Of a stretch of DNA of 64,000 nt, positions 1 through 64,000 are shown piece by piece. Within the stretch, counting starts at the first letter, position 1; every line of letters starts with the position of its first letter. The notes beneath the pieces were generated by a model. It was not told where the DNA came from. It ran no database searches and was given only the letters and a program-made list of their open reading frames with translations. Made by a program: the position numbers and the translations under genes. Source of the DNA: an uncultured Eubacteriales bacterium (lineage in GTDB: Bacteria > Bacillota > Clostridia > Oscillospirales > Oscillospiraceae); contig ONPN01000002.1 in the NCBI GenBank assembly GCA_900319695.1, positions 1 to 64,000 on the forward strand. Reading direction: 5' to 3'.

Positions 1-1
1 T

Positions 2-625
2 GAGGGGATATTCCTTGAAGTGCTTGAACGTCTCGGAAAGATGCCCCTGCCGCCCTATATCAAGGCGGAGCTCCAGGACTCCGAGCGCTATCAGACGGTC
101 TACTCCCGCGAGCTCGGCAGCGCGGCGGCTCCCACGGCCGGCCTGCACTTCACGCCGGAGCTCTTGAAACAAATCAGCGATATGGGCGTCAAGGTCTGCT
201 ATGTGACGCTGCACGTCGGCCTCGGCACCTTCCGCCCGGTCAAGGAGGAGGAGATCGAGGACCACGAGATGCACAGTGAGTTCTGCGTGATTCCTCCCGA
301 GACCGCTGAGATCGTCAACGAGACGAAGCGCGAGGGCGGCCGCGTGATCGCCGTCGGCACCACCTCCTGCCGAACGCTGGAGAGCTTTGCGGAGGAGAGC
401 GGCGAGCTGAAACCGGGCTCCCGCTGGACAGATATTTTCATCTATCCGGGCTACCGCTTCAAGTGCATCGACGCGCTCATAACGAATTTCCATCTGCCGG
501 AGAGCACGCTGATCATGCTGGTCTCTGCGCTGGCAGGCAGAGAGCATATTTTGCACGCCTATGAGGTCGCCGTTCAGGAGGGCTATCGCTTCTTTTCGTT
601 TGGGGACTCCATGATAATTATATAA
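2..625 (+). CDS. queA: S-adenosylmethionine:tRNA ribosyltransferase-isomerase (3' part)
   Basis: This is the C-terminal about 207 residues of QueA, which transfers and isomerises the ribosyl group of SAM onto 7-aminomethyl-7-deazaguanine in tRNA to give epoxyqueuosine. The frame is open from base 2, so the gene begins before the window. Family motifs seen are MPLPPYI, a PTAGLHFT segment, [29 protein letters not shown] and the terminal FFSFGDSM. The last residues are Ile-Ile-Ile and the stop lies inside a 32-bp tandem duplication. A second possible end (DSMLIL, stop) lies 0.8 kb downstream, so the 3' end looks rebuilt by an insertion. tgt, the partner enzyme of queuosine synthesis, is 2.8 kb downstream. 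Confidence 0.95.
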
Positions 626-658
626 TTTCGTTTGGGGACTCCATGATAATTATATAAT
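595..658 (+). repeat. 32-bp perfect tandem duplication at the queA 3' end
   Basis: Positions 595-626 and 627-658 are identical. The unit starts with TTCGTTTGGGGACTCCATG and ends in an AT-rich tail that carries the queA stop codon, so the last queA codons are present twice in tandem. The core GGGACTCCATG of the unit occurs a third time at 1433-1443. Confidence 0.95.
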
Positions 659-689
659 AAGATAGTATTGATATTATATAAACATTCAG

Positions 690-718
690 TTGACCGGAGT
701 TTTAATGACTGGTATAAT
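690..718 (+). promoter_or_regulatory. Sigma-A promoter of the DUF4160-DUF2442 pair
   Basis: TTGACC at 690-695, a 17-bp spacer, and a perfect TATAAT at 713-718. The start of the DUF4160 gene follows 28 bp later behind the SD ACGGAGGATG. The islet genes therefore do not need queA transcription. Confidence 0.85.
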
Positions 719-746
719 GATACTGACAACAAACGGAGGATGAAGT

Positions 747-1013
747 ATGCCTGAGCTTTGCAGGTTTTATAACATCATAATCAAAATGCTGTACGCAGAT
801 GACGGGCAGCACCACAAGCCGCATTTTCACGTATTTTTTGCTGAATATGAGGCGTCTGTCGGTGTGGACGGAGAGCTTCTCGCCGGGAGTCTGCCTGTTA
901 AACAGCTTAAACTTGTCCAGGCTTGGGCCGCAATCCACGAGGATGAACTGTATGAGGCATGGAATAAGGCGGTAAGAAATATTCCGTTTGGAAAGATTGA
1001 TCCTCTGCATTAA
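747..1013 (+). CDS. DUF4160 domain protein (possible toxin-antitoxin partner)
   Basis: An 88-residue protein with the DUF4160 hallmark HxPHFHVFF near residues 24-32 and a C-terminal helix with KLVQAWAAIHEDEL. The start ATG has a good SD (CGGAGG) 8 bp upstream. It sits 14 bp before a DUF2442 gene. DUF4160 and DUF2442 genes are commonly adjacent in bacteria and have been suspected to be toxin-antitoxin-like modules, but I know of no established biochemical activity. The length is normal for the family. It lies inside the islet that appears inserted into queA, which fits an accessory module. Confidence 0.85.
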   Translation: MPELCRFYNIIIKMLYADDGQHHKPHFHVFFAEYEASVGVDGELLAGSLPVKQLKLVQAWAAIHEDELYEAWNKAVRNIPFGKIDPLH

Positions 1014-1027
1014 GGGAGGGAAAAAGA

Positions 1028-1324
1028 ATGTATATCATAGACGGTATTGCCTATGCCGGAGAGGCTTCCGTTCCGATCAAGATCAGCGGTATAAGGGCGA
1101 TGGACAATTATCTTCTCTGGATTCGCTTCAATACCGGAGAGGCGAGGGTTTTTGACTTCAAACCGCTCCTTGATTCTCCTGCGTTTGCCCCGCTTGCTGA
1201 TAAAGCAGTGTTCAGGGACGTCTATATAGACTACGGGATTCCCGTATGGAATGATGGAGAAATTGATATTTCACCGGAATACCTGTACGAGAATTCAGTT
1301 CCCCAGGGGGCGGCAAGCGCTTAA
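1028..1324 (+). CDS. DUF2442 domain protein
   Basis: A 98-residue protein with the DUF2442 pattern: DNYLLWIRFNTGEARVFDFK followed by a leucine/proline segment (LLDSPAFAPLADKAVF) and a tryptophan-aspartate motif (VWNDGEIDISPEYLYE). The SD is AAGGGAGGG, 9 bp upstream of the ATG. It follows the DUF4160 gene by 14 bp and is certainly co-transcribed with it. Some DUF2442 proteins carry a helix-turn-helix extension and may be DNA-binding antitoxins, but this short form has only the small N-terminal fold. The role is unknown. Confidence 0.85.
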   Translation: MYIIDGIAYAGEASVPIKISGIRAMDNYLLWIRFNTGEARVFDFKPLLDSPAFAPLADKAVFRDVYIDYGIPVWNDGEIDISPEYLYENSVPQGAASA

Positions 1325-1337
1325 CGGCGGCGGAGAT

Positions 1338-1388
1338 GCCAACTGCCAAAGAGTTGCTCGGTATGAGTATGATTGGCAGTTGGCGTTT
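1338..1388 (+). terminator. Hairpin downstream of the DUF2442 gene
   Basis: A perfect 12-bp stem (1338-1349 with 1373-1384, GCCAACTGCCAA / TTGGCAGTTGGC) encloses a 23-nt loop and is followed by GTTTTA. It probably ends the islet transcript. The loop is longer than usual and the T run is short. Confidence 0.6.
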
Positions 1389-1431
1389 TATGTATATGAA
1401 TCTTTTGCATATCCTTACTGCCGTATGCTTC

Positions 1432-1455
1432 AGGGACTCCATGCTGATCCTGTGA
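1432..1455 (+). pseudogene. queA: Displaced original 3' end of queA
   Basis: Reads Arg-Asp-Ser-Met-Leu-Ile-Leu-stop in frame. DSMLIL resembles the usual QueA C-terminus (GDxMLIL), and its GGGACTCCATG is identical to the functional queA end. It is only eight codons long, so the match could be chance, but identity of the first 11 bp and a plausible C-terminus together make a displaced remnant likely. Confidence 0.5.
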
Positions 1456-1516
1456 ACGCTTGCTTTTTCCTGACGGATATGGTAATTTGATAAAAAAGTA
1501 TAAAGGAGGGCCTGAA

Positions 1517-2401
1517 ATGAAAGGAATCGTATTGGCCGGTGGCAGCGGGACCAGACTTTATCCGCTGACCATGGTCACCTCCAAACAGCTCCTGCCCATC
1601 TATGACAAGCCGATGGTCTACTATCCGATCTCGGTTTTGATGCTGGCGGGCATTCGGGATATTTTGCTGATCTCCACACCCCACGATCTACCTCAGTTTG
1701 AGCGGCTACTGGGGGATGGCAGTCAGTTCGGCATCAGTCTCAGCTACGCTGTGCAGCCCTCGCCGGACGGACTTGCCCAGGCCTTCCTGATCGGGGAGGA
1801 CTTTATCGGGGACGAGCCCTGTGCCATGGTTCTTGGCGACAATATCTTTTACGGCAACGGACTGGGCGCGACCTGCCGCGAGGCCGTGAGGAATGCGGAA
1901 AACGGCAGGGCGACCATTTTTGGCTACTATGTCAACGACCCCGAGCGTTACGGCATCGTGGAGTTCGACGAGAACCGCAAGGTCATTTCGGTCGAGGAGA
2001 AGCCGGAAACACCGAAGAGTAACTACTGCATCACCGGTCTTTACTTCTATCCGGCGGGCGTGAGCGCTCTTGCGAAGACAGTCAAGCCGTCGGCGCGCGG
2101 CGAGCTGGAGATCACCTCGCTCAATGACATCTATCTCAAACGCGATCTGCTGGACGTCACGTTGATGAGCCGTGGCTTTGCCTGGTTTGACACCGGAACC
2201 ATGGAGTCTCTGGCTGAGGCCTCGGATTTCGTGCGTATGATCGAAAACCGCCAGAGCACCATGATCGCTGCCCTGGAGGAGATTGCCTACTACCGGGGCT
2301 GGATCAGCAGGGAGACGCTCGGCGCCTCGGCCGAGCATTACGGCAAATCCAGCTACGGTGCGCATTTGAAGAACGTTGCAAGCGGAAAAATCATCTACTG
2401 A
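1517..2401 (+). CDS. rfbA: Glucose-1-phosphate thymidylyltransferase
   Basis: RmlA/RfbA joins dTTP and glucose 1-phosphate to give dTDP-glucose, the first step to dTDP-deoxysugars for surface polysaccharide. The 294-residue length is normal. The nucleotidyltransferase signature LAGGSGTR is at residues 6-13, [12 protein letters not shown] follows near 22-33, and the metal-binding region VLGDNIFYG is near 108. The start ATG at 1517 has an excellent SD (AAAGGAGGG); an upstream in-frame start at 1460 has none. rfbB follows 13 bp after the stop. rfbC and rfbD are not in the window, so the pathway here stops at the 4-keto-6-deoxy sugar. The pair is wedged between queA and tgt. Confidence 0.95.
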
Positions 2402-2414
2402 AAGGCTTAAGCAT

Positions 2415-3434
2415 ATGAACATACTTGTGACCGGCGGCGCCGGGTTTATCGGCTCCAACTTTATCTTTTACATGCTGGACAGGCATCCGGATTATCGCAT
2501 CGTGTGTCTGGACAAGCTCACCTACGCGGGCAATCTATCCACGCTTGCGCCTGTCATGCAAAATCCCAGTTTCCGCTTTGTGAAGGCAGACATCTGCGAT
2601 CGAGAGGCGGTCTACGCCCTCTTTGAGGAGGAGCGCTTCGACGTCGTGGTGAACTTCGCGGCGGAGAGTCATGTGGATCGCTCCATCGAAAATCCCTCCA
2701 TTTTTTTGCAGACCAACATTATCGGCACCTCCGTGCTGATGGACGCCTGCCGGAAATATGGCATCGGGCGCTTTCACCAGGTCTCGACGGACGAGGTCTA
2801 CGGCGATCTCCCGCTTGACAGACCGGATCTCTTTTTCACCGAGGAGACCCCCATCCACACGAGCTCTCCCTATTCCAGCTCCAAGGCCGGAGCTGACCTT
2901 CTGGTGCAGGCCTATCACAGAACCTACAAGCTCCCGATCACGATCAGCCGCTGCTCCAACAACTACGGGCCCTATCAGTTCCCGGAGAAGCTCATTCCGC
3001 TGATGATCGCAAACTGCCTCGCCGACAAGCCGCTGCCGGTCTACGGTCAGGGGCTGAATGTCCGCGACTGGCTCTATGTGGAGGATCACTGCAAGGCCAT
3101 CGACCTTGTGATCCACAAGGGCAGGGAAGGGGAGGTCTACAACATCGGCGGGCACAATGAGATGTGCAACATCGACATCGTCAAACTGATCTGCCATGAG
3201 CTCGGCAAACCCGAGAGCCTCATCACCTATGTGACCGACCGCAAGGGCCACGACATGCGCTATGCTATCGACCCGACCAAGATCCACAACGAGCTGGGCT
3301 GGCTGCCGGAGACGAAGTTTGAAAACGGCATTAAAGAGGCTATACGCTGGTATCTTGACAACAGGCCCTGGTGGGAGGAGATCGTGTCCGGCGAGTACCA
3401 GAACTACTACGAGAGAATGTACGGCAAGCGCTGA
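2415..3434 (+). CDS. rfbB: dTDP-glucose 4,6-dehydratase
   Basis: RmlB/RfbB is an NAD-dependent short-chain dehydrogenase-type enzyme that converts dTDP-glucose to dTDP-4-keto-6-deoxyglucose. The 339-residue protein has the Rossmann motif GGAGFIG (residues 7-13), the catalytic STDEVYG (Thr125, Asp126, Glu127) and the YSSSK motif (Tyr153, Lys157). ATG 2415 is chosen because homologues begin with MNILVTGGAGF. It is 13 bp behind rfbA, so the two form one unit. The stop is 14 bp before the tgt start, so transcription probably continues into tgt. Confidence 0.95.
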   Translation: MNILVTGGAGFIGSNFIFYMLDRHPDYRIVCLDKLTYAGNLSTLAPVMQNPSFRFVKADICDREAVYALFEEERFDVVVNFAAESHVDRSIENPSIFLQTNIIGTSVLMDACRKYGIGRFHQVSTDEVYGDLPLDRPDLFFTEETPIHTSSPYSSSKAGADLLVQAYHRTYKLPITISRCSNNYGPYQFPEKLIPLMIANCLADKPLPVYGQGLNVRDWLYVEDHCKAIDLVIHKGREGEVYNIGGHNEMCNIDIVKLICHELGKPESLITYVTDRKGHDMRYAIDPTKIHNELGWLPETKFENGIKEAIRWYLDNRPWWEEIVSGEYQNYYERMYGKR

Positions 3435-3448
3435 GAAGGAGAGAACAC

Positions 3449-4579
3449 GTGTATAAACTGCTCAAGCAGGAGGGACACGCCCGGCACGGCGAATTTACAA
3501 CGCCCCACGGCACGGTTCAGACCCCGGTCTTTATGAACGTCGGCACCCAGGGGGCAATCAAGGGCGCACTGTCGGCGGCGGACCTCAAAAACATTGGCTG
3601 TCAGATCGAGCTGTCCAATACCTACCACCTCCATGTGAGGCCCGGGGACGAGCTCATTAAATCTCTTGGCGGCCTGCATAAGTTTATGACCTGGGACGGG
3701 CCGATCCTGACCGACAGCGGCGGCTTTCAGATCTTCTCCCTGGCTAAACTGCGCAAGATCAAGGAGGAGGGCGTCAAGTTCAACTCCCATGTGGACGGCC
3801 GCCACATCTTCATGGGGCCGGAGGAGAGTATGCGCATCCAGGCCAATCTCGGCTCCGACATCGCTATGGCCTTTGACGAATGCGTCAAGATCCCCTCGCC
3901 GAAGGACTATGTGCAGAGCTCCTGCGACAGAACCTACCGCTGGCTCAAGCGCTGCAAGGAGGCACTGGCCGCGTACAACAGTGAGGACGACGCCGTCAAC
4001 CCCGGCCAGATGCTCTTCGGCATCAACCAGGGGGCGGTCTTTGCCGATCTTCGCATTGAACACATGAAGAAAATTGCGGAGCTTGAGCTGCCCGGCTACG
4101 CCATCGGCGGTCTCGCAGTCGGCGAGACGCACCGGGAAATGTACGACACCATTGAGGCGGTGGAGGAGTACATGCCGAAGGACAGACCCCGCTATCTGAT
4201 GGGCGTGGGCACGCCTGGCAATATCATTGAGAGCGTTGCCCGCGGCGTCGATTTCTTTGACTGCGTCATGCCCGCGCGAAACGGTCGGCACGGCCATCTC
4301 TTCACCTGGGATGGGATCATCAATATCAAGAATGAGAAATATCTCAGTGACGAGAGACCCATTGACCCGGCCTGTGATTGCCCCGTCTGCCGACGCTACT
4401 CGCGCGCCTATGTGCGGCATCTCTTCAAAGCCGAAGAGATGCTGGCCATGCGCTTTGCGGTCATGCACAACCTGTACTTCTACAACAGCCTCGCAAAGGC
4501 GATCCGGGACAGCCTGGATAACGGATCTTTCGGGGCGTTCAGAAAGAAGTATTCGGAAATTCTCGACAAACGTATATAA
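3449..4579 (+). CDS. tgt: tRNA-guanine transglycosylase
   Basis: Tgt exchanges guanine-34 of GUN tRNAs for preQ1. The 376-residue protein carries ILTDSGGFQ with the general base Asp89, the GGLAVGE motif near 229, the nucleophile region VDFFDCVMPARNGRHG, and the C-terminal zinc site CDCPVCRRY followed by His. The start is GTG at 3449 behind AGAAGGAGAG, giving the typical beginning MYKLLKQEGHARHG; a reading starting further upstream would only overlap rfbB. Together with queA it forms the queuosine operon typical of Firmicutes, here interrupted by dTDP-sugar genes. Confidence 0.95.
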   Translation: MYKLLKQEGHARHGEFTTPHGTVQTPVFMNVGTQGAIKGALSAADLKNIGCQIELSNTYHLHVRPGDELIKSLGGLHKFMTWDGPILTDSGGFQIFSLAKLRKIKEEGVKFNSHVDGRHIFMGPEESMRIQANLGSDIAMAFDECVKIPSPKDYVQSSCDRTYRWLKRCKEALAAYNSEDDAVNPGQMLFGINQGAVFADLRIEHMKKIAELELPGYAIGGLAVGETHREMYDTIEAVEEYMPKDRPRYLMGVGTPGNIIESVARGVDFFDCVMPARNGRHGHLFTWDGIINIKNEKYLSDERPIDPACDCPVCRRYSRAYVRHLFKAEEMLAMRFAVMHNLYFYNSLAKAIRDSLDNGSFGAFRKKYSEILDKRI

Positions 4580-4584
4580 GCATC

Positions 4585-4613
4585 TTGAAATTTCGCGCCG
4601 AGACATTTATAAT
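4585..4613 (+). promoter_or_regulatory. Sigma-A promoter of yajC
   Basis: TTGAAA at 4585-4590, a 17-bp spacer and TATAAT at 4608-4613. It gives yajC its own transcript in addition to any read-through from tgt. Confidence 0.8.
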
Positions 4614-4644
4614 AACACTACTTTGAATTTGGAGGTTTCCCAGA

Positions 4645-4992
4645 ATGAATCCTATCCTTACTGCCGATGCAGCCCCTGCGGGCGGCGGATATTCCATGAT
4701 CCTGATGATGGTGCTGATGTTCGCCGTCTTCTACTTCTTCTTTATCCGTCCCGAGAATAAGAAAAAGAAGACCGTCGAAGAGATGCGCAGCAATTTGAGC
4801 GTCGGCGATGAGATCACCACCATCGGTGCCATGACTGGCAAGATCGTTCAGGTCACCGAGGATACTGTTACCTTCGAGACCGGTGAGGACCGCGTCCGCA
4901 TCCAGATCAAGAAGTGGGGCGTGTCCACCACCGCCAAGATGGAGGCCGCCGAGGCTGAGGCCCAGGCTGCCAAACGCAGAGGCAGAAAATAA
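4645..4992 (+). CDS. yajC: Preprotein translocase accessory subunit YajC
   Basis: A 115-residue single-pass membrane protein of the SecDF-YajC complex. A hydrophobic segment (about residues 17-34, SMILMMVLMFAVFYFFFIRP) is followed by the conserved RPENKKKK stretch and a small beta domain (LSVGDEITTIGAMTGKI). The SD TTGGAGG is 7-8 bp upstream of the ATG. queA-tgt-yajC order is widespread in bacteria. The C-terminal tail is rich in Ala/Glu and basic residues (EAEAQAAKRRGRK). Confidence 0.95.
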   Translation: MNPILTADAAPAGGGYSMILMMVLMFAVFYFFFIRPENKKKKTVEEMRSNLSVGDEITTIGAMTGKIVQVTEDTVTFETGEDRVRIQIKKWGVSTTAKMEAAEAEAQAAKRRGRK

Positions 4993-5020
4993 TATTACGC
5001 TTCCGGCGAATCATTGCACG

Positions 5021-5068
5021 CCCGGACAAATAGGATGAAGAGATCTTATTTGTCCGGGGGTGTTTTTT
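5021..5068 (+). terminator. Rho-independent terminator after yajC
   Basis: A perfect 12-bp stem (CCCGGACAAATA 5021-5032 with 5047-5058) is followed by GGTG and eight T residues. It closes the queA-tgt-yajC region and overlaps the leader of the next gene. Confidence 0.9.
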
Positions 5069-5086
5069 TTGCTTTCAGGGGAAAAA

Positions 5087-5497
5087 ATGAAATGGCCGGG
5101 GGGCCCTGTTTTCGTCAGCGCGGTCGCTGCATGGTTTCTCAGTGCCTTTGTCCTTCTCACTGCCGCAGCGTTGACCGCTAACCTGACAGGAATGGGGGAG
5201 CAGGGTATAGGCATACTCAGTTCCGCGCTCAGTTTTCTGTGTGCTGCGGCCTCAGGCTGGGCCGCGGCGAAGAAGCAGCGCGCAAACAGACTGCTGACCG
5301 CGCTGATCACATCAACCATGCTGGTCGTACTGCTTCTGACGGGCGGCTTTCTGATCCGTGGAACCGAGCTCAATCCCTCTTCCATCCTCAGTCTTGTGAG
5401 CTTTACCTATGCCGGTGTTCTCTTTGGCGCGTTGATTTTGTACGGGCCGAAAACAGCGGGGAAAAAATCGCCTCATTTTGTACGCAAATTGACATAA
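5087..5497 (+). CDS. Small membrane protein, TIGR04086-like
   Basis: A 136-residue protein with four predicted hydrophobic segments (about residues 8-30, 39-58, 68-90, 98-120), no enzymatic motif and a basic C-terminus. Size, topology and position after yajC match the TIGR04086 membrane protein family often found there in Clostridia. ATG 5087 follows CAGGGGAAAAA; an upstream reading from 5060 would start inside the yajC terminator. The function is unknown. It starts only about 20 bp after the terminator T run, so it may depend on read-through. Confidence 0.7.
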   Translation: MKWPGGPVFVSAVAAWFLSAFVLLTAAALTANLTGMGEQGIGILSSALSFLCAAASGWAAAKKQRANRLLTALITSTMLVVLLLTGGFLIRGTELNPSSILSLVSFTYAGVLFGALILYGPKTAGKKSPHFVRKLT

Positions 5498-5618
5498 TTA
5501 AGAACATAAAGCATTATCAACCACATTATTGCGCAGGAGATAGTTAGGGTCCAGAGATATAAAAGTAACAAAAGTTGACATAAGTGAAAAAATATTTTCA
5601 AAAAAGAAAAGAAAACAC

Positions 5619-5647
5619 TTGACTATTTTGGAGGACTGTAATATATT
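5619..5647 (+). promoter_or_regulatory. Sigma-A promoter before the 5707 membrane gene
   Basis: TTGACT at 5619-5624, a 17-bp spacer and TATATT at 5642-5647. The surrounding 200 bp are very A+T-rich. No other feature was recognised between 5498 and 5706. Confidence 0.7.
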
Positions 5648-5706
5648 GTTACCAAAGCGATTATGTCAATCACAAAATTATTTCATGTTCGGTTCACACT
5701 GACGCC

Positions 5707-6195
5707 ATGAATGATTTGCGAGCGACAAAAAAGCCGGATTGTGTGTTGCTTTTGTTCTTTTTTGTGTTCGGCGCTCTTCTGGGGATGTTGTACCGGGAGA
5801 GAACGGCGGAGTTTCTGCAGCTGATACCTGGATCAACTGTTGGCTGCTTTGCAGCTATCCTGGCGCTGGACGCATCCATGACGGGCTCGCTGTTCTCTTG
5901 GCTTACGTTTCCGCTGATCACGCTTTTCTTCGGCTTAGTGGCGGCGGCAGAGACATCCGAGATTGTGACCCTCGGCTTGGACGCAGCCCGCCAAAGACTT
6001 CTTGTGCTTGCGCTGATAACGCCGCTGCATTTTCTGCTCAGCGCTTGGAGCCTGCATACCGCCGGTAAACTGAGACGAAGCCTGTGCCGTCATAGGCATG
6101 AAGGACAGATGTATATCGTTTCATTTCTATTGATGGGAATGACATATTTGATCTGCATCGGCCTGATCTATCTTCGATTGCAGGCAAAAATATAG
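5707..6195 (+). CDS. Membrane protein of unknown function, possibly SpoIIM-like
   Basis: A 162-residue protein with about four hydrophobic segments (residues 12-28, 42-55, 60-84, 95-115) and one near the C-terminus. The N-terminal CVLLLFFFVFGALLGMLY and the overall topology recall SpoIIM, and in Bacillus spoIIM lies just upstream of xerD as here. The similarity is too weak for a firm name. No SD is visible before ATG 5707. xerD follows after 25 bp, so the two genes are probably co-transcribed. If it is SpoIIM it would act in peptidoglycan degradation during engulfment. Confidence 0.55.
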   Translation: MNDLRATKKPDCVLLLFFFVFGALLGMLYRERTAEFLQLIPGSTVGCFAAILALDASMTGSLFSWLTFPLITLFFGLVAAAETSEIVTLGLDAARQRLLVLALITPLHFLLSAWSLHTAGKLRRSLCRHRHEGQMYIVSFLLMGMTYLICIGLIYLRLQAKI

Positions 6196-6220
6196 AAAAT
6201 ACAGAAAGGAGGGCGTTTGA

Positions 6221-7111
6221 ATGAACAATTCTGAGTGCATTGAGATGTTTGAGCGATATCTCAAGGAGGATAAAAAAGCATCCGCAAACACCCTCAGCTC
6301 TTATTTGAGAGACATCAGACAATTGGGAGAGTATCTTGACGCCCACAGCGAAAACAGCATTGTCGACGCGAGTGCCGAGGATCTGGCGGACTATATCGAG
6401 ATGCTGCGCGCGGAAGGGAAGTCTGTCGCCACGGTTTCGCGTTCCATCGCCTCCATCAAATGTCTGTACGCGCATTTGTTCATCAAACAGCTCATCACGG
6501 TCAACCCGGCCCAGGGTCTGGTCCCGGACAAGAGCACACAGAAGCTGCCGGAGATTCTGAGCAGCAAGGAGGTCGAGCTTCTGCTGGAGCAGCCGAAGTG
6601 CATAGACCCCAAGGGCTACCGGGATAAGGCGATGCTGGAGCTTCTTTATGCGACAGGCATCCGCGTGACCGAGCTCATCGACCTCAATATTGCCGACGTA
6701 AACCTGGTCGCCGGGGTCATTCGCTGCGCGAGCCGCAACCGTGAGCGATTTATCCCCATGTATCCCGCAGCGGTCAAGGCGCTGAGCGACTACATCACAC
6801 TGGTTCGGCCGCAGATGATCCTCATGCCGGATGAACAGTCGCTTTTCGTCAACGTCAGCGGCGAACGCATGTCCCGCCAGGGCTTCTGGAAGATCGTGAA
6901 GCACTACCAGAAAAAGGCGGGCATTGAGAAGGACATCACGCCTCATACCCTGCGCCACTCCTTCGCGGCCCATCTGCTGGAAAACGGCGCGGATATCCAC
7001 GCGATACAGGAAATGCTTGGCCATCGGGACATCTCCTCGACGCACATGTATTCCCAACTCGTCAAAAAGCAGCTCAAGGATGTGTACAACAAGGCGCACC
7101 CCAGAGCCTGA
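6221..7111 (+). CDS. xerD: Site-specific tyrosine recombinase XerD
   Basis: A 296-residue tyrosine recombinase that resolves chromosome dimers at dif. The SAM-like N-terminal domain covers residues 1-90 and the catalytic domain about 110-290. The catalytic set is visible: Arg in ATGIRVTEL, HTLRHSFAAHL with His and Arg, LGHRDISST with His, and the nucleophile Tyr in THMYSQL. Length and sequence are those of a housekeeping Xer rather than a phage integrase. The SD AAAGGAGGG lies 9-10 bp before the ATG. It forms a unit with the upstream membrane gene and ends in a terminator that overlaps its stop. Confidence 0.9.
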   Translation: MNNSECIEMFERYLKEDKKASANTLSSYLRDIRQLGEYLDAHSENSIVDASAEDLADYIEMLRAEGKSVATVSRSIASIKCLYAHLFIKQLITVNPAQGLVPDKSTQKLPEILSSKEVELLLEQPKCIDPKGYRDKAMLELLYATGIRVTELIDLNIADVNLVAGVIRCASRNRERFIPMYPAAVKALSDYITLVRPQMILMPDEQSLFVNVSGERMSRQGFWKIVKHYQKKAGIEKDITPHTLRHSFAAHLLENGADIHAIQEMLGHRDISSTHMYSQLVKKQLKDVYNKAHPRA

Positions 7112-7146
7112 AAATAACGGCAGCCATACGGCCGCCGTTATTTTTG
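7111..7146 (+). terminator. Terminator after xerD
   Basis: The stem AAAATAACGGC (7111-7121) pairs with GCCGTTATTTTT (7134-7145). The A run before and T run after could let it work in both directions. Confidence 0.85.
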
Positions 7147-7194
7147 TTGCAGAGAGGGCGTGTTTATGATAGAATCCTTTGAGGATGTGATGTC

Positions 7195-7707
7195 ATGCGT
7201 ATATTGGGTGTCGACCCCGGCATTGCCACCATCGGCTTTGGGGTGCTCGATTCCGAAAAAAACAGCCATAAACTGATTAACTGCGGCGTGATCACGACGC
7301 CCGCCCACACCAGCCTCTCAAGCCGCCTTGAACAGATTTACGACGATATGCTGCAGCTGCTTGATCTTTTCAAGCCGGATGCCGTTTCGATCGAGGAGCT
7401 GTTCTTCAACACCAATATTACCACCGGCATTGCGGTCGCCCACGGGCGGGGCGTGATTCTGCTGGCCTGTCAAAAACAGGGTGTGAAGATCTACGAGTAT
7501 ACGCCGCTTCAGGTCAAGCAGGCTGTTGTGGGCTACGGGCGGGCTGAGAAGCGACAGGTCATGGACATGGTCAAACGCATCTGCAATCTCCCCGCGCCGC
7601 CAAAGCCGGACGACGCGGCGGACGCCGTAGCACTCGCGCTCTGCCACGCGAGAAGCACGACCTCATTATTGTACAGAGGAGACAGGGAAGAATGTTCTAC
7701 CATATAG
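7195..7707 (+). CDS. ruvC: Holliday junction resolvase RuvC
   Basis: RuvC cuts Holliday junctions within the RuvABC complex. The 170-residue protein starts with the conserved MRILGVDPGIATIGFGV (catalytic Asp7), has SIEELFF with the second acidic residue near 67-69, and ends with KPDDAADAVALALCH carrying the last acidic residues. The C-terminus overlaps ruvA by 16 bp, which implies coupled translation. The order ruvC-ruvA-ruvB is typical of bacteria. Confidence 0.95.
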   Translation: MRILGVDPGIATIGFGVLDSEKNSHKLINCGVITTPAHTSLSSRLEQIYDDMLQLLDLFKPDAVSIEELFFNTNITTGIAVAHGRGVILLACQKQGVKIYEYTPLQVKQAVVGYGRAEKRQVMDMVKRICNLPAPPKPDDAADAVALALCHARSTTSLLYRGDREECSTI

Positions 7708-8297
7708 AGGGCAAGGTTGCAGAGCTGGAACCGGGACTTGCGGTGATCGACTGCGGAGGGGTCGGCTACGGCCTGAACGTCACGGCGAACACGCTGGCCG
7801 GACTGCGGTTGGGCGAAAGGGCAAAGCTCTATGTGTCAGAGTCGATAGGGGAGACCAACTTTGATCTCTTCGGCTTTCTGGAAAAAAGCGAGCGGCGCTT
7901 TTTTGAGATGCTGATCTCCGTTTCCGGCATCGGTCCCAAGGCCGCCATGTCGATACTCTCCCACAATACGCCCGAGGGACTGGCCCTGGCCATCATCAGC
8001 GGCAACGAAAAGGCCCTGACGGTCGCCCCCGGCATCGGCAAGAAGATCGCCCAGCGTGTGATCCTGGAGCTCAAGGACAAGGTCAGCAAGGAGATGAGCA
8101 GTTCCGGGCCTGAACTGCCGAGCTTTACAGCTGCACCCGTTCAGGCGGGCGGCTCGGCGGTCAACGACGCGCTGGCTGGTCTCGCTGTTCTCGGCTATTC
8201 GAGTGCCGAGATTGCGCCGGTACTCAAGAAGCTCGACACACAGGATATGACGGCCGAGCAGATTATCAAGGCCGTTCTCAAGCAGATGGTAAAGTGA
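7692..8297 (+). CDS. ruvA: Holliday junction branch-migration protein RuvA
   Basis: The 201-residue RuvA forms tetramers that hold the four-way junction and load RuvB. Domain I (about 1-62) begins MFYHIEGKVAELEPG. Domain II has two helix-hairpin-helix motifs (ISVSGIGPKAAM near 75-86 and VAPGIGKKIAQRVILELKDK near 111-130). The C-terminal domain III (about 150-201) binds RuvB. It overlaps ruvC and lies 11 bp before ruvB. Confidence 0.95.
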   Translation: MFYHIEGKVAELEPGLAVIDCGGVGYGLNVTANTLAGLRLGERAKLYVSESIGETNFDLFGFLEKSERRFFEMLISVSGIGPKAAMSILSHNTPEGLALAIISGNEKALTVAPGIGKKIAQRVILELKDKVSKEMSSSGPELPSFTAAPVQAGGSAVNDALAGLAVLGYSSAEIAPVLKKLDTQDMTAEQIIKAVLKQMVK

Positions 8298-8308
8298 GCG
8301 TATAGAGA

Positions 8309-9349
8309 ATGAGTATTAATTTTTCCGAAGAAGTCAACGAGGAGATTATCACCACGACTGCAAGCCTCCCCGAGGACAGCAACGAGGGTTCGCTGCGCCC
8401 GCGCTCCATCGCCGAGTACATCGGCCAGGAGAAGGCCAAGGATAATCTCAGCATCTTCATCAATGCCGCCAAGATGAGAGGGGAGTCCCTTGACCATGTG
8501 CTTCTGCACGGGCCCCCGGGACTCGGCAAGACAACGCTCGCCGCCGTTATCGCCAACGAGATGGGCGTCAACATGCGCATCACCTCCGGCCCCGCGATCG
8601 AAAAGCCCGGCGATCTGGTTGCCATGCTCACCAACCTCAACGAGGGGGACATCCTCTTTGTGGATGAGATACACCGTCTCAACCGCGCCTATGAGGAGAT
8701 TTTATATCCCGCGATGGAGGACTACGCCATCGACATCATCCTCGGCAAGGGGCCCTCGGCCAATTCTATCCACCTCGATCTGCCGCACTTCACGCTGATC
8801 GGCGCAACGACGCGCTCCGGCCAGCTCACCGCGCCGCTGCGCGACCGCTTCGGCGTCTCACTCCGCCTGGAACTGTACACGCCGGAGGAGCTGCAGCGCA
8901 TTGTGATGCGTTCAGCCGGGATCCTCAATGTGAAAATCGTCCCGGAGGGGGCCTATGAGATTGCCTCCCGTTCGAGAGGCACGCCTCGTATCGCGAACCG
9001 TCTGCTGCGCCGGGTGAGGGACTTTGCCCAGGTGAGGGCGGACGGCGTCATCACACAAGAAGTGGCCGACAAGGCGCTTTCCAGCCTTGAGGTAGACAAA
9101 CTGGGGCTTGACGCGCTGGACCGCCGTATGCTGCGCAGCATTATTGAGTTCTATGGCGGAGGGCCTGTCGGGCTTGAGACCCTCGCCGCGACCATCAATG
9201 AGGAGGCGGTAACGCTCGAGGATGTATATGAGCCTTATCTGCTCCAGTGCGGCTTTCTGACCCGTACGCCGCGCGGCCGCTGCGTGACGCAGAAGGCTTA
9301 TCAGCACCTCGGCCTGGAATATCTGGGTCAGCAACAGCTTGAAATATAA
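8309..9349 (+). CDS. ruvB: Holliday junction helicase motor RuvB
   Basis: The AAA+ motor of the RuvAB branch-migration complex, 346 residues. It shows Walker [10 protein letters not shown] (about 66-74), Walker B VDEIHRL (about 117-123), sensor 1 GATTRSG, the arginine finger region LRDRFG, and a C-terminal winged-helix domain ([11 protein letters not shown] onwards). The start is ATG 8309, 11 bp after ruvA. No terminator with a T run follows; only an inverted repeat at the next promoter. Confidence 0.97.
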
Positions 9350-9360
9350 GCTTTTTTCGC

Positions 9361-9417
9361 ATTATACAACACTTTATACAAAATAGGACTTGACTTTAGC
9401 GCGTTGTGTTGTATAAT
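9361..9417 (+). promoter_or_regulatory. Sigma-A promoter with flanking 12-bp inverted repeat
   Basis: TTGACT (9390-9395), a 16-bp spacer and TATAAT (9412-9417) form a strong promoter for the SigH-like gene. The right arm of a perfect inverted repeat (GTGTTGTATAAT, 9406-9417) covers the -10 box; the left arm is ATTATACAACAC at 9361-9372. The octamer TTATACAA also occurs at 9374-9381. This geometry suggests an operator that blocks the promoter; the regulator is unknown. Confidence 0.75.
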
Positions 9418-9451
9418 ACATGATGTATCTAATTATAGTATTTATTATGAC

Positions 9452-10069
9452 ATGACAGATTACGCAGAACTGGATGACCTGAAACTTCAACAGCTCGCGG
9501 CCGGAGGCGACAGAGACGCGGAAGAGGCGCTTGCCGAGCGCTATCTCCGGCTTGTCAGAATATGCGCGAGGCCTTTATTTCTCGCGGGCGGTGACAGCGA
9601 GGACCTGATTCAGGAGGGGACTTTCGGACTGCTCTCTGCAATCCGAAAGTACGATCCCACCGACACAACAGCCTTCAAAACCTTTGCCGAGCACTGCATC
9701 CGTATGCGTCTTTTGTCCGCAATCAAATCCGCTTCCCGATTAAAGCATTTCCCACTCAACGACGGCATATCACTTGAAGAACTCTCCGAAGATCCCGGCG
9801 CCGACATCTCGAATCTCCCTGAGTTGGTCCGCCACAGCCCGGAAGAATTGATCCTGGCAAAAGAGAGCAGGGAGGAGCTTTACGAGGCTTTTTCCCGGTG
9901 CCTGTCCTCATTTGAGATCAAAGTCCTTGATCTCTACCTGGAGGGCCTGTCGTACAGAGAAATAGCGGACAGACTTTGCAGAAATGCAAAGTCAATCGAC
10001 AACGCCGTGCAGCGAATCAGGCAGAAGCTCGCACGGGAACACCTTTTTGGCGATATCAGCAGATGCTGA
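9452..10069 (+). CDS. RNA polymerase sigma factor, SigH family
   Basis: A 205-residue sigma-70-type factor. Region 2 (about 20-95) contains SEDLIQEGTFGLLSAIRKYDP and the -10 recognition segment; after it comes LKHFPLNDGISLEEL, closely matching SigH. Region 4 (about 145-200) has LSSFEIKVLDLYLEGLSYREIA and KSIDNAVQRIRQKL, the SigH-type helix-turn-helix. SigH starts the sporulation cascade in Bacillus and clostridia. Whether this is the orthologue or a paralogue cannot be decided here. ATG 9452 overlaps (ATGA) the stop of an 11-codon ORF starting at 9420; there is no SD. Readings starting upstream at 9404 would lie above the -10 box. Confidence 0.8.
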   Translation: MTDYAELDDLKLQQLAAGGDRDAEEALAERYLRLVRICARPLFLAGGDSEDLIQEGTFGLLSAIRKYDPTDTTAFKTFAEHCIRMRLLSAIKSASRLKHFPLNDGISLEELSEDPGADISNLPELVRHSPEELILAKESREELYEAFSRCLSSFEIKVLDLYLEGLSYREIADRLCRNAKSIDNAVQRIRQKLAREHLFGDISRC

Positions 10070-10113
10070 ACGCAAATACAGCCGACAGGCACAATCAAAA
10101 GAGAGGATTCAAG

Positions 10114-10392
10114 ATGTACGAAGACAAGACCTTAGTTTGCAAAGAGTGTGGTAAAGAGTTCGTTTTCACCGCCGGTGAGCAGGAGTTCTACGCGGAGCGC
10201 GGCTTCCAGAACGAGCCCCAGCGCTGCAAGGCCTGCCGCGACGCTCGCAAGAACGCCGCCCGTGGTCCCCGCGAGTTCTTCACTGCTACCTGCGCTGCCT
10301 GCGGCGGCGAGGCCCGGGTTCCCTTCGAGCCCAAGTCTGACCGTCCCGTCTACTGCAGCGAGTGCTTTGCTAAGATGAGAGAGCAGGCCTGA
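10114..10392 (+). CDS. Zinc-ribbon protein with CxxC pairs
   Basis: A 92-residue soluble protein with two zinc-binding units: CKECGKEFVF (residues 9-18) with QRCKACRD (about 36-43), and CAACGGEARV with YCSECFAKM at the C-terminus. This is the short zinc-ribbon/CxxC family common in Clostridia, of unknown function and possibly nucleic-acid binding. SD GAGAGGA lies 8 bp before the ATG. A reading beginning at 9976 is rejected because it overlaps the sigma gene. It ends in its own terminator. Confidence 0.75.
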   Translation: MYEDKTLVCKECGKEFVFTAGEQEFYAERGFQNEPQRCKACRDARKNAARGPREFFTATCAACGGEARVPFEPKSDRPVYCSECFAKMREQA

Positions 10393-10407
10393 TCGCCTGT
10401 TCAGATG

Positions 10408-10437
10408 AAAAAGGGGACACGTTGGTGTTCCCTTTTT
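10408..10437 (+). terminator. Terminator after the zinc-ribbon gene
   Basis: The 13-bp stem AAAAAGGGGACAC / GTGTTCCCTTTTT (one G-U pair) has a 4-nt loop and an A run and T run on either side. Confidence 0.9.
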
Positions 10438-10502
10438 CTATGTTCGATCGCGAGATAAATCCTTGCAATCGACTAAGACTTATTTACCAAGGAGGAATTC
10501 AA

Positions 10503-10703
10503 ATGGAAATCACCAGAGAAACCCTGATTTCGGAAGTTGTTGAAAATGCTCCTCAGGCCATGCCCGCCTTCCAGGCGATCGGCATGCACTGCATGGGCTG
10601 CGCCATGGCCAGCGGCGAAAACATCGAGCAGGCCTGCTGCGCCCACGGAGTCGACCCTGACGAATTTCTGAAGTACCTCAAGGCCTTCCTCGAGACAGCA
10701 TGA
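10503..10703 (+). CDS. DUF1858 domain protein
   Basis: A 66-residue protein that consists only of a DUF1858 domain (ScdA N-terminal type) with the motif GMHCMGCAMASGE (residues 27-39) and a further pair of cysteines (ACCAHGVD). Such proteins occur near redox and hybrid-cluster proteins in anaerobes and may handle disulfides or metals; no enzymatic role is established. ATG 10503 has the strong SD AAGGAGGAATT. It is flanked by terminators on both sides, so it is a monocistronic gene. Confidence 0.85.
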   Translation: MEITRETLISEVVENAPQAMPAFQAIGMHCMGCAMASGENIEQACCAHGVDPDEFLKYLKAFLETA

Positions 10704-10712
10704 TGATTCGTA

Positions 10713-10741
10713 AAAAAGCCGGAATGATCATCCGGCTTTTT
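10713..10741 (+). terminator. Terminator after the DUF1858 gene
   Basis: Perfect 11-bp stem AAAAAGCCGGA (10713-10723) / TCCGGCTTTTT (10731-10741) with a 7-nt loop. Confidence 0.9.
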
Positions 10742-10763
10742 GCATATCTGCGGAGTATTTACA

Positions 10764-11438
10764 ATGAACAAACGCTTGATAGCTATTGCGGCGCTGATCC
10801 GGGACGGACAGGGCCTTGTTGACGTCGGAACGGATCACGGTTATCTGCCTGCTTATCTGGCCTTAAGCGGCTATCACGGCGCTCTTTTCGCCTCGGACAT
10901 CAAAGAAGGCCCGCTTTCCGCGGCCAAAAGGTCGGCGGCTGAGGCCGGCTTATCGGGACGTATTCGCTTCCTCCTCTGTGACGGTCTGCGTCTCTGTCCG
11001 CCGGAAGAGATCGACACCATCGTGATCGCCGGGATGGGCGGGGATGTGATCGTCAAAATCCTCGACGAAGCCGAGTGGTGCATGGATGCGCGCTATCGTC
11101 TCATTTTACAGCCGATGACCAAGGCAGAGGTTCTGCGCTACTGGTTGGTAAACAACGGGTTTTCGATCGCTTCTGAAACGCTGACCGAGGACGGAGGGAT
11201 CGTCTACCAGATCATCGAGACCTGCTTTGGCGGCGAAACAGAGCTTAACGACGCGGAGCTTTTTGTGGGTAAGCGCAGCCTGTGCCGGGATCAGGCGCTC
11301 TATAACGGCCAGGTTGAAAAGCTTTACATGCGCTTTGAACGCGCCGCCGAGGGGATGCGCGGCAGAGAAGAGCTGCCGAGACTAAAGCTCTATCGGGAAA
11401 TCTGCGCCCAGCTTATGGAAATGAGGATGCAGCCATGA
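10764..11438 (+). CDS. trmK: tRNA (adenine(22)-N1)-methyltransferase
   Basis: TrmK (YqfN) uses SAM to methylate A22 in tRNA. The 224-residue protein has the class I methyltransferase motif VDVGTDHGYLPAYLA (about 19-33), SDIKEGPL, VIAGMGGDVIVKIL and LQPMTKAEVLRYWL. ATG 10764 gives the expected start MNKRLIAIAAL; it lies 22 bp after the preceding terminator. The stop overlaps the ATG of the next gene (ATGA), the same trmK-yqfO pairing as in Bacillus. Confidence 0.9.
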   Translation: MNKRLIAIAALIRDGQGLVDVGTDHGYLPAYLALSGYHGALFASDIKEGPLSAAKRSAAEAGLSGRIRFLLCDGLRLCPPEEIDTIVIAGMGGDVIVKILDEAEWCMDARYRLILQPMTKAEVLRYWLVNNGFSIASETLTEDGGIVYQIIETCFGGETELNDAELFVGKRSLCRDQALYNGQVEKLYMRFERAAEGMRGREELPRLKLYREICAQLMEMRMQP

Positions 11439-12202
11439 CAAGTATACAGAATATCTTTGATGAACTCTGCCGCATTGCGCCGCTGGAGCTGCAAATGGAC
11501 TTCGACAACGCGGGCTTTCAGTTCGGCCGCGCCGACAGGGAGGTTCACCGTGCGCTGCTCAGCCTGGACGTGACGGACGAAGTCGCGGAGGAGGCGCGGG
11601 TGCTCGGCGCGGAGCTGATCGTCTCCCACCATCCGCTGATTTTTTCGCCGCTCAACTCTGTCTGCGACACGGAGGCTGTCCAGAGGCGCGTGTTGTTTTT
11701 AATAGAAAACGGGATCGGCCTCATCTCCATGCACACGAATCTCGATATTGCGGAAGACGGCGTGAACGACGTGCTGATCCGCCTGCTCGGCGCGGAGCCT
11801 GCGGGAGCTCTGGATGAGGACGGCTGCGGCCGGATCGGAACCCTGCCGGAGTCTGTGCCGTTGGACGCCTTTCTCAAGCGCTGCAAAGAGATGTTAGGAG
11901 CCGAGGGCCTGCGTTACTGCGCTGGCGGGAAAGCGGTCTCCCGCATCGCCGTCATGGGCGGCGCAGGCGCGGGGAGCCTGGAAGTCGCTGCGGCCAAAGG
12001 CTGTGATACCTATGTGACCTCCGATATAAAATACCACCAATTCCAGCGCGCGGCGGAGCTGGGACTGACGCTCATCGACGCCGACCATTTCTATACGGAA
12101 AATCCGGTGATTCCGGAGCTTGCGCGGCGTCTGTCCGAGCGCTTCCCAGATGTAGCCTTCCACGTCAGCGAGAGACATCGGGCCTGTATTCGCTTTGCCT
12201 GA
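11435..12202 (+). CDS. Nif3-family dinuclear metal-centre protein (YqfO-like)
   Basis: A 255-residue member of the Nif3/DUF34 family, hexameric proteins with a two-metal site. Metal ligands are in IVSHHPLIFS (His-His near 67-68), SMHTNLDIAEDGVN (His and Asp), and near the C-terminus in DADHFYTENPV. It lacks the PII-like insertion found in Bacillus YqfO. GTP cyclohydrolase activity has been proposed for some relatives, but the role remains unclear. It overlaps trmK by 4 bp, and its transcript ends in the hairpin that contains the spoIVA promoter. Confidence 0.9.
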   Translation: MTSIQNIFDELCRIAPLELQMDFDNAGFQFGRADREVHRALLSLDVTDEVAEEARVLGAELIVSHHPLIFSPLNSVCDTEAVQRRVLFLIENGIGLISMHTNLDIAEDGVNDVLIRLLGAEPAGALDEDGCGRIGTLPESVPLDAFLKRCKEMLGAEGLRYCAGGKAVSRIAVMGGAGAGSLEVAAAKGCDTYVTSDIKYHQFQRAAELGLTLIDADHFYTENPVIPELARRLSERFPDVAFHVSERHRACIRFA

Positions 12203-12209
12203 CAGGCCC

Positions 12210-12238
12210 GCATAATGCGCCTCCAGCTCTCATACACT
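12210..12238 (+). promoter_or_regulatory. SigE-type promoter of spoIVA
   Basis: GCATAAT (12210-12216), a 14-bp spacer and CATACACT (12231-12238) fit the sporulation SigE pattern (-35 like KMATATT, -10 CATACA-T). In Bacillus spoIVA belongs to the SigE regulon. The predicted transcript start is about 12245, in the loop of the overlapping terminator hairpin. Confidence 0.7.
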
Positions 12239-12273
12239 CGAACAAGTGAGATCATGAGAGCGGAGGCTTTTTT
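12219..12273 (+). terminator. Terminator hairpin overlapping the spoIVA promoter and SD
   Basis: The left arm 12219-12233 (GCCTCCAGCTCTCAT) pairs with 12254-12267 (ATGAGAGCGGAGGC), 14 pairs with one bulged A, followed by six T residues. The spoIVA ATG follows immediately at 12274. The spoIVA SD (GGAGG, 12262-12266) is part of the right arm. Transcripts from the trmK operon would therefore terminate or hide the SD, whereas transcripts from the SigE promoter lack the left arm and leave it open. Confidence 0.85.
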
Positions 12274-13752
12274 ATGTGTGAAAACAATCTGTACAGCGAA
12301 TTGGCCGCCAGAACGGACGGCGCAGTCATGCTGGGCGTCGTCGGCCCAGTGAGAACCGGAAAGTCGAGCTTCATTAAGCGCTTCATGGAGACGCTTGTCA
12401 TCCCGCATATTGAGAACAGCTTTCTGCGGGAGCGCGCGAAGGATGAACTGCCGCAGAGCGCATCCGGCAAAACCATCATGACAGCGGAGCCCAAATTCGT
12501 CCCGGAAAACGCGGTTACGATCAAACTCGGCGAGAACGCGGAAATCTCGGTTCGCCTGGTGGACTGTGTGGGTTACATGGTGGAGGGGGCGGCCGGGCAG
12601 CTGGAGGACGGACAGGAGCGCATGGTCACGACGCCGTGGTTTGACCATGAGGTCACGATCACGGAAGCGGCGGAGAAAGGGACTTATAAGGTAATCACCG
12701 AGCATTCCAGCGTGGGGATCGTGGTGACGACGGACGGCAGCTTCGGTGAGATCCCGCGGGAAAGCTACGAGCCGGCAGAAGAGCGCGCCATTGCGGAACT
12801 CAAAGCCATCGGGAAGCCCTTTGTCGTGCTGCTCAACAGCAGCGATCCCGGAAGGGAGAGCTGTGCGGCGCTGGCCCGTCAGCTTTCGCAGAAATACGAT
12901 GTATGCTGCATGCCGGTCAATTGCCTGACCATGAGTGAGGAGGACATCGGCCGTATCCTGCGCTCGGTGCTGGAGGAGTTTCCGTTAAAGGCTGTGGGCG
13001 TGTTTCTGCCGGACTGGCTTGACGCCCTGCCAAAGGAAAATACGCTGCGCAGCGCTCTCTTTGACGCTATAGCCGAGGCCTCCGGCGATCTGGAGAAAAT
13101 ACGCGACTGCGGCGCGCTGCTCTCCCGTCTGGGCGCGTGCGAGCAGGTGGAGTCGGCAAGCCTGTTGAAAAACGACCTCGGCAGCGGCGCGAGCACGGTC
13201 GAGCTGCGTCTGCCGAGAAGCCTGTACTATCAGACCATCAGCGAGCAGACCGGTCTTGAAATCGGGAACGACCGCGATCTGATCGCTATTCTCTCGGAGA
13301 TGAGCGCGGTTCGGGCGGATTACGATAATCTTCGTCACGCGCTGGAAGAGGTACGCACCCGCGGCTACGGCGTCGTCATGCCGGAAGCCTCCCAGATGAC
13401 GCTCGAGGAGCCACAGATCGTGCGGCAGGGAGGAAAATACAGCGTCAAGCTCAAGGCCAGCGCCCCGGCCATCCATATGATTATGACCGATATTGAGACT
13501 GAGGTCACCCCGGCCATCGGTGGGGAGGGAGCTTCCGAGGATATTATCAATTTCCTGCTCCAGGGCTTTGACGGAGACATCAACCGGATCTGGCAGTCGA
13601 ACATCTTCGGCAAGTCCTTGAACGATATTGCGGAGGAGGGACTTGCGGCGAAGATCGACTCTCTGCCCGAAAACGTGAAGGATAAGCTGCGCGAGACATT
13701 GGAGCGCCTTATCAACGAAGGGAGCGGCGGACTGATATGCATCTTGCTCTGA
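12274..13752 (+). CDS. spoIVA: Stage IV sporulation protein A (spore-coat base-layer ATPase)
   Basis: SpoIVA polymerises around the forespore with ATP hydrolysis to form the foundation of the coat. The 492-residue protein has the P-loop GPVRTGKSSF (residues 24-33), the region VDCVGYMVEGAAGQ, and the long coiled and C-terminal parts typical of the family, ending DKLRETLERLINEGSGGLICILL-like. The length matches Bacillus SpoIVA (492). Its partners SpoVM and SipL are encoded at 23.8 and 22.2 kb. Transcription is probably by SigE from a promoter within the upstream terminator. Confidence 0.97.
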   Translation: MCENNLYSELAARTDGAVMLGVVGPVRTGKSSFIKRFMETLVIPHIENSFLRERAKDELPQSASGKTIMTAEPKFVPENAVTIKLGENAEISVRLVDCVGYMVEGAAGQLEDGQERMVTTPWFDHEVTITEAAEKGTYKVITEHSSVGIVVTTDGSFGEIPRESYEPAEERAIAELKAIGKPFVVLLNSSDPGRESCAALARQLSQKYDVCCMPVNCLTMSEEDIGRILRSVLEEFPLKAVGVFLPDWLDALPKENTLRSALFDAIAEASGDLEKIRDCGALLSRLGACEQVESASLLKNDLGSGASTVELRLPRSLYYQTISEQTGLEIGNDRDLIAILSEMSAVRADYDNLRHALEEVRTRGYGVVMPEASQMTLEEPQIVRQGGKYSVKLKASAPAIHMIMTDIETEVTPAIGGEGASEDIINFLLQGFDGDINRIWQSNIFGKSLNDIAEEGLAAKIDSLPENVKDKLRETLERLINEGSGGLICILL

Positions 13753-13773
13753 GGGAAAGAAGCGCCCTGAGAA

Positions 13774-13802
13774 TTGACTTGCGCGGCGGCGGAAGCTATA
13801 AT
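13774..13802 (+). promoter_or_regulatory. Sigma-A-like promoter of the cwlD-like gene
   Basis: TTGACT (13774-13779), a 17-bp spacer and TATAAT (13797-13802), then SD AACGGAGGCG before ATG 13840. A housekeeping-type promoter is unexpected for a spore amidase, which is under SigE/SigG in Bacillus. Confidence 0.8.
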
Positions 13803-13839
13803 CATAGACGTTTGTGGGTCGAAGCGAACGGAGGCGGCT

Positions 13840-14547
13840 ATGGGTCTTAAGCCGCGCGACAGACTGAGGACGCTGATTGCTCTGCTTCTGGCCGCAGGGC
13901 TCCTCCTGACCCTGGTGTTTGCGCTCGGGAAGAAACAAAACACGGGTGCCGACGATCACACGAGAACGACGCTGGTTATCGACCCCGGTCACGGCGGCAT
14001 TGACAGCGGCGCACTCGGGACGGACGGAACACGGGAGAGCGACATCAACCTCGCCATCGGCCTCAAGCTGCGGGCTCTGGCAGAACTCTACGGACAGGAC
14101 AACGTCCTGATCCGTCAGGACGACAGCACCAAATGTGACTACGATACCTACAGTGAGCACCGCGATCTTGAATGCCGGACGGAGCTTACCTGCGCGGAAG
14201 CCAATCCGGTCTATGTCAGCATCCACCAGAACGACTATCCGACCGGGCAGCCCAGCGGCTCTCAGGTGATTTACGCCGCGGGACAGGGGAGTCGTGAGCT
14301 CGGGACAATCACCCACGCGAATCTGATCAATGCCCTCTATCCAAAATGTCGGCGTGTGGCAGAGCCCGCGACAAAGAGGCTCTACATACTCTCCCACCTG
14401 GACTGCCCGGCCATATTGGTGGAGTGCGGCTTTGTCTCGAACCCGGTCGATTTGGAGAATCTGAAAAAACCGGGCTACCAAACTTCGATCGCGGCGATTT
14501 TGATGGGCTCCTATCTGCAATTTACACAGAATACAGTTCGTATTTAA
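13840..14547 (+). CDS. cwlD: N-acetylmuramoyl-L-alanine amidase, CwlD-like
   Basis: A 235-residue exported or membrane-anchored zinc amidase of the Amidase_3 family. A signal/anchor segment covers residues 9-29; the catalytic set is His51 (DPGHGG), Glu66, His129 (VSIHQND) and Glu195 (LVECGFVSN). Size and single-domain layout match CwlD, which removes peptide side chains so that muramic-delta-lactam can form in the spore cortex. The neighbourhood (spoIVA upstream) supports a sporulation role, but its promoter looks vegetative, so a general cell-wall amidase is possible. Confidence 0.75.
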   Translation: MGLKPRDRLRTLIALLLAAGLLLTLVFALGKKQNTGADDHTRTTLVIDPGHGGIDSGALGTDGTRESDINLAIGLKLRALAELYGQDNVLIRQDDSTKCDYDTYSEHRDLECRTELTCAEANPVYVSIHQNDYPTGQPSGSQVIYAAGQGSRELGTITHANLINALYPKCRRVAEPATKRLYILSHLDCPAILVECGFVSNPVDLENLKKPGYQTSIAAILMGSYLQFTQNTVRI

Positions 14548-14580
14548 GATATACAAATAGTAATATACAGGAGAAAAAGG

Positions 14581-15945
14581 ATGGCAAACAAGCAGAAAAC
14601 CGTCTATGTCTGCTCCGACTGTGGGGCTGAAACACCGAATTGGGCAGGGAAGTGCCCGTCCTGCGGCGCATGGAACACTCTTTCCGAACTGCGCGTGGAG
14701 AAGTCCGGAGCCGGGCGTATTTCCTTATCTCGAAACGCGCCGGCGCCGAAACGGCTGGAAGAACTCGACGTTACGGAGGAGATACGCTTTTCGACCGGGA
14801 TCTCGGAATTTGACCGTGTCCTCGGCGGCGGCGCGGTGCTCGGATCGCTGGTGCTGGTCGGCGGCGCGCCCGGCATCGGCAAATCCACGCTGCTGCTGCA
14901 GATGTGCGCAGCTGCCGGTAAGAGCCGCAAAATTCTCTATGTGACCGGCGAAGAGAGCGAGCGTCAGCTCAAGCTGCGTGCCGACCGGCTCGGCGTTTCG
15001 GGCGGAGAGGTCTATGTCCTGGCCGAGACCGAGCTTGACAGCGTCCTCGCGGCGGCCGACAGCCTGAAACCCGATATTGTCATCATCGACTCTATCCAGA
15101 CGATCAGTCAGTCTGATATCGGTTCCGCGCCGGGCAGCATCTCCCAGGTGCGCGAGTGCACCATGCGCATCATGCGGCTATGCAAGGAGAAAAATCTCAC
15201 AGTCTTTGTTGTCGGGCATATCAACAAGGAGGGGAGCATCGCCGGACCGAAGGTGCTGGAACACATGGTGGACTGTGTGCTCTACTTTGAGGGCGAGCGC
15301 AGCACCAGCTTCCGCATCCTGCGCGCGGCCAAGAACCGCTTCGGCTCCACCAATGAGATCGGCGTCTTTGAGATGGCGGATCACGGTCTTTCCTGCGTGG
15401 AAAACCCGTCTGAGATGCTGCTCAGCGGCAGACCGGAGAACTGCCCGGGCACCTGCGTCGCCTGCGTGATTGAGGGCACAAGGCCCATTCTGGCCGAGGT
15501 GCAGGCCCTGGTGACGCCCTCCGCCTACAACGCCGCGCGGCGCAGCAACGGCGTAGATTACAACCGGGCGGCAATGCTGCTTGCCGTACTGGAAAAACGC
15601 GGCGGCCTCTCGGTAGCAGGCTGCGATTCGTATATCAATGTTATTGGCGGCCTCACACTCGAGGAACCGGCGGCGGATCTCGCCACCGCTCTCGCCGTGG
15701 CTTCCAGCTTTCTGGACCGGCCTCTCGGCGCCGATCTCGCCGCCATCGGCGAGGTAGGCCTCTCGGGCGAAATCCGCAGCGTCAGCGCCTTAAACCAGCG
15801 CCTGTCGGAGATCTCCCGCCTCGGTTTCCGACGCTGTGTCGTGCCCGCGCACCGCGGCGATGAGGCCCGAGCCTTTCCCGGTTTGAAGCTCATTCCCGTG
15901 CGCAATATCAGCGAGGCGATCGCCGCTGTCCTCGCAAGAGAATAG
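14581..15945 (+). CDS. radA: DNA repair protein RadA
   Basis: RadA (Sms) is a RecA-like ATPase that promotes branch migration in recombination. The 454-residue protein has the N-terminal zinc finger (CSDCGAETPNWAGKCPSCG, about 11-29), Walker A GGAPGIGKST (about 97-106), the RadA-specific KNRFGS motif near 250 and a C-terminal Lon-protease-like domain from about 330. ATG 14581 follows CAGGAGAAAAAGG. It lies 33 bp after the amidase gene and is probably co-transcribed with it. Confidence 0.95.
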   Translation: MANKQKTVYVCSDCGAETPNWAGKCPSCGAWNTLSELRVEKSGAGRISLSRNAPAPKRLEELDVTEEIRFSTGISEFDRVLGGGAVLGSLVLVGGAPGIGKSTLLLQMCAAAGKSRKILYVTGEESERQLKLRADRLGVSGGEVYVLAETELDSVLAAADSLKPDIVIIDSIQTISQSDIGSAPGSISQVRECTMRIMRLCKEKNLTVFVVGHINKEGSIAGPKVLEHMVDCVLYFEGERSTSFRILRAAKNRFGSTNEIGVFEMADHGLSCVENPSEMLLSGRPENCPGTCVACVIEGTRPILAEVQALVTPSAYNAARRSNGVDYNRAAMLLAVLEKRGGLSVAGCDSYINVIGGLTLEEPAADLATALAVASSFLDRPLGADLAAIGEVGLSGEIRSVSALNQRLSEISRLGFRRCVVPAHRGDEARAFPGLKLIPVRNISEAIAAVLARE

Positions 15946-15948
15946 ATG

Positions 15949-15997
15949 AAAAGCCCTCCGCACAGTCTGATTGACACAGGCAGTACGGCGGGCTTTT
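15949..15997. terminator. Bidirectional terminator between radA and the 16043 recombinase
   Basis: AAAAGCCCTCCG (15949-15960) pairs with CGGCGGGCTTTT (15986-15997) with one mismatch, with an A run on one side and a T run on the other. It sits between convergent genes. Confidence 0.75.
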
Positions 15998-16042
15998 CAG
16001 TTGATTCTGTTATCGGCCTTCACGGATGATGGCCTGTGTGTC

Positions 16043-17044
16043 CTATTCTTCCTCGATTTCGTGTCGGGTTTTCCGTCCGATGGGGTTGGCCATGGCCGCC
16101 TCGTGCAGAGCCGCATTGTCCAGATGGGTGTAGATTTGGGTAGTGTTTAAGTTGCTGTGGCCCAAAACTTCCTGCAGGGCGCGGGTGTCCACGCCGTTTT
16201 TCAGCATCAGCGTAGCCGCCGTATGGCGCAGCTTGTGAGGGGAGTAGCGGCTCGCGTCCAGACCCGCGGCGAGCAGCTTCTTCTCCAGCATGTACTGCAC
16301 CGCGCGTGTACCCATTCTGCATCTTTTTTGGCTGATAAACAGGGCGTTTTTGTCAGATTCTTTGATATTTTCGTCATTTCTGACGGACAAATAGTCGTCT
16401 ATTGCCTCGCGGCAGCCCTCTGCGAAAAAGACCACACGCTCTTTGTTGCCTTTGCCGACGACCCGCACATGATCCTCATAGACGTCTGTCAGGTTGAGGG
16501 AGACAAGTTCTGACACACGCAGACCGCAGGACAGAAACAGCATGAGGATCGCATAATCCCGATAGGCATAGGGACCGTCGCAGGCTGCAAGCAGTCGTTC
16601 ACATTCGGATTCCTCAAGATATCGCGGCAGCGACACCTGACGCTTGGGCATGTCAAGTTCTTGACAAACATTGTTTTCTAATAAATGGCGTTTGAGCGTC
16701 AGATAATTAAAGAAGGATTTCACAGAAGAAGTTCGACGGCAGCGGCTTGCGGCTGAGAGAGAGCGATTGGCATTTTCAAGCTCCGGCGAAAATGACTGAT
16801 AGCGATAGAGTTCTTCAATGCGAATGGTTTTAATAAAATCCAGATCAATGTCTGTAATATCGATCTCGTGAAACGGCGTCTCTTTTGGTACAAGACGTCT
16901 GCGGCGTTTCAGATAGCGAAACAGAATTTTGAGATCTAGATAATATCCGGCGACGGTTCTGTCAGAATGACCGCGCACAGTGGAATGATACTCCAGAAAC
17001 TCCATGACAATATCCGGAACATCGTTGATTTGATCAAGGTTCAT
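16043..17044 (-). CDS. Tyrosine recombinase, XerC/integrase type
   Basis: A 333-residue tyrosine recombinase with an N-terminal core-binding domain (about 10-130) containing an insertion relative to XerD, and a catalytic domain carrying Arg in CGLRVSELVSL, HKLRHTAATLM, LGHSNLNTTQ and the nucleophile Tyr in IYTHL. It may be the XerC partner of XerD at 6.2 kb or an independent recombinase. SD AGAGAGGAGC lies 7 bp before the ATG. No attachment site or cargo was recognised around it. Its leader contains a perfect inverted repeat. It is convergent to radA. Confidence 0.85.
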   Translation of the reverse strand: MNLDQINDVPDIVMEFLEYHSTVRGHSDRTVAGYYLDLKILFRYLKRRRRLVPKETPFHEIDITDIDLDFIKTIRIEELYRYQSFSPELENANRSLSAASRCRRTSSVKSFFNYLTLKRHLLENNVCQELDMPKRQVSLPRYLEESECERLLAACDGPYAYRDYAILMLFLSCGLRVSELVSLNLTDVYEDHVRVVGKGNKERVVFFAEGCREAIDDYLSVRNDENIKESDKNALFISQKRCRMGTRAVQYMLEKKLLAAGLDASRYSPHKLRHTAATLMLKNGVDTRALQEVLGHSNLNTTQIYTHLDNAALHEAAMANPIGRKTRHEIEEE

Positions 17045-17075
17045 ACAAAAGCTCCTCTCTGGTTAAAACAACGGT

Positions 17076-17111
17076 CTAAATGTCGCTAAATTGTTATTAT
17101 GCGACATTTAG
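17076..17111 (-). promoter_or_regulatory. Inverted repeat in the recombinase leader (candidate operator)
   Basis: A perfect 11-bp inverted repeat, CTAAATGTCGC (17076-17086) and GCGACATTTAG (17101-17111), separated by 14 A+T-rich bases. On the minus strand the gap contains CATAAT, a possible -10 box for the recombinase gene. There is no T run, so an operator is more likely than a terminator. The rest of 17045-17299 holds no gene that I can support. Confidence 0.6.
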
Positions 17112-17291
17112 CCTGATTTGAGAAAAGGGAGGCTGCGGCTTCCCTCTTGCATCTTTTTCTTTATCTACAATGTATTTTCATTATAACCGCTTTCGCGGTC
17201 TTGTCAAGTATGATAACATGAGAATCACCGAAGAGAAAAATCTGATTTCTTCAAGCGTGGAACAATCTGAACTGATGCAAAAGAAACTTAA

Positions 17292-17324
17292 CAAGCAAAG
17301 GACGGCTGCTTAGCGCAGCCGTCC
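17292..17324 (-). terminator. Terminator after the P-type ATPase-like gene
   Basis: On the minus strand GGACGGCTGC pairs with GCAGCCGTCC (17315-17324 / 17300-17309) across a 5-nt loop, followed by TTTGCTTG. It lies 8 bp beyond the stop codon. Confidence 0.75.
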
Positions 17325-17332
17325 CCTTCTGC

Positions 17333-18982
17333 TTATTTACCCATTTTGTATCGGAGATTGTTTCTGAGAGATTCGCTTGTCACGCGGATGGTATTCAGGA
17401 TTGTCGCGACAGCAGCAACGAAATCGAGGAAAATCGCAAACCACAGGTTGCAATATCCGATAATGCTGAGGAAAATCAGCACGGCTTTGATAATAAAGGC
17501 GAAGAGTGCGTTTTCGATGCAAATTTCCCGGACACGTTTGGATACCCGCTTGATGATGGGCAGATTGCTCACAGCGTCCGGCAGTGCGATCGCATCCGCA
17601 TATTTTGCGCGGCTGTTGACGCGAATGTCGACGGCCGCGGCGCTGTGCGTCTCGATCCCGCCGGAATACGCAAAGAGCACGGCACCCTTGGTCTTCTGCA
17701 CGATATCGCTGATGATGCGCAGCTTTTTCTCCGTGTCGCACTGCGCATACATCTCGGAGAAGTTCAGCGCCTCGGCGAACTGCTGTCCGGCCTCCTTGCT
17801 GTCCTCGCTGAGAAGAACGCAGCGGGAAATGCCGACAGACTTCATCTCCGGGACAAGGTCTCCCAGGTCCTGGTTGACATCCGAAGAGATGACCACCTTC
17901 CCCATTGTTCTTCCGGCGACAACCATATAATAGGCTGTACCGACGCCGCTGTCGTCTTCAGGAACAGTGATCCCCCGCTCCTCCAACAGCTCCTTCGTAG
18001 CAAAGGTGACGCCGATACCGTCGATCGACAGCTCAACGCCATATCCGGGAATTTCGCGGAAATCCTTAATGACGTCCAGCTTGTAGTCATGATCGTAGAC
18101 GGCGGAGATTGCGTTGGCGACAGGCTGTTCCGAATAATAGACTGCGTGAGCGACAAAATTCAGGAACGTGTCGTAGTCGAGAACGTCAGAGTGCATGGCG
18201 ATGATGCGTGGGCACTCCTCGGCGAAAATGCCGCTTTTGTCAAACACCGCGACGGAGACGTCCGCCATCGCTTCCAGGCTGCCGGCATCGTTGAAGACGA
18301 TACCGTGCCGGGCACTCTGGCAGACGCCGACCGCTCCGGCCATGGGGATCGAAGCGACAACGGAGAACGGCGTCGCGACCACGAGAATGATCAGCGCCCT
18401 GTGGATCGAGATGGTGAAGCTCATGCTGGTGATGATCGGCATGGCGATCGCATAGATCACGGCAAGCACCATAGCGAGTTTGAGAACCATGCCGGCGCTG
18501 TTGCTCATGACCTTCTCGATGGACATGGAGGTCTTCTCTTCATTGCTGACGAGTTCCCGCATATGTGCGATGATCCCCTCATCCTGATCCTGCAGCAGAT
18601 CGAGCGCGGCCTTGCGTGTGTGATCCTTGGCATATCGCAGCAGCAGCATCCCAATCTGATAAAGCAGTACAAGGGCCGCTCCCTCAATGCCGAAGCCGAT
18701 GAAGAACGAGAGAATTGCCGTTACGACCACAATGACGGGCGTGTCCACAAAATTGCCGCTCTCAACGGCGACCACCGCTTTGAGTATCACATCGTATCCG
18801 GCCAGCACGGCGGAGAGCATCAGCAGCAGGATGCAGACAAACTCGGGCATGGAAAGGATGAGCGAAACGGCGAAAATGACCGACGCGACAACAAGTCTGA
18901 TAACCAGAGAATTGTTCAGTGTGGCGGAAAGCTTCGCCGTGTCTATCTTATGCGGCGTTGTTTTTACATGTTTCTGGCTCAT
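17333..18982 (-). CDS. Degenerate P-type ATPase-like membrane protein
   Basis: A 549-residue protein with the membrane layout of P1B/HAD-type P-type ATPases, but with most catalytic motifs altered. The phosphorylation motif reads FDKSGIF (Asp248) instead of DKTGT. The transmembrane CPC motif is ATPFSVV (203-209). The nucleotide-domain HP reads SEQPVANAI (284-292). The hinge GDGxND is replaced by YSGGIETHSAAA (439-450). The actuator domain with TGE is missing: only about 40 residues separate the flanking membrane helices. The frame is intact, so it is not simple decay. It lies 38 bp downstream of fba on the same strand. SD GGGAGGTGG precedes the ATG. Confidence 0.8.
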   Translation of the reverse strand: MSQKHVKTTPHKIDTAKLSATLNNSLVIRLVVASVIFAVSLILSMPEFVCILLLMLSAVLAGYDVILKAVVAVESGNFVDTPVIVVVTAILSFFIGFGIEGAALVLLYQIGMLLLRYAKDHTRKAALDLLQDQDEGIIAHMRELVSNEEKTSMSIEKVMSNSAGMVLKLAMVLAVIYAIAMPIITSMSFTISIHRALIILVVATPFSVVASIPMAGAVGVCQSARHGIVFNDAGSLEAMADVSVAVFDKSGIFAEECPRIIAMHSDVLDYDTFLNFVAHAVYYSEQPVANAISAVYDHDYKLDVIKDFREIPGYGVELSIDGIGVTFATKELLEERGITVPEDDSGVGTAYYMVVAGRTMGKVVISSDVNQDLGDLVPEMKSVGISRCVLLSEDSKEAGQQFAEALNFSEMYAQCDTEKKLRIISDIVQKTKGAVLFAYSGGIETHSAAAVDIRVNSRAKYADAIALPDAVSNLPIIKRVSKRVREICIENALFAFIIKAVLIFLSIIGYCNLWFAIFLDFVAAVATILNTIRVTSESLRNNLRYKMGK

Positions 18983-19020
18983 TCTGCCACCTCCCTGATA
19001 ATCTTGGCGGGCTTGAGCAA

Positions 19021-19989
19021 TCAGGCTTTGCCGTCAGAACCCAGAACGTGAACGATCTTATGGGCGACCATGTCCTTAACAGCCTGGCGCGCGGGCTTGA
19101 GGTACTGGCGCGGGTCGAAGTGATCGGGATGCTCGGCAAAGTACTTGCGGATGTTGCCGGTCATGGCCAGACGGATGTCGGAGTCGATGTTGATCTTGCA
19201 GACGGCGAGCTTGGCAGCCTCGCGGAGCTGATCCTCGGGGATGCCGATGGCGTCGGGCATGTTGCCGCCGTACTGGTTGACCATCTTTACGAACTCCTGG
19301 GGAACGGAAGAAGAGCCGTGCAGAACGATCGGGAAGCCGGGCAGACGCTTGATGCACTCATGCAGCACGTCGAAGCGGAGCGGAGGCGGGACCAGGATGC
19401 CGTCAGCATTGCGGGTGCACTGGGAAGCCTTGAACTTGTAAGCGCCGTGAGAAGTGCCGATGGCGATGGCCAGAGAGTCGCAGCCGGTACGGGTGACAAA
19501 CTCCTCGACCTCTTCGGGGCGGGTGTAGCTCTCGTGACCGTGCTCAACAGAGACCTCGTCCTCAACGCCGGCCAGGGTACCGAGCTCAGCCTCAACCACG
19601 ACGCCGTGGTCATGTGCATATTCCACAACCTGCTTGGTCAGGGCGATGTTGTCCTCAAAGGACTTGGAGGAGGCGTCGATCATAACGGAGGTGAAGCCGC
19701 CGTCGATGCAGGATTTGCAGAGCTCAAAGGTGTCGCCGTGGTCCAGATGCAGCGCGATGGGGATCTCGGGGTTCAGCTCGACCGCCGCTTCGACCAGCTT
19801 GACCAGATAGGTGTGGTTGGCATAGGCGCGTGCGCCCTTGGAGACCTGAAGGATAACAGGGCTCTTCAGCTCGCCGGCCGCTTCGGTGATGCCCTGAACG
19901 ATTTCCATGTTGTTGACGTTGAACGCGCCGACAGCATAGCCGCCATTATAGGCTTTTGCAAACATTTCTTTGGTGGTTACAAGAGGCAT
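19021..19989 (-). CDS. fba: Class II fructose-bisphosphate aldolase
   Basis: A zinc-dependent aldolase of glycolysis that splits fructose 1,6-bisphosphate. The 322-residue protein has AFNVNNMEIVQ, the zinc ligands in ALHLDHGDT and the later EHGHESYTRP and VLHGSSS motifs. The start at 19989 (MPLVTTKEMF) has SD AAAGGAGA; an in-frame start 16 codons upstream has none. It is divergent from pfp, so two glycolytic genes share a 150-bp control region. The GC-rich, strongly biased codons suggest high expression. Confidence 0.95.
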   Translation of the reverse strand: MPLVTTKEMFAKAYNGGYAVGAFNVNNMEIVQGITEAAGELKSPVILQVSKGARAYANHTYLVKLVEAAVELNPEIPIALHLDHGDTFELCKSCIDGGFTSVMIDASSKSFEDNIALTKQVVEYAHDHGVVVEAELGTLAGVEDEVSVEHGHESYTRPEEVEEFVTRTGCDSLAIAIGTSHGAYKFKASQCTRNADGILVPPPLRFDVLHECIKRLPGFPIVLHGSSSVPQEFVKMVNQYGGNMPDAIGIPEDQLREAAKLAVCKINIDSDIRLAMTGNIRKYFAEHPDHFDPRQYLKPARQAVKDMVAHKIVHVLGSDGKA

Positions 19990-20055
19990 AATTGAAAATC
20001 TCCTTTGTTTTTTTAAAAATTTGTACAAAAAGCACATTTACAAATTTTCTTTAAT

Positions 20056-20084
20056 ATTATATCCTCATTCCAGCACATAATCAA
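20056..20084 (-). promoter_or_regulatory. Sigma-A promoter of fba
   Basis: On the minus strand TTGATT (20084-20079), a 17-bp spacer and TATAAT (20061-20056). The predicted leader is about 60 nt. Confidence 0.8.
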
Positions 20085-20136
20085 TATGGACTTTCTACAA
20101 AATCTTAGAAAATTTTTAATAGTTGGAGGAATACAC

Positions 20137-21378
20137 ATGTCTGAAAAGTTAATCGGCTCCTGCATCTTCGGTCAGTCCGGCGGCCCCACCGCGGTCATCA
20201 ACGCCAGCGCCTACGGCGTAATCCGCGCCGCACTTGACGCCGAGGAGATCACCAAGGTCTACGGCGCGAACCACGGCATCAAGGGCGTCCTCGAGGACAA
20301 GCTCTTCGTCATGGACGAGGAGGACCCCGAAGAGCTCAAGCTCCTGCTGCACACCCCCTCTTCCGAGCTCGGCTCCTGCCGCTACAAAATCGCCGACCCC
20401 GAGGTCGATGACACCGATTACAAGCGCATCCTTGAGATCTTCAAAAAGTACAACGTACGCTACTTCTTCTACAACGGCGGCAACGATTCCATGGACACCT
20501 GCAACAAGATCAGCCGCTACATGGAGTCTGTCGGCTATGAGTGCCGCGTGATGGGCGTTCCCAAGACCATCGACAACGACCTCTTCGGCACCGACCATTG
20601 CCCCGGCTTTGCCAGCGCCGCGAAATATATCGCCACCTCCTGCATGGAGATCAACAAGGACGCGCGCGTCTATGACAACGGCATGATCACCGTCGTGGAG
20701 ATCATGGGTCGTCACGCCGGCTGGCTCGCCGCCAGCGCCGCCCTGGCCACCGTCTACGGCTCCGGCCCCGATCTGATCTACCTGCCCGAGCTCGACTTCA
20801 ACATGGACAAATTCCTGGCTGACGTCGACCGCATCTACAAGGCCAATGGCAAGGTCCTCATCGCCGTTTCCGAGGGCATCCACTATGCCGACGGCAGCTT
20901 CGTCTCCGAGGCCAAGACCTCCGCGACCGACGGCTTCGGCCATGCCCAGCTCGGCGGTCTCGCCACCATGCTGGCTGAGATCATCAAGGCCCACACCGGC
21001 GCCAAGGTCCGCGGCATTGAGCTGAGCCTGCTGCAGCGCTGCGGCGCCCACCTCGCCTCCGCCACCGACGTCAATGAGGCCTGCGAGGCCGGTATGGAAG
21101 CCGTCCGCCAGGCGGTCAGCGGCGTCACCGGCAAGATGGTCGCCTTCGAGCGCGAGACGGTCGACGGCAAGTACCACTGCAAGATGGTCCTGCTCCCCCT
21201 CTCCTCTGTCGCAAACTTTGAGAAGAAGGTTCCTCTGGAGTGGATCAACGAGGACGGCAATGGTCTCAAGCAGGAGTTCATCGACTACGTTCTGCCCCTT
21301 ATTCAGGGCGAGCCGGTGCTCCCTCTGGTCGATTCCCTGCCCAGATACGCGAGACTCAAGAAGGTCCTTGCCAAGTAA
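20137..21378 (+). CDS. pfp: Pyrophosphate-dependent 6-phosphofructokinase
   Basis: A 413-residue group II phosphofructokinase that phosphorylates fructose 6-phosphate with PPi. The signature GGNDSMDT (Asp instead of Gly after GGN) and MGVPKTIDNDL (about 137-147) indicate PPi rather than ATP use. Further motifs are MGRHAGWLAA and GGLATMLAE. ATG 20137 follows the strong SD TTGGAGGA. It is divergent from fba. A PPi enzyme is characteristic of anaerobic clostridia and makes glycolysis reversible at this step. Confidence 0.95.
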   Translation: MSEKLIGSCIFGQSGGPTAVINASAYGVIRAALDAEEITKVYGANHGIKGVLEDKLFVMDEEDPEELKLLLHTPSSELGSCRYKIADPEVDDTDYKRILEIFKKYNVRYFFYNGGNDSMDTCNKISRYMESVGYECRVMGVPKTIDNDLFGTDHCPGFASAAKYIATSCMEINKDARVYDNGMITVVEIMGRHAGWLAASAALATVYGSGPDLIYLPELDFNMDKFLADVDRIYKANGKVLIAVSEGIHYADGSFVSEAKTSATDGFGHAQLGGLATMLAEIIKAHTGAKVRGIELSLLQRCGAHLASATDVNEACEAGMEAVRQAVSGVTGKMVAFERETVDGKYHCKMVLLPLSSVANFEKKVPLEWINEDGNGLKQEFIDYVLPLIQGEPVLPLVDSLPRYARLKKVLAK

Positions 21379-21393
21379 ATCAGGATACAGACG

Positions 21394-21422
21394 CACCCCG
21401 TACGCCATGTACGGGGTGTTTT
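21394..21422 (+). terminator. Terminator after pfp
   Basis: Perfect stem CACCCCGTAC (21394-21403) / GTACGGGGTG (21409-21418) with a 5-nt loop and TTTT. Confidence 0.85.
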
Positions 21423-21428
21423 CATGTA

Positions 21429-21457
21429 TTGAAGAAATGACATGGGTAAGATATAAT
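21429..21457 (+). promoter_or_regulatory. Sigma-A promoter abutting the start codon at 21465
   Basis: TTGAAG (21429-21434), a 17-bp spacer and TATAAT (21452-21457). The expected transcript start is about 21464, so the following GTG/ATG codons would lie at or within a few bases of the 5' end. Confidence 0.75.
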
Positions 21458-21464
21458 TGACACG

Positions 21465-22154
21465 GTGATGCTTATGCTCTCAATCCAACATTCCTATCTC
21501 TCCGTGGCCGTCCACGGCGGGGCAAGCTACGGCGGCGGTCAGCAATTTTCGGAAAACGCCATGATCCGCCGCTGCGGCTGCGGCATCGTCGCGGCGACGG
21601 ACCTGCTGCTGTATCTGAGCCGCTGGCATATGACAGAGCGCGTCTCCCTCTTTGACAGCCTGCTGACGGACGCGCCTGTCCCCTTCCCTGCCTATACCGG
21701 GCTTTTATCAAATATGAACCGCCGCTATCTCCCCATGATCCCCTATGCCGGGATCAACGGGCTCATGCTCATGCTCGGTGTACAGCGTTTCTTTCACGAT
21801 TACAAAATGCCCTTTACCGCCCGCTGGTGCTTCGCACAGTCCAGACTTTGGGAACGTATGGAAGCGATGCTGCGGGCGGATATACCGGTCATCATGGCTG
21901 TCGGGCCGAACTTTCCCTTCATCTGGGGCAATAAGCGCGCTGCCTTCTATCAAAGGAACCATGACGGCGCCTATGTGCGCGCCTCGGGGGCCCGCGCCCA
22001 CTATTTCACGGCAACGGGCATGGATGACGAGTGGCTGCGCATCTCCTCCTGGGGCAGGCTCTATTATTTGAAGCGCCGGGAATTTGAGGAGTATGTACAC
22101 CGATACAGTACCGGCTTTGCAAGCAATATCCTGCTTGTGGAGAAACACGGCTGA
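21465..22154 (+). CDS. Putative cysteine peptidase, C39-like fold
   Basis: A 229-residue protein without signal peptide. Near the N-terminus RRCGCGIVAATDLLLYL (residues 35-51) resembles the active-site cysteine helix of C39/papain-like enzymes. Further on, ARAHYFTATGMDDEWLRIS (about residue 183 onwards) and SSWGRLYYL resemble the His strand and the following strand. I infer a C39-like peptidase but recognise no specific family. The start is GTG 21465, ATG 21468 or ATG 21474; none has an SD, and the promoter leaves almost no leader. The gene ends only 3 bp from the convergent sipL stop with no terminator between. Confidence 0.6.
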   Translation: MMLMLSIQHSYLSVAVHGGASYGGGQQFSENAMIRRCGCGIVAATDLLLYLSRWHMTERVSLFDSLLTDAPVPFPAYTGLLSNMNRRYLPMIPYAGINGLMLMLGVQRFFHDYKMPFTARWCFAQSRLWERMEAMLRADIPVIMAVGPNFPFIWGNKRAAFYQRNHDGAYVRASGARAHYFTATGMDDEWLRISSWGRLYYLKRREFEEYVHRYSTGFASNILLVEKHG

Positions 22155-22157
22155 TCG

Positions 22158-23654
22158 TCAGAGGCATTTCGGGATCAGCAGCATGCGCGTCGTATTCTCG
22201 GCGTCCTCATTGCTTTCGCGTATTTTTTCGACGCTGGAGTGGTAGCGCCTGGCGAGAGCCCAGAGGCTCTCCCCTCCTGCTCTTACCAGCGTCAGGGTCG
22301 GCAGGCTCTCCTGTATATAGGGGGCATCCTCGTCCAGAATGACGCCCTCAATGTTTCTGAGCTCCGTCTTTTCACCGGCAAGACAGCCCAGCTCCATTGT
22401 GAGCGAGCATTCCGCGTTCTCTCCGTCCGGCCTTGCGCTCATTTGTGTGACTCTGGCGGTCAAAATGCGCAGAGGCGCCCCCTCCGTCGGCTGTTCAAGG
22501 GTCAGCGTCCGCCTGCCGGCGGACAGCTTTCCCACTCCGTTTTTAAATAGGATATCCAGATTTACAGCGCCAGTGAGCTTTCCGGCATCCGCGCTGATGC
22601 GGGTCGGGGAGACAAGTACGCAAAGTATCTCCCTGCATTCCTCCATGAGTCCGATTTTCTCCTCAGTGCTGAGCCTTTTTCGCAGAAGCGGAGAGGCAAG
22701 CTCCAGACTCCGGGTCTGAACCAGAAGCTCCGCAGGCATGAGGTTGCTGTAGACGTCGCTGATCAGGCGGAGATTCTGCCTCTCGCTGCAGACCAGCTGA
22801 AGCACGGCGTGCAGCTCCATATCCAGAACCTTTTCTCCGTTGATGGTATCCACAAGATCATAATAGGCGCCGGTAATCTCAGGCCTCACCGTGCAGCAGC
22901 TCATGTTCTCGATCCCAACGTCGACGATCTGGGAAAACGGCGCGGAAAATGCATACAGACAGGGTTCATCCCTTTCCGCCGAGAGCGCACAGACGCTAAG
23001 CTCCGCGCTCCCCTTCACAATCACCTTACTGCCGATGAGCTGACAGTCAGAGATAACGAGCTCCGCTTTCTCAGAAAGCAGAGCTGCCGGGACCGCTTTA
23101 CCGTCCGTGAAAGGAAACTGCTCGTTGACGGCGAGGCTTTTTTCGCAGACCGCGTTCGGCAGCAGCAGGCTGCGCTCCTCTGTCAGTGCGTGCAGACCCG
23201 GGCTGTCTTTTGGCAGTGCCGTCTCTGTGCGCAGACGCTCGGCTCGATAAGCGCTCAATTCCCCCTCGACGTCGAATACAACGGACAGCTTTCGCGGATT
23301 GAGCGCCCGCACGTCCGTCCACTGTATCAACAGCGTGATCTGCGCGAGAGATTCGGACTCCAGCCCCTCCGCCTCAAATTCAAGCGAAAAGGGCTTTCGG
23401 AGGCTGAGACCGGACAGGCCCGTCTGCCCCTCTCTGATATAGAGAACGTTCGCGCTGAGCTCGCCGGAGACTATGACGCCACGCGCCGAGAGATCCTTGC
23501 TCTTGAGAAAGACCTCGCTCTGTACGGCTGCGATTTTTTCAATATCCGCGTCGGTGTCCGGCACCACACATTCCACGCTCTCCTGCGTGCGCCGGGATGT
23601 ATGCAGGAACTCCCGATAGACAGAGATCTCTTTGCTCTCAAAATTGATTTCCAT
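22158..23654 (-). CDS. sipL: SpoIVA-interacting spore protein SipL (SPOCS domains plus LysM)
   Basis: A 498-residue protein with repeated DUF3794/SPOCS beta domains and a C-terminal LysM domain (about 450-498, TLTLVRAGGESLWALARRYH). This architecture and size match clostridial SipL, which binds SpoIVA through the LysM domain and is needed for coat assembly. The start at 23654 (MEINFESKEI) is chosen because of SD TTGGAG 6-7 bp upstream; in-frame starts at 23678 and 23696 have poorer sites. A SigE-type promoter lies about 95 bp upstream, overlapping the spoVM stop codon. Confidence 0.85.
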   Translation of the reverse strand: MEINFESKEISVYREFLHTSRRTQESVECVVPDTDADIEKIAAVQSEVFLKSKDLSARGVIVSGELSANVLYIREGQTGLSGLSLRKPFSLEFEAEGLESESLAQITLLIQWTDVRALNPRKLSVVFDVEGELSAYRAERLRTETALPKDSPGLHALTEERSLLLPNAVCEKSLAVNEQFPFTDGKAVPAALLSEKAELVISDCQLIGSKVIVKGSAELSVCALSAERDEPCLYAFSAPFSQIVDVGIENMSCCTVRPEITGAYYDLVDTINGEKVLDMELHAVLQLVCSERQNLRLISDVYSNLMPAELLVQTRSLELASPLLRKRLSTEEKIGLMEECREILCVLVSPTRISADAGKLTGAVNLDILFKNGVGKLSAGRRTLTLEQPTEGAPLRILTARVTQMSARPDGENAECSLTMELGCLAGEKTELRNIEGVILDEDAPYIQESLPTLTLVRAGGESLWALARRYHSSVEKIRESNEDAENTTRMLLIPKCL

Positions 23655-23749
23655 GTGATGCTCCAATCCGCCGCTCATTTGATTTTCGGTCTCCATAAGC
23701 GGCTGATGGAGATCGCCTGGGAAAACGATTCTATTCTCCCGTCAGCTAC

Positions 23750-23778
23750 ATTGTATTCAAAACTGTGTGCCCTTATGC
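23750..23778 (-). promoter_or_regulatory. SigE-type promoter of sipL
   Basis: On the minus strand GCATAAG (23778-23772), 14 bp, then AATACAAT (23757-23750). Spacer and -35 match the spoIVA promoter (GCATAAT, 14 bp, CATACACT). The -35 element overlaps the spoVM stop codon. Confidence 0.6.
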
Positions 23779-23838
23779 CCGCAGCCGGATCAGGATTTTT
23801 GCCAGAAACCGCGGCAGCCTGAAAACAATCACCTTCAT
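23773..23838 (-). CDS. spoVM: SpoVM, spore-membrane curvature-sensing micropeptide
   Basis: A 21-residue peptide: MKVIVFRLPRFLAK, then a basic-hydrophobic helix ending in Ala. It matches the SpoVM pattern (MKFYTIKLPKFLGG in Bacillus), including the essential Pro at position 9, the Leu8 and Phe11-Leu12 pair and an amphipathic helix of alternating Ile/Leu and Arg. SD AAAGGAGAGG is ideal. It lies downstream of prkC-rsgA, the place spoVM occupies in Bacillus, and just upstream of sipL. SpoVM inserts into the convex forespore membrane and recruits SpoIVA. At 21 residues it is shorter than Bacillus SpoVM (26). Confidence 0.85.
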   Translation of the reverse strand: MKVIVFRLPRFLAKILIRLRA

Positions 23839-23854
23839 TGCCCTCTCCTTTCCC

Positions 23855-24007
23855 TCAACAGCAGCGAATATACCACAATCCAAAAGCGATCAGTCCGGCC
23901 GCCAGCGCAAACCACCAGAACGACGACGGCAGGACAAGGGACAGCAGAATGACCAATCCCATAAAGATGGCGACCAGTCCCCAAAGACATCGACGCCCTC
24001 TGCGCAT
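23855..24007 (-). CDS. Two-helix membrane miniprotein between rsgA and spoVM
   Basis: A 50-residue protein starting MRRGRRCLWGLVAIFMGL, with two hydrophobic segments (about 8-24 and 27-43) joined by a LPSSFWWF turn and ending in RCC. A G-rich SD (GGGGGGCGG) precedes ATG 24007 but lies in the right arm of the rsgA terminator. spoVM starts 16 bp after its stop. The function is unknown; a role in the forespore membrane is suggested by position only. An in-frame extension to 24109 would overlap rsgA and is unlikely. Confidence 0.6.
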   Translation of the reverse strand: MRRGRRCLWGLVAIFMGLVILLSLVLPSSFWWFALAAGLIAFGLWYIRCC

Positions 24008-24057
24008 AAAAACCGCCCCCCGCGCTGTGTACTCCGTACAGCATACGCGGGAGGCGG
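24008..24057 (-). terminator. Terminator after rsgA, overlapping the next gene's SD
   Basis: On the minus strand CCGCCTCCCGCG (24057-24046) pairs with CGCGGGGGGCGG (24024-24013), one mismatch, with an inner stem, followed by five T and then directly by the ATG of the miniprotein at 24007. The SD of that gene is therefore in the terminator stem, the same arrangement as at spoIVA. Confidence 0.85.
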
Positions 24058-24062
24058 TCTGT

Positions 24063-24950
24063 TTATTCGTCTTTATATTCCCAGAATTTGTGCTGGGCGC
24101 TGAGCTCATACAGCTTCACATAGGAGCGGTAGCGGCTCTCGGCAATCTCCCCTACCGCCACAGCTTTCATCACGGCACAGTCCGGCTCCTTCAAATGGGC
24201 GCAGTCGTGGAAGCGGCAACTGCCGAGATAGGGGCCAAAGTCCGGGAAATCATATTGGAGCTGCTCCTTTAATATGACATTGGTCATTGTCACATCCAGG
24301 GACGCGAAGCCCGGGGTATCTGCAACATATGTATCCCCCTCAAGCGTGTAGAGCTCCACGTGCCGGGTCGTATGCCGGCCGCGGCCCAGCTTCTCGCTCA
24401 CCTCGCCGGTCTTGATATGGGCTTCCGGGAGCAGAACGTTCAAGAGGCTTGACTTGCCGACGCCGGAATTTCCGCTGAACGCGCAGACCTTGCCGCGCAG
24501 GAGTGCGCGCAGCTTGTCTGTCCCCTCCCCTGTCTCGGCGCTGGTACGCACGACCGGGAAACCAGCCTTTGTGAAGACTTCAAAGAGTGCGTCGCCCGGG
24601 TCAATGTCCGTTTTGTTGATGCAGACGACCAGCTCACAGCCGGCCTCCGCCGCGATAACGGAGAAACGGTCCACCAGAAAGGGGTCTGTAACAGGATTGG
24701 TGTTGGCCGCGATAAAGACCAGCGTGTCGATATTTGCAACCGCCGGGCGGATAAACCAGTTTTTGCGCTCCTTCACCTCATCCACCCGGCCCTTGCCATG
24801 GGCGTCCAGGCTGCACAGGACACGGTCCCCCACCAGGGGTGAACTCCCGTCCAGGCGGAAGCGGCCTCGGGCTTTGCACTCGATAAGCCTGCCCTCCGCC
24901 GCCACATAGTAAAAGCCGCTGAGCGCTTTGACAATGATTCCTTCGATCAT
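24063..24950 (-). CDS. rsgA: Ribosome small-subunit-dependent GTPase A
   Basis: RsgA (CpgA) is a circularly permuted GTPase that checks late 30S assembly. The 295-residue protein has an OB fold (about 1-65), G4 NKTD (112-115), the P-loop GNSGVGKSS (160-168), G3 DTPGF and the zinc domain CRFHDCAHLKEPDC (C-terminal). It lies 14 bp downstream of prkC, as in Bacillus, where PrkC phosphorylates CpgA. Confidence 0.95.
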   Translation of the reverse strand: MIEGIIVKALSGFYYVAAEGRLIECKARGRFRLDGSSPLVGDRVLCSLDAHGKGRVDEVKERKNWFIRPAVANIDTLVFIAANTNPVTDPFLVDRFSVIAAEAGCELVVCINKTDIDPGDALFEVFTKAGFPVVRTSAETGEGTDKLRALLRGKVCAFSGNSGVGKSSLLNVLLPEAHIKTGEVSEKLGRGRHTTRHVELYTLEGDTYVADTPGFASLDVTMTNVILKEQLQYDFPDFGPYLGSCRFHDCAHLKEPDCAVMKAVAVGEIAESRYRSYVKLYELSAQHKFWEYKDE

Positions 24951-24964
24951 CTCTTTTGCCTCTC

Positions 24965-26644
24965 TTACTCGAGCGGGCCGAGGGAAATCTTCAGGTGGAT
25001 CTTGGAGTGCTCCTCCACCTCGGTGAAGGCGTCAGAACTCTGACCGATGACAGTGCCCGCGTCGACGTCGCTGTTGACATGGTCGGAGCCGCCATAGCTC
25101 AGACCGGCGCTCTCCAGTTTTGCGATCGCTGCCTCCTCGGACAGACCGATCACATTTGGCATGCGGATATAGCTGGTCTGCGGGCCGGTGGAAACAACGA
25201 CATAGACCGTGGAGCCTGAACTCATCTGCTCCCCGGCCATGGGACTGGTGCTGATGACGTAGTCCTTGGTCACGGTGCTGGAGGTGGCGTTTTCGATATC
25301 CGCGATGAATCCGGCCTTTTGCAGACGGTTCTTGGCCTCGCGATAATCAAGGTTGATGACGTCCGGGACGGCGTTAAAGACTTTACCGGTGCTGACGGAG
25401 AGCTCGACTTTGATGCCGTCGGGCGTGATCATCATGCTGCGGCCGGGGTCGGGATTCTGGGAGAGCACGGTGCCGCTCTCAGTCTCGGTATTGATCACAT
25501 AGACCACGTCGAAGCTGTACATGGACGCAAGCTCCGCGTTATCGAGGATCCGCTGATAGTCGCCTCCGACGAAATTGGGCAGACTGATGCGCTCCGCCGG
25601 GGAGAAAACATCCTTCAGCCAGAAGTCCCACATGAAAATAAACATCACCACGCACAGTCCCAGCGCGCCGAAGGCGCCCATCAGGAAGGTGACGCGCCGC
25701 GCCCTGCGGTGGCGAAGGAGAAAACGCTCCTTGTTCATCTCGCTCACCGAACGGATCGGCATGACCGCCGGGTTTTCCAGCGGCTTTTCCTCCGGCTCGG
25801 GCGGCGTCATCTGCTCCTGAAGAAAGGCGTCCAGATCTTCAAGCAGTTCCTCCGCGTTCTGGTAGCGCTCCTCAATGTCAGCGCACATCGCCTTGAGCGT
25901 GATGCGTTCAAGCTCCGGAGGGACGTCCGGGACAAGCTCATGCGGCGGAACAGCAGCGGCATTGATATGCTTGACAGCGATCTCGCCGATGGTTTCGCCG
26001 TCATAGGGCTTCTGGGCGGTAAGCATCTCATACATGACAATGCCGAGAGAATAGATGTCACTGCGGGCATCCGGCAGCTCGCCGCGCGCCTGCTCCGGGG
26101 CGATATAGTGGATGGAGCCGATCGCCTGGCCATTGCTCTCGTAGGCGTCGTTTTCCAGGGCGGCAATGCCGAAATCCTCTACCTTGACCGTCCCATCCCG
26201 GAGCATCATAATGTTCTGGGGCTTGATGTCGCGATGGATGATGCCGCGCTCATGGGCGTGCGACAGCGCGCGGGCAATCTGCCGCGTGAAGTGCAGCGTC
26301 TCACGCCACTGAAGAGCTCCGCGCCTGTCCATATACTGTCTCAGCGTGATACCGTCTACAAGTTCCATGACTATGTATTCGATCTCATCGCTGTGACTGA
26401 CGTCGTAGACCGCCACAATATTCGGATGGGAGAGCATGGCGACCGCGTGGGCTTCCGCGCAGAAGGTGCGGCGGAACTCCTCGTCCGAGGCCATCTCGTC
26501 ACGCATGATCTTGACGGCGACAAAACGGTTTAGACGCTGGTCGCGCGCCTTGTAAACAATCGACATGCCGCCCTCGCCGATCAGCTCGAGAATCTCGTAG
26601 CGGTCGTCAAAAACCTGACCGATGTATTTGTCCTTGTTGTCCAT
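24965..26644 (-). CDS. prkC: Membrane Ser/Thr protein kinase with PASTA domains
   Basis: A 559-residue eukaryotic-type kinase. The cytoplasmic kinase domain (about 12-275) has [25 protein letters not shown] and EDFGIA. One transmembrane helix (about 321-342) is followed by three extracellular PASTA repeats that sense muropeptides or lipid II. It regulates growth, division and spore germination in Firmicutes. The start at 26644 (MDNKDKYIG) has SD GGAGAACGG; four codons further upstream there is another ATG without SD. It follows its cognate phosphatase gene. Confidence 0.95.
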
Positions 26645-26665
26645 ACCGTTCTCCATACGGATTTA

Positions 26666-27412
26666 TCAGCGCATGACGGCCACGACCGTCACATTGTCCC
26701 GCGCTCCGCGATTCAGGGCCTTGCTCATCAGCGCACGGCACAGCGCCTCAGGCTCTGGAAACTCCTTTGCGTACTCAAGCATCTCCAAGTCGGACACAAT
26801 GTTGGAAAGGCCGTCCGAACAGAGAAGCAGCAGATCGCCGTTCTGCAGCGAAAAAGTAAAGTAATCACAATTGACTAGGGCCTCGGAGCCGAGCGCTCTG
26901 GTGATAACATTCTTTTTCGGGTGACTGCGCGCCTGTTCGGCCGTGATTGCCCCCGCTTCCAACAGCTCCCCCACGAGAGAGTGGTCACGGGTGATCTGGC
27001 GTATGCTTTTTAGGCGGCGGGAGATCAGATAAGCGCGGCTGTCGCCTACATTGATAATATACCCATTCCCGTTATTCTTAATCACACCGCCGACAATCGT
27101 TGTACCCATGCCGTCATACTCGTCGTCAAAATGGGAGTATTCGTAGGCGACGCCGTTGGCCTCCGCGCAGGCCTGCTCGAGTATCCGCTTGTAGTCAACG
27201 TTACGCGGCAGACGGGAGTTGAGCTTTGTATAGAGATAGGAGACAAAAGCCTTGTTGGAGAGCTGGCTTGCGATGCTGCCGGCGTTCGCGCCGCCCATGC
27301 CGTCGCAGATCGCGGCGATCAGGCAGTTTTTGGCCTCGCATTTTTCCAGGATAAAGCAGTCCTGATTGTCCTTTCGGATTGCCCCCTTGTCTGTTAAGCC
27401 GAAGCTCTTCAA
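26666..27412 (-). CDS. stp: PP2C-type protein phosphatase (Stp/PrpC)
   Basis: A 248-residue PPM phosphatase that reverses PrkC phosphorylation. Metal-binding motifs are NQDCFI (Asp), AICDGMGGANAG, VGDSRAYLI, LLLCSDGLSN and ARDNVTVV. The start codon is TTG (27412) and overlaps the rlmN stop (TTGA); the strong SD AGGAGG lies 10 bp upstream. The gene precedes prkC by 21 bp, the usual phosphatase-kinase pair. Confidence 0.93.
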   Translation of the reverse strand: MKSFGLTDKGAIRKDNQDCFILEKCEAKNCLIAAICDGMGGANAGSIASQLSNKAFVSYLYTKLNSRLPRNVDYKRILEQACAEANGVAYEYSHFDDEYDGMGTTIVGGVIKNNGNGYIINVGDSRAYLISRRLKSIRQITRDHSLVGELLEAGAITAEQARSHPKKNVITRALGSEALVNCDYFTFSLQNGDLLLLCSDGLSNIVSDLEMLEYAKEFPEPEALCRALMSKALNRGARDNVTVVAVMR

Positions 27413-28473
27413 GCGTTTTGTCCTCCTCTCTGTGTTTTCTGCATTTTTCTTCTGAGCTGTCCGCAGGAGGCGTCCACATCGGAGCCGAGCCTGCGGCGGA
27501 CGGTGACATTGACGCCGTCGTCCTCAAGGATCTTGATAAAGCGTTTCAGATGCTCCGGCGTGGAGGGCTGAAACTGCCGTTCCTCCACATGGTTGAGCGG
27601 AATGAGATTGACATGGGCCGACACGGCCTTCGCGTGCCTGGCCAGCAGCTTTGCCTGTTCCGGGCTGTCGTTGACGCCGTCGATCATCGCGTACTCGAAG
27701 GAGATACGCCGACCGGTCTTTTCAAAATATACTCTGCAAGCATCGATGAGCTTTTCCACCCCCCGGCCGTGATTGGCCGGCATGATGCGCGAGCGCGTCT
27801 CGTCGTCCGGGGCATGCAGGGAGACAGAGAGCGTAAGCTGCAGGTCTCTCTCCGCGAGCTCATCAAATCTCTCGATAATCCCGCAGGTGGACAGGGAAAT
27901 GTGACGCATGCCGATGTTCATGCCCTTCGGATGGTTGACAAGCTCCAGAAAGCGCATGACATTGTCAAAGTTGTCCAGCGGCTCCCCGATGCCCATCAGA
28001 ACGATGTTGGAGATTTTTTTCCCGGAGTCGAGTTCGGAGAACAGCACCTCGTCCAGAATCTCGGAGGCGTTCAGGTTGCGCACCAGCCCGCCGATGGTGG
28101 AGGCGCAGAAAGCACAGCCCTGACGGCAGCCGACCTGTGAGGAGACGCAGACCGTATTGCCGTGCTTATAGCTCATCACCACGGTCTCCACGGCGTTGCC
28201 GTCGCGCAGCTCCCAAAGGTACTTGATGGTTCCGTCAATGGCGGAGACCTGCTTGCTCAGGACTTTTGGCTCATAAAGATAGAAGCGGTCATTGAGCTTT
28301 TGCCGCAGTTCCTTTGAGAGATTGCTCATTCCCTCAAAATCGCGCACGCCGCGGCCCAGCCACTGAAAAACCTGGGCGGCACGAAACTTCGCCTCGCCGA
28401 GCGCGGCAAACTCCGCCTCCAGTTCCTCCGGCAGCAGGGAGAGGATATCCTTTCTCTCAAATGCGTCTGTCAT
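27409..28473 (-). CDS. rlmN: 23S rRNA (adenine2503-C2)-methyltransferase
   Basis: A radical-SAM enzyme that methylates A2503 of 23S rRNA and A37 of some tRNAs. The 354-residue protein has the cluster motif CRQGCAFCAS (Cys-x3-Cys-x2-Cys, about 119-126), GIGEPLDN, SLHAPDDETR and the C-terminal RRRLGSDVDASCGQL with the methyl-carrying cysteine. The order rsmB-rlmN-stp-prkC is conserved in Firmicutes. It lies 6 bp after rsmB. Confidence 0.95.
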   Translation of the reverse strand: MTDAFERKDILSLLPEELEAEFAALGEAKFRAAQVFQWLGRGVRDFEGMSNLSKELRQKLNDRFYLYEPKVLSKQVSAIDGTIKYLWELRDGNAVETVVMSYKHGNTVCVSSQVGCRQGCAFCASTIGGLVRNLNASEILDEVLFSELDSGKKISNIVLMGIGEPLDNFDNVMRFLELVNHPKGMNIGMRHISLSTCGIIERFDELAERDLQLTLSVSLHAPDDETRSRIMPANHGRGVEKLIDACRVYFEKTGRRISFEYAMIDGVNDSPEQAKLLARHAKAVSAHVNLIPLNHVEERQFQPSTPEHLKRFIKILEDDGVNVTVRRRLGSDVDASCGQLRRKMQKTQRGGQNA

Positions 28474-28479
28474 GGTCTC

Positions 28480-29796
28480 TCAATCAATCCTTCTGAGTTT
28501 CGCGGCAAAAAAGCCGTCCGTGCCGTCAATATTCGGCCAGAATGTATACATGCCGTCTGTGCTCTCTATGCCGCAGAGGGTAAAGTCCTCGGCCCTGTAC
28601 GCGCTGTGCCCTTTCAGAAAAGCGCGGATCACACCCTCGTTTTCTTCTGAAAGGACGGTACAGGTGGCGTAGAGCAGGATGCCGCCGGGCTTTACATAGC
28701 GGCTCAGGTTTTCCAGAATCGCTGACTGTATGTCGGGCAGTTCCCGGAGACTCCCGGGATTCTTCTCGCGTATCTCCGGCTTTTTAGCAATCACGCCGAG
28801 CCCCGAGCAGGGCACGTCTGCGAACACCAGGTCAAAGGCTTCTTCAAAGGCGGGGTCAAAAGTACGCGCGTCCATCGCTCTTGTTTGGATGCTTTTCAAT
28901 CCGAGACGGGCCGCTCCCTCCTCCAGCACGCGCAGCTTTTTCGCATGGATGTCGCAGGAGAGGATGCTGCCCTCGTCTTTCATGCGGATGGCGGCGGCAA
29001 AGCTCTTGCCTCCCGGACAGGCGCAGGCGTCCAGAACGCGCATACCGGATTCCGGCGCGGCAATTTCCACCGCAAGGCGCGCTGCCCTGTCCTGTACGTA
29101 GAAAAGCCCCTCTTCATACCCCGGCAGAGCGGAGGCAAGTCCCCCATCGAGCACAAGGCAGCCCTCCGGTGTGAGAACGCGGCAGGGCATTTCCGCCCGT
29201 TCCAGCGCACGAACATAGTCCCCCGTGTCAACCTTGAGGGTGTTGACCTGCAGGCAGAGCGGAGCCGCTTCGTTGTTGGCTTTCAAAAAGGCCTCGGCAA
29301 AGGGATAGCCCTTGCGTTCAACCAAATATGTGCACAGCCAGAGCGGGTGGCTGTATTTGATCGACAGATAGTCTGACGTCCCCTCTCCGGGGATCTCGGG
29401 CAAGTGATCCTTTTCATCGGAGATACGGCGCAGCACCGCGTTGACCAGCCCCACGGCCCGTGCGAGTCCCTTCGGCCGGCAGAGCGCAGTCGTCTCATTG
29501 ACCGCCGCCCGCGCGGGTATGCGGTCCAGGAACAGGAGCTGATAGACGCCGAGGCGCAGGATATCCCGCACCACGGGTTCGAGCTTCGAGCTGCAAAAGC
29601 AGCCGATGTAATAATCGCAGAGCGCGGTATTTTGCAGCACGCCCAGGCAGAGCTTCGAGGCCAGAGCCGCGTCCCGGCGATCAAGATCGTATTTTTTAAC
29701 ACAGGCATCGATCGCCGCACCCGACCAGGAGCCGTCCCGGCGGCAGCGGATCAGTGTCTCCAGCGCGGCCTGCCGCGCGTTGAGCTGTACGCTCAT
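28480..29796 (-). CDS. rsmB: 16S rRNA (cytosine967-C5)-methyltransferase
   Basis: A 438-residue fusion of an N-terminal NusB-like RNA-binding domain (about 1-130) and a Fmu-type SAM methyltransferase. Motifs are the SAM site VLDACACPGGKSF, DIHAKKL, ADVPCSGLGV and YATCTV, the last two holding the two functional cysteines. The start at 29796 (MSVQLNARQAALETL) overlaps the fmt stop (ATGA). A longer in-frame reading to 30078 only translates fmt out of frame and is discarded. Confidence 0.95.
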   Translation of the reverse strand: MSVQLNARQAALETLIRCRRDGSWSGAAIDACVKKYDLDRRDAALASKLCLGVLQNTALCDYYIGCFCSSKLEPVVRDILRLGVYQLLFLDRIPARAAVNETTALCRPKGLARAVGLVNAVLRRISDEKDHLPEIPGEGTSDYLSIKYSHPLWLCTYLVERKGYPFAEAFLKANNEAAPLCLQVNTLKVDTGDYVRALERAEMPCRVLTPEGCLVLDGGLASALPGYEEGLFYVQDRAARLAVEIAAPESGMRVLDACACPGGKSFAAAIRMKDEGSILSCDIHAKKLRVLEEGAARLGLKSIQTRAMDARTFDPAFEEAFDLVFADVPCSGLGVIAKKPEIREKNPGSLRELPDIQSAILENLSRYVKPGGILLYATCTVLSEENEGVIRAFLKGHSAYRAEDFTLCGIESTDGMYTFWPNIDGTDGFFAAKLRRID

Positions 29797-30713
29797 TCTG
29801 CCGCGATGCGGTGGCCGCGAAGGAAATCGGCGGCCTTCATCCGCTTCTTCCCGGGGGCCTGGAGCTCGGTGATGCACAGGCACTCGCCGTCGGCGCAGGC
29901 CATGACAAGTCCGCCGTCGTCCGCGCGCACCACGCTGCCGGGAGCTTTGGCGGTTCTCTGATCGGTATAGACCGCGGCGAACACGCGAAAGCACTTCCCT
30001 TCCAGCTCCATGGTCGCCACCGGCCAGGGCTGCAGGCCGTATATATGCTTGACGATCTCGCGGGGCGTTCTGTTCCAATCAATGGGACAAATGGACTTAT
30101 CCAGCATTTTGACGTAAGTCGCTTTGCTGTGATCCTGCGGAATACGCGGAGCCGTCCCGTTTTCAATGTCACGCAGCGTCTTTACAAGCAGCTCTGCGCC
30201 CAAGACCATGAGCCTGTCAAAGAGCTCGCCCGCGGTCTCAAACTCGCCGATCTCGGTCTCCTCGCGATAGATGATATCCCCCGCGTCCATATCGTGGGCC
30301 AGGTACATAGTGGTCACGCCGCTGATTCTGTCTCCGTTCAGAACTGCCCACTGGATCGGCGCCGCGCCCCGGTATTGGGGCAGCAGCGAGCCGTGGACGT
30401 TGACCGCGCCGTATTTCGGCACCGCCAGCAGCTCGTCAGGCAGGATACGCCCGTAGGCTACGACCACCAGAATATCGGGCCGCAGCTCCCGTAAAACGGC
30501 AAGCGCCGTCCCGTCCCGCATCTTCTCGGGCTGATAAACCGGCAGACCGTGCTTGAGTGCCAGCTCCTTCACCGGGGAGAAGCTGAGCTCCATGCCGCGC
30601 CCCTTGGGCTTATCCGGCTGAGTGAAGACACCCGCGATCTCATAGTTTTCATCAATCAGTTTTCTTAGGGAAGCCGCCGCAAAGTCCGGGGTCCCCATAA
30701 ACACGACGCGCAT
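29793..30713 (-). CDS. fmt: Methionyl-tRNA formyltransferase
   Basis: Fmt formylates initiator Met-tRNA with 10-formyl-THF. The 306-residue protein starts MRVVFMGTPDFAA and has the active-site region VNVHGSLLPQYRGAAPIQWA and LAHDMDAGDI, then the C-terminal OB-like tRNA-binding domain. It lies 3 bp downstream of def, the deformylase that removes the formyl group, and overlaps rsmB by 4 bp. Confidence 0.97.
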   Translation of the reverse strand: MRVVFMGTPDFAAASLRKLIDENYEIAGVFTQPDKPKGRGMELSFSPVKELALKHGLPVYQPEKMRDGTALAVLRELRPDILVVVAYGRILPDELLAVPKYGAVNVHGSLLPQYRGAAPIQWAVLNGDRISGVTTMYLAHDMDAGDIIYREETEIGEFETAGELFDRLMVLGAELLVKTLRDIENGTAPRIPQDHSKATYVKMLDKSICPIDWNRTPREIVKHIYGLQPWPVATMELEGKCFRVFAAVYTDQRTAKAPGSVVRADDGGLVMACADGECLCITELQAPGKKRMKAADFLRGHRIAAE

Positions 30714-30716
30714 ACT

Positions 30717-31223
30717 TTACTCCTCTTCGAGCTTTCCGGATTCAAGCTCTTCCTCGCTGAGCATACGTTCACACTTGGAAGTGAAGACGACGCCGTCGAG
30801 ATGGTCGATCTCATGGCAGAAGCAGCGGGCCGTGAGCCCCGTCCCCTCAACCTCAAAAAAGTTGCCGTCGCGGTCCTGGGCTCGAACTTTCACGTTCATA
30901 GGGCGTCTGACCATGCCGTACTCGCCGGGGACGCTCAGGCAACCCTCCGCGCCGTACTGCTCGCCGGAGCTCTCGATGATCTCGGGGTTTACGAGCTCAA
31001 TGAGATATTCGTCCTCCCCTTCCGGAACGTTGGTCTCCAGCACGATGACCGCGCGGCGCAGCACACCGACCTGGGGCGCTGCGAGACCCACGCCGTTTTC
31101 CGGCTCGAGTGTGTCGGCCATATCGTCCAACAGCTGATGGAGTCTCGCGTTAAATTCCGTGACGGGACGGCACTTTTTGTACAGGCCCGGCTCTTCCTTG
31201 GTGAGTATGTTTCTGCGTGCCAT
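30717..31223 (-). CDS. def: Peptide deformylase
   Basis: A 168-residue metalloenzyme removing the N-terminal formyl group from nascent proteins. The three motifs are present: GVGLAAPQVG, EGCLSVPG and HEIDHLDGV, which supply Cys and two His for the metal and the catalytic Glu. The C-terminus is acidic. It follows priA by 18 bp in the conserved priA-def-fmt order. Confidence 0.97.
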   Translation of the reverse strand: MARRNILTKEEPGLYKKCRPVTEFNARLHQLLDDMADTLEPENGVGLAAPQVGVLRRAVIVLETNVPEGEDEYLIELVNPEIIESSGEQYGAEGCLSVPGEYGMVRRPMNVKVRAQDRDGNFFEVEGTGLTARCFCHEIDHLDGVVFTSKCERMLSEEELESGKLEEE

Positions 31224-31241
31224 GTGTGTTTCTCCAATCTG

Positions 31242-33491
31242 TCAGTCATTCGGATCATTGTCCGCAAAAATGGAAACGTCGGCAAAGCGTTTATCCCTGC
31301 AAAATTCCATCACAACAGAAGCAAGCAGAGCGCGCAGACCGCCGTTTGCGCCGCCGTAGAGCATCACGCGGTATCGGTAGCGGTTGTTGACCTTTACCAC
31401 AGCAAGTGGCGCGGGTCCAAGCACCTGCGCCGAGGCGTTCGTCTCGAGCAGACTGTCGAGGCGCTGGCGTATCATCCGGCAGCAGCGGTAGACATGCTCC
31501 TCGTTCATGCCGGAGACAGTGACGGCCAGAATCTCAGAAAACGGGGGCGTGCGCTGGATTTTCCGCAGCTCTGTCTCGGAGGCGTAAAACGCGAAATAGT
31601 CCTGACGGGCCGCCTGGACAATGGTCTCATTGTCGGGCGTAAAGGTCTGGATGACGGCACGGCCGGGCTTGCTGCCCCTGCCGCTGCGCCCGACCACCTG
31701 GGTGATGAGGGAAAAGGTCCTCTCCCCTGCCCGATAGCTCCCGGCGTACAGACTCTGATCAGCAGAGATGACGCCGACCAGGGTAACATTTTCAAAATTC
31801 AGGCCTTTGGTGACCATCTGGGTGCCGACCATGACAGGGATTTTTTCATCCCGAAAGCGGTCGAGCAGCTTTTCGTGCGAGCCGACCGGCGCAACCGTGT
31901 CCGCGTCCATGCGCAGAACGGGCGTATCGGGAAACAGCTCCTTCAGCTCTTCCTCCACCATCTGCGTGCCGACGCCGATGTATTTGAGCGCACCGCCGCA
32001 GTCCGGACAGCTCTCGTCCGGGCGCTGCGAATAGCCGCAGTAGTGGCACATGAGCCGGCCGTTTGCGCTGTGATAGGTCAGGGACACGCTGCAGCGGGGG
32101 CAGCGGTAGACATAGCCGCACTCTCCACAGCTGATCAGGCGGTTTGCTCCGCGTCTGTTGATAAACAGGATGCTCTGTTCCCCTCGTTCAAGATTCTTCT
32201 GAAGCTCTTCACGAAGAACAGAGCTGATACTGCCGCCGTTGCCGCGCCTGAGCTCCCGTTTCATATCGACGATTTCGACCGCGGGCAGCTCGCGCTCGTT
32301 ATAACGGCTTTGAAGCTCAAAGAAGGCATAGCGCCCGGTTTTGGCCGCGTGCATGCTGACCACGTCCGGCGTGGCCGAACCGAGCAGCAGCAGGCAGTTT
32401 GCCTTGGCGCAGCGGTATTTAGCCACATCCCTTGCATGATAGCGCGGGATGTTCTCGGATTTGTAGGTCTCCTCCTGCTCCTCGTCGATGATGATGAGGC
32501 CGAGCTCGGGAACCGGGGCAAAGACGGCGCTGCGCGTGCCGATGACGACGCGCGCTCTGCCGGATTTGACCCTTTTCCACTCATCGTAGCGCTCCCCAAC
32601 CGAGAGGCTGCTGTGGAGGACTGCGACCTCGTCCCCAAAATGGGAGGAGAAGGTCTCGATCATCTGCGGCGTCAGCGCGATCTCCGGGACCAGAAGGATC
32701 ACAGAGCGGCCGCGCCTGAGCTGGCGGTCGATAAGGTGAATATACACGCTGGTCTTGCCGCTGCCGGTCACGCCGAAAAGAAGCGCTGCCCCGGCCTTTT
32801 CGGAACGCGCGAGCGCGTCAATACCGGAAAAAGCGCGCTCCTGCTCCTCCGAGAGCACAGGCAGGGGCCTTGTATCGCCGACATGGATCTGCGGGCGGCG
32901 GTAGACCTCTCTCTCATACAGCTCGACAGCACCGGCCTTTTCAAGCGCCTTGAGCGTCGGTTTTTTAGTCCCGGTGTGCAGGAGCAGATCGTGTGTCGGG
33001 AGACACTCGAAAGCGCAGAGCTCTTCGAGAATACGCGCCTGAGCGGGAGAGCGCATGCGCTTGGCATCGCGCAGGGCCTCCGCTTCCTCGGGCGCAAGGA
33101 CGAGGCGAACCATCTCCTGATTTTTGTCCTTCGCGCGCCTGCGCCCCTCCTCGTCGAACCACAGGCCCGCCGGGAGCATGGCGCGCACCGCGTCATAGAC
33201 GGTGCAGAAGAAGCGCTCGCGCATGAAGAGGGCAAGGCGGATCTGCTCTTCCGAGATCACCGGCTCCTCATCCAGCAGAGTGAGCACCGCTTTGAGCTGC
33301 TCGTAACTGCTCTGATCGCTCACGGCAAGGATAATGCCCTCCGACCTGCGGTTGCCCCTTGAAAAGGGCACATGAACCCGCATACCGGGGAGGGCTTTCT
33401 CCGCGAGCTCGGGCGGTATCAGATAATCATAGGGCTTGTCAAGCCAGTATGTCGCGGCCGAGACCGCGATCTTCGCCACTGTCCTGGACAT
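31242..33491 (-). CDS. priA: Primosomal helicase PriA
   Basis: A 749-residue 3'-5' helicase that restarts collapsed replication forks. The N-terminal DNA-binding domain (about 1-110) precedes the helicase core with Walker A GVTGSGKTSVY, the DEEQEE box, and the zinc-binding insertion CGECGYVYRCPRCSVSL to CPDCGG, typical of PriA. Length and order are normal. It lies between rpoZ and def as in many Firmicutes. Confidence 0.97.
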   Translation of the reverse strand: MSRTVAKIAVSAATYWLDKPYDYLIPPELAEKALPGMRVHVPFSRGNRRSEGIILAVSDQSSYEQLKAVLTLLDEEPVISEEQIRLALFMRERFFCTVYDAVRAMLPAGLWFDEEGRRRAKDKNQEMVRLVLAPEEAEALRDAKRMRSPAQARILEELCAFECLPTHDLLLHTGTKKPTLKALEKAGAVELYEREVYRRPQIHVGDTRPLPVLSEEQERAFSGIDALARSEKAGAALLFGVTGSGKTSVYIHLIDRQLRRGRSVILLVPEIALTPQMIETFSSHFGDEVAVLHSSLSVGERYDEWKRVKSGRARVVIGTRSAVFAPVPELGLIIIDEEQEETYKSENIPRYHARDVAKYRCAKANCLLLLGSATPDVVSMHAAKTGRYAFFELQSRYNERELPAVEIVDMKRELRRGNGGSISSVLREELQKNLERGEQSILFINRRGANRLISCGECGYVYRCPRCSVSLTYHSANGRLMCHYCGYSQRPDESCPDCGGALKYIGVGTQMVEEELKELFPDTPVLRMDADTVAPVGSHEKLLDRFRDEKIPVMVGTQMVTKGLNFENVTLVGVISADQSLYAGSYRAGERTFSLITQVVGRSGRGSKPGRAVIQTFTPDNETIVQAARQDYFAFYASETELRKIQRTPPFSEILAVTVSGMNEEHVYRCCRMIRQRLDSLLETNASAQVLGPAPLAVVKVNNRYRYRVMLYGGANGGLRALLASVVMEFCRDKRFADVSIFADNDPND

Positions 33492-33530
33492 GCGTACCTC
33501 TCATTTGGGCAGGAATACCCGCATTGTATA

Positions 33531-33722
33531 TCACTCGTCGATGCTGAGCTTGCCGGTATAGACCTCTTCGATGGCGGTGGAGACAGCCTTTCTCTCAAGG
33601 GGAAGCTGCTTCTCCTCCGCCTCGGCGGAGAGGGCACGGGCGCGTCTGGCCACGAGGTTGACAAGCTGGTAACGGCTGCCGATTTTATCGACGAGGTCGG
33701 CAACAGGCGGATAAAGCATCAT
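33531..33722 (-). CDS. rpoZ: RNA polymerase omega subunit
   Basis: A 63-residue omega subunit with LVDKIGSRYQLVNLVARRAR (about 10-29), the conserved segment that clamps the beta-prime C-terminus, and KAVSTAIEEVYTGKL at the end. Two ATG codons are adjacent; SD GGAG fits either. It lies 66 bp after gmk, the standard gmk-rpoZ pair. Confidence 0.93.
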   Translation of the reverse strand: MMLYPPVADLVDKIGSRYQLVNLVARRARALSAEAEEKQLPLERKAVSTAIEEVYTGKLSIDE

Positions 33723-33788
33723 AACAATTCTCCAATCTGCCGCATTAAGGCCGCGGCGGGCAATTTTACAGGTTTTTTTATCCTTTGA

Positions 33789-34388
33789 TCAATGCAGGCG
33801 GAGCCAGTCCGCCCAGTCGGAAAAGCGGCAGTGCTCGGCCTCAATAATGGCGTTGAGCTTGGCGGCGGCCTTCTCCACGTCGTCGTTAATAATCAGGTAA
33901 TCGTAGAAATCGGCCTCCTGATACTCCTGGCGGGCACGGATGAGCCGACCCTCGATTGCACTCTCCGAATCGGTCGCACGGCCTCTGAGGCGTCTCTCCA
34001 GCTCTTCCATGGAAGGCGGCGCAATGAAGATCAGCACAGCCTCCGGCATTCTGCGGCGAACCTGACGCGCGCCCTGGACCTCAATATCCAGCAGCACGTT
34101 CATGCCCTCCGACAGGCGTTTTTCCACATAGGAGCGCGGCGTGCCATAGCGGTTGGCCACATATTCGGCGTGCTCAAGCAGTTCGTCCTTTTCGACCATT
34201 TCACGAAAGCGCTCAAAGTCGACGAAAAAGTATTCCCGTCCGTCGACCTCGCCGGGGCGAGGCGCGCGCGTCGTGACAGATGTCGAAAAGCAGATATCCG
34301 TTCTCCCCTCAATGGCCTTGAAAACAACGGTGCTCTTCCCCGCACCGGAGGGGCCGGAGATGACCAGGAGCTTTCCTCTCTCACTCAT
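33789..34388 (-). CDS. gmk: Guanylate kinase
   Basis: Phosphorylates GMP to GDP. The 199-residue protein has the P-loop [12 protein letters not shown] (about 10-21), the GMP-binding [21 protein letters not shown] and the lid region with [11 protein letters not shown]. The start overlaps the remA stop by 8 bp, so translation of both is coupled. Confidence 0.97.
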
Positions 34389-34644
34389 TTCTGTTACCGC
34401 CTTCCTGCGTATTATCTTCGCAGCGCTCCGCCAGGGTATCGGGCGCGAGCGCGGATAGGATCACGTTGCCGCTGTCCATGACAAGCACCGCCCTCGTGCT
34501 TCTGCCGAAGGAGGCGTCGATCAGCAGTCCCCTCTCCCGCGCGTCCTGGATCATGCGCTTGATGGGCGCGGAATCGGGACTCACAATGGAGATGATGCGT
34601 CCGGCGGACACGAGATTGCCGAAGCCTATTCCGATCAGCTTCAT
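34381..34644 (-). CDS. remA: RemA/DUF370 family DNA-binding regulator
   Basis: An 87-residue protein of the DUF370 family ([17 protein letters not shown] start). RemA of Bacillus activates biofilm-matrix and osmoprotection genes by forming DNA-wrapping oligomers; clostridial roles are less clear. The start at 34644 fits the family; a longer reading overlaps yicC. The position yicC-remA-gmk-rpoZ is conserved in Firmicutes. The C-terminal tail ([12 protein letters not shown]) is longer than in Bacillus. Confidence 0.9.
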
Positions 34645-34654
34645 GGCCCGCCCC

Positions 34655-35533
34655 CTACTCGATGTTCTGGATCTGCTCCCGGATCTTCTCAATCTCGGAT
34701 TTCAGATCCACCACCGTGTGGGCAATATCGGAATTCTGGCACTTGGAGCCTATGGTATTGGCCTCACGGTTAAATTCCTGAACCAGAAAGTCAATCTTGC
34801 GGCCCGTAGGCGAGTCGCCGCTGACCATGGCGCTGAGCTGGCTCATGTGGCTGCGAAGGCGGACAGTCTCCTCATCCACGGCAATGCGGTCGGCGAAGAT
34901 CGCGGCCTCTGTGAGGATGCGGCTTTCGTCAAAGCCGGCGCCGCCCAGCACCTCAGCCATCTTGGCCTCAAGCCTCGCCCGATACTCGGCGAGGGTCTTC
35001 GGGCTCTCGCGCTCAACCGTCGTGACCAGCGCGTCTATGGTCTCAAGCCTCGACAGCACATCGTCCCGGAGCTTTTCTCCCTCGCGCAGGCGCATGGCGT
35101 CAAAGTCGCAGAGAGCTCTCTCTGTGATCTCCAAAAGCCCCTCGGACACGGCGTCCGCGTCCAGATCCTTCTTCTCGACCGTCAGCACGTCTGGGAAGCG
35201 CGCGACAGACAGGGCTGTCGCGTCGTTCGGAATGCCGTACTCCTCCGAAATATGCCGGAAAGCCTCCAGATAGCCGCGCAGCAGGGCCTCGTTGACCTTG
35301 ACGTCCACATCGCCCTCCTCACCGGAATCGACAGTCACGAAGACGTCCACCTTGCCGCGGCTGATATGCCGCTGCACCGCGGACTTCACCGCATCCTCGG
35401 CAAAGAGAAAGCGGCGGGGCAGACGCACGGAGGCGTCCAGAAAACGGTTGTTCACGCTCTTGAGCTCGACAGTGATGCGCAGGCCCTCAACGCTGCCCTG
35501 CGCGCTGCCGTAGCCGGTCATGCTTTTAATCAT
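34655..35533 (-). CDS. yicC: YicC/YloC family endoribonuclease
   Basis: A 292-residue member of the YicC family (N-terminal YicC_N, C-terminal DUF1732), which in other bacteria is a manganese-dependent endoribonuclease. The family start [13 protein letters not shown] is present, as are [14 protein letters not shown] and the C-terminal [21 protein letters not shown]. It opens the yicC-remA-gmk-rpoZ block. Confidence 0.93.
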
Positions 35534-35546
35534 ATTGTCTCTCCAA

Positions 35547-35954
35547 TCAATTGAATGAAACGATATCGAATGTGATAGACTGCTTGTCCCGCTTGAGCTT
35601 CTGGCTGATCACGACGACTGCCGCGCCCAGCATGAAGCCCAGGAACGTACAGAGCACGCAGATCCCCTCCGACGCGCCGGCGGCGTAGGCTGAAAAGCAG
35701 CCGATAATCGCAAGTAGGATCGGCACAATATACACCAGCAGGATCGCCCCGTAGACGCGCGAGGACTTGCTCTCGATCAGCACCTTCTGCCCCGGTTTTG
35801 CGCCGATCAGGTTTCGGGCTACGGTCTTGAGCTCATTCTGAAACACGCATGCCTCACAGCTTGAGCAGTTGGAGCCGCAGGCCGTCGCGCGTGTCACGAC
35901 GACCTCAGCCATTTCGTCATTCAGGCACTTGAAAACGATCGCGTCCTGGGTCAT
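35547..35954 (-). CDS. RseC/MucC-like (SoxR-reducing system) membrane protein
   Basis: A 135-residue protein with a cysteine cluster CGSNCSSCEACVF (about 26-38) followed by two hydrophobic helices (about 67-88 and 93-112). This is the RseC family, whose proteins interact with electron-transfer complexes or SoxR reduction in other bacteria; the clostridial function is not established. It overlaps the cdaR stop by 4 bp. Confidence 0.85.
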   Translation of the reverse strand: MTQDAIVFKCLNDEMAEVVVTRATACGSNCSSCEACVFQNELKTVARNLIGAKPGQKVLIESKSSRVYGAILLVYIVPILLAIIGCFSAYAAGASEGICVLCTFLGFMLGAAVVVISQKLKRDKQSITFDIVSFN

Positions 35955-37216
35955 GGGGTTGCCCTCTCGATCTCGACAGATACCGTGTAATCCGCGCCGT
36001 TCATGCGGATCGCGCCGACGTCGGTAAAGCCGTCCACATAAATTCTGACCTTAGGCATATAAGTCCCGGTCGCAGCGCCTATATCCGTCAGATCCGCGAC
36101 CGCTCGGATGCTCTCTCGCTTGAGCTGTGCCAGACTCTCCGGATTGCCGCGCAGCGTCACATCCAGATTTTCGGTGAGGATGTTGGCGGTATAGCCCTCG
36201 GCAACATTAATGCAGGAGATGTTCGACACACGGAAGCTCTTGGTATCGAGACCGACGATCTCAACTGTCACCTTGGCTTCCGTCGCACCGGTGATGTTCT
36301 TGAGTTCGTTGTCGATGGGAATGGGATAGGTGTCGCTGAAGGTAGAAGTGAAGTCGGCCAGATCCACGGTTGCGAGCGTAATTTTGTTGATGCCGGCCAG
36401 CAGCTTGGAATCGCCCGCAAGTGAGACGGAATCAGGCTCAATCGTGATCTTGGTATTCTCCGCCGTTGCGCCGCCGCCCTCAATAAGGTTGACGCCGAGA
36501 CTGATTTCCTTGAGCATCAGGATCGGGAGTCTCGCGTTGACCACATCCGTGGAGAAGGTGATCCCCGTCGTAGAGGCCGGTGTGCCATCCGCCGTCATCA
36601 GGGTAAAGCCCGTTTCAGCCTCATAGGTGCTGTCCACGTTCTCCTTGCCGAAGCTGACCCAGGCGTAATCAACATTTCTCAGATAGGCTTCCGGGCCGGA
36701 GAGCGTGATGGTGGCCGGTTCAAAGACAGGCGCCTCGGCGGTAAAGCCCTCAGCCACGGAGCCGTCAAAGCTGCCTCTCACCTGAACGGATTTTGTTGTC
36801 TGTGCGGAGACCATGAAGTTGATAGTCTCAGGCGTCTTTCGCGTTACGGTCAGATTGCTGGTGTCTGTCCCGTCCGGAAAGCTGACCGTGTATTGCTGAG
36901 AAGTAAAGGCTGCACGGGACAGCTTGGAGACATCGATCTGCGCGAAGATTTTTTCGGAGTCAAGACTGCCGACGATACGGCGCGGCCCTACGACCTCGAC
37001 GGTCACGGTGCTGGTGTCCATGTCGGTGATGACAAGATTCTTGGAATCTCTCAGCAGCGTCTCACCGACAAGCTGGACATGCACGCCGCGGAAGGTCTGC
37101 TTGAATTCCTCGGTCTCGACGCTTGCGACATAGACCCAGATGATCATGGAGCAGATCAGTGAGATAATGAACCAAAAGGCCTTGCTGTTATACAGTTTTC
37201 TCAGATTCGCTTTCAT
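35951..37216 (-). CDS. cdaR: YbbR-domain regulator of diadenylate cyclase
   Basis: A 421-residue protein with one N-terminal transmembrane helix (about residues 10-30, FWFIISLICSMIIWVYVAS) and several YbbR repeats outside the cell. CdaR binds CdaA and modulates c-di-AMP synthesis. The start at 37216 (MKANLRKLY) is chosen because SD GTGAGG lies 7 bp upstream; it overlaps the cdaA 3' end by 29 bp. A reading from 37303 would need a long overlap without SD. Confidence 0.9.
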   Translation of the reverse strand: MKANLRKLYNSKAFWFIISLICSMIIWVYVASVETEEFKQTFRGVHVQLVGETLLRDSKNLVITDMDTSTVTVEVVGPRRIVGSLDSEKIFAQIDVSKLSRAAFTSQQYTVSFPDGTDTSNLTVTRKTPETINFMVSAQTTKSVQVRGSFDGSVAEGFTAEAPVFEPATITLSGPEAYLRNVDYAWVSFGKENVDSTYEAETGFTLMTADGTPASTTGITFSTDVVNARLPILMLKEISLGVNLIEGGGATAENTKITIEPDSVSLAGDSKLLAGINKITLATVDLADFTSTFSDTYPIPIDNELKNITGATEAKVTVEIVGLDTKSFRVSNISCINVAEGYTANILTENLDVTLRGNPESLAQLKRESIRAVADLTDIGAATGTYMPKVRIYVDGFTDVGAIRMNGADYTVSVEIERATP

Positions 37217-38084
37217 TTTCATCCTCACTGTAATTGTCATTGGGTTTGAAGAACTGCTTGACAGCGCCCCAGAGGCCCGGTTTTTCTTCTTTGTTCTCTT
37301 CACGGATCAGCTCCCTCGTCAGGACGGAGGCGAGCTCGCCGGTGCTGAGATGCCGTTCAAAGGAATTGCCGTGCGCTACGGAGATCGCGCCGGTCTCCTC
37401 CGAGACCATTACGACGACGGCATCCGACTCTTCGCTCAGACCGATGCCGGCGCGGTGGCGCGTGCCAAGATCCTTGCTGAGGTTCATCTTCTTTGACAGT
37501 GGAAGCACACAGCCTGCGGCCTCAATGCGGCTGTCGCGCAGGATGACAGCGCCGTCGTGCAGAGGGGCGTTTTTAAAGAAGAGATTCTTGAGCAGCTCCG
37601 CGTTGGTGTCGGCGTTCACGACGGAGCCGGTGCCGATAATCGGTGAGAGCGAGACGTTGCGCTCGAAAGCGATCAGAGCGCCGGTCCTCGTCGCGGACAT
37701 GTCCCCGCAGGCCTGGACCACCTCGCTGATTGCGCGCGTCATATCCGTACCGGTGCTGCCGAGGTTGGTGTTGAGCGTGCTGCCCATACGCTCCAGCAGA
37801 CGGCGAAGCTCCGGCTGAAAGAGGATGACCAGCGCGATCATTCCCAACTCAACCGCCTTGCGCAGAATATAGTTGATCATGATGAGATCAAAAAATTCTG
37901 ATGCCCACAGAGCGCCCAGGACGAGAAACAGGCCCTTGGCCAGATTGATAAAGCTCGATTTCCGGATGAACCAGATTGTCCGGTAGATCAGAAAGGCGAC
38001 AATAATGATATCGATAAAATCCGAAATACCTATCGTCGCCATATAATTGCCTGCGCGGCTAAGCGCATTGGTTATGGTTTCCAT
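37188..38084 (-). CDS. cdaA: Membrane diadenylate cyclase
   Basis: CdaA makes c-di-AMP from two ATP. The 298-residue protein has three N-terminal transmembrane helices (about 20-38, 48-66, 72-92), a DAC domain with the catalytic DGA (Asp177-Ala179) and the ATP-binding GTRHRAG (Arg209-Arg211), and an acidic C-terminus. The SD is weak (GAGGAAAAGC). The usual glmM is absent downstream of cdaR. It is the first gene of the long minus-strand run behind its own promoter. Confidence 0.95.
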   Translation of the reverse strand: METITNALSRAGNYMATIGISDFIDIIIVAFLIYRTIWFIRKSSFINLAKGLFLVLGALWASEFFDLIMINYILRKAVELGMIALVILFQPELRRLLERMGSTLNTNLGSTGTDMTRAISEVVQACGDMSATRTGALIAFERNVSLSPIIGTGSVVNADTNAELLKNLFFKNAPLHDGAVILRDSRIEAAGCVLPLSKKMNLSKDLGTRHRAGIGLSEESDAVVVMVSEETGAISVAHGNSFERHLSTGELASVLTRELIREENKEEKPGLWGAVKQFFKPNDNYSEDENESESEKTV

Positions 38085-38137
38085 GCTTTTTCCTCATATC
38101 TGTACACATACTTTTTCTATTTTAATCCTATCTATAT

Positions 38138-38166
38138 ATTATATCGCATGAACCGCGAAAAGGCAA
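38138..38166 (-). promoter_or_regulatory. Sigma-A promoter of cdaA
   Basis: On the minus strand TTGCCT (38166-38161), 17 bp, TATAAT (38143-38138); the leader is about 50 nt. It probably drives cdaA-cdaR and possibly genes far downstream, since no terminator was seen until after rsgA. Confidence 0.8.
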
Positions 38167-38171
38167 GTTTT

Positions 38172-39293
38172 TTAGCGCTTTCTCTGTGATAATTCTCTGA
38201 TCGCCTGGCAGCAGAGTCTGAGCTCTGACTCACTGACAAAAGGTGAAAAGCTCATGCGCAGTGTTCCGGTTTCCAGCGTCCCCGCGCTCTTATGGGCAAA
38301 CGGCGCGCAGTGGAGGCCGCTGCGCAGGCAGATTCCGCGCTCGGAGAGCTGATTGGCCGCTTCGTCGCAGTCCATGCCCCGGACGCGCAGAGACAGTACG
38401 CCGCTTTGCATCCCCTCCTGGCCGGTGAACAGCTCTGCCCCTGCAAAATCCCGCAGCTCTTCGACGGCTGTACAGAGCAGGGCGCACTCCTGATCCATGA
38501 TCTTCTCAGCTCCCCGCTCCCTGACATACTCCATCCCAGCGAGAAGTCCCGCAATCCCGGGGACATTGTGGGTGCCCGCTTCCAGTCTGTCCGGCAGATA
38601 GCCGGGCATCTCCTGCAGAAGGCTGTCGGAGCCGGAGCCGCCGAAAAGAAGAGGCTCGCCCTCCTGTCCGCAGAGCAGCAGACCGGTCCCCTGCGGGCCG
38701 AATAAGCCTTTATGCCCCGGCATGGCGACAAAGGCCGCGCCGAGCGCCTGAAAGTCAATGTCCAAAACCCCCGCCGCCTGCGAGGCATCCACGATCAGGG
38801 GGACGCCCCGCGCCCGGCAGAGTGCCGCAATCTTCCGAATCGGCAAAATAAAGCCGAAGACATTAGAGACCATGGTACATATGACAAGCCCGGCTTGCCC
38901 CATCTGTTCTTCAAAGGCGTGCAAGCAGGCTTCGCTGTCAAAGAGGGGCGATTCTGCGACAATGATCTCAGCGCCGCGCTGTCGGAGCGGACGGGTCACC
39001 GCATTGTGCTCATAGCCGGAGATCAGGACCTTTGTCTTTTCTTTTACAAGCGAGTTGATGGCAATATTGAGGCCGTGGGTCGCGTTCATGGTGAAGACGA
39101 CCCGCGACGGATCCGGAACGTGAAAAAGCTCCGCGGCCGTTTCTCTACAGCGGTAGACAAGCTCTGCGGCCCGCATGGCGGCGCGGTGTCCGCCGCGGCC
39201 GGGACTTGCGCATTCCTGCATGGCACGCAGCATGGCGCGGCCCACGGAGACGGGCTTTATCAGCGTTGTGGCCGCGTTATCGAGATAGATCAT
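38172..39293 (-). CDS. Class V aminotransferase, cysteine desulfurase-like
   Basis: A 373-residue PLP enzyme starting MIYLDNAATT. It has NATHGLNIAI, EHNAVTRPL, DASQAAGVL (PLP Asp), MPGHKGLFGPQGTG with the Schiff-base lysine, and near the C-terminus RSGLHCAP carrying the active-site cysteine. This is the cysteine desulfurase-like group that often neighbours selenium or sulfur carrier genes. Start 39293 has SD GGGAGG. It overlaps the preceding DUF3343 gene by 17 bp, which implies a functional pair. Confidence 0.85.
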   Translation of the reverse strand: MIYLDNAATTLIKPVSVGRAMLRAMQECASPGRGGHRAAMRAAELVYRCRETAAELFHVPDPSRVVFTMNATHGLNIAINSLVKEKTKVLISGYEHNAVTRPLRQRGAEIIVAESPLFDSEACLHAFEEQMGQAGLVICTMVSNVFGFILPIRKIAALCRARGVPLIVDASQAAGVLDIDFQALGAAFVAMPGHKGLFGPQGTGLLLCGQEGEPLLFGGSGSDSLLQEMPGYLPDRLEAGTHNVPGIAGLLAGMEYVRERGAEKIMDQECALLCTAVEELRDFAGAELFTGQEGMQSGVLSLRVRGMDCDEAANQLSERGICLRSGLHCAPFAHKSAGTLETGTLRMSFSPFVSESELRLCCQAIRELSQRKR

Positions 39294-39540
39294 CGGACGC
39301 AGCCTCCCGATAACTTCCATCCTCCATGCGGATATAGATTCTGCCGGTGAGAAGATTTCCGTTTTTCAGGATCTCCACCGCCTCCGGCAGACGGCGGTAG
39401 AGACTCAGGGCATAGCCGCAGCCGTTTGCGCGAAGGCTCTGCGGGGCCTTCACGACCGCGGCACTGAGACCGCGTCTTTCCAGCAGCAGCGATGCTCTCT
39501 GCGCGTTGGTGAGGGATTTGCACATAATCAGATATTTCAT
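39277..39540 (-). CDS. DUF3343 putative Se/S carrier protein
   Basis: An 87-residue protein with the DUF3343 pattern: KYLIMCKSLTNAQRASLLLERR at the N-terminus and an ANGCGYALSL motif (about 38-47) whose Cys could carry a sulfur or selenium atom. The ATG at 39540 has SD GGAGG 8 bp upstream; an upstream TTG is unnecessary. It is translationally coupled to the cysteine desulfurase-like gene, which fits sulfur or selenium delivery; the acceptor is not evident. Confidence 0.85.
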   Translation of the reverse strand: MKYLIMCKSLTNAQRASLLLERRGLSAAVVKAPQSLRANGCGYALSLYRRLPEAVEILKNGNLLTGRIYIRMEDGSYREAASDDLSR

Positions 39541-39561
39541 CAAGCATACCTCCGAAAAGGC

Positions 39562-39606
39562 AAAAACGCGATCCGCCCCGCAGAGATTCCTCCTGCGGGG
39601 CGGATC
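39562..39606 (-). terminator. Terminator after ispF
   Basis: A perfect 14-bp stem GATCCGCCCCGCAG / CTGCGGGGCGGATC (39570-39583 with 39593-39606); on the minus strand CGCGTTTTTG follows. It separates ispD-ispF from the DUF3343 pair. Confidence 0.85.
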
Positions 39607-39674
39607 AACATCTATGCCGTAAGCTCACACAGGATCGATTCATCCTATGCGGCTTGGGCGTATGCTGTTATCCC

Positions 39675-40157
39675 TTACAATTTCTCAATCAGCGCGACGG
39701 CATGAGCCGCGATCCCGAGGCCCTCGCCGGAGAAGCCGAGACCCTCCTCAGTCGTAGCCTTTACACTGACCCGATCAAGCTCGACCTCCATCGCGGCGGC
39801 GAGCTTTTCGCGCATCAGCGGGATGTGCGGCGCGAGCTTTGGGCGCTGGGCAATGACCGTGCAGTCCACGTTGACGACACAATATCCCGCGTCTTTGAGC
39901 ACCTGCCGCACCGTGTGCAGCAGCTCCACACTGTCCGCTCCCTTATAGCGCTCGTCGCTGTCCGGAAAGAGCTTGCCAATATCGCCGAGGGCTGCTGCGC
40001 CGAGCAGGGCGTCCATCAGCGCGTGGGTCAGCACATCCGCGTCCGAGTGGCCGAGCAGGCCCTTTTCCCAGGGAATCTCCACCCCGCCGAGTATCAGCTT
40101 CCGCCCCTCGACCAAGCGGTGCACGTCATACCCATGTCCGATTCGCATTCCAGTCAT
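39675..40157 (-). CDS. ispF: 2-C-methyl-D-erythritol 2,4-cyclodiphosphate synthase
   Basis: Fifth enzyme of the non-mevalonate isoprenoid pathway. The 160-residue protein has the zinc ligands in GHGYDVHRL (Asp11, His13) and [21 protein letters not shown], plus [14 protein letters not shown]. Start 40157 ([11 protein letters not shown]) has SD GGAGGACAGAA and overlaps the ispD end by 32 bp; the two proteins act in neighbouring steps. Confidence 0.95.
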
Positions 40158-40869
40158 TTCTGTCCTCCACGATCGCTTTCGCCGTGACATAGTCGCTCGG
40201 CGTGGTGATCTTGATATTCTCCGCTTCTCCCTCGACAACAAAGGTTTTCACACCCATCATGTCCATGGCTGAGCAGTCATCCGTCAGCGGCAGATTCAGC
40301 TCGACCGCCTTGGTGAGCGCCCCCTTGATAAGATCGGCGTCAAAGATCTGCGGGGTCTGTACCCTTACGGTGCTGGCGCGGTCTACGGTTCCGACAATGA
40401 AGCCCTTTTCATCCACGGTCTTGAGCGTGTCAGTGCTCGCGACGGCGGGCACCGCAGCACGGTAGTCGCGCGCGGCTAAAACGGTTCTCTCAATGAGTGC
40501 CTGTGTGAGAAGCGGTCTCGCCCCGTCGTGAATGGCAATCAGCTCCGCTTCATGGCGGCAGGCCGAGACCCCGGCGAGGGCTGATTCCATGCGGGTAGCG
40601 CCGCCGCTCACGACCTGTCTGACCTTGTGCAGGCCGTTGTCGTGGCACATCTTTGCGATCTCTTCCAGCTTCTCGGTCCTGGTGACGATGATGATTTCGT
40701 CGACATACTCGCTGTTTTCAAAGGCGAGTATGGTCCGCGCGAGCACCGGCATTGCGCCGAGCTTCATCATAATCTTGTCCGTCCCCATGCGCTGAGAGCT
40801 GCCTGCGGCGACAATGACCGCGGAACAGACGGGCGGTTTATCATTTTTCTTCTTTATCGGGCAGCGCAT
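40126..40869 (-). CDS. ispD: 2-C-methyl-D-erythritol 4-phosphate cytidylyltransferase
   Basis: Transfers CMP to methylerythritol phosphate. The 247-residue protein has the nucleotidyltransferase motif [12 protein letters not shown] (about 19-30), [19 protein letters not shown] and [23 protein letters not shown] precedes ATG 40869, 15 bp after mreB. The N-terminus has a short basic extension. Confidence 0.95.
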
Positions 40870-40884
40870 AAGCGATCCCTCCTT

Positions 40885-41916
40885 TTATCCTTTGAGCTGA
40901 CGCTTGCGGTAAAAGTTCATCATCCCGTCCTGCAGCATGTCCAGGTGCATGAGCATCTTCCCCGCCCCGTAGGCCGCGCAGGAGACCGCATCGTCCACCA
41001 CAATGGTGCGGATGCCTGTGCTGCGCTCGATGAGGCGGTCAATACCGTAGATGAGGCTGCCGCCGCCGGACATGATGATGCCGTTTTTGTCCAGATCGCC
41101 CACCAGCTGCGGCGGGGTGCTCTCAAGCACGATGTGGATGGTTTCCAAAATGCGGTTCATCGGCTCGACAAAAGCTTCTATAAGCTCGGTCGAGCTGATC
41201 TTCACCGTCTTGGGCAGGCCGTTGGAGAGGTCGCGGCCTTTGACCTCCTCAAAGCTGATGTCCGGGCGCTGGATCACGCAGCCGATACTGCGCTTGAGCT
41301 CCTCGGCCGTGCTCATGCCGATGAGAAGATCGTATTTGCGGCGGATGAATTTCACAATAGATTCGTCAAAGCTGGTACCCGCCACCTTGATGGACTGGCA
41401 CTCCACAACGCCGCCGCCGGAGACGACGGCAACCTCGGTCGTGCCGCCGCCGATGTCGATAACCATGTGGCCGTCCGCCTTGGAAATATCGACACCCGCG
41501 CCCATCGCGGTCGCGACAGCCGTCTCCAGCAGATACACCTTGCGTGCCCCGGCCTCGATGGAGGCGTCGATCACGGCGCGCTCCTCCACGCCGGTGATAG
41601 AGCTCGGCACGCAGGCCAGCACACAGGGCTTAAAAAGGCTGAAGGAGGTGATGCGGCTGACAAGCTCGCGCAGCATCTGGGCCGTGATCTCATAGTCCGA
41701 GATGACGCCCGCGTTCACCGGATGGATGGCCACGATGTTTGCGGGTGTGCGGCCGAGCATTTTCTGCGCGTCCTGTCCGATCTTCAAAATCTTGCCGCTG
41801 AATTTGTCCACCGCCACGACGGTCGGCTCTCTCGCCACAACGCCCTTGCCCTGCTCGAACAGCAGCGTGGACGAGGTGCCAAGGTCGATGGCTATATCTC
41901 TCTCAAACAGATTCAT
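40885..41916 (-). CDS. mreB: MreB-family rod-shape actin homologue
   Basis: A 343-residue actin-fold protein with the phosphate loops AIDLGTSSTLLF (about 9-20) and VIDIGGGTTEVAVVS (about 157-171), and GGGSLIYGIDRLI near the C-terminus. It directs peripheral cell-wall synthesis. It is not in an mreBCD cluster, so it may be the Mbl or MreBH-type paralogue that stands alone in Firmicutes. SD AAGGAGAAA is strong. Confidence 0.9.
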   Translation of the reverse strand: MNLFERDIAIDLGTSSTLLFEQGKGVVAREPTVVAVDKFSGKILKIGQDAQKMLGRTPANIVAIHPVNAGVISDYEITAQMLRELVSRITSFSLFKPCVLACVPSSITGVEERAVIDASIEAGARKVYLLETAVATAMGAGVDISKADGHMVIDIGGGTTEVAVVSGGGVVECQSIKVAGTSFDESIVKFIRRKYDLLIGMSTAEELKRSIGCVIQRPDISFEEVKGRDLSNGLPKTVKISSTELIEAFVEPMNRILETIHIVLESTPPQLVGDLDKNGIIMSGGGSLIYGIDRLIERSTGIRTIVVDDAVSCAAYGAGKMLMHLDMLQDGMMNFYRKRQLKG

Positions 41917-41938
41917 TCTATTTCTCCTTACAAACGCC

Positions 41939-42583
41939 CTATTGCCGCGAGGCGGCGGCAGCGGCGAACACCTCGGCGCAGCCGGCGTTTTTCAGCGTCA
42001 GAGCGCACTCTGACAGAGTGGCGCCCGTGGTTACGATGTCATCGATCACCAGGATCTTTCTGCCTTTGACCTTCTCGGGCTCGACGCAGGCATAGACGCC
42101 CTTTGCGTTTTTCGCGCGTGCCTCCGCGCCGGAAAGCCCGGACTGCGGTTTCGTGTTCACGCGCTTGACGAGCAGTCTTTCGCAGGGCAGGTCCAATCTC
42201 TTTGCTGTCTCCTCCGCAAGAATCTGCGCCTGATCGTAGCCTCGCTTGCGAAGTCTGAGACGGCTCAAAGGTACCCATGTCATACTATCGCAGGAAATCC
42301 CCGATTCGTCAATAGCTTTCGCGATAAATTCCGCGTAGGCGGGCCCATAGGCGGTCACGCCGTGAAACTTGTAGCGCAGGATGGATTCGCGCACCTCGCC
42401 CTCATAGCTGAAAGGCGCGACGCACTCGCTTATGTTCTTGAGTTCTCGCTGTATGTTGCGATTTTCATACTTTTCTCTGCAAAAGCGGCAGAGCCCTGTC
42501 TCCTTTTCCGTCAGAAATCTGCGGCAGAAAGCGCAGCGCGGCGGGTACAGGAGATCAAGGAGCCAATTCCAGAGTCTCTTCAT
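41939..42583 (-). CDS. comF: ComF family phosphoribosyltransferase-like protein
   Basis: A 214-residue ComF protein with an N-terminal zinc finger (CAFCRRFL then CRFCREKY, about 18-37) and a phosphoribosyltransferase fold ending in KILVIDDIVTTGATLSEC (PRPP loop). It is linked to DNA uptake in competent bacteria, but its precise role is unsettled. It overlaps the recD2 stop by 4 bp. Confidence 0.93.
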   Translation of the reverse strand: MKRLWNWLLDLLYPPRCAFCRRFLTEKETGLCRFCREKYENRNIQRELKNISECVAPFSYEGEVRESILRYKFHGVTAYGPAYAEFIAKAIDESGISCDSMTWVPLSRLRLRKRGYDQAQILAEETAKRLDLPCERLLVKRVNTKPQSGLSGAEARAKNAKGVYACVEPEKVKGRKILVIDDIVTTGATLSECALTLKNAGCAEVFAAAAASRQ

Positions 42584-44799
42584 ACGCCGCAGAGTTTGCG
42601 CAGCCGTACCCGCAGCGCCGTATAGCGCCGGGACTGTCGGTAATTGTCGATCATCTGGTGGGCGGCTGCGTCGTCGCCGACAAGGATCAGAAGCTCTTTG
42701 GCACGTGTCACCGCCGTATAGAGCACACCGCGTGTCATCAGAAGCTGGGAACTGCCGCCGATGGCGAGAATCACCGCCCGGTACTCGCTGCCCTGGGCCT
42801 TGTGAACCGTCACGGCCCAGGCGTGCTCCAGCTCGGTGAGCGCGTCGAAGCCGTAGACCGCGATGCGCCCGTCAAAGTTGACGGTCAGGGTCTCGTTCTC
42901 CGGATCAATGGCGGTGAGCGTCCCCATGTCGCCGTTAAAGATGCCGATGCCTGCCTCGCTATTGTTCTCTGTTTTCCACAGAATATCATAGTTGTTGCGG
43001 ATCTGCATCACGCGGTCGCCCTCGCGGAAGATCACATCCCCGAAGGCTTTTTCCTTCTTGTCGGGCGACGGCGGGTTCAGAGCCGCCTGGAGTCTCTGGT
43101 TCAGGCTGACGGTGCCGGTCTCCCCTTTTCTGGTGGGCGAGAGCACTTGGATTTCCTCGGGCGGAATATGCATTTTATTCGGCAGGCGCACGGCGCAGAG
43201 CTCTGTGATCGTCTCCACCGTGCTGCCGCCCTGCAATCTTTTGAGGCGGAAAAAGTCGCCGGCATTTTCGGAGAGATCGGGGTGCTCGCCCCGGTTGATC
43301 ATGTGGGCGTTGCGCACAATGCGGCTGCCCTCGTTCTGGCGGAAAATCTCGGTCAGACGCACTGCCGCCACGACCTGGCTGCGGATGAGCGCGGAGAAGA
43401 CATTTCCGGGCCCCACCGAGGGGAGCTGGTCGGCGTCCCCGACCATGACGAGGCGCGCGTCTGGCGGCATGGCCCTGAGCAGCGCGTCCATCAGCAGAAT
43501 ATCGACCATGGAGCACTCGTCCAGGATGACCGCGTCGCAGTCGAGTCTGTCTTTTTCGCACTTGGTAAAGACGACCCGATCCCCCTCCTCGTCAAACTTT
43601 GCGCCGAGCAGGCGATGGACCGTCGCGGCCTCCTGACCGGTGAGCTCCGTCATGCGCTTGGCGGCGCGGCCGGTCGGGGCGCAGAGCAGGGTTTTGAGTC
43701 CGAGCTCGTCAAACATGGCGAGAATAGCGCGGATGGAGGTTGTCTTGCCGGTGCCGGGCCCGCCGGTGATGACCAGCAGCTGGTTTTTGAGCGCAAGCTC
43801 CAGTGTCTGGCGCTGCATGGGGGCGTAGTGTATCCCCTGCCGTGCCTCGAGCTTTCGGAGCAGCTTTTCCGTGTCGAGCTTATCCGTGAAGGTACGCCTG
43901 CTCATGCGGGCAAAGCACGCAGCCGCGTTTGTCTCGGCGTCGTAGAGTTCCGGCAGATAACAGGCGTTCACGCCCGCAATCTCCTCATAGCGGAGCTGAT
44001 TGTCCTCAATGAGCTCCGCTATACACTCGTCAGCTTCCTCGGGCGTCACTGAGATCAGCTCGGCTGTGACGGCGGAGAGCTTTTCCCGGGGAATGAAACA
44101 GTGGCCGTTGCCGGTGTTGTGCTGGAGCTCGAAGAGCACGGCGGCGCCGATGCGGTTCTTGCTGCTGCCGCCCATGCCGAGTCCGAGGGCCATCTCATCC
44201 GCTTCGCGGAAGGTGCCGCCGACGAGAGCGCTGCACAGTAGATAGGGGTTCTCTCGCAGGCTTTCCAGCGCCTTGTCCCCGTAATATTTATAGGCGCGCA
44301 TCGCGAGGATGGGGCGCAGGCCGAAGGAACAGACAAACTCAATCAGCATCCGAAGCCCTGCCTGCTGACGAAAATTCTTGGAGATCTGCTGCGCCTTGGC
44401 TGAGCTGATCCCCTTGACAGAGGCAAGGTCCTGGGGATTGTTCAAAATCACCTCCAGGGTCCGATCTCCGAAGCGGTCCACGATCAGCGAAGCCGTCGCG
44501 GGGCCGACTCCCTTGACGGAGCCGCCCGCCAGGAACTGATAGATGGCGGGGGCAGAGCTCGGCAGAAAGCGCTGGGCGTATTCCGCTTTGAACTGTCGGC
44601 CATGGACGCTGTGGTTGACCCATTTGCCGCTCGCGATCACGGATTCTCCAGGAGCCGCAAAGGGGAAGCAGCCGAGCACCGTGACAATCTCGCCGCTGTC
44701 GCTGCGCAGTCTCAGAATGGTGTAGCCGTTTTCTTCATTTTTGAAAATGACCGTCTCCACGGTCCCCGTGAGTTCCTGGTAATCCAGTTCCTGGTCCAT
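42580..44799 (-). CDS. recD2: RecD2-type DNA helicase
   Basis: A 739-residue superfamily 1B 5'-3' helicase. The N-terminal OB/helix-hairpin-helix region (about 1-170) contains GVGPATASLIVDRFG; Walker A is TGGPGTGKTTS (about 347-357), Walker B ILDECSM, and the C-terminus has the UvrD-like VTVHKAQGSEY. RecD2 is unrelated to RecBCD complexes and guards replication forks. Start 44799 (MDQELDYQEL) follows SD TTGAGG; a TTG codon 4 codons upstream overlaps the uvrA stop and is less likely. Confidence 0.93.
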   Translation of the reverse strand: MDQELDYQELTGTVETVIFKNEENGYTILRLRSDSGEIVTVLGCFPFAAPGESVIASGKWVNHSVHGRQFKAEYAQRFLPSSAPAIYQFLAGGSVKGVGPATASLIVDRFGDRTLEVILNNPQDLASVKGISSAKAQQISKNFRQQAGLRMLIEFVCSFGLRPILAMRAYKYYGDKALESLRENPYLLCSALVGGTFREADEMALGLGMGGSSKNRIGAAVLFELQHNTGNGHCFIPREKLSAVTAELISVTPEEADECIAELIEDNQLRYEEIAGVNACYLPELYDAETNAAACFARMSRRTFTDKLDTEKLLRKLEARQGIHYAPMQRQTLELALKNQLLVITGGPGTGKTTSIRAILAMFDELGLKTLLCAPTGRAAKRMTELTGQEAATVHRLLGAKFDEEGDRVVFTKCEKDRLDCDAVILDECSMVDILLMDALLRAMPPDARLVMVGDADQLPSVGPGNVFSALIRSQVVAAVRLTEIFRQNEGSRIVRNAHMINRGEHPDLSENAGDFFRLKRLQGGSTVETITELCAVRLPNKMHIPPEEIQVLSPTRKGETGTVSLNQRLQAALNPPSPDKKEKAFGDVIFREGDRVMQIRNNYDILWKTENNSEAGIGIFNGDMGTLTAIDPENETLTVNFDGRIAVYGFDALTELEHAWAVTVHKAQGSEYRAVILAIGGSSQLLMTRGVLYTAVTRAKELLILVGDDAAAHQMIDNYRQSRRYTALRVRLRKLCGV

Positions 44800-44807
44800 G
44801 GGACACC

Positions 44808-47657
<2,850 letters not shown>

Positions 47658-47668
47658 GGCTGATTCTC

Positions 47669-48145
47669 CTAAACAATAAGGTCGGCAGTTCTGCCGCGTG
47701 TGATTTTAATGAGCTCCGAGGGGGCCAGCTCCACCTGCGCGCCGATCTTCCCGGCGCTGACGGCCATGGTCGAAAGTCCTTCGCAGCTTTCGTGATAGAA
47801 GGTTTCAAACTGCTTCTTCATCCCGATGGGCGAGCAGCCGCCGCGCACATAACCGGTAAGAGCGTTGATCTCACTGACGTGGATCATGGCGATGGACTTC
47901 TCCCCTGCCGCCTTGGCCGCCTTCTTGAGGTCAAGCTCCTCCGCGACCGGGATCACGAAGACGTAGTTTTTCTTGCTTGCTCCGCGCGTCACCAGCGTTT
48001 TGAAAACGCGCTCGGGCTCAAGTCCCGTGAGCTTTGCGACGGTCACGCCGTCCACCGCGTCCTCCCCGTGGGGATAGCTGTGGGCTGTATAGGCGATCTT
48101 TTTCTGATCGAGCACGCGCATCACATTGGTTTTGAGTTCGGCCAT
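47669..48145 (-). CDS. ybaK: YbaK/EbsC-type aminoacyl-tRNA deacylase
   Basis: A 158-residue Cys-tRNA(Pro) deacylase (YbaK family) that removes mischarged amino acids. It has the fold landmarks [37 protein letters not shown] and [14 protein letters not shown] with the catalytic-site Gly/Lys. Start 48145 ([13 protein letters not shown]) follows SD AAGGGGGCG. It is the first gene of the ybaK-uvrA-recD2-comF-mreB-ispDF run, with a consensus promoter 38 bp upstream. Confidence 0.92.
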
Positions 48146-48182
48146 CACTGCGCCCCCTTTGGTGCCGTTTTGCAATTGGTTT

Positions 48183-48211
48183 ATTATAACGCAAATACTG
48201 TTCATTTTCAA
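48183..48211 (-). promoter_or_regulatory. Sigma-A promoter of ybaK-uvrA run
   Basis: On the minus strand TTGAAA (48211-48206), 17 bp, TATAAT (48188-48183). A predicted leader of about 32 nt precedes the ybaK start. Confidence 0.85.
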
Positions 48212-48250
48212 CAAAAACAGGAGAGTATTCCTGTAAAATATTTTTAAATA

Positions 48251-48276
48251 GAAAACCGGGCCCGATCCGGGCCCGG
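48251..48276 (-). terminator. Terminator after the TetR gene
   Basis: The G+C-rich near-palindrome CCGGGCCCG (48256-48264) / CGGGCCCGG (48268-48276) is followed on the minus strand by TTTTC, 15 bp beyond the TetR stop. Confidence 0.75.
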
Positions 48277-48291
48277 CGGCAGATGTGCCAT

Positions 48292-48849
48292 TCAGTTTTT
48301 CTGGAACCTCTCCATGATGTTTTCGATGCTGTTGTCGAGTACGCGCAGGACCTTGTCGGTCGTGATCTCCTTGGGAAGCTGCATCCCCAGATCCATCCAC
48401 TGGGAAATCAGTCCGACGACGATGTTGGAATAGAATTCCACAATGAACTCAAAGTCCGCCCGGTCGATGGAGCGATCCTCCGCCACGATCTCCGAAAAGC
48501 TCCGTATACACTCACGCAGTCTCCCCTTGATGTAGCGTAGCATGTAGAGACGGCTGTTTGAGTTATAGACGTTCAGGGCGAAAGCGGCGTTGTCATAGAG
48601 GTACTTGAACCACAGCGTCACGTCCTGCTGCCAGTTGTCATAGACTACCTCGCTCGGCAGGTTGGCGTTTGCGTCTTCTTCAAATACCCATTCCAGCAGA
48701 TCGTATACGTCGTCAAAATGATAATAGAAGGTTTGACGGCTGACGCCGCAGGTCTCCACCAGATCGTTAACTGTGATGCGGTCGATGGGCTTGAGCGCCA
48801 TCATTTTCTTTAGCGCATCCGCCAGCGCTTTTTTGGTAGACGTAGCCAT
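48292..48849 (-). CDS. TetR/AcrR family transcriptional regulator
   Basis: A 185-residue regulator. The N-terminal helix-turn-helix is ITVNDLVETCGVSRQTFYYHF (about residues 25-45), matching the TetR pattern; the C-terminal ligand domain resembles the DhaS/TetR_C group. Start 48849 has SD GAGGAGAAGCG. A TCTGT-N8-ACAGA inverted repeat covers its own -10 box, which suggests autoregulation. No obvious target such as a transporter adjoins it. Confidence 0.88.
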   Translation of the reverse strand: MATSTKKALADALKKMMALKPIDRITVNDLVETCGVSRQTFYYHFDDVYDLLEWVFEEDANANLPSEVVYDNWQQDVTLWFKYLYDNAAFALNVYNSNSRLYMLRYIKGRLRECIRSFSEIVAEDRSIDRADFEFIVEFYSNIVVGLISQWMDLGMQLPKEITTDKVLRVLDNSIENIMERFQKN

Positions 48850-48876
48850 GTCGCTTCTCCTCATTCTGTGTGGATG

Positions 48877-48909
48877 TCTGTATTATAACACAGATTTGAC
48901 AGATTGAAA
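48877..48909 (-). promoter_or_regulatory. Promoter and candidate operator of the TetR gene
   Basis: On the minus strand TTTCAA (48909-48904), 16 bp, TATAAT (48887-48882). The inverted repeat TCTGT (48877-48881) / ACAGA (48890-48894) brackets the -10 box. Confidence 0.65.
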
Positions 48910-48965
48910 GAGCTTTTATTTACAATCCGCAAAATTTGTTTAAACACATTATATCCGTGTTCAAT

Positions 48966-51128
48966 TCACGCCTTATCCGACAAGGCCGCAAGCTCCCCGG
49001 AGTCGAGACGGGCCTTCTCCATTTGCAGGATGGCGGCGCTCATGCTCTGCTCCGCCTTGATATACTCTCCGCCGACGGTCGATTCCTCGGCAAAGGCGTC
49101 GAAAACGTCCTGCTTTTCCCGAAGGATTTCCATGATCCGTTCGTCCACGGTGTTGTCGCAGAGGAGGCGGTGCACCACCACGCTTCTGAGCTGACCCATG
49201 CGGTAGGCGCGGGAGACGGCCTGATTCTCGATAGAGGGCTTGATCTGCGGCTCGCAGAAGATGATGACGGAGGCCGCCTGGATGTTGAGTCCCGTGCCGC
49301 CTGCCTGCACCTGGCAGATGAGAACCGCGCCGTCCTCCGCCTCTGCAAAGTCGTCCACGATCTCCTGCCGCCTTTGCGGGGAGACAGAGCCTGTGATCGG
49401 CTCAAGCGCGCGCTTGCCGAGAAGCTCCTGCACGGTGCGTATCGTTTCGCGGAAATAGGAGAAAACGATGATTTTCCGTCCGTCCTCCCGCGCTTCGTCG
49501 CAGAGCTCAATCAGGCGCTTCGCCTTGGAGGAGTGCTTCAGATCGCCTACGTCCCAGGAGACCTGGCGCATGGCCATGAAGTTCTGGGCCGCAACGGCGA
49601 GCATGTAAGCCGTCCACTCCGCCGGGCCCATCTCGCACCACTGCTCTTTTTCGATGAGCTCCGGCAGCTCGCTCAGCACATCTTCTCTGGTGCGGCGCAG
49701 GTAGACCGGGGCGAGCTTTTCACGAAACTGCGGCGCGGAGGAGATATATTTCATCTTCTGCACCTGGCCCGCGATATCCGGGCGCAGGCAGGAGACAAGA
49801 AAGCACATCTCGTCCACGCGGTTTTCCAGGGGCGTGCCGGTCATGAACAGGACACGCTCAACCCTCTTGCGCAGAGCCAGCAGCGCCTGGGTGCGCCGTG
49901 CCGCCGGGTTTTTGACATAGTGCGCCTCGTCCGCGATCAGCATGTCGAAACAAAAGGTCTCGGGCAGGGCAAAGCGGCTGATGGACTCGTAGGTCGTGAC
50001 CGCGGCGCCGCCCTTTTCCATCCAGCGCCTGAGCGCCGTCTGATCGCCGCCGCGTATGGGCGTGACGGCAAGGGCGCTGAATTTTGTGATCTCGCGCGTC
50101 CAGTTGACCAGCACGCTTGCGGGGCAGACCACCATAAAGTGCGTCGCTCCCAGCGCGTTCAGCGAGACCATGGCGGCGATGGCCTGTACGGTTTTGCCGA
50201 GGCCCATCTCGTCTCCGAGCAGAACCTTGCCCTGCCGCAGAATATAGCGCGTGCCAAACTCCTGATAGACACGCAGACTCGTTCGCAGGCCGTCGAGATA
50301 GAGCGGCTCCATCTCCACCTGCCGCACAAGTTCCTCCGGCAGGCCGCTGTAGCTGTTGTCAATGCGGGTGCTGAGCGCCTGGCCGAAGCGGTCGAGCTCG
50401 GCATAATAGGCGGCGCTGTTTTTCCGAAAGTCTTCCCACACGCCGTCTGCGTCCGGGATTTCTCTCGTGTCATAGGCGTCGATTGTGGCCTTGACGCGCG
50501 CCCCATAGTCTCCCGTCAGCAAGCTATAGAGATAGAGCGCCGCGTCGACCGCCTCTTTTTTCTTCTGCGCAGGCAGAAATATCCAGCGCACGACGCCCGC
50601 CGCGGGCTTGGCGGCAAGACACGCGGCCAGGACGCTCTCGTGATAGTCGCTGTATATCGCCTTTGCCTGACGCACCGCGTCCGCCGTTTCACGGGCAGTT
50701 TTGGCGGACAGGAGAAGAGAGGTCGCCGGGCCGCTTCTGTCGTCAAGACTCACGCGGATTTTGAGCCCGGTCTCGGTCTCTCTCTTGATGCGGCCCGCGA
50801 TGGTGTAGATGAGCCAGGACGCCTCGTCCCCGATGCCCTTGATTTCGTTGATCTGATCGGCGGACAATGCGCAGAGCTGCTCCATGTTCTCGATCCCTGC
50901 CGCGCGCAGGGAAGCGACTCGGAGGCCGAGTCTGTCGCGGTTGATGTTCTCCACGTCCATGCCGCGCAGAATATCGCCCAGGGCTTTCTCGGACAGCGCC
51001 TTCATCGCCTCCGCCGCAGCGTCCTGCTGCACACGCTCCTGCGAGGCGATCTCCGCGATCGTCTCATCAAAGCCCGTGATCAGCTCCAGGATGTCCCGGA
51101 TCTGCTGTCTGTCGCGCTTGACTGCCAT
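48966..51128 (-). CDS. SNF2-family helicase with N-terminal HhH region
   Basis: A 720-residue Swi2/Snf2 ATPase. A helix-hairpin-helix-like segment (about 68-101, LRAAGIENMEQLCALS and INEIKGIGDEAS) and a domain without recognised family (about 105-285) precede the core: Walker A GDEMGLGKT (305-313), ADEAHYVKN, MTGTPLENR, then helicase C with AGGTGLNIQAAS and QAVSRAYRMGQ. The core resembles bacterial RapA/SMARCAL1-like remodelers. No methylase, nuclease or other defence genes adjoin it. The start ATG 51128 follows SD AAGGAG. The specific role is unknown. Confidence 0.85.
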   Translation of the reverse strand: MAVKRDRQQIRDILELITGFDETIAEIASQERVQQDAAAEAMKALSEKALGDILRGMDVENINRDRLGLRVASLRAAGIENMEQLCALSADQINEIKGIGDEASWLIYTIAGRIKRETETGLKIRVSLDDRSGPATSLLLSAKTARETADAVRQAKAIYSDYHESVLAACLAAKPAAGVVRWIFLPAQKKKEAVDAALYLYSLLTGDYGARVKATIDAYDTREIPDADGVWEDFRKNSAAYYAELDRFGQALSTRIDNSYSGLPEELVRQVEMEPLYLDGLRTSLRVYQEFGTRYILRQGKVLLGDEMGLGKTVQAIAAMVSLNALGATHFMVVCPASVLVNWTREITKFSALAVTPIRGGDQTALRRWMEKGGAAVTTYESISRFALPETFCFDMLIADEAHYVKNPAARRTQALLALRKRVERVLFMTGTPLENRVDEMCFLVSCLRPDIAGQVQKMKYISSAPQFREKLAPVYLRRTREDVLSELPELIEKEQWCEMGPAEWTAYMLAVAAQNFMAMRQVSWDVGDLKHSSKAKRLIELCDEAREDGRKIIVFSYFRETIRTVQELLGKRALEPITGSVSPQRRQEIVDDFAEAEDGAVLICQVQAGGTGLNIQAASVIIFCEPQIKPSIENQAVSRAYRMGQLRSVVVHRLLCDNTVDERIMEILREKQDVFDAFAEESTVGGEYIKAEQSMSAAILQMEKARLDSGELAALSDKA

Positions 51129-51139
51129 CGTTTTGCTCC

Positions 51140-51577
51140 TTATTCAAGGGCGAGCACGCGCACCTGCTCAACGCCGGGGACAGAGTCGAGCTTTGCCACA
51201 AAGTCCTCCATACTGCCCTCCACCTCGCTGACATCAAGGGAGATAGTCACCCCGGCCTTGTCGCGGATCGGCAGGCTCTGCGTGATGGTGAGGATATTGG
51301 CACGGGCGTCGGAGATGCAGACCAGCAGTGCGCTCAGAACTCCCTGCTCATGGTTGAGAATCATGGACAGCACAGCTCTTCGCCCACCGGAAAGCTCCGT
51401 CGGTTCAAGGATAAAATCCTTGTATTTATAATAGGTGCTGCGCGAAATGCCGACCTGTCGGACAGCCTGGCTCACGTCCCGGATCTTGCCGTCCTCAAGC
51501 AGGTGCCGTGCCTCGATGACCTTCTCGTAGTACTCGGGCAGGATGCTTTTGTGGATAATGAGATATTGGTCCAGCAT
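51140..51577 (-). CDS. ACT-domain protein, UPF0735/PheB-like
   Basis: A 145-residue protein with an N-terminal helix-turn-helix-like part (VSQAVRQVGISRSTYYKYKD, about 35-54) and a C-terminal ACT domain (VLSMILNHEQGVLSALLVCI onwards). This is the UPF0735/PheB family; ACT domains bind amino acids and the family is thought to regulate amino-acid metabolism. SD AGGGGGAGAG precedes the ATG. It is divergent from the 51781 flavoprotein gene. Confidence 0.88.
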   Translation of the reverse strand: MLDQYLIIHKSILPEYYEKVIEARHLLEDGKIRDVSQAVRQVGISRSTYYKYKDFILEPTELSGGRRAVLSMILNHEQGVLSALLVCISDARANILTITQSLPIRDKAGVTISLDVSEVEGSMEDFVAKLDSVPGVEQVRVLALE

Positions 51578-51688
51578 GCTCTCCCCCTCCTTTTACCGGT
51601 CTATGATATACCGTCCGTGCTAAAAAGACAAGTGTGTTTTTCGGAATTGACAAAACTGCTCATTCTGTAAAAACCAACAGAAATTGTG

Positions 51689-51717
51689 TTGAAATTGAGA
51701 GATGTTTGTGATAATGT
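51689..51717 (+). promoter_or_regulatory. Promoter of the flavoprotein-hypA unit
   Basis: TTGAAA (51689-51694), 17 bp, TAATGT (51712-51717); an alternative extended -10 TGTGATAAT overlaps it. The leader is about 57 nt. Confidence 0.6.
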
Positions 51718-51780
51718 GTCTATAAGCGACTTTACTTTACAAGTTTACGATTGCTGCATACATTCGAAAGGAGATCTGAA

Positions 51781-54486
51781 ATGGCAAGAGAGATTCTGTT
51801 TGACCTGGGCAAAATGATCACGGACCGCCTTCCGTACAAATTCGGCGTCAAACGTCTGACCGAAAACGACCCCGAATACATCATCCTTGACCGCGCGTGC
51901 TCCAACGACGAGATTGCGGAGGTCATGCTGAAGATGGGCCTGCGCAAGCCCAAAACCACCGCTGAGATCGCAAAACTCACCGGCAAGAGCGAGCAGCGAA
52001 TCGAAGAGCTGCTGACCGACGCCGCCAAGCACGGCATTGTGGAGTACCACTGGGAAAACCCCGCGCATGAGAAACAGTGGTACGTCCAGCTTTTTGTCCC
52101 CGGCATCGCCGAAATGACCAACATGGTCCTCTGGCAGGTGGAGAAATACCCGGAGCTTGCGGACGCCTTTGATAAGATGACCTTCCTACCGCTTGAAGGC
52201 AAGACCCACCTCATTCCCCCCGGCGGCGACGGCATCGGCATGCATGTCATCCCCGTGGAGAACGCCATCCCCGCCAAGAGCGTTTCCGCCTCTATCGAGC
52301 ATATCTCCCACTGGCTGGACAAGTACGACGGCAAGCTCTCCGTCGGCTACTGCTCCTGCCGCAATGCCCGCCGCCTCTATGGCCAGGGCTCCGGCGAGAT
52401 TCAGGACGACTGCTGCATCGGTCTCGGCGACTTTGCCGAGTACCTGATTGAGACCGGCAAGGGCCGTCCCATCACCAAGGAAGAGGCCCTCGCCATCTGC
52501 CAGCGCGCCGAGGAAAACGGCTACGTCCACCAGACCACAAACATCGACGGTCAGGACAAGATCTTCGGCCTGTGCAACTGTGACGTCGGTGTCTGCTTTG
52601 CCCTGCGCACCAGCCAGTATTTCAACACGCCGAACCTCTCCGCCTCCGCTTACCGCGCCCATGTCGACAAGGACAACTGTGTGGCCTGCGGCAAGTGCGT
52701 CGAGGTCTGCCCCGCCGGCGCCGTCAAGCTCGGCCAGAAGCTCTGTACCAAGAACGGCGAGGTCCAATATCCGAAGCAGGAGCTGCCCTCCGGTCTTAAG
52801 TGGGGCAAGGACAAGTGGAATCCCAACTACGTCGTAGACAACCGCAAGAACTGCCACGAGTCCGGCACCGCGCCCTGCAAAACCGCATGTCCCGCGCATA
52901 TCGCCATCCAGGGCTATATCAAGCTCGCCAAAGAGGGCCGCTACCTTGACGCCCTCAAGCTCATCAAGCAGGACAACCCCTTCCCCTCCGTCTGCGGCTA
53001 CGTCTGCAACCGCCGCTGTGAGGACGCCTGCACCCGCGGCGCGCTCGACAAGGCCCTCGCCATCGACGAGATCAAGAAATTCATCGCCGAACAGGACCTC
53101 AAGAGCGAGGAGCCCTATGTCCCCGCTCCTCTCTACCGCCGTCCCATCGACAAGCCCTACGAGGAGAAGGTCGCCGTCATCGGCGCCGGTCCCGCGGGCC
53201 TGAGCTGCGCCTACTACCTCGCCCGCATGGGCTATTTGAACGTCACCGTCTTTGACCGCAACCCGGCCCCCGGCGGCATGCTCGTCATGGGCATCCCCAG
53301 CTATCGTCTCGACCGCTCCGCCCTCAAGGGTGAGATCGCGGTGCTTGAGAAGATGGGCGTCAAGTTCCGCATGAACACCGAGATCGGCAAGGATCTCACG
53401 ATTGAGGACCTGCGCAAGGAGGGCTACAAGGGCTTCTACGTCGCCATCGGCGCGCAGAAGAGCTCGAAGCTGAATATCTCCGGTGAGGATATCACGGGCG
53501 TATACGGCGGCGTCGACTTCCTGCGCGAGGTAAACCTCGGCAGCAAGCCCGAGATCGGAAAGAAGTGCGCCGTCATCGGCGGCGGCAACGTCGCCATGGA
53601 CGTCTGCCGCACGGCTGTGCGTCTCGGCGCGGAGACTTACGTGATCTACCGCCGCAGCGAAGCCGAGATGCCCGCCGATAAGGAAGAGATCGCCGAGGCG
53701 AAGGCCGAGGGTGTGAAGTTCTGCTTCCTCAACGCGCCTGTGGAGATCGTCGGCGCGGACGGCAAAGTCACCGGGCTCAAGGTTGAGATCATGGAGCTGG
53801 GCGAGCCCGATGAGAAGGGCCGCAGAGCCCCTGTCGGTACCGGAAAATTTGAGATCATCGAGGTTGACTCCGTCCTCTCCGCCGTCGGCCAGGCCATCGA
53901 CTGGGGCACCCTGGACATCGGCGCACTCAAGACCGGCAAGAAGGGCAACGCCATTGCCGATCCCGTCACCTACCAGACCGAGCAGAAGGATATCTTTGTC
54001 GGCGGCGACGTCTACACCGGACCGAAGTTTGCCATCGACGCCATCGCAGCAGGCCGCGAGGGCGCGGAATCCCTGCACCGCTTTGTCCAAGACGGCCAGA
54101 GTCTTACAGTCGGCCGCAACCTGCGCGAGTTCTACGAACTCAACAAGGATGACATCGTTGTCGGAGTGGACTGCTTCGACCGCCCGGCGCGTCAGCCCAT
54201 CCTCCATGATCCCGCAAAGGCCAGGTCCTTCGAGCATGACCGCCTCACCTTCACCGAAGCGCAGGTCAAGGCCGAGGCCAGCCGCTGCCTGGGCTGCGGC
54301 GTGAGCGTGGTCGATCCCAACCGCTGCATCGGCTGCGGCCTGTGCACCACCCGCTGCATGTTCGACGCCATCCACCTCAAGCGCGATGTGCCTGAGGCCT
54401 CCAACCTCGTCCGCTGTGAGGATAAGGTCGGCCCGATGCTCAAGTATGCCGCCAAGCAGAGCGTGCGCATCATCCGCAAAAAGTAA
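51781..54486 (+). CDS. Multi-domain Fe-S/FAD oxidoreductase, GltD/NfnB type
   Basis: A 901-residue cytoplasmic protein. The N-terminal part (about 35-95) looks like a winged helix (TTAEIAKLTGKSEQRIEELL); cysteine motifs CSCRN, DDCC and CNCDVGVC follow; a ferredoxin motif CVACGKCVEVCP is at about 300-311. From about 365 it is a GltD/NfnB-type flavoprotein: a 4Fe-4S part (CKTACP, CGYVCNRRCEDAC), FAD site VIGAGPAGLS (about 464), NADPH site VIGGGNVAMD (about 597). A C-terminal ferredoxin-like CIGCGLCTTRC is near 850. SD AAAGGAGATC precedes ATG 51781. Its electron partner is unknown. Confidence 0.88.
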   Translation: MAREILFDLGKMITDRLPYKFGVKRLTENDPEYIILDRACSNDEIAEVMLKMGLRKPKTTAEIAKLTGKSEQRIEELLTDAAKHGIVEYHWENPAHEKQWYVQLFVPGIAEMTNMVLWQVEKYPELADAFDKMTFLPLEGKTHLIPPGGDGIGMHVIPVENAIPAKSVSASIEHISHWLDKYDGKLSVGYCSCRNARRLYGQGSGEIQDDCCIGLGDFAEYLIETGKGRPITKEEALAICQRAEENGYVHQTTNIDGQDKIFGLCNCDVGVCFALRTSQYFNTPNLSASAYRAHVDKDNCVACGKCVEVCPAGAVKLGQKLCTKNGEVQYPKQELPSGLKWGKDKWNPNYVVDNRKNCHESGTAPCKTACPAHIAIQGYIKLAKEGRYLDALKLIKQDNPFPSVCGYVCNRRCEDACTRGALDKALAIDEIKKFIAEQDLKSEEPYVPAPLYRRPIDKPYEEKVAVIGAGPAGLSCAYYLARMGYLNVTVFDRNPAPGGMLVMGIPSYRLDRSALKGEIAVLEKMGVKFRMNTEIGKDLTIEDLRKEGYKGFYVAIGAQKSSKLNISGEDITGVYGGVDFLREVNLGSKPEIGKKCAVIGGGNVAMDVCRTAVRLGAETYVIYRRSEAEMPADKEEIAEAKAEGVKFCFLNAPVEIVGADGKVTGLKVEIMELGEPDEKGRRAPVGTGKFEIIEVDSVLSAVGQAIDWGTLDIGALKTGKKGNAIADPVTYQTEQKDIFVGGDVYTGPKFAIDAIAAGREGAESLHRFVQDGQSLTVGRNLREFYELNKDDIVVGVDCFDRPARQPILHDPAKARSFEHDRLTFTEAQVKAEASRCLGCGVSVVDPNRCIGCGLCTTRCMFDAIHLKRDVPEASNLVRCEDKVGPMLKYAAKQSVRIIRKK

Positions 54487-54830
54487 TGCACGAATTAAGC
54501 ACCATTTACTATGTGATTGAGACCGTGGAGAAGCTGATGGTAGAAAACGATCTCAAGAAGGTCGGCTCCATCACGCTTGAGGTCGGCGAGGTCAGCGGCA
54601 TCATCCCGAGCTATCTGACGGATTTCTGGACCTGGGCCAGAGCGAAGACGGAACACTTTCAGGACACGGAGCTCAAGATTGAGGAGCTCAAGGCCGTCAC
54701 CTACTGTCAGGACTGCAAGCAGACCTACCCCACCATGACCTACGGCAAGGAGTGTCCTTACTGCCACAGCCCCAACACCTTCCTCGTCACGGGAAACGAA
54801 TACAACATCAAAGAGATTGAAGCCATGTAG
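54486..54830 (+). CDS. hypA: HypA-like nickel/zinc metallochaperone
   Basis: A 114-residue HypA/HybF family protein starting MHELS (the His2 nickel ligand) and with the zinc-binding pairs CQDCKQTYP and CPYCHSPNT. HypA normally inserts Ni into [NiFe] hydrogenases or urease. No hydrogenase, hypB or other hyp gene lies in the window. The ATG overlaps the stop of the flavoprotein (TAATG), which suggests a shared function. A terminator follows. Confidence 0.85.
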   Translation: MHELSTIYYVIETVEKLMVENDLKKVGSITLEVGEVSGIIPSYLTDFWTWARAKTEHFQDTELKIEELKAVTYCQDCKQTYPTMTYGKECPYCHSPNTFLVTGNEYNIKEIEAM

Positions 54831-54851
54831 CATAAGAGCTTCACGCAAAAA

Positions 54852-54895
54852 GAGACCGGGGAGACTGAATTCAGTCGCCTCGGTCTCGTTTTTTT
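54852..54895 (+). terminator. Terminator after hypA
   Basis: A stem between 54852-54867 and 54871-54887 (GAGACCG ... CGGTCTC with inner GACTG/CAGTC) is followed by seven T. It closes the flavoprotein-hypA unit. Confidence 0.9.
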
Positions 54896-55008
54896 GCGCG
54901 CCCTGGGAGGCCGCACAGCTGTCACAGGCGGGGAAAAGCGCCCATGGGCGAATTGTTGTGCATAGCGTCGCCCCGTAACGCATGGATAGCAGCAGGTCGC
55001 AGTTCAGG

Positions 55009-55047
55009 CAAAGGAACCGGGGCCGCCCGTTTCGGTCAGCCCCGGTT
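55009..55047 (-). terminator. Probable terminator of the 54-residue gene
   Basis: On the minus strand AACCGGGGC pairs with GCCCCGGTT (55039-55047 with 55015-55023), followed by CCTTTG. The T run is weak. The stretch 54896-55008 holds no recognised feature. Confidence 0.55.
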
Positions 55048-55057
55048 ATCTTTCGAA

Positions 55058-55222
55058 TTATGCTTTGATCCCGTTTTGCAAAAATTCGGTAAACAGCAGA
55101 ACTTTGCCGATGTCCTTTTCCTCGCCTTCGATGTTAATCTGCACGGCCAGGAAGTCCACCTTGGAGATGTCCGCTGCGGACGCCAGGGTTCTGGCACGTT
55201 TCAGGACGCTCGCAAATTTCAT
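55058..55222 (-). CDS. Small conserved-looking protein, 54 residues
   Basis: A 54-residue protein (start MKFASVLKRARTLASAADIS, end QNGIKA) with no recognised family. Support is strong from signals rather than similarity: SD CGGAGGAAAG at ideal distance, promoter TTGAGA-17-TATAAT 50 bp upstream, and a hairpin after the stop. The sequence looks like a soluble alpha/beta fold, with one helical segment (LKRARTLASAADISKVDF), a beta-like stretch (LAVQINIEGEEKDIGKV) and a final helix. It is divergent from the GH13 gene. Function unknown. Confidence 0.75.
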   Translation of the reverse strand: MKFASVLKRARTLASAADISKVDFLAVQINIEGEEKDIGKVLLFTEFLQNGIKA

Positions 55223-55271
55223 GTCTCTTTCCTCCGTCTATCAATGTCGCCTGTTCACGGCGGCTGCTGTC

Positions 55272-55300
55272 ATTATAGTTTAGAATATGCGCTTTCTCAA
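55272..55300 (-). promoter_or_regulatory. Sigma-A promoter of the 54-residue gene
   Basis: On the minus strand TTGAGA (55300-55295), 17 bp, TATAAT (55277-55272). Confidence 0.8.
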
Positions 55301-55340
55301 GTATTATTTCTTTGTACTACAAGCAGTCGAAAAACAGTGC

Positions 55341-55369
55341 TTGAAATAGCCCCTTCAACTTGGTATAAT
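55341..55369 (+). promoter_or_regulatory. Sigma-A promoter of the GH13 gene
   Basis: TTGAAA (55341-55346), 17 bp, TATAAT (55364-55369). About 40 bp separate it from the divergent promoter of the 54-residue gene. Confidence 0.85.
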
Positions 55370-55426
55370 GCACAAGTATTCATATTCCGCCGCATACAGG
55401 CACTTGATATGAAGGAGAGAATCCGC

Positions 55427-57112
55427 ATGGCATGGTACGATGAAGCAGTCTTTTACCACATCTATCCCCTCGGTCTGACCGGCGCGCCCAAGCTCAACGA
55501 CTACGGTGAGCCGGTGCATCGCCTCAACACGCTGCTGCCCTGGATCGGGCACCTGAAAAAGCTGGGCTTTACCGCACTCTACATTGGGCCCCTTTTCCAG
55601 TCCGTGGGTCACGGCTATGAGACCACAGACTATCGGATTCTGGACAGCCGCCTCGGAACCAATGAGGACCTGAAAGCCTTTGTCGCGGCCTGCCACGAGG
55701 CGGGGCTTCGCGTCATTTTCGACGGCGTGTTCAACCATACCGGGCGCGACTTCTTCGCCTTCAAGGATTTACAGGCCAATCGGGAGGTCTCCGCTTACCG
55801 GGACTGGTACTGCAACGTCAATTTCTGGGGCAACAACGAGTATAACGACGGCTTCTCCTACGACAACTGGGGCGGCTACAACCTGCTCGTCAAGCTCAAC
55901 CAGCGAAATCCCGCCGTCCGGGACTATATCTGTGACGTGATCCGTTTCTGGGTCCGTGAGTTTGACGTGGACGGCATACGCCTCGACGCCGCTGACGTGC
56001 TGGATTTTGAGTTTATGAAAGCCCTGCGCCGCACTGCCGACGAGGTCAAGCCAGACTTCTGGCTCATGGGCGAGGTCATCCATGGCGACTACTCCCGCTG
56101 GGCCAATGAACACACCCTCCACAGCGTTACCAACTACGCCCTGCACAAAGCCCTGTACAGCGGCCACAACGACCACAACTATTTTGAGATTGCCCACACT
56201 GTCCAGCGCACGAACGGTCTTGTCCCCCGGCATATCAAGCTCTACAACTTCGTGGATAACCACGATGTGGAGCGCATCCACACCAAGCTCATGAACAAGG
56301 CGCACTTTCTGCCGGTTCATATCCTGCTCTACACCCTTCCCGGCATCCCGTCGGTCTATTACGGCAGCGAGTTCGGCATCGACGGCCGCAAGGAGCGCGG
56401 GTCCGACGACTCTCTTCGCCCATATATCGATCTAAGCGAGCACCTCGGCGACTATGAGGGCAACCCCTGCACCGCGCTCATCGCCCGTCTCGGCGCGATC
56501 CATGCGCAGTATAAGCAGGATCTGGTCTGGGGCGATTACCGCGAGCTCTGCCTAACGACGCAGCAGTTTGCCTTCCTGCGCGGCAGACTCATCGCGGCGG
56601 TGAACAACAGCGACGGCGAAGCCTGGATCAATGTGGAGGCGCAGGCCCCGGCGTACATAGGCCTGCTTTCCGGCAGACGCATCGAGAGCGGCGGCGGACG
56701 CCTCAACTTCAATCTCCCCGGCAGCTCCGGCGATATCTTTGTCCCAGACGACGGTCAGACTCAGCCAGAGATCCCCGAATGCAAGCCCGTCGAGGCAAAG
56801 CCGGTGAAGAAGGACGAAGCGCCCAAGGCCCAGTCCGAGGCGAAGCCGGCCGAAACGAAAGCGGAAGCGCCCAAGCCTCAGCCGGCGGCAAAGCCGACTG
56901 AAAAGGAAGCGGAACCGCCCAAGGTTGAGCCGAAGCCCGAGAAGCTTGAAATCCCCGATATTCCTTACGATCTGATGACGGTCGAGCAGCTCCAGGCGGT
57001 GATCCTCGCAAAGATGGCGAAGAACGGTTCCGTCACCGAGCGTATGCGCCAGGACGTGGTTGAGAACATCTGGCACAACTCCCTTGTCAACTGGGCCAAC
57101 AGCTTCCGCTGA
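55427..57112 (+). CDS. GH13 alpha-amylase family enzyme with Ala/Lys/Pro/Glu linker
   Basis: A 561-residue GH13 (alpha-amylase fold) protein. The catalytic residues are Asp187 (GIRLDAADV), Glu216 (MGEVIHGD) and Asp280 (VDNHDVERI); FDGVFNHTGRD is region I. No signal peptide is visible, so it acts inside the cell, probably on maltodextrin, glycogen or trehalose-type sugars; the exact substrate is unclear. After about residue 435 a linker of about 75 residues is rich in Ala, Lys, Pro and Glu and leads to a C-terminal helix bundle (LMTVEQLQAVILAKMAKN). Start 55427 (MAWYDEAVFY) has SD GAAGGAGAG; longer readings upstream are rejected. Confidence 0.9.
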   Translation: MAWYDEAVFYHIYPLGLTGAPKLNDYGEPVHRLNTLLPWIGHLKKLGFTALYIGPLFQSVGHGYETTDYRILDSRLGTNEDLKAFVAACHEAGLRVIFDGVFNHTGRDFFAFKDLQANREVSAYRDWYCNVNFWGNNEYNDGFSYDNWGGYNLLVKLNQRNPAVRDYICDVIRFWVREFDVDGIRLDAADVLDFEFMKALRRTADEVKPDFWLMGEVIHGDYSRWANEHTLHSVTNYALHKALYSGHNDHNYFEIAHTVQRTNGLVPRHIKLYNFVDNHDVERIHTKLMNKAHFLPVHILLYTLPGIPSVYYGSEFGIDGRKERGSDDSLRPYIDLSEHLGDYEGNPCTALIARLGAIHAQYKQDLVWGDYRELCLTTQQFAFLRGRLIAAVNNSDGEAWINVEAQAPAYIGLLSGRRIESGGGRLNFNLPGSSGDIFVPDDGQTQPEIPECKPVEAKPVKKDEAPKAQSEAKPAETKAEAPKPQPAAKPTEKEAEPPKVEPKPEKLEIPDIPYDLMTVEQLQAVILAKMAKNGSVTERMRQDVVENIWHNSLVNWANSFR

Positions 57113-57120
57113 TAAGCCAA

Positions 57121-57162
57121 AAAAACATACCGCGGCGTTTTGATACGCCGCGGTATGTTTTT
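57121..57162. terminator. Bidirectional terminator after the GH13 gene
   Basis: A perfect 12-bp stem CATACCGCGGCG (57126-57137) / CGCCGCGGTATG (57146-57157) is flanked by A5 and T5. It can serve both the GH13 gene and the convergent secreted-protein gene. Confidence 0.9.
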
Positions 57163-57241
57163 AATCCGAAGAGCAGGTCGGTTTTGCAGGACGCTGTGTA
57201 TCTTTGCGCAGGCTTTTTAAGCCAATCTACTATAAACAGCA

Positions 57242-58891
57242 TCAAAAGCCGAAGCCGGTCTCATAGCCGTTTATCATGGGATCGAGATCAGGATCAAAAC
57301 CCGTCGCGTAGTCGTCGTTGGGAACCGGCTCCGGGGGAATAATGAGGCCCTGGTTGCCGAAGATGTTCACCTGATAGATGTTGTCGCCGCTGGGATAGTC
57401 GATGTAATACACCACCGCGGAGCAGCCGTCGTAGAACTGGCCCTCCACGCTGCAGAGCCCGGCGTCCACATAGACCTGGTCGCCGTTTTGCAGGTCAATG
57501 GCGTATCCGCCGCCGCCCTCATAGGCCGTACCGCTCATGGTGCCATAAACCGGAGTTGGGGGCTGTTCGCCGTAGATTTTGCAGTAATAGATGCTCTGGC
57601 CGTCCCAGTATACGTCAGCATCGGCACCGTAGCTGAGCTCACCGTCAATGTCACAGACGCTGCGGGAAACAGTGGTGCTGACCCCCTCCACGCTGAGTGT
57701 CACGCTGCCGTAATTCCAGTCGAGGACGCTGCCGTAGTAGACGCCGGCCGGAGGCGTCGGGGGCGTGGACTTGACGCTGAGATACGCCGTGGTCGTGCGC
57801 GCTGTCTGGCCCTTGTAGTAGAAGGTGCAGTAAGCGCCCCAGCCGTTCATAGCGGTCGTTACGTTGGAGACAGAGAGCGTGGTGCTGTTGAGCCCGTCAA
57901 TGCTGCCCCATCTGTACTGCATATTCTGGGCAGAGTATTCGCCGCCGTCGGGAGAAACAAAGGTCCAGGACAGGGACTCATAGGCGTTGGCGTTGGAGAC
58001 GAAGTAAGCTGTCTCACCCTCATAGTGATTTTCATTGGTGGGATTTTTGGTGATGTTGAGATAGATCTGCGGCTGGGGCGGTGCTGGCGTGGCCGTCGGG
58101 GCCGGCGTCTCCTCGGGAGCCTCCAAGGCGGCGGGCTTCGGAACAGGGAATGCCTCGGTCGGGTTCTTTTGTCCCATGAAGACGGCGAAGCTCTCTGTCA
58201 AAAGCGTCAGACTGTCGATCTCCGCGGCCTTGAGCCATTCAAAGCCGGTGCTGCCGCGCTTCAAACCCACCATGGCATTGTCACCGGAGGCGTTATACTG
58301 CTCCGGGGAGATCGGCTTGCCGCTCGTGTCCGTGTGTGATACGACGCGCATGCCGTTCTTCACTTGGGTATGTTCGACAGCGTAGGCATCATAATCGATC
58401 TTGCCGTCCTTCAGGTGAACGGCAGTCTTGACTGTATAGACCTCCGTATCTGAAAGGACAACGTTGTCATAAAACATGTAGTACCAGGTGTCAGTGGCTT
58501 CGTCATAATAGGTATCGGCGGCGTCAGTCAGAATGTCCGGGAAGGATTCTTCCGGATCCTTGTCAAGCGTGCACTCTGTCAGTGCGCTCCGGTCGGCTCC
58601 GACCTCCCAGATGCGCAGGTTAGTGGCGCGACTTTGCGGATGCTGGGAAGCCGCGACAAATTCTAGGTTCCCGTCGTGGTCAAGATCGGTCACGGTATAG
58701 TACCAGGGTGTTTCGCTGTCGGACTGCTTGAGCCCGGAAAGCTGTGAGGAAATCAGAGTGAGCTGCTGGTCTTCATCGGACAGATCCATGGTGATATTGG
58801 GGATGTCCGCAGCCCACGCGGCCGCGCTGCCGAACGCCGCCGCTGAAAGCATCAGTGTCAGCATCAAAAGGATGGATACGGTCTTTTTCAT
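57242..58891 (-). CDS. Secreted protein with a Pro-rich linker and Ig-like region
   Basis: A 549-residue protein with a clear signal peptide (about 1-28, MKKTVSILLMLTLMLSAAAF, cut near AWA-AD). The N-terminal half contains a VTDLDHDGNLEF repeat-like calcium motif (FG-GAP/VCBS-like) and many aromatic residues. After a Pro/Thr linker (APEETPAPTATPAPPQPQ, about 260-278) come an Ig-like domain (about 280-375) and a Tyr/Gly-rich C-terminal region. No enzymatic motif or sortase signal is seen. I do not recognise a specific family. The promoter lies in the 272-bp gap upstream. Confidence 0.75.
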   Translation of the reverse strand: MKKTVSILLMLTLMLSAAAFGSAAAWAADIPNITMDLSDEDQQLTLISSQLSGLKQSDSETPWYYTVTDLDHDGNLEFVAASQHPQSRATNLRIWEVGADRSALTECTLDKDPEESFPDILTDAADTYYDEATDTWYYMFYDNVVLSDTEVYTVKTAVHLKDGKIDYDAYAVEHTQVKNGMRVVSHTDTSGKPISPEQYNASGDNAMVGLKRGSTGFEWLKAAEIDSLTLLTESFAVFMGQKNPTEAFPVPKPAALEAPEETPAPTATPAPPQPQIYLNITKNPTNENHYEGETAYFVSNANAYESLSWTFVSPDGGEYSAQNMQYRWGSIDGLNSTTLSVSNVTTAMNGWGAYCTFYYKGQTARTTTAYLSVKSTPPTPPAGVYYGSVLDWNYGSVTLSVEGVSTTVSRSVCDIDGELSYGADADVYWDGQSIYYCKIYGEQPPTPVYGTMSGTAYEGGGGYAIDLQNGDQVYVDAGLCSVEGQFYDGCSAVVYYIDYPSGDNIYQVNIFGNQGLIIPPEPVPNDDYATGFDPDLDPMINGYETGFGF

Positions 58892-58983
58892 CTCTTTTTC
58901 CTTTCTTTCTTTTATTCCGTTTGAAACGCCCGATCAGATGAAACAATGTCACGGTATTGATCCGGCTTTTCATCGTCTCTTCT

Positions 58984-59012
58984 ATCATACTGATAACTTG
59001 CCCAAAATACAA
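58984..59012 (-). promoter_or_regulatory. Promoter of the secreted-protein gene
   Basis: On the minus strand TTGTAT (59012-59007), 17 bp, TATGAT (58989-58984). A leader of about 85 nt follows, with SD AAAGGAAAAAG. Confidence 0.7.
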
Positions 59013-59068
59013 GCTGTCTGGAAAATTATTTCGTCAAATTTTCATGCTCCGCGCTCCGTATGGAGACA

Positions 59069-59117
59069 ATTGTCCGGCTGTTCCGACACCAATTACCTGT
59101 CGGGACGGCCGGACAAT
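59069..59117. terminator. Long hairpin downstream of the GGDEF gene
   Basis: A 20-bp stem (59069-59088 with 59098-59117, TTGTCCGGCTGTTCCGACA side) with two G-U pairs and a 9-nt loop. The T run is poor, so it may be a terminator or an RNA-stabilising hairpin at the end of the 59164 gene. Confidence 0.6.
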
Positions 59118-59163
59118 CATATCGACTGGTTCAATTTGCCTCTCATTTTCGGTGAGGTCGGCG

Positions 59164-61416
59164 TCAGCTCTGCAAATGGTAGAAACCGCATATCTTCTGT
59201 GGATCGTCCTCAATGCTGTCCGCCGCGATCTGCGCGCAGGCGAAGCGCTCTTCAGTGTTCTTCTCCCGCTCGGCATTCGGACAGACGCCGAATCTGATCG
59301 TGACCTTGCTCGCTGTGTCTTTCTCAACAAATACATCGGCAAGGAATCTTCTGAACATCTGTTCGATGTTATCCTGGTGCGGGCAGTAGATCAGGAAGGT
59401 GTCGCTGCCCTTTCTGCAGCCAATACCGCCGGTTTTCCGCGCCAGTTTTTTTACGCTGATGCCGATGCTGCGCATTACCAGGTCGCCGAAGTTCCGGCCA
59501 TAGCGTTCGTGTATCTCATAAAGATGATTGACATTGCAGACGATTGCGTCCATGGCGCTGTCCCTGTACTGCTGGTCAAGGCGCTCCACATAGCGCAGGA
59601 AGTAGTCGACATTGAAAAGCCCCGTCAGCTTGTCCCTCTGTGTGTGCAGTATGAGGTTGCGGTTTTCGGAGAGCTCTATGCACTTGGCAATGCGGGCCTT
59701 GACGATCTCGATATCCGGATAGGGTTTGGGGATAAAGTCCATTGCGCCGATTTTCAGGCAGTCAAGCTCCGCGTATTGGTCGACCGTCAGCACGATCACC
59801 GGAATGGCCATCAGCTCCTCGTCTACCTGCATCGCTTTCATGACCTCACGGCCTGTCATGTTCGGCATGTACAGGTCGAGCAGCAGCAGCGCAATCTCAT
59901 CCTTATGGGCGCGAAGGGTCTCCATGGTCTCAATCCCATCGGAAGCATAGTAGATATCGTAGTCCTCCGCCAGGAGGTCGCCCAGCATTTCTCGGTTGGT
60001 CACCGCGTCGTCGGCGATCAGAATATGTCTGCGCACGTTCAGGATCGACAAATCTGCGCTCTCCGCATTCCGCTCCTTCCGCTCCGACTCATCGTCCCTG
60101 GTCACAGCGCCCAGGCTCTTGAGGAGCATTTTTTCCCTGTACATGTCGGCGTCGGCCCGTTCAAAAATGTCCTGGACGCAGTGATCCTGATCGGAGTTAT
60201 ACTCCGCCATACCGCCGGAAACGATCGCCTCGTCCGTCGCAATATGCGCAGTGGAGCTCTTGTGCAGCTCGTACATCAGCGCTCTTCTGTTTTCATAGTC
60301 CCTTCCCGTTATGAGAACCGTAAACTCATCGCCGCCGATTCTGTACACAGGACTGTGTACAAAGATGTCGCAGATCATCTCACAGGCTTTGCGGATATAC
60401 TCGTCGCCTGCCTTGTGGCCCATGGTGTCGTTGATTTTTTTCAGGCCATTGACATCGCAGACGACGACGGCGAGAGCGGAGATCAGCCCCCCGGCCAGTT
60501 TGGCATTGAGTTCCTTTTCAGCCTCAAGATAGGCGTGCTTGCTCTTCACGCCGGTCAGCCCATCCCGATAGGCCTGACCGTGTACCTGGGCGATTTGGGT
60601 TTTCAGCTCCGTCTGCATAGTCTGGATCTGCTTTTCCAGTTCATCCATGGAGACGGACTCATCCCCGCCCCGGGCCGCGTGCTCCGGCGCTTCCGCGGCG
60701 GACTCGCTGCCCATCTCATGCATGAGCGTGCTTGCCAGCTCGTTGAGCTGACCGTGGATTGAGCCGATCTTTCTCTCGTTCTTTGTGATAATGGCGAGCA
60801 CGATCGCGCCGCCGACCAGAAGCGAGACCAGCGCCACGATGACCGTCCTGCGCGTTAGGCTGGCCAGCTGCTGATTATACCACTGGGCACTGAAATCCAC
60901 AGCGATGATGCCGGCCACCTCGCCCTGAGAATCAAAGACAGGACTGTAAGCGCTGTAGAACGTGCCCCAGGCATCCTCATAACAGTCCTCGTCTGCCGCC
61001 GGGACGCCCTTGCTGGCCTTATACAGCGCGTCGGTATAGACAATGGGCGAGCCGAACTCCCCCGGGTCCTCCACCGTAGGGTCGAGACCGAAGGTGAAGC
61101 TGCCGTCCCCCATGTCGCGGATGCAGTAGATATACTTGAGATCAATGCTGTTCTGAAAAAAGGTCAGCGTCCGCATAATGGACTCGTAAGCCTCGGTCCC
61201 TTCGTCCGCAGGCGTGACCGCTTTCAGGGCGTCGCCGTCGATCATGGCCGCAGCCGTGTTGGAGATGTCGAGCATCCTCGTCTGCATCAGTGTGATGATG
61301 GAGGATTCTGTCTGCGTCATCAACAGATACCCGAGCGAGATGTTCACCATGAGCAGGAAAACGACCATCAGCACCAGATACTTTGACCTGTGTTTTGTCC
61401 GGACTCTGTCTCTCAT
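59164..61416 (-). CDS. Membrane sensor with GGDEF-REC-degenerate GGDEF domains
   Basis: A 750-residue protein. One transmembrane helix at 14-32, a probable Cache-like extracellular sensor (about 40-185), and a second helix (about 190-211) are followed by a diguanylate cyclase domain with an intact GGDEF (361-365). A response-regulator receiver domain (about 462-580; phosphoacceptor Asp514 in LLLDLYMPNM) comes next, then a second GGDEF-like domain whose signature is GSDTF (670-674) and is likely inactive. It probably makes or senses c-di-GMP in response to an outside signal and to phosphorylation. No histidine kinase adjoins it. Confidence 0.85.
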   Translation of the reverse strand: MRDRVRTKHRSKYLVLMVVFLLMVNISLGYLLMTQTESSIITLMQTRMLDISNTAAAMIDGDALKAVTPADEGTEAYESIMRTLTFFQNSIDLKYIYCIRDMGDGSFTFGLDPTVEDPGEFGSPIVYTDALYKASKGVPAADEDCYEDAWGTFYSAYSPVFDSQGEVAGIIAVDFSAQWYNQQLASLTRRTVIVALVSLLVGGAIVLAIITKNERKIGSIHGQLNELASTLMHEMGSESAAEAPEHAARGGDESVSMDELEKQIQTMQTELKTQIAQVHGQAYRDGLTGVKSKHAYLEAEKELNAKLAGGLISALAVVVCDVNGLKKINDTMGHKAGDEYIRKACEMICDIFVHSPVYRIGGDEFTVLITGRDYENRRALMYELHKSSTAHIATDEAIVSGGMAEYNSDQDHCVQDIFERADADMYREKMLLKSLGAVTRDDESERKERNAESADLSILNVRRHILIADDAVTNREMLGDLLAEDYDIYYASDGIETMETLRAHKDEIALLLLDLYMPNMTGREVMKAMQVDEELMAIPVIVLTVDQYAELDCLKIGAMDFIPKPYPDIEIVKARIAKCIELSENRNLILHTQRDKLTGLFNVDYFLRYVERLDQQYRDSAMDAIVCNVNHLYEIHERYGRNFGDLVMRSIGISVKKLARKTGGIGCRKGSDTFLIYCPHQDNIEQMFRRFLADVFVEKDTASKVTIRFGVCPNAEREKNTEERFACAQIAADSIEDDPQKICGFYHLQS

Positions 61417-61452
61417 AGCTTTCCCCCAATCGCCAGCCGACGAATTTTGTAG

Positions 61453-61481
61453 ATTATATCACGCCTGTGCAGCCACCGCAA
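61453..61481 (-). promoter_or_regulatory. Sigma-A promoter of the GGDEF gene
   Basis: On the minus strand TTGCGG (61481-61476), 17 bp, TATAAT (61458-61453). A small A+T-rich hairpin at 61486-61506 precedes it and may end the helicase transcript. Confidence 0.75.
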
Positions 61482-61510
61482 TTGCTTTTTACACCCGCTG
61501 TAAAAAAAAT

Positions 61511-63301
61511 TCAGCCGTTTCTGATCCAGCCGGATTCTCTCAGGGAAAAGCAGCGGTCACAGTAGTTGTATACCGCGCCGATCGGCAGCTCCTTGCCGCA
61601 GGACGCGCAGCGGCGAATGTACTGATCCTTGCCCTCTTTCATCAGCGCCGCGATCTTGTCGCAGATGGCGCGCCTTGCCTCGGTGCAGTCGTCCTCGATT
61701 CTGACGCGCCGCAGCAGCTGGTGTCGGATGTCGTAGGCCTTGTATTGAAGCTCGCATTCCTGCAGAGTCTCGTCCCCGAAATACGGCTCGGGGACGTGCT
61801 TGTTTTTCAGAATTTTGCCAGCACACCTGGCCCAGTAGATGACGAGCTCCGGAGAGCGGGTGTCCACCGGGCAGGTGATGAGATCATAGACAAGCTCCCT
61901 GTTTTCCGCCGTGACCCTGCTTTTCATATGCTGTAAAAGGATGCGCGCGTCATGCATGCTCTCCCGGACAAACTCCGTCTCTTTGGGCATTTTATCCCAG
62001 GCCAGAAGCAGCAGGTCCAGAGGGTAGTCCTGGGCCAGGACCTCCCGCGGGAAGCCGATACAGGCCTGTCGGATGGCTTTCACGCTCTGGCCGAGCTTCG
62101 CGCCGATCAGCTCACTGCTGCCGAGAGCCAGCACCTCCCCGTACTCGTTGAGGCCGTAGCGCCCGGCCCGGCCGCCGATCTGGTTGATCTCCGCCGTCGT
62201 CAGGTTCCTGAACTCTTTCCCGTCAAATTTCTGGGTCTCCGCGAAGACGACGCGCTTGATTGGCAGCGAGATGCCCATGCCGATCGCGTCTGTCGCCACG
62301 ACGATATTGTTCTCGCCCGAGAGGTATTTACGCACCTCATTCCGCCTCGCCTCCGGCGGCAGCGCCCCATAGATGACGCTCGCGTGAAAGCCGTGCTTTT
62401 CCAGGATGGCCGCCGTGGACAGCACGCTCTTTCTGGAAAAACAGATGATCGCGTCGTCCGGGCGGAAGTCCCGGTAGCTTCCGCACTGCCCCGCGTAGCG
62501 CAGCGGCGCAAGGCGCTTGTGCCAGACTACATTATACGGGTCGCCGAAGCTCTTGATCAGCTTTTCGATAAACGGCAAAGCCTCGGGCGCCATGCAGATG
62601 TGCACCAGCTCCGCGTCGACCAGGCAGATCGCCTTGAGCCAGGCGGAGCCGCGGTCCCTGTCCGCGATGAGCTGGGCCTCGTCAATGACCGCGGTTTTAA
62701 AGCGCGTGTTCAAATCGCAAAGCTCGATCGTGGAGGAGACGATCTGCGCTCCCTCCGTCGGGATGGACTCCTCCCCCGTCAGCATGCTGCATGGGATGCC
62801 CGCGCCGTTGAGCTTGTCGAACATCTCCAATGCCAGCAGGCGCAGGGGGCCGAGATAGGTGCCCGGCGTGTTCTTTTTCAGATCCTCGATGGCGTCGTAG
62901 GTCTTGCCGCTGTTGGTCGGGCCGACGTGCAGCACAAAGCCCCGGCGCAGCCTGCGGGCCCTGTCGATATACGCCTCCGGAGAGAAGGACTCATACATTG
63001 CGGTGATCTCACAAAGCTGCCGCTCCCGGAGCTCTTTTTCATCCCGCTCCCGGAGGGCCTTCTGTATCTCCGGATGCCGGATCGCCTCCTCGGCCACGGC
63101 CTCCGGCCAGCCCTCCAGCGTCCACCAGGAGCCGCCTCGCCCTCGGGTCCGCACGATCTCCGGCTTCGGGAAGTACGCGAGGATCTGTTTTTTGGAGAGC
63201 TTGTATTTTTCCATGATCTGCCGCCGGGTGAGCAGACGGACCTTTTCTTTTTTGCTTTTGCCCATGAAACCGATTCGCTTTCTGTTATGTTTTTGTATCA
63301 T
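61511..63301 (-). CDS. Suv3-like DEAD/DEAH-box RNA helicase
   Basis: A 596-residue helicase related to mitochondrial Suv3. The N-terminal 100 residues are basic (RKRIGFMGKSKKEK). Walker A GPTNSGKT (about 127-134), VIDEAQLIADRDRGSAW, CFSRKSVL, ATDAIGMGISLPIKRV and INQIGGRAGRYG are helicase motifs; the C-terminus has a zinc-finger-like cysteine set (CASCGKEL ... YCDRC). Start 63301 is preferred because the promoter -10 lies 6 bp upstream, so the message would be leaderless; a second Met at 63265 is possible, also without SD. RNA turnover is a likely role. Confidence 0.85.
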   Translation of the reverse strand: MIQKHNRKRIGFMGKSKKEKVRLLTRRQIMEKYKLSKKQILAYFPKPEIVRTRGRGGSWWTLEGWPEAVAEEAIRHPEIQKALRERDEKELRERQLCEITAMYESFSPEAYIDRARRLRRGFVLHVGPTNSGKTYDAIEDLKKNTPGTYLGPLRLLALEMFDKLNGAGIPCSMLTGEESIPTEGAQIVSSTIELCDLNTRFKTAVIDEAQLIADRDRGSAWLKAICLVDAELVHICMAPEALPFIEKLIKSFGDPYNVVWHKRLAPLRYAGQCGSYRDFRPDDAIICFSRKSVLSTAAILEKHGFHASVIYGALPPEARRNEVRKYLSGENNIVVATDAIGMGISLPIKRVVFAETQKFDGKEFRNLTTAEINQIGGRAGRYGLNEYGEVLALGSSELIGAKLGQSVKAIRQACIGFPREVLAQDYPLDLLLLAWDKMPKETEFVRESMHDARILLQHMKSRVTAENRELVYDLITCPVDTRSPELVIYWARCAGKILKNKHVPEPYFGDETLQECELQYKAYDIRHQLLRRVRIEDDCTEARRAICDKIAALMKEGKDQYIRRCASCGKELPIGAVYNYCDRCFSLRESGWIRNG

Positions 63302-63307
63302 ACCCGT

Positions 63308-63336
63308 ATCATAACACGCCGCCCCACGCAAAGCAA
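63308..63336 (-). promoter_or_regulatory. Promoter of the Suv3-like gene
   Basis: On the minus strand TTGCTT (63336-63331), 17 bp, TATGAT (63313-63308), then ACGGGT and ATG 63301. The transcript start is expected at or next to the start codon. Confidence 0.65.
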
Positions 63337-63437
63337 GGACTTGCCCGCTCTGCCGGATAAGGCGGAATTGGGCGGTGGATCGGCAATTTGTCCAAGCGCT
63401 CTGTCGGCGGCAGGCGTGAGATTTTACATGCCCGCAA

Positions 63438-63466
63438 TTGACAAAGTGATGCGAACTTGATACTAT
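63438..63466 (+). promoter_or_regulatory. Promoter of metY
   Basis: TTGACA (63438-63443), 17 bp, TACTAT (63461-63466). The 12-mer TATTTTCAAAGA occurs at 63464-63475 (overlapping the -10) and again at 63492-63503. No S-box or T-box leader was found. Confidence 0.7.
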
Positions 63467-63528
63467 TTTCAAAGATATTCACGCGGGCCTGTATTTTCAA
63501 AGAATCTATCCGAAAGGAATGAATGATT

Positions 63529-64000
63529 ATGAGCATTGGAACCACCTGCGTTCAGGCCGGCTACACGCCCGGCAACGGCGAGCCCCGGCAGATCCCCATT
63601 GTTCAGAGCACGACCTTTAAATACGCCACCGGTGCGGAGATGGCCAAGCTCTTCGACCTGGAATCCAACGGCTATTTCTATACAAGACTGCAAAACCCCA
63701 CCAATGACATGGTGGCCGCGAAGATCGCGGCGCTCGAGGGCGGCACGGCGGGCATGCTTACAAGCTCCGGCCAGGCGGCAAACTTCTACGCCGTCTTCAA
63801 TATTGCCTCCTGCGGCGACCATGTGGTCTCCAGCTCCAGCATCTACGGCGGCACCTACAATCTCTTCGCCGTGACCATGAAGCGCATGGGCGTGGACTTT
63901 ACCTTCGTCTCCCCCGACTGTACGGAGGACGAGCTGGAGGCTGCCTTCCGCCCCAACACCAAGGCCGTCTTCGGCGAGACCATCGCAAACCCCGCCCTCA
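63529..64000 (+). CDS. metY: O-acetylhomoserine sulfhydrylase (5' part)
   Basis: The first about 157 residues of a Cys/Met-metabolism PLP enzyme that makes homocysteine from O-acetylhomoserine and sulfide. The start MSIGTTCVQAGY and the motifs IPIVQSTTFKYAT, SNGYFYTRLQNPTND, SSGQAANFYAVFN and GGTYNLFAVT match MetY. The gene continues past the window edge, so the PLP lysine is not visible. ATG 63529 or the in-frame ATG 63523 can both use the SD AAAGGAA. Confidence 0.9.
   Translation, partial: MSIGTTCVQAGYTPGNGEPRQIPIVQSTTFKYATGAEMAKLFDLESNGYFYTRLQNPTNDMVAAKIAALEGGTAGMLTSSGQAANFYAVFNIASCGDHVVSSSSIYGGTYNLFAVTMKRMGVDFTFVSPDCTEDELEAAFRPNTKAVFGETIANPAL

Follow-up and report, generated by a model that had tools for sequence, protein, structure and literature searches.

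The window, as we call the whole stretch of 64,000 nucleotides analysed here, belongs to a draft genome (G000) of 2.82 Mb in 96 contigs that is 79.3% complete. The genes at the locus follow each other in the order trmK, nif3, spoIVA, a cwlD-like amidase gene and radA. The first two overlap, and the nif3 stop codon (TGA, 12200-12202) is followed after 7 bases by the -35 element of a SigE-type promoter, so that the 71 bases between this stop codon and the spoIVA ATG hold the promoter, a long hairpin, the Shine-Dalgarno (SD) sequence of spoIVA and a T run (Table 1). Genes encoding SigE (371.6 bits) and SpoIIID (120.9 bits) are present in the same genome.

Table 1 Features of the trmK-nif3-spoIVA region (window coordinates).
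Feature	Position	Strand	Basis and remarks
trmK (tRNA methyltransferase)	10740..11438	+	Pfam TrmK 141 bits, ORF list; first gene, presumed upstream transcript
nif3 (DUF34/NIF3)	11435..12202	+	Pfam DUF34_NIF3 244 bits; TIGR00486 188 bits
Basal stem, left half	12209..12215	+	MFE; pairs with 12272-12278, covering the start codon
-35 element GCATAAT, SigE-type promoter	12210..12216	+	Sequence; ATA/CTA 19 bases ahead of the -10 in 64/64 genus loci
Promoter spacer, 14 bp	12217-12230	+	Sequence
Hairpin left arm (anti-SD)	12219..12233	+	MFE; promoter spacer plus first 3 bases of the -10
-10 element CATACACT	12231..12238	+	Sequence; CATA[ACG]ACT in 64/64 genus loci
Apical loop, 6 bases	12241..12246	+	Fold; predicted SigE start site (~12245) inside
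Hairpin right arm, holds the SD	12254..12267	+	MFE
spoIVA Shine-Dalgarno GGAGG	12262..12266	+	Sequence; 7 bases ahead of the ATG
T6 run, presumed intrinsic terminator	12268..12273	+	Sequence; abuts the ATG
spoIVA (spore coat and cortex morphogenetic ATPase), 492 aa	12274..13752	+	TIGR02836 623 bits (cut-off 459.9); three SpoIVA Pfam domains

Further downstream, a sigma-70-like promoter match (TTGACT-17-TATAAT, 11 of 12 positions) at 13774-13802 overlaps the TTG at which the cwlD-like gene is listed to begin; translation of this gene probably begins at an ATG further on.

Fold of the window hairpin

A sequence-only reading of this DNA had described a 14-pair hairpin with the spoIVA SD in its right arm, a T run touching the spoIVA ATG and a SigE-type promoter, GCATAAT-14-CATACACT, and all three descriptions held. 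In the MFE structure the main stem has 6 + 8 pairs (12219-12224 and 12226-12233 with 12254-12267, A12225 being bulged). The promoter had also been placed in the left arm, which is accurate for the spacer and the first three bases of the -10, while the -35 takes part in an additional stem at the base. This basal stem of 7 pairs (12209-12215 with 12272-12278), which covers the AUG, and an inner stem of 4 pairs (12237-12240 with 12247-12250), which closes the six-base loop, go beyond the earlier 14-pair description.

The MFE of the leader is -34.3, compared with -19.4 +/- 3.1 for shuffled sequences (z -4.8), and none of 200 shuffles was as low. An RNA beginning at 12245, the start site predicted from the promoter at 7 bases past the -10, lacks the left arm and has an ordinary fold (z +0.69). 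When the upstream part of the window leader was shuffled, 3% of 60 shuffles buried the SD equally deep. The single window sequence is suggestive, and it is conservation that carries the case.

A stable GC-rich hairpin with a T run directly 3′ of it is the hallmark of an intrinsic terminator and is found here, the T run being weak in two related leaders (L017 and L018). The site was absent from the list produced by an automated terminator scan of the window, the rules of which admit loops of 3-8 bases only, and a search of Rfam with positions 11900-12600 gave no match at E-values up to 1.

Conservation and covariation within the genus

We searched for the SpoIVA protein in 101 genomes of the same genus, drawn from a larger group, and read the 5′ region of all 64 spoIVA loci obtained, that of the window included. 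The earlier reading had proposed relatives as a check on the arrangement, and there it is kept: the hairpin and the -10 motif CATAnACT (CATA[ACG]ACT) occur in all 64 loci, and the spoIVA ATG lies directly at the end of the T run in 62, the exceptions being L014 and L025, in which an insertion separates the two. This conservation in 64 of 64 same-genus loci is the strongest argument against chance. The nif3 gene is always directly upstream of spoIVA, and its stop codon lies 4 to 27 bases ahead of the ATA/CTA of the -35 (190 in L141). At least five T within the nine bases after GGAGG were counted by script in 58 of the 64 loci, or in 62 with four misparsed rows read by eye; L017 and L018 have four T in nine bases, and their SD is still fully buried.

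In the MFE folds, pairing with the spacer or the -10 takes in the full five-base SD place in 56 of the 64 leaders and four of its bases in the other eight; in L014 and L025 this place belongs to the stem and is not the SD adjoining spoIVA. The median leader has 21.5 pairs between both sides, and all three bases of the start codon pair with the -35 region in 47 of 64. One leader, L054, is the same as that of L028. The proposal that the SD is buried in read-through RNA and open in RNA from the internal promoter agrees with a predicted contrast in 60 of 64 leaders. In the long RNA, the predicted unpaired fraction of the SD has a median of 0.0005 and is at or under 0.25 in every leader; in the RNA from the predicted SigE site, the median is 0.79 and the value is at or over 0.5 in those 60. 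In L117 (0.4995), L063, L067 and L137, the SD remains more than half paired in the predicted SigE RNA as well. Median values for the start codon are 0.02 in the long RNA and 0.26 in the short RNA, in which it is thus only partly free.

Shuffling of the upstream part was extended to 157 of 184 distinct leaders; the 27 others, among them L014 and L025, were dropped for want of a promoter match or with a start past the SD. At most 5% of shuffles buried the SD as deep for 52 of 63 genus leaders versus 11 of 94 leaders outside the genus.

For covariation we aligned 63 distinct leaders (alignment A1), leaving out L009 and L024 as duplicates of L008 and L049, the latter a named record outside the 64 genus loci. 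RNAalifold returned a consensus of 9 pairs only, owing to the near absence of variation on the SD side and to a bulge that shifts position between leaders. The structure was therefore named from single-sequence folds, which leans the pair count its way, and for this reason controls with slid partners are given. In the named structure 89.4% of pair cells are standard and 9 of 25 pairs show double changes; with slid partners, 35-48% of cells remain paired and the covariation score, 0.130 for the named structure, does not exceed 0.074. Among 500 column shuffles, which ignore relatedness, none reached the covariation score, 11 the number of double-change pairs and 37 that of further pair types. 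The inner closing pair, for example, is G-C in L004, G-U in L001 and A-U in L008. L123-like and L015-like leaders differ in the position of the bulge at about equal pair number, which column counts score as breaks. For the basal helix, 82.3% of cells are paired over the 63 sequences versus 26-55% when slid, and its three double-change pairs were reached by 275 of 500 shuffles; taken alone, it is less certain than the main hairpin.

We know of no sequence demand on the spacer of SigE promoters. Across the genus leaders, the spacer columns that pair with the SD side (17-24) have a mean column identity of 0.81, compared with 0.32 for columns 13-16, of which column 13 alone can pair, in the basal stem, and 0.48 for columns 25-27, of which two pair, next to the bulge. 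Double changes, together with the conservation of those spacer columns that pair, suggest that the hairpin is under selection.

Occurrence beyond the genus

A covariance model of the hairpin (R1) gave six matches in the source genome at E-values up to 10. The spoIVA hairpin scored 73.4 bits and the other five at most 21.8; one of these is the opposite strand of the spoIVA palindrome, and two of the remaining four (L146 and L148), when folded, gave hairpins with a T run. The pattern GGAGG-T4-ATG occurs at 30 places in this genome, 15 per strand, versus 2 and 0 in the backwards control. Several of these places hold the SD in a hairpin, and a promoter-like match ([AC]TA-N15-17-CATA) within 100 bases upstream was found at one of the 30, that of spoIVA.

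In 200 genomes of the family, 39 had an R1 match at an E-value of 0.001 or better. Of 35 R1 loci (L145-L179) taken from the source genome and this family search, spoIVA adjoins eight (L145, L147 and L151-L156), and the strong matches beside spoIVA in these 200 genomes fall into g1, g102 and g57. The two leaders of genus g57 (L155 and L156) have a different stem, CTCCTCCGGC/GCCGGAGGAG, in the same place, with the -10 CATAGACA; the predicted unpaired fraction of their SD in the short RNA is low, at 0.37 and 0.24.

A family search detected spoIVA in 206 of 250 genomes, from which 92 leaders were read. A class sample of 118 genomes, confined to Clostridia, contained 87 with spoIVA, and the best 29 leaders besides that of the window were read. 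For 112 leaders from outside the genus, grouped into 48 clusters, we computed the energy of the duplex between spacer and SD; the set derives from 220 items, 35 of which were dropped as lacking a promoter or SD, and the remaining exclusions were genus members or duplicates. Over the 48 clusters, the duplex of a spacer with its own SD had on average -8.9 kcal/mol versus -7.8 when partners were swapped, and 2 of 5000 permutations were as low. At -8 kcal/mol or better there were 26 own pairs compared with 22.2 expected from swaps, so the own-pairing signal comes from a few strong cases. Nine of the 48 clusters reached -12 kcal/mol or better (L155, L154, L326, L304, L204, L246, L189, L104 and L310), while one cluster of 49 leaders, whose representative has the spacer TTATCCCC, lies at -6.2 kcal/mol. 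A strong lock is thus a minority trait outside the genus, where 6 of 94 leaders have an SD unpaired at 0.1 or less in the long and at 0.5 or more in the short RNA.

We mapped the pairing state on a quick maximum-likelihood tree of 85 SpoIVA proteins, 73 of which have a promoter match (32 strong, including 16 genus members, and 41 weak). With the strong state set at -12 kcal/mol, a threshold picked after the energies had been seen, at least 10 changes are required, 8 of them forced by well supported branches. Taking the tree and the leaders together, the genus and the neighbouring g102 (SH-aLRT 94) have the device in common as a single trait. Elsewhere, strong pairing between spacer and SD, at this post hoc threshold, was gained or lost several times.

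In Flavonifractor-like relatives (L203, L207, L240, L096 and the 49-member cluster), the spacer of the spoIVA promoter reads GCTTATCCCCATA or GCTTATCCACATA, which we take to be close to a DnaA box (TTATNCACA).

Proposed switch, rival readings and known systems

On the anatomy, conservation, predicted folds and compensatory changes described above, we consider it likely that the junction between nif3 and spoIVA is a start-site-dependent switch built from one hairpin, with SigE use, start site, termination and translational silencing as its predicted parts. Polymerase arriving from trmK-nif3 would copy both arms, and the hairpin and T run would end this RNA at the spoIVA start codon. Any read-through RNA would keep the SD paired, and the AUG as well, via the basal stem with the -35 sequence; spoIVA would thereby not be made in growing cells. 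In the mother cell, SigE polymerase would start in the apical loop and its RNA would have the right arm alone, so that there would be neither terminator nor SD lock and spoIVA would be transcribed and translated.

The promoter has the features expected for SigE. According to the excerpted text of PMC3789822, the SigE -35 motif in C. difficile is ATA, and SigE and SigK promoters have similar -10s and differ in the -35 (ATA versus AC). In all 64 genus loci, ATA or CTA in the -35 is combined with a CATA-type -10 at SigE spacing. The promoter (-35 from 12210, -10 from 12231) falls within the DNA encoding the helix's 5′ strand (left arm 12219-12233), and the motif is placed alike in all 64.

Terminator and SD lock can be told apart in a few lineages. 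In L014, the spoIVA start has moved downstream, the stem reads GAAGG instead of a GGAGG-kind SD, the left arm carries the matching C-to-T change (CCTTC) and T6 is kept; read from its letters, L014 is a putative terminator without SD lock. As in L025, an insertion has put the spoIVA start downstream of the hairpin, and the ATG that follows the T run in L014 starts a 20-codon frame, whose stop codon overlaps the new spoIVA start. Conversely, three leaders from other genera have the lock without a T run, with predicted unpaired SD values in the long and short RNA of 0.06 and 0.67 (L189), 0.00 and 0.76 (L195) and 0.01 and 0.54 (L246); as modelled, they are SD locks without terminator. As further clean cases of this kind we rejected L222, L266 and L204, in which the contrast is weak or absent (0.00/0.22, 0.26/0.29 and 0.47/0.76, long/short). 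A strong duplex between spacer and SD without such a contrast is also seen in L104 (0.26/0.08) and L155 (0.00/0.37). We read these cases as selection that would act on both terminator and lock, with the lock alone represented by few lineages.

The same lineages bear on a simpler explanation, that the hairpin only ends the trmK-nif3 RNA, with the SD lying in the right arm since the intergenic region is short and with its hiding being functionless. This would account for the presence of a T run in 62 of the 64 loci of the genus (four rows by eye), for the retention of the hairpin in L014 and L025 with the spoIVA-adjoining SD elsewhere, in L014 even with a compensating change, and for the lack of a strong lock in most leader clusters outside the genus. 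It does not account for the spacer-SD locks of L189, L195 and L246 without T run, for the own-specific complementarity of spacer and SD outside the genus or for the full burial of the SD in L017 and L018 despite a weak T run, and we regard it as unlikely.

Much less probable still is that the palindrome serves mainly as a DNA operator over the promoter, for instance for SpoIIID, with the RNA hairpin as a by-product. SpoIIID is encoded in the source genome, and the sequence around the predicted start site, CTCG-N6-CGAG, hardly varies; in the excerpted sources, spoIVA is turned on by SigE and off by SpoIIID in B. subtilis (PMC517825) and is SigE-dependent and SpoIIID-repressed in C. difficile (PMC3789822). 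Against this, the letters of the loop differ between members of the genus (GTTTCAGC, GTAACACC, GTAGCGAC), and the complementarity to SD and start codon and the T run are left unexplained. Terminator hairpins commonly protect the 3′ ends of RNA, but a role in RNA stability instead of control of spoIVA translation leaves unexplained why SD and start codon are the pairing partners and why the promoter lies in the arm, and is very improbable.

Letters resembling TGTACAAA stand just past the -10 at the predicted spoIVA start site in several Clostridia (L246, L253, L310, L325 and L327), and the window loop (12237-12248, CGAACAAGTG) is similar to them; both presumably resemble a SpoIIID site.

The start-site-dependent switch has relatives in phage T4. 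In the long early RNA of gene e, a helix hides the SD and/or AUG. The DNA that encodes the 5′ strand of this helix, just upstream, also contains late promoters, and the late RNA, which lacks that strand, is translated (excerpts of PMC3014915 and PMC2988022). The structure cuts lysozyme synthesis 100-fold (PMC3014915, excerpt), and I-TevI and other endonucleases have the same arrangement (PMC2988022, excerpt). The spoIVA hairpin shares with gene e and I-TevI the promoter in the 5′-strand DNA, and in its predicted folds the SD is likewise hidden by pairing in the long RNA and open in an RNA that begins at the internal promoter. Unlike spoIVA, these are phage genes with T4 late promoters, and the excerpts describe no terminator T run.

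A second relative is the read-through hairpin of B. subtilis sigG (spoIIIG), like spoIVA a sporulation gene behind another transcription unit. It differs in having a SigF/SigG promoter and in concerning another gene and another cell, and the parts of the sources available to us describe no fusion with an intrinsic terminator; at spoIVA, unlike at sigG, the -35 offers a pairing partner for the start codon as well. With intrinsic terminators and attenuators, spoIVA has in common a GC-rich hairpin followed by a T run and one strand that chooses between termination and expression. Unlike in attenuators, no ligand, leader peptide or alternative antiterminator would be needed, and the transcription start would set the choice.

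As far as the excerpts go, start-site-dependent SD hiding therefore has precedents in T4 gene e and I-TevI and, within sporulation, in B. subtilis sigG. A search of titles and abstract openings of the open-access literature, which leaves most subscription papers outside, gave no description of such a device for spoIVA or in combination with an intrinsic terminator; within the reach of that literature, the fusion at spoIVA looks new. If the switch is real, a gut lineage represented in this analysis mainly by metagenome assemblies silences a key sporulation gene by structure, without a regulator, and promoter spacers, usually taken as free sequence, can be selected as RNA. The part is compact, as the hairpin that would stop and lock the upstream RNA cannot form in an RNA begun inside it. 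Because the logic has been described for sigG and T4 late genes, it is testable how often late or developmental promoters thread through SD-locking hairpins.

A wider version of the proposal is tentative, and we would sooner doubt than assert it. One palindrome would combine four overlapping functions (terminator, lock of SD and start codon, SigE promoter and perhaps SpoIIID operator) and read where an RNA began and not a ligand. The same solution would have arisen several times at spoIVA in Clostridia, and mother-cell genes behind housekeeping genes might generally be insulated in this way, the spacer evolving as an anti-SD and the -35 as an anti-start codon.

Two other open frames in the source genome begin at comparable hairpins. 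In L281 (G000:C55:12958), the SD of a 147-aa frame lies in a hairpin followed by T5 and ATG; the frame has a weak match to sigma-70 region 4 (19.1 bits, below the cut-off of 25.7). In L285 (G000:C61:93673-93687, minus strand), the SD lies in a long hairpin ahead of TTTT and the ATG of a 72-aa frame, which gave no match in a Pfam search and which we take to read like the start of an IS256-type transposase. The ends of insertion sequences silence outside transcription by SD-hiding hairpins.
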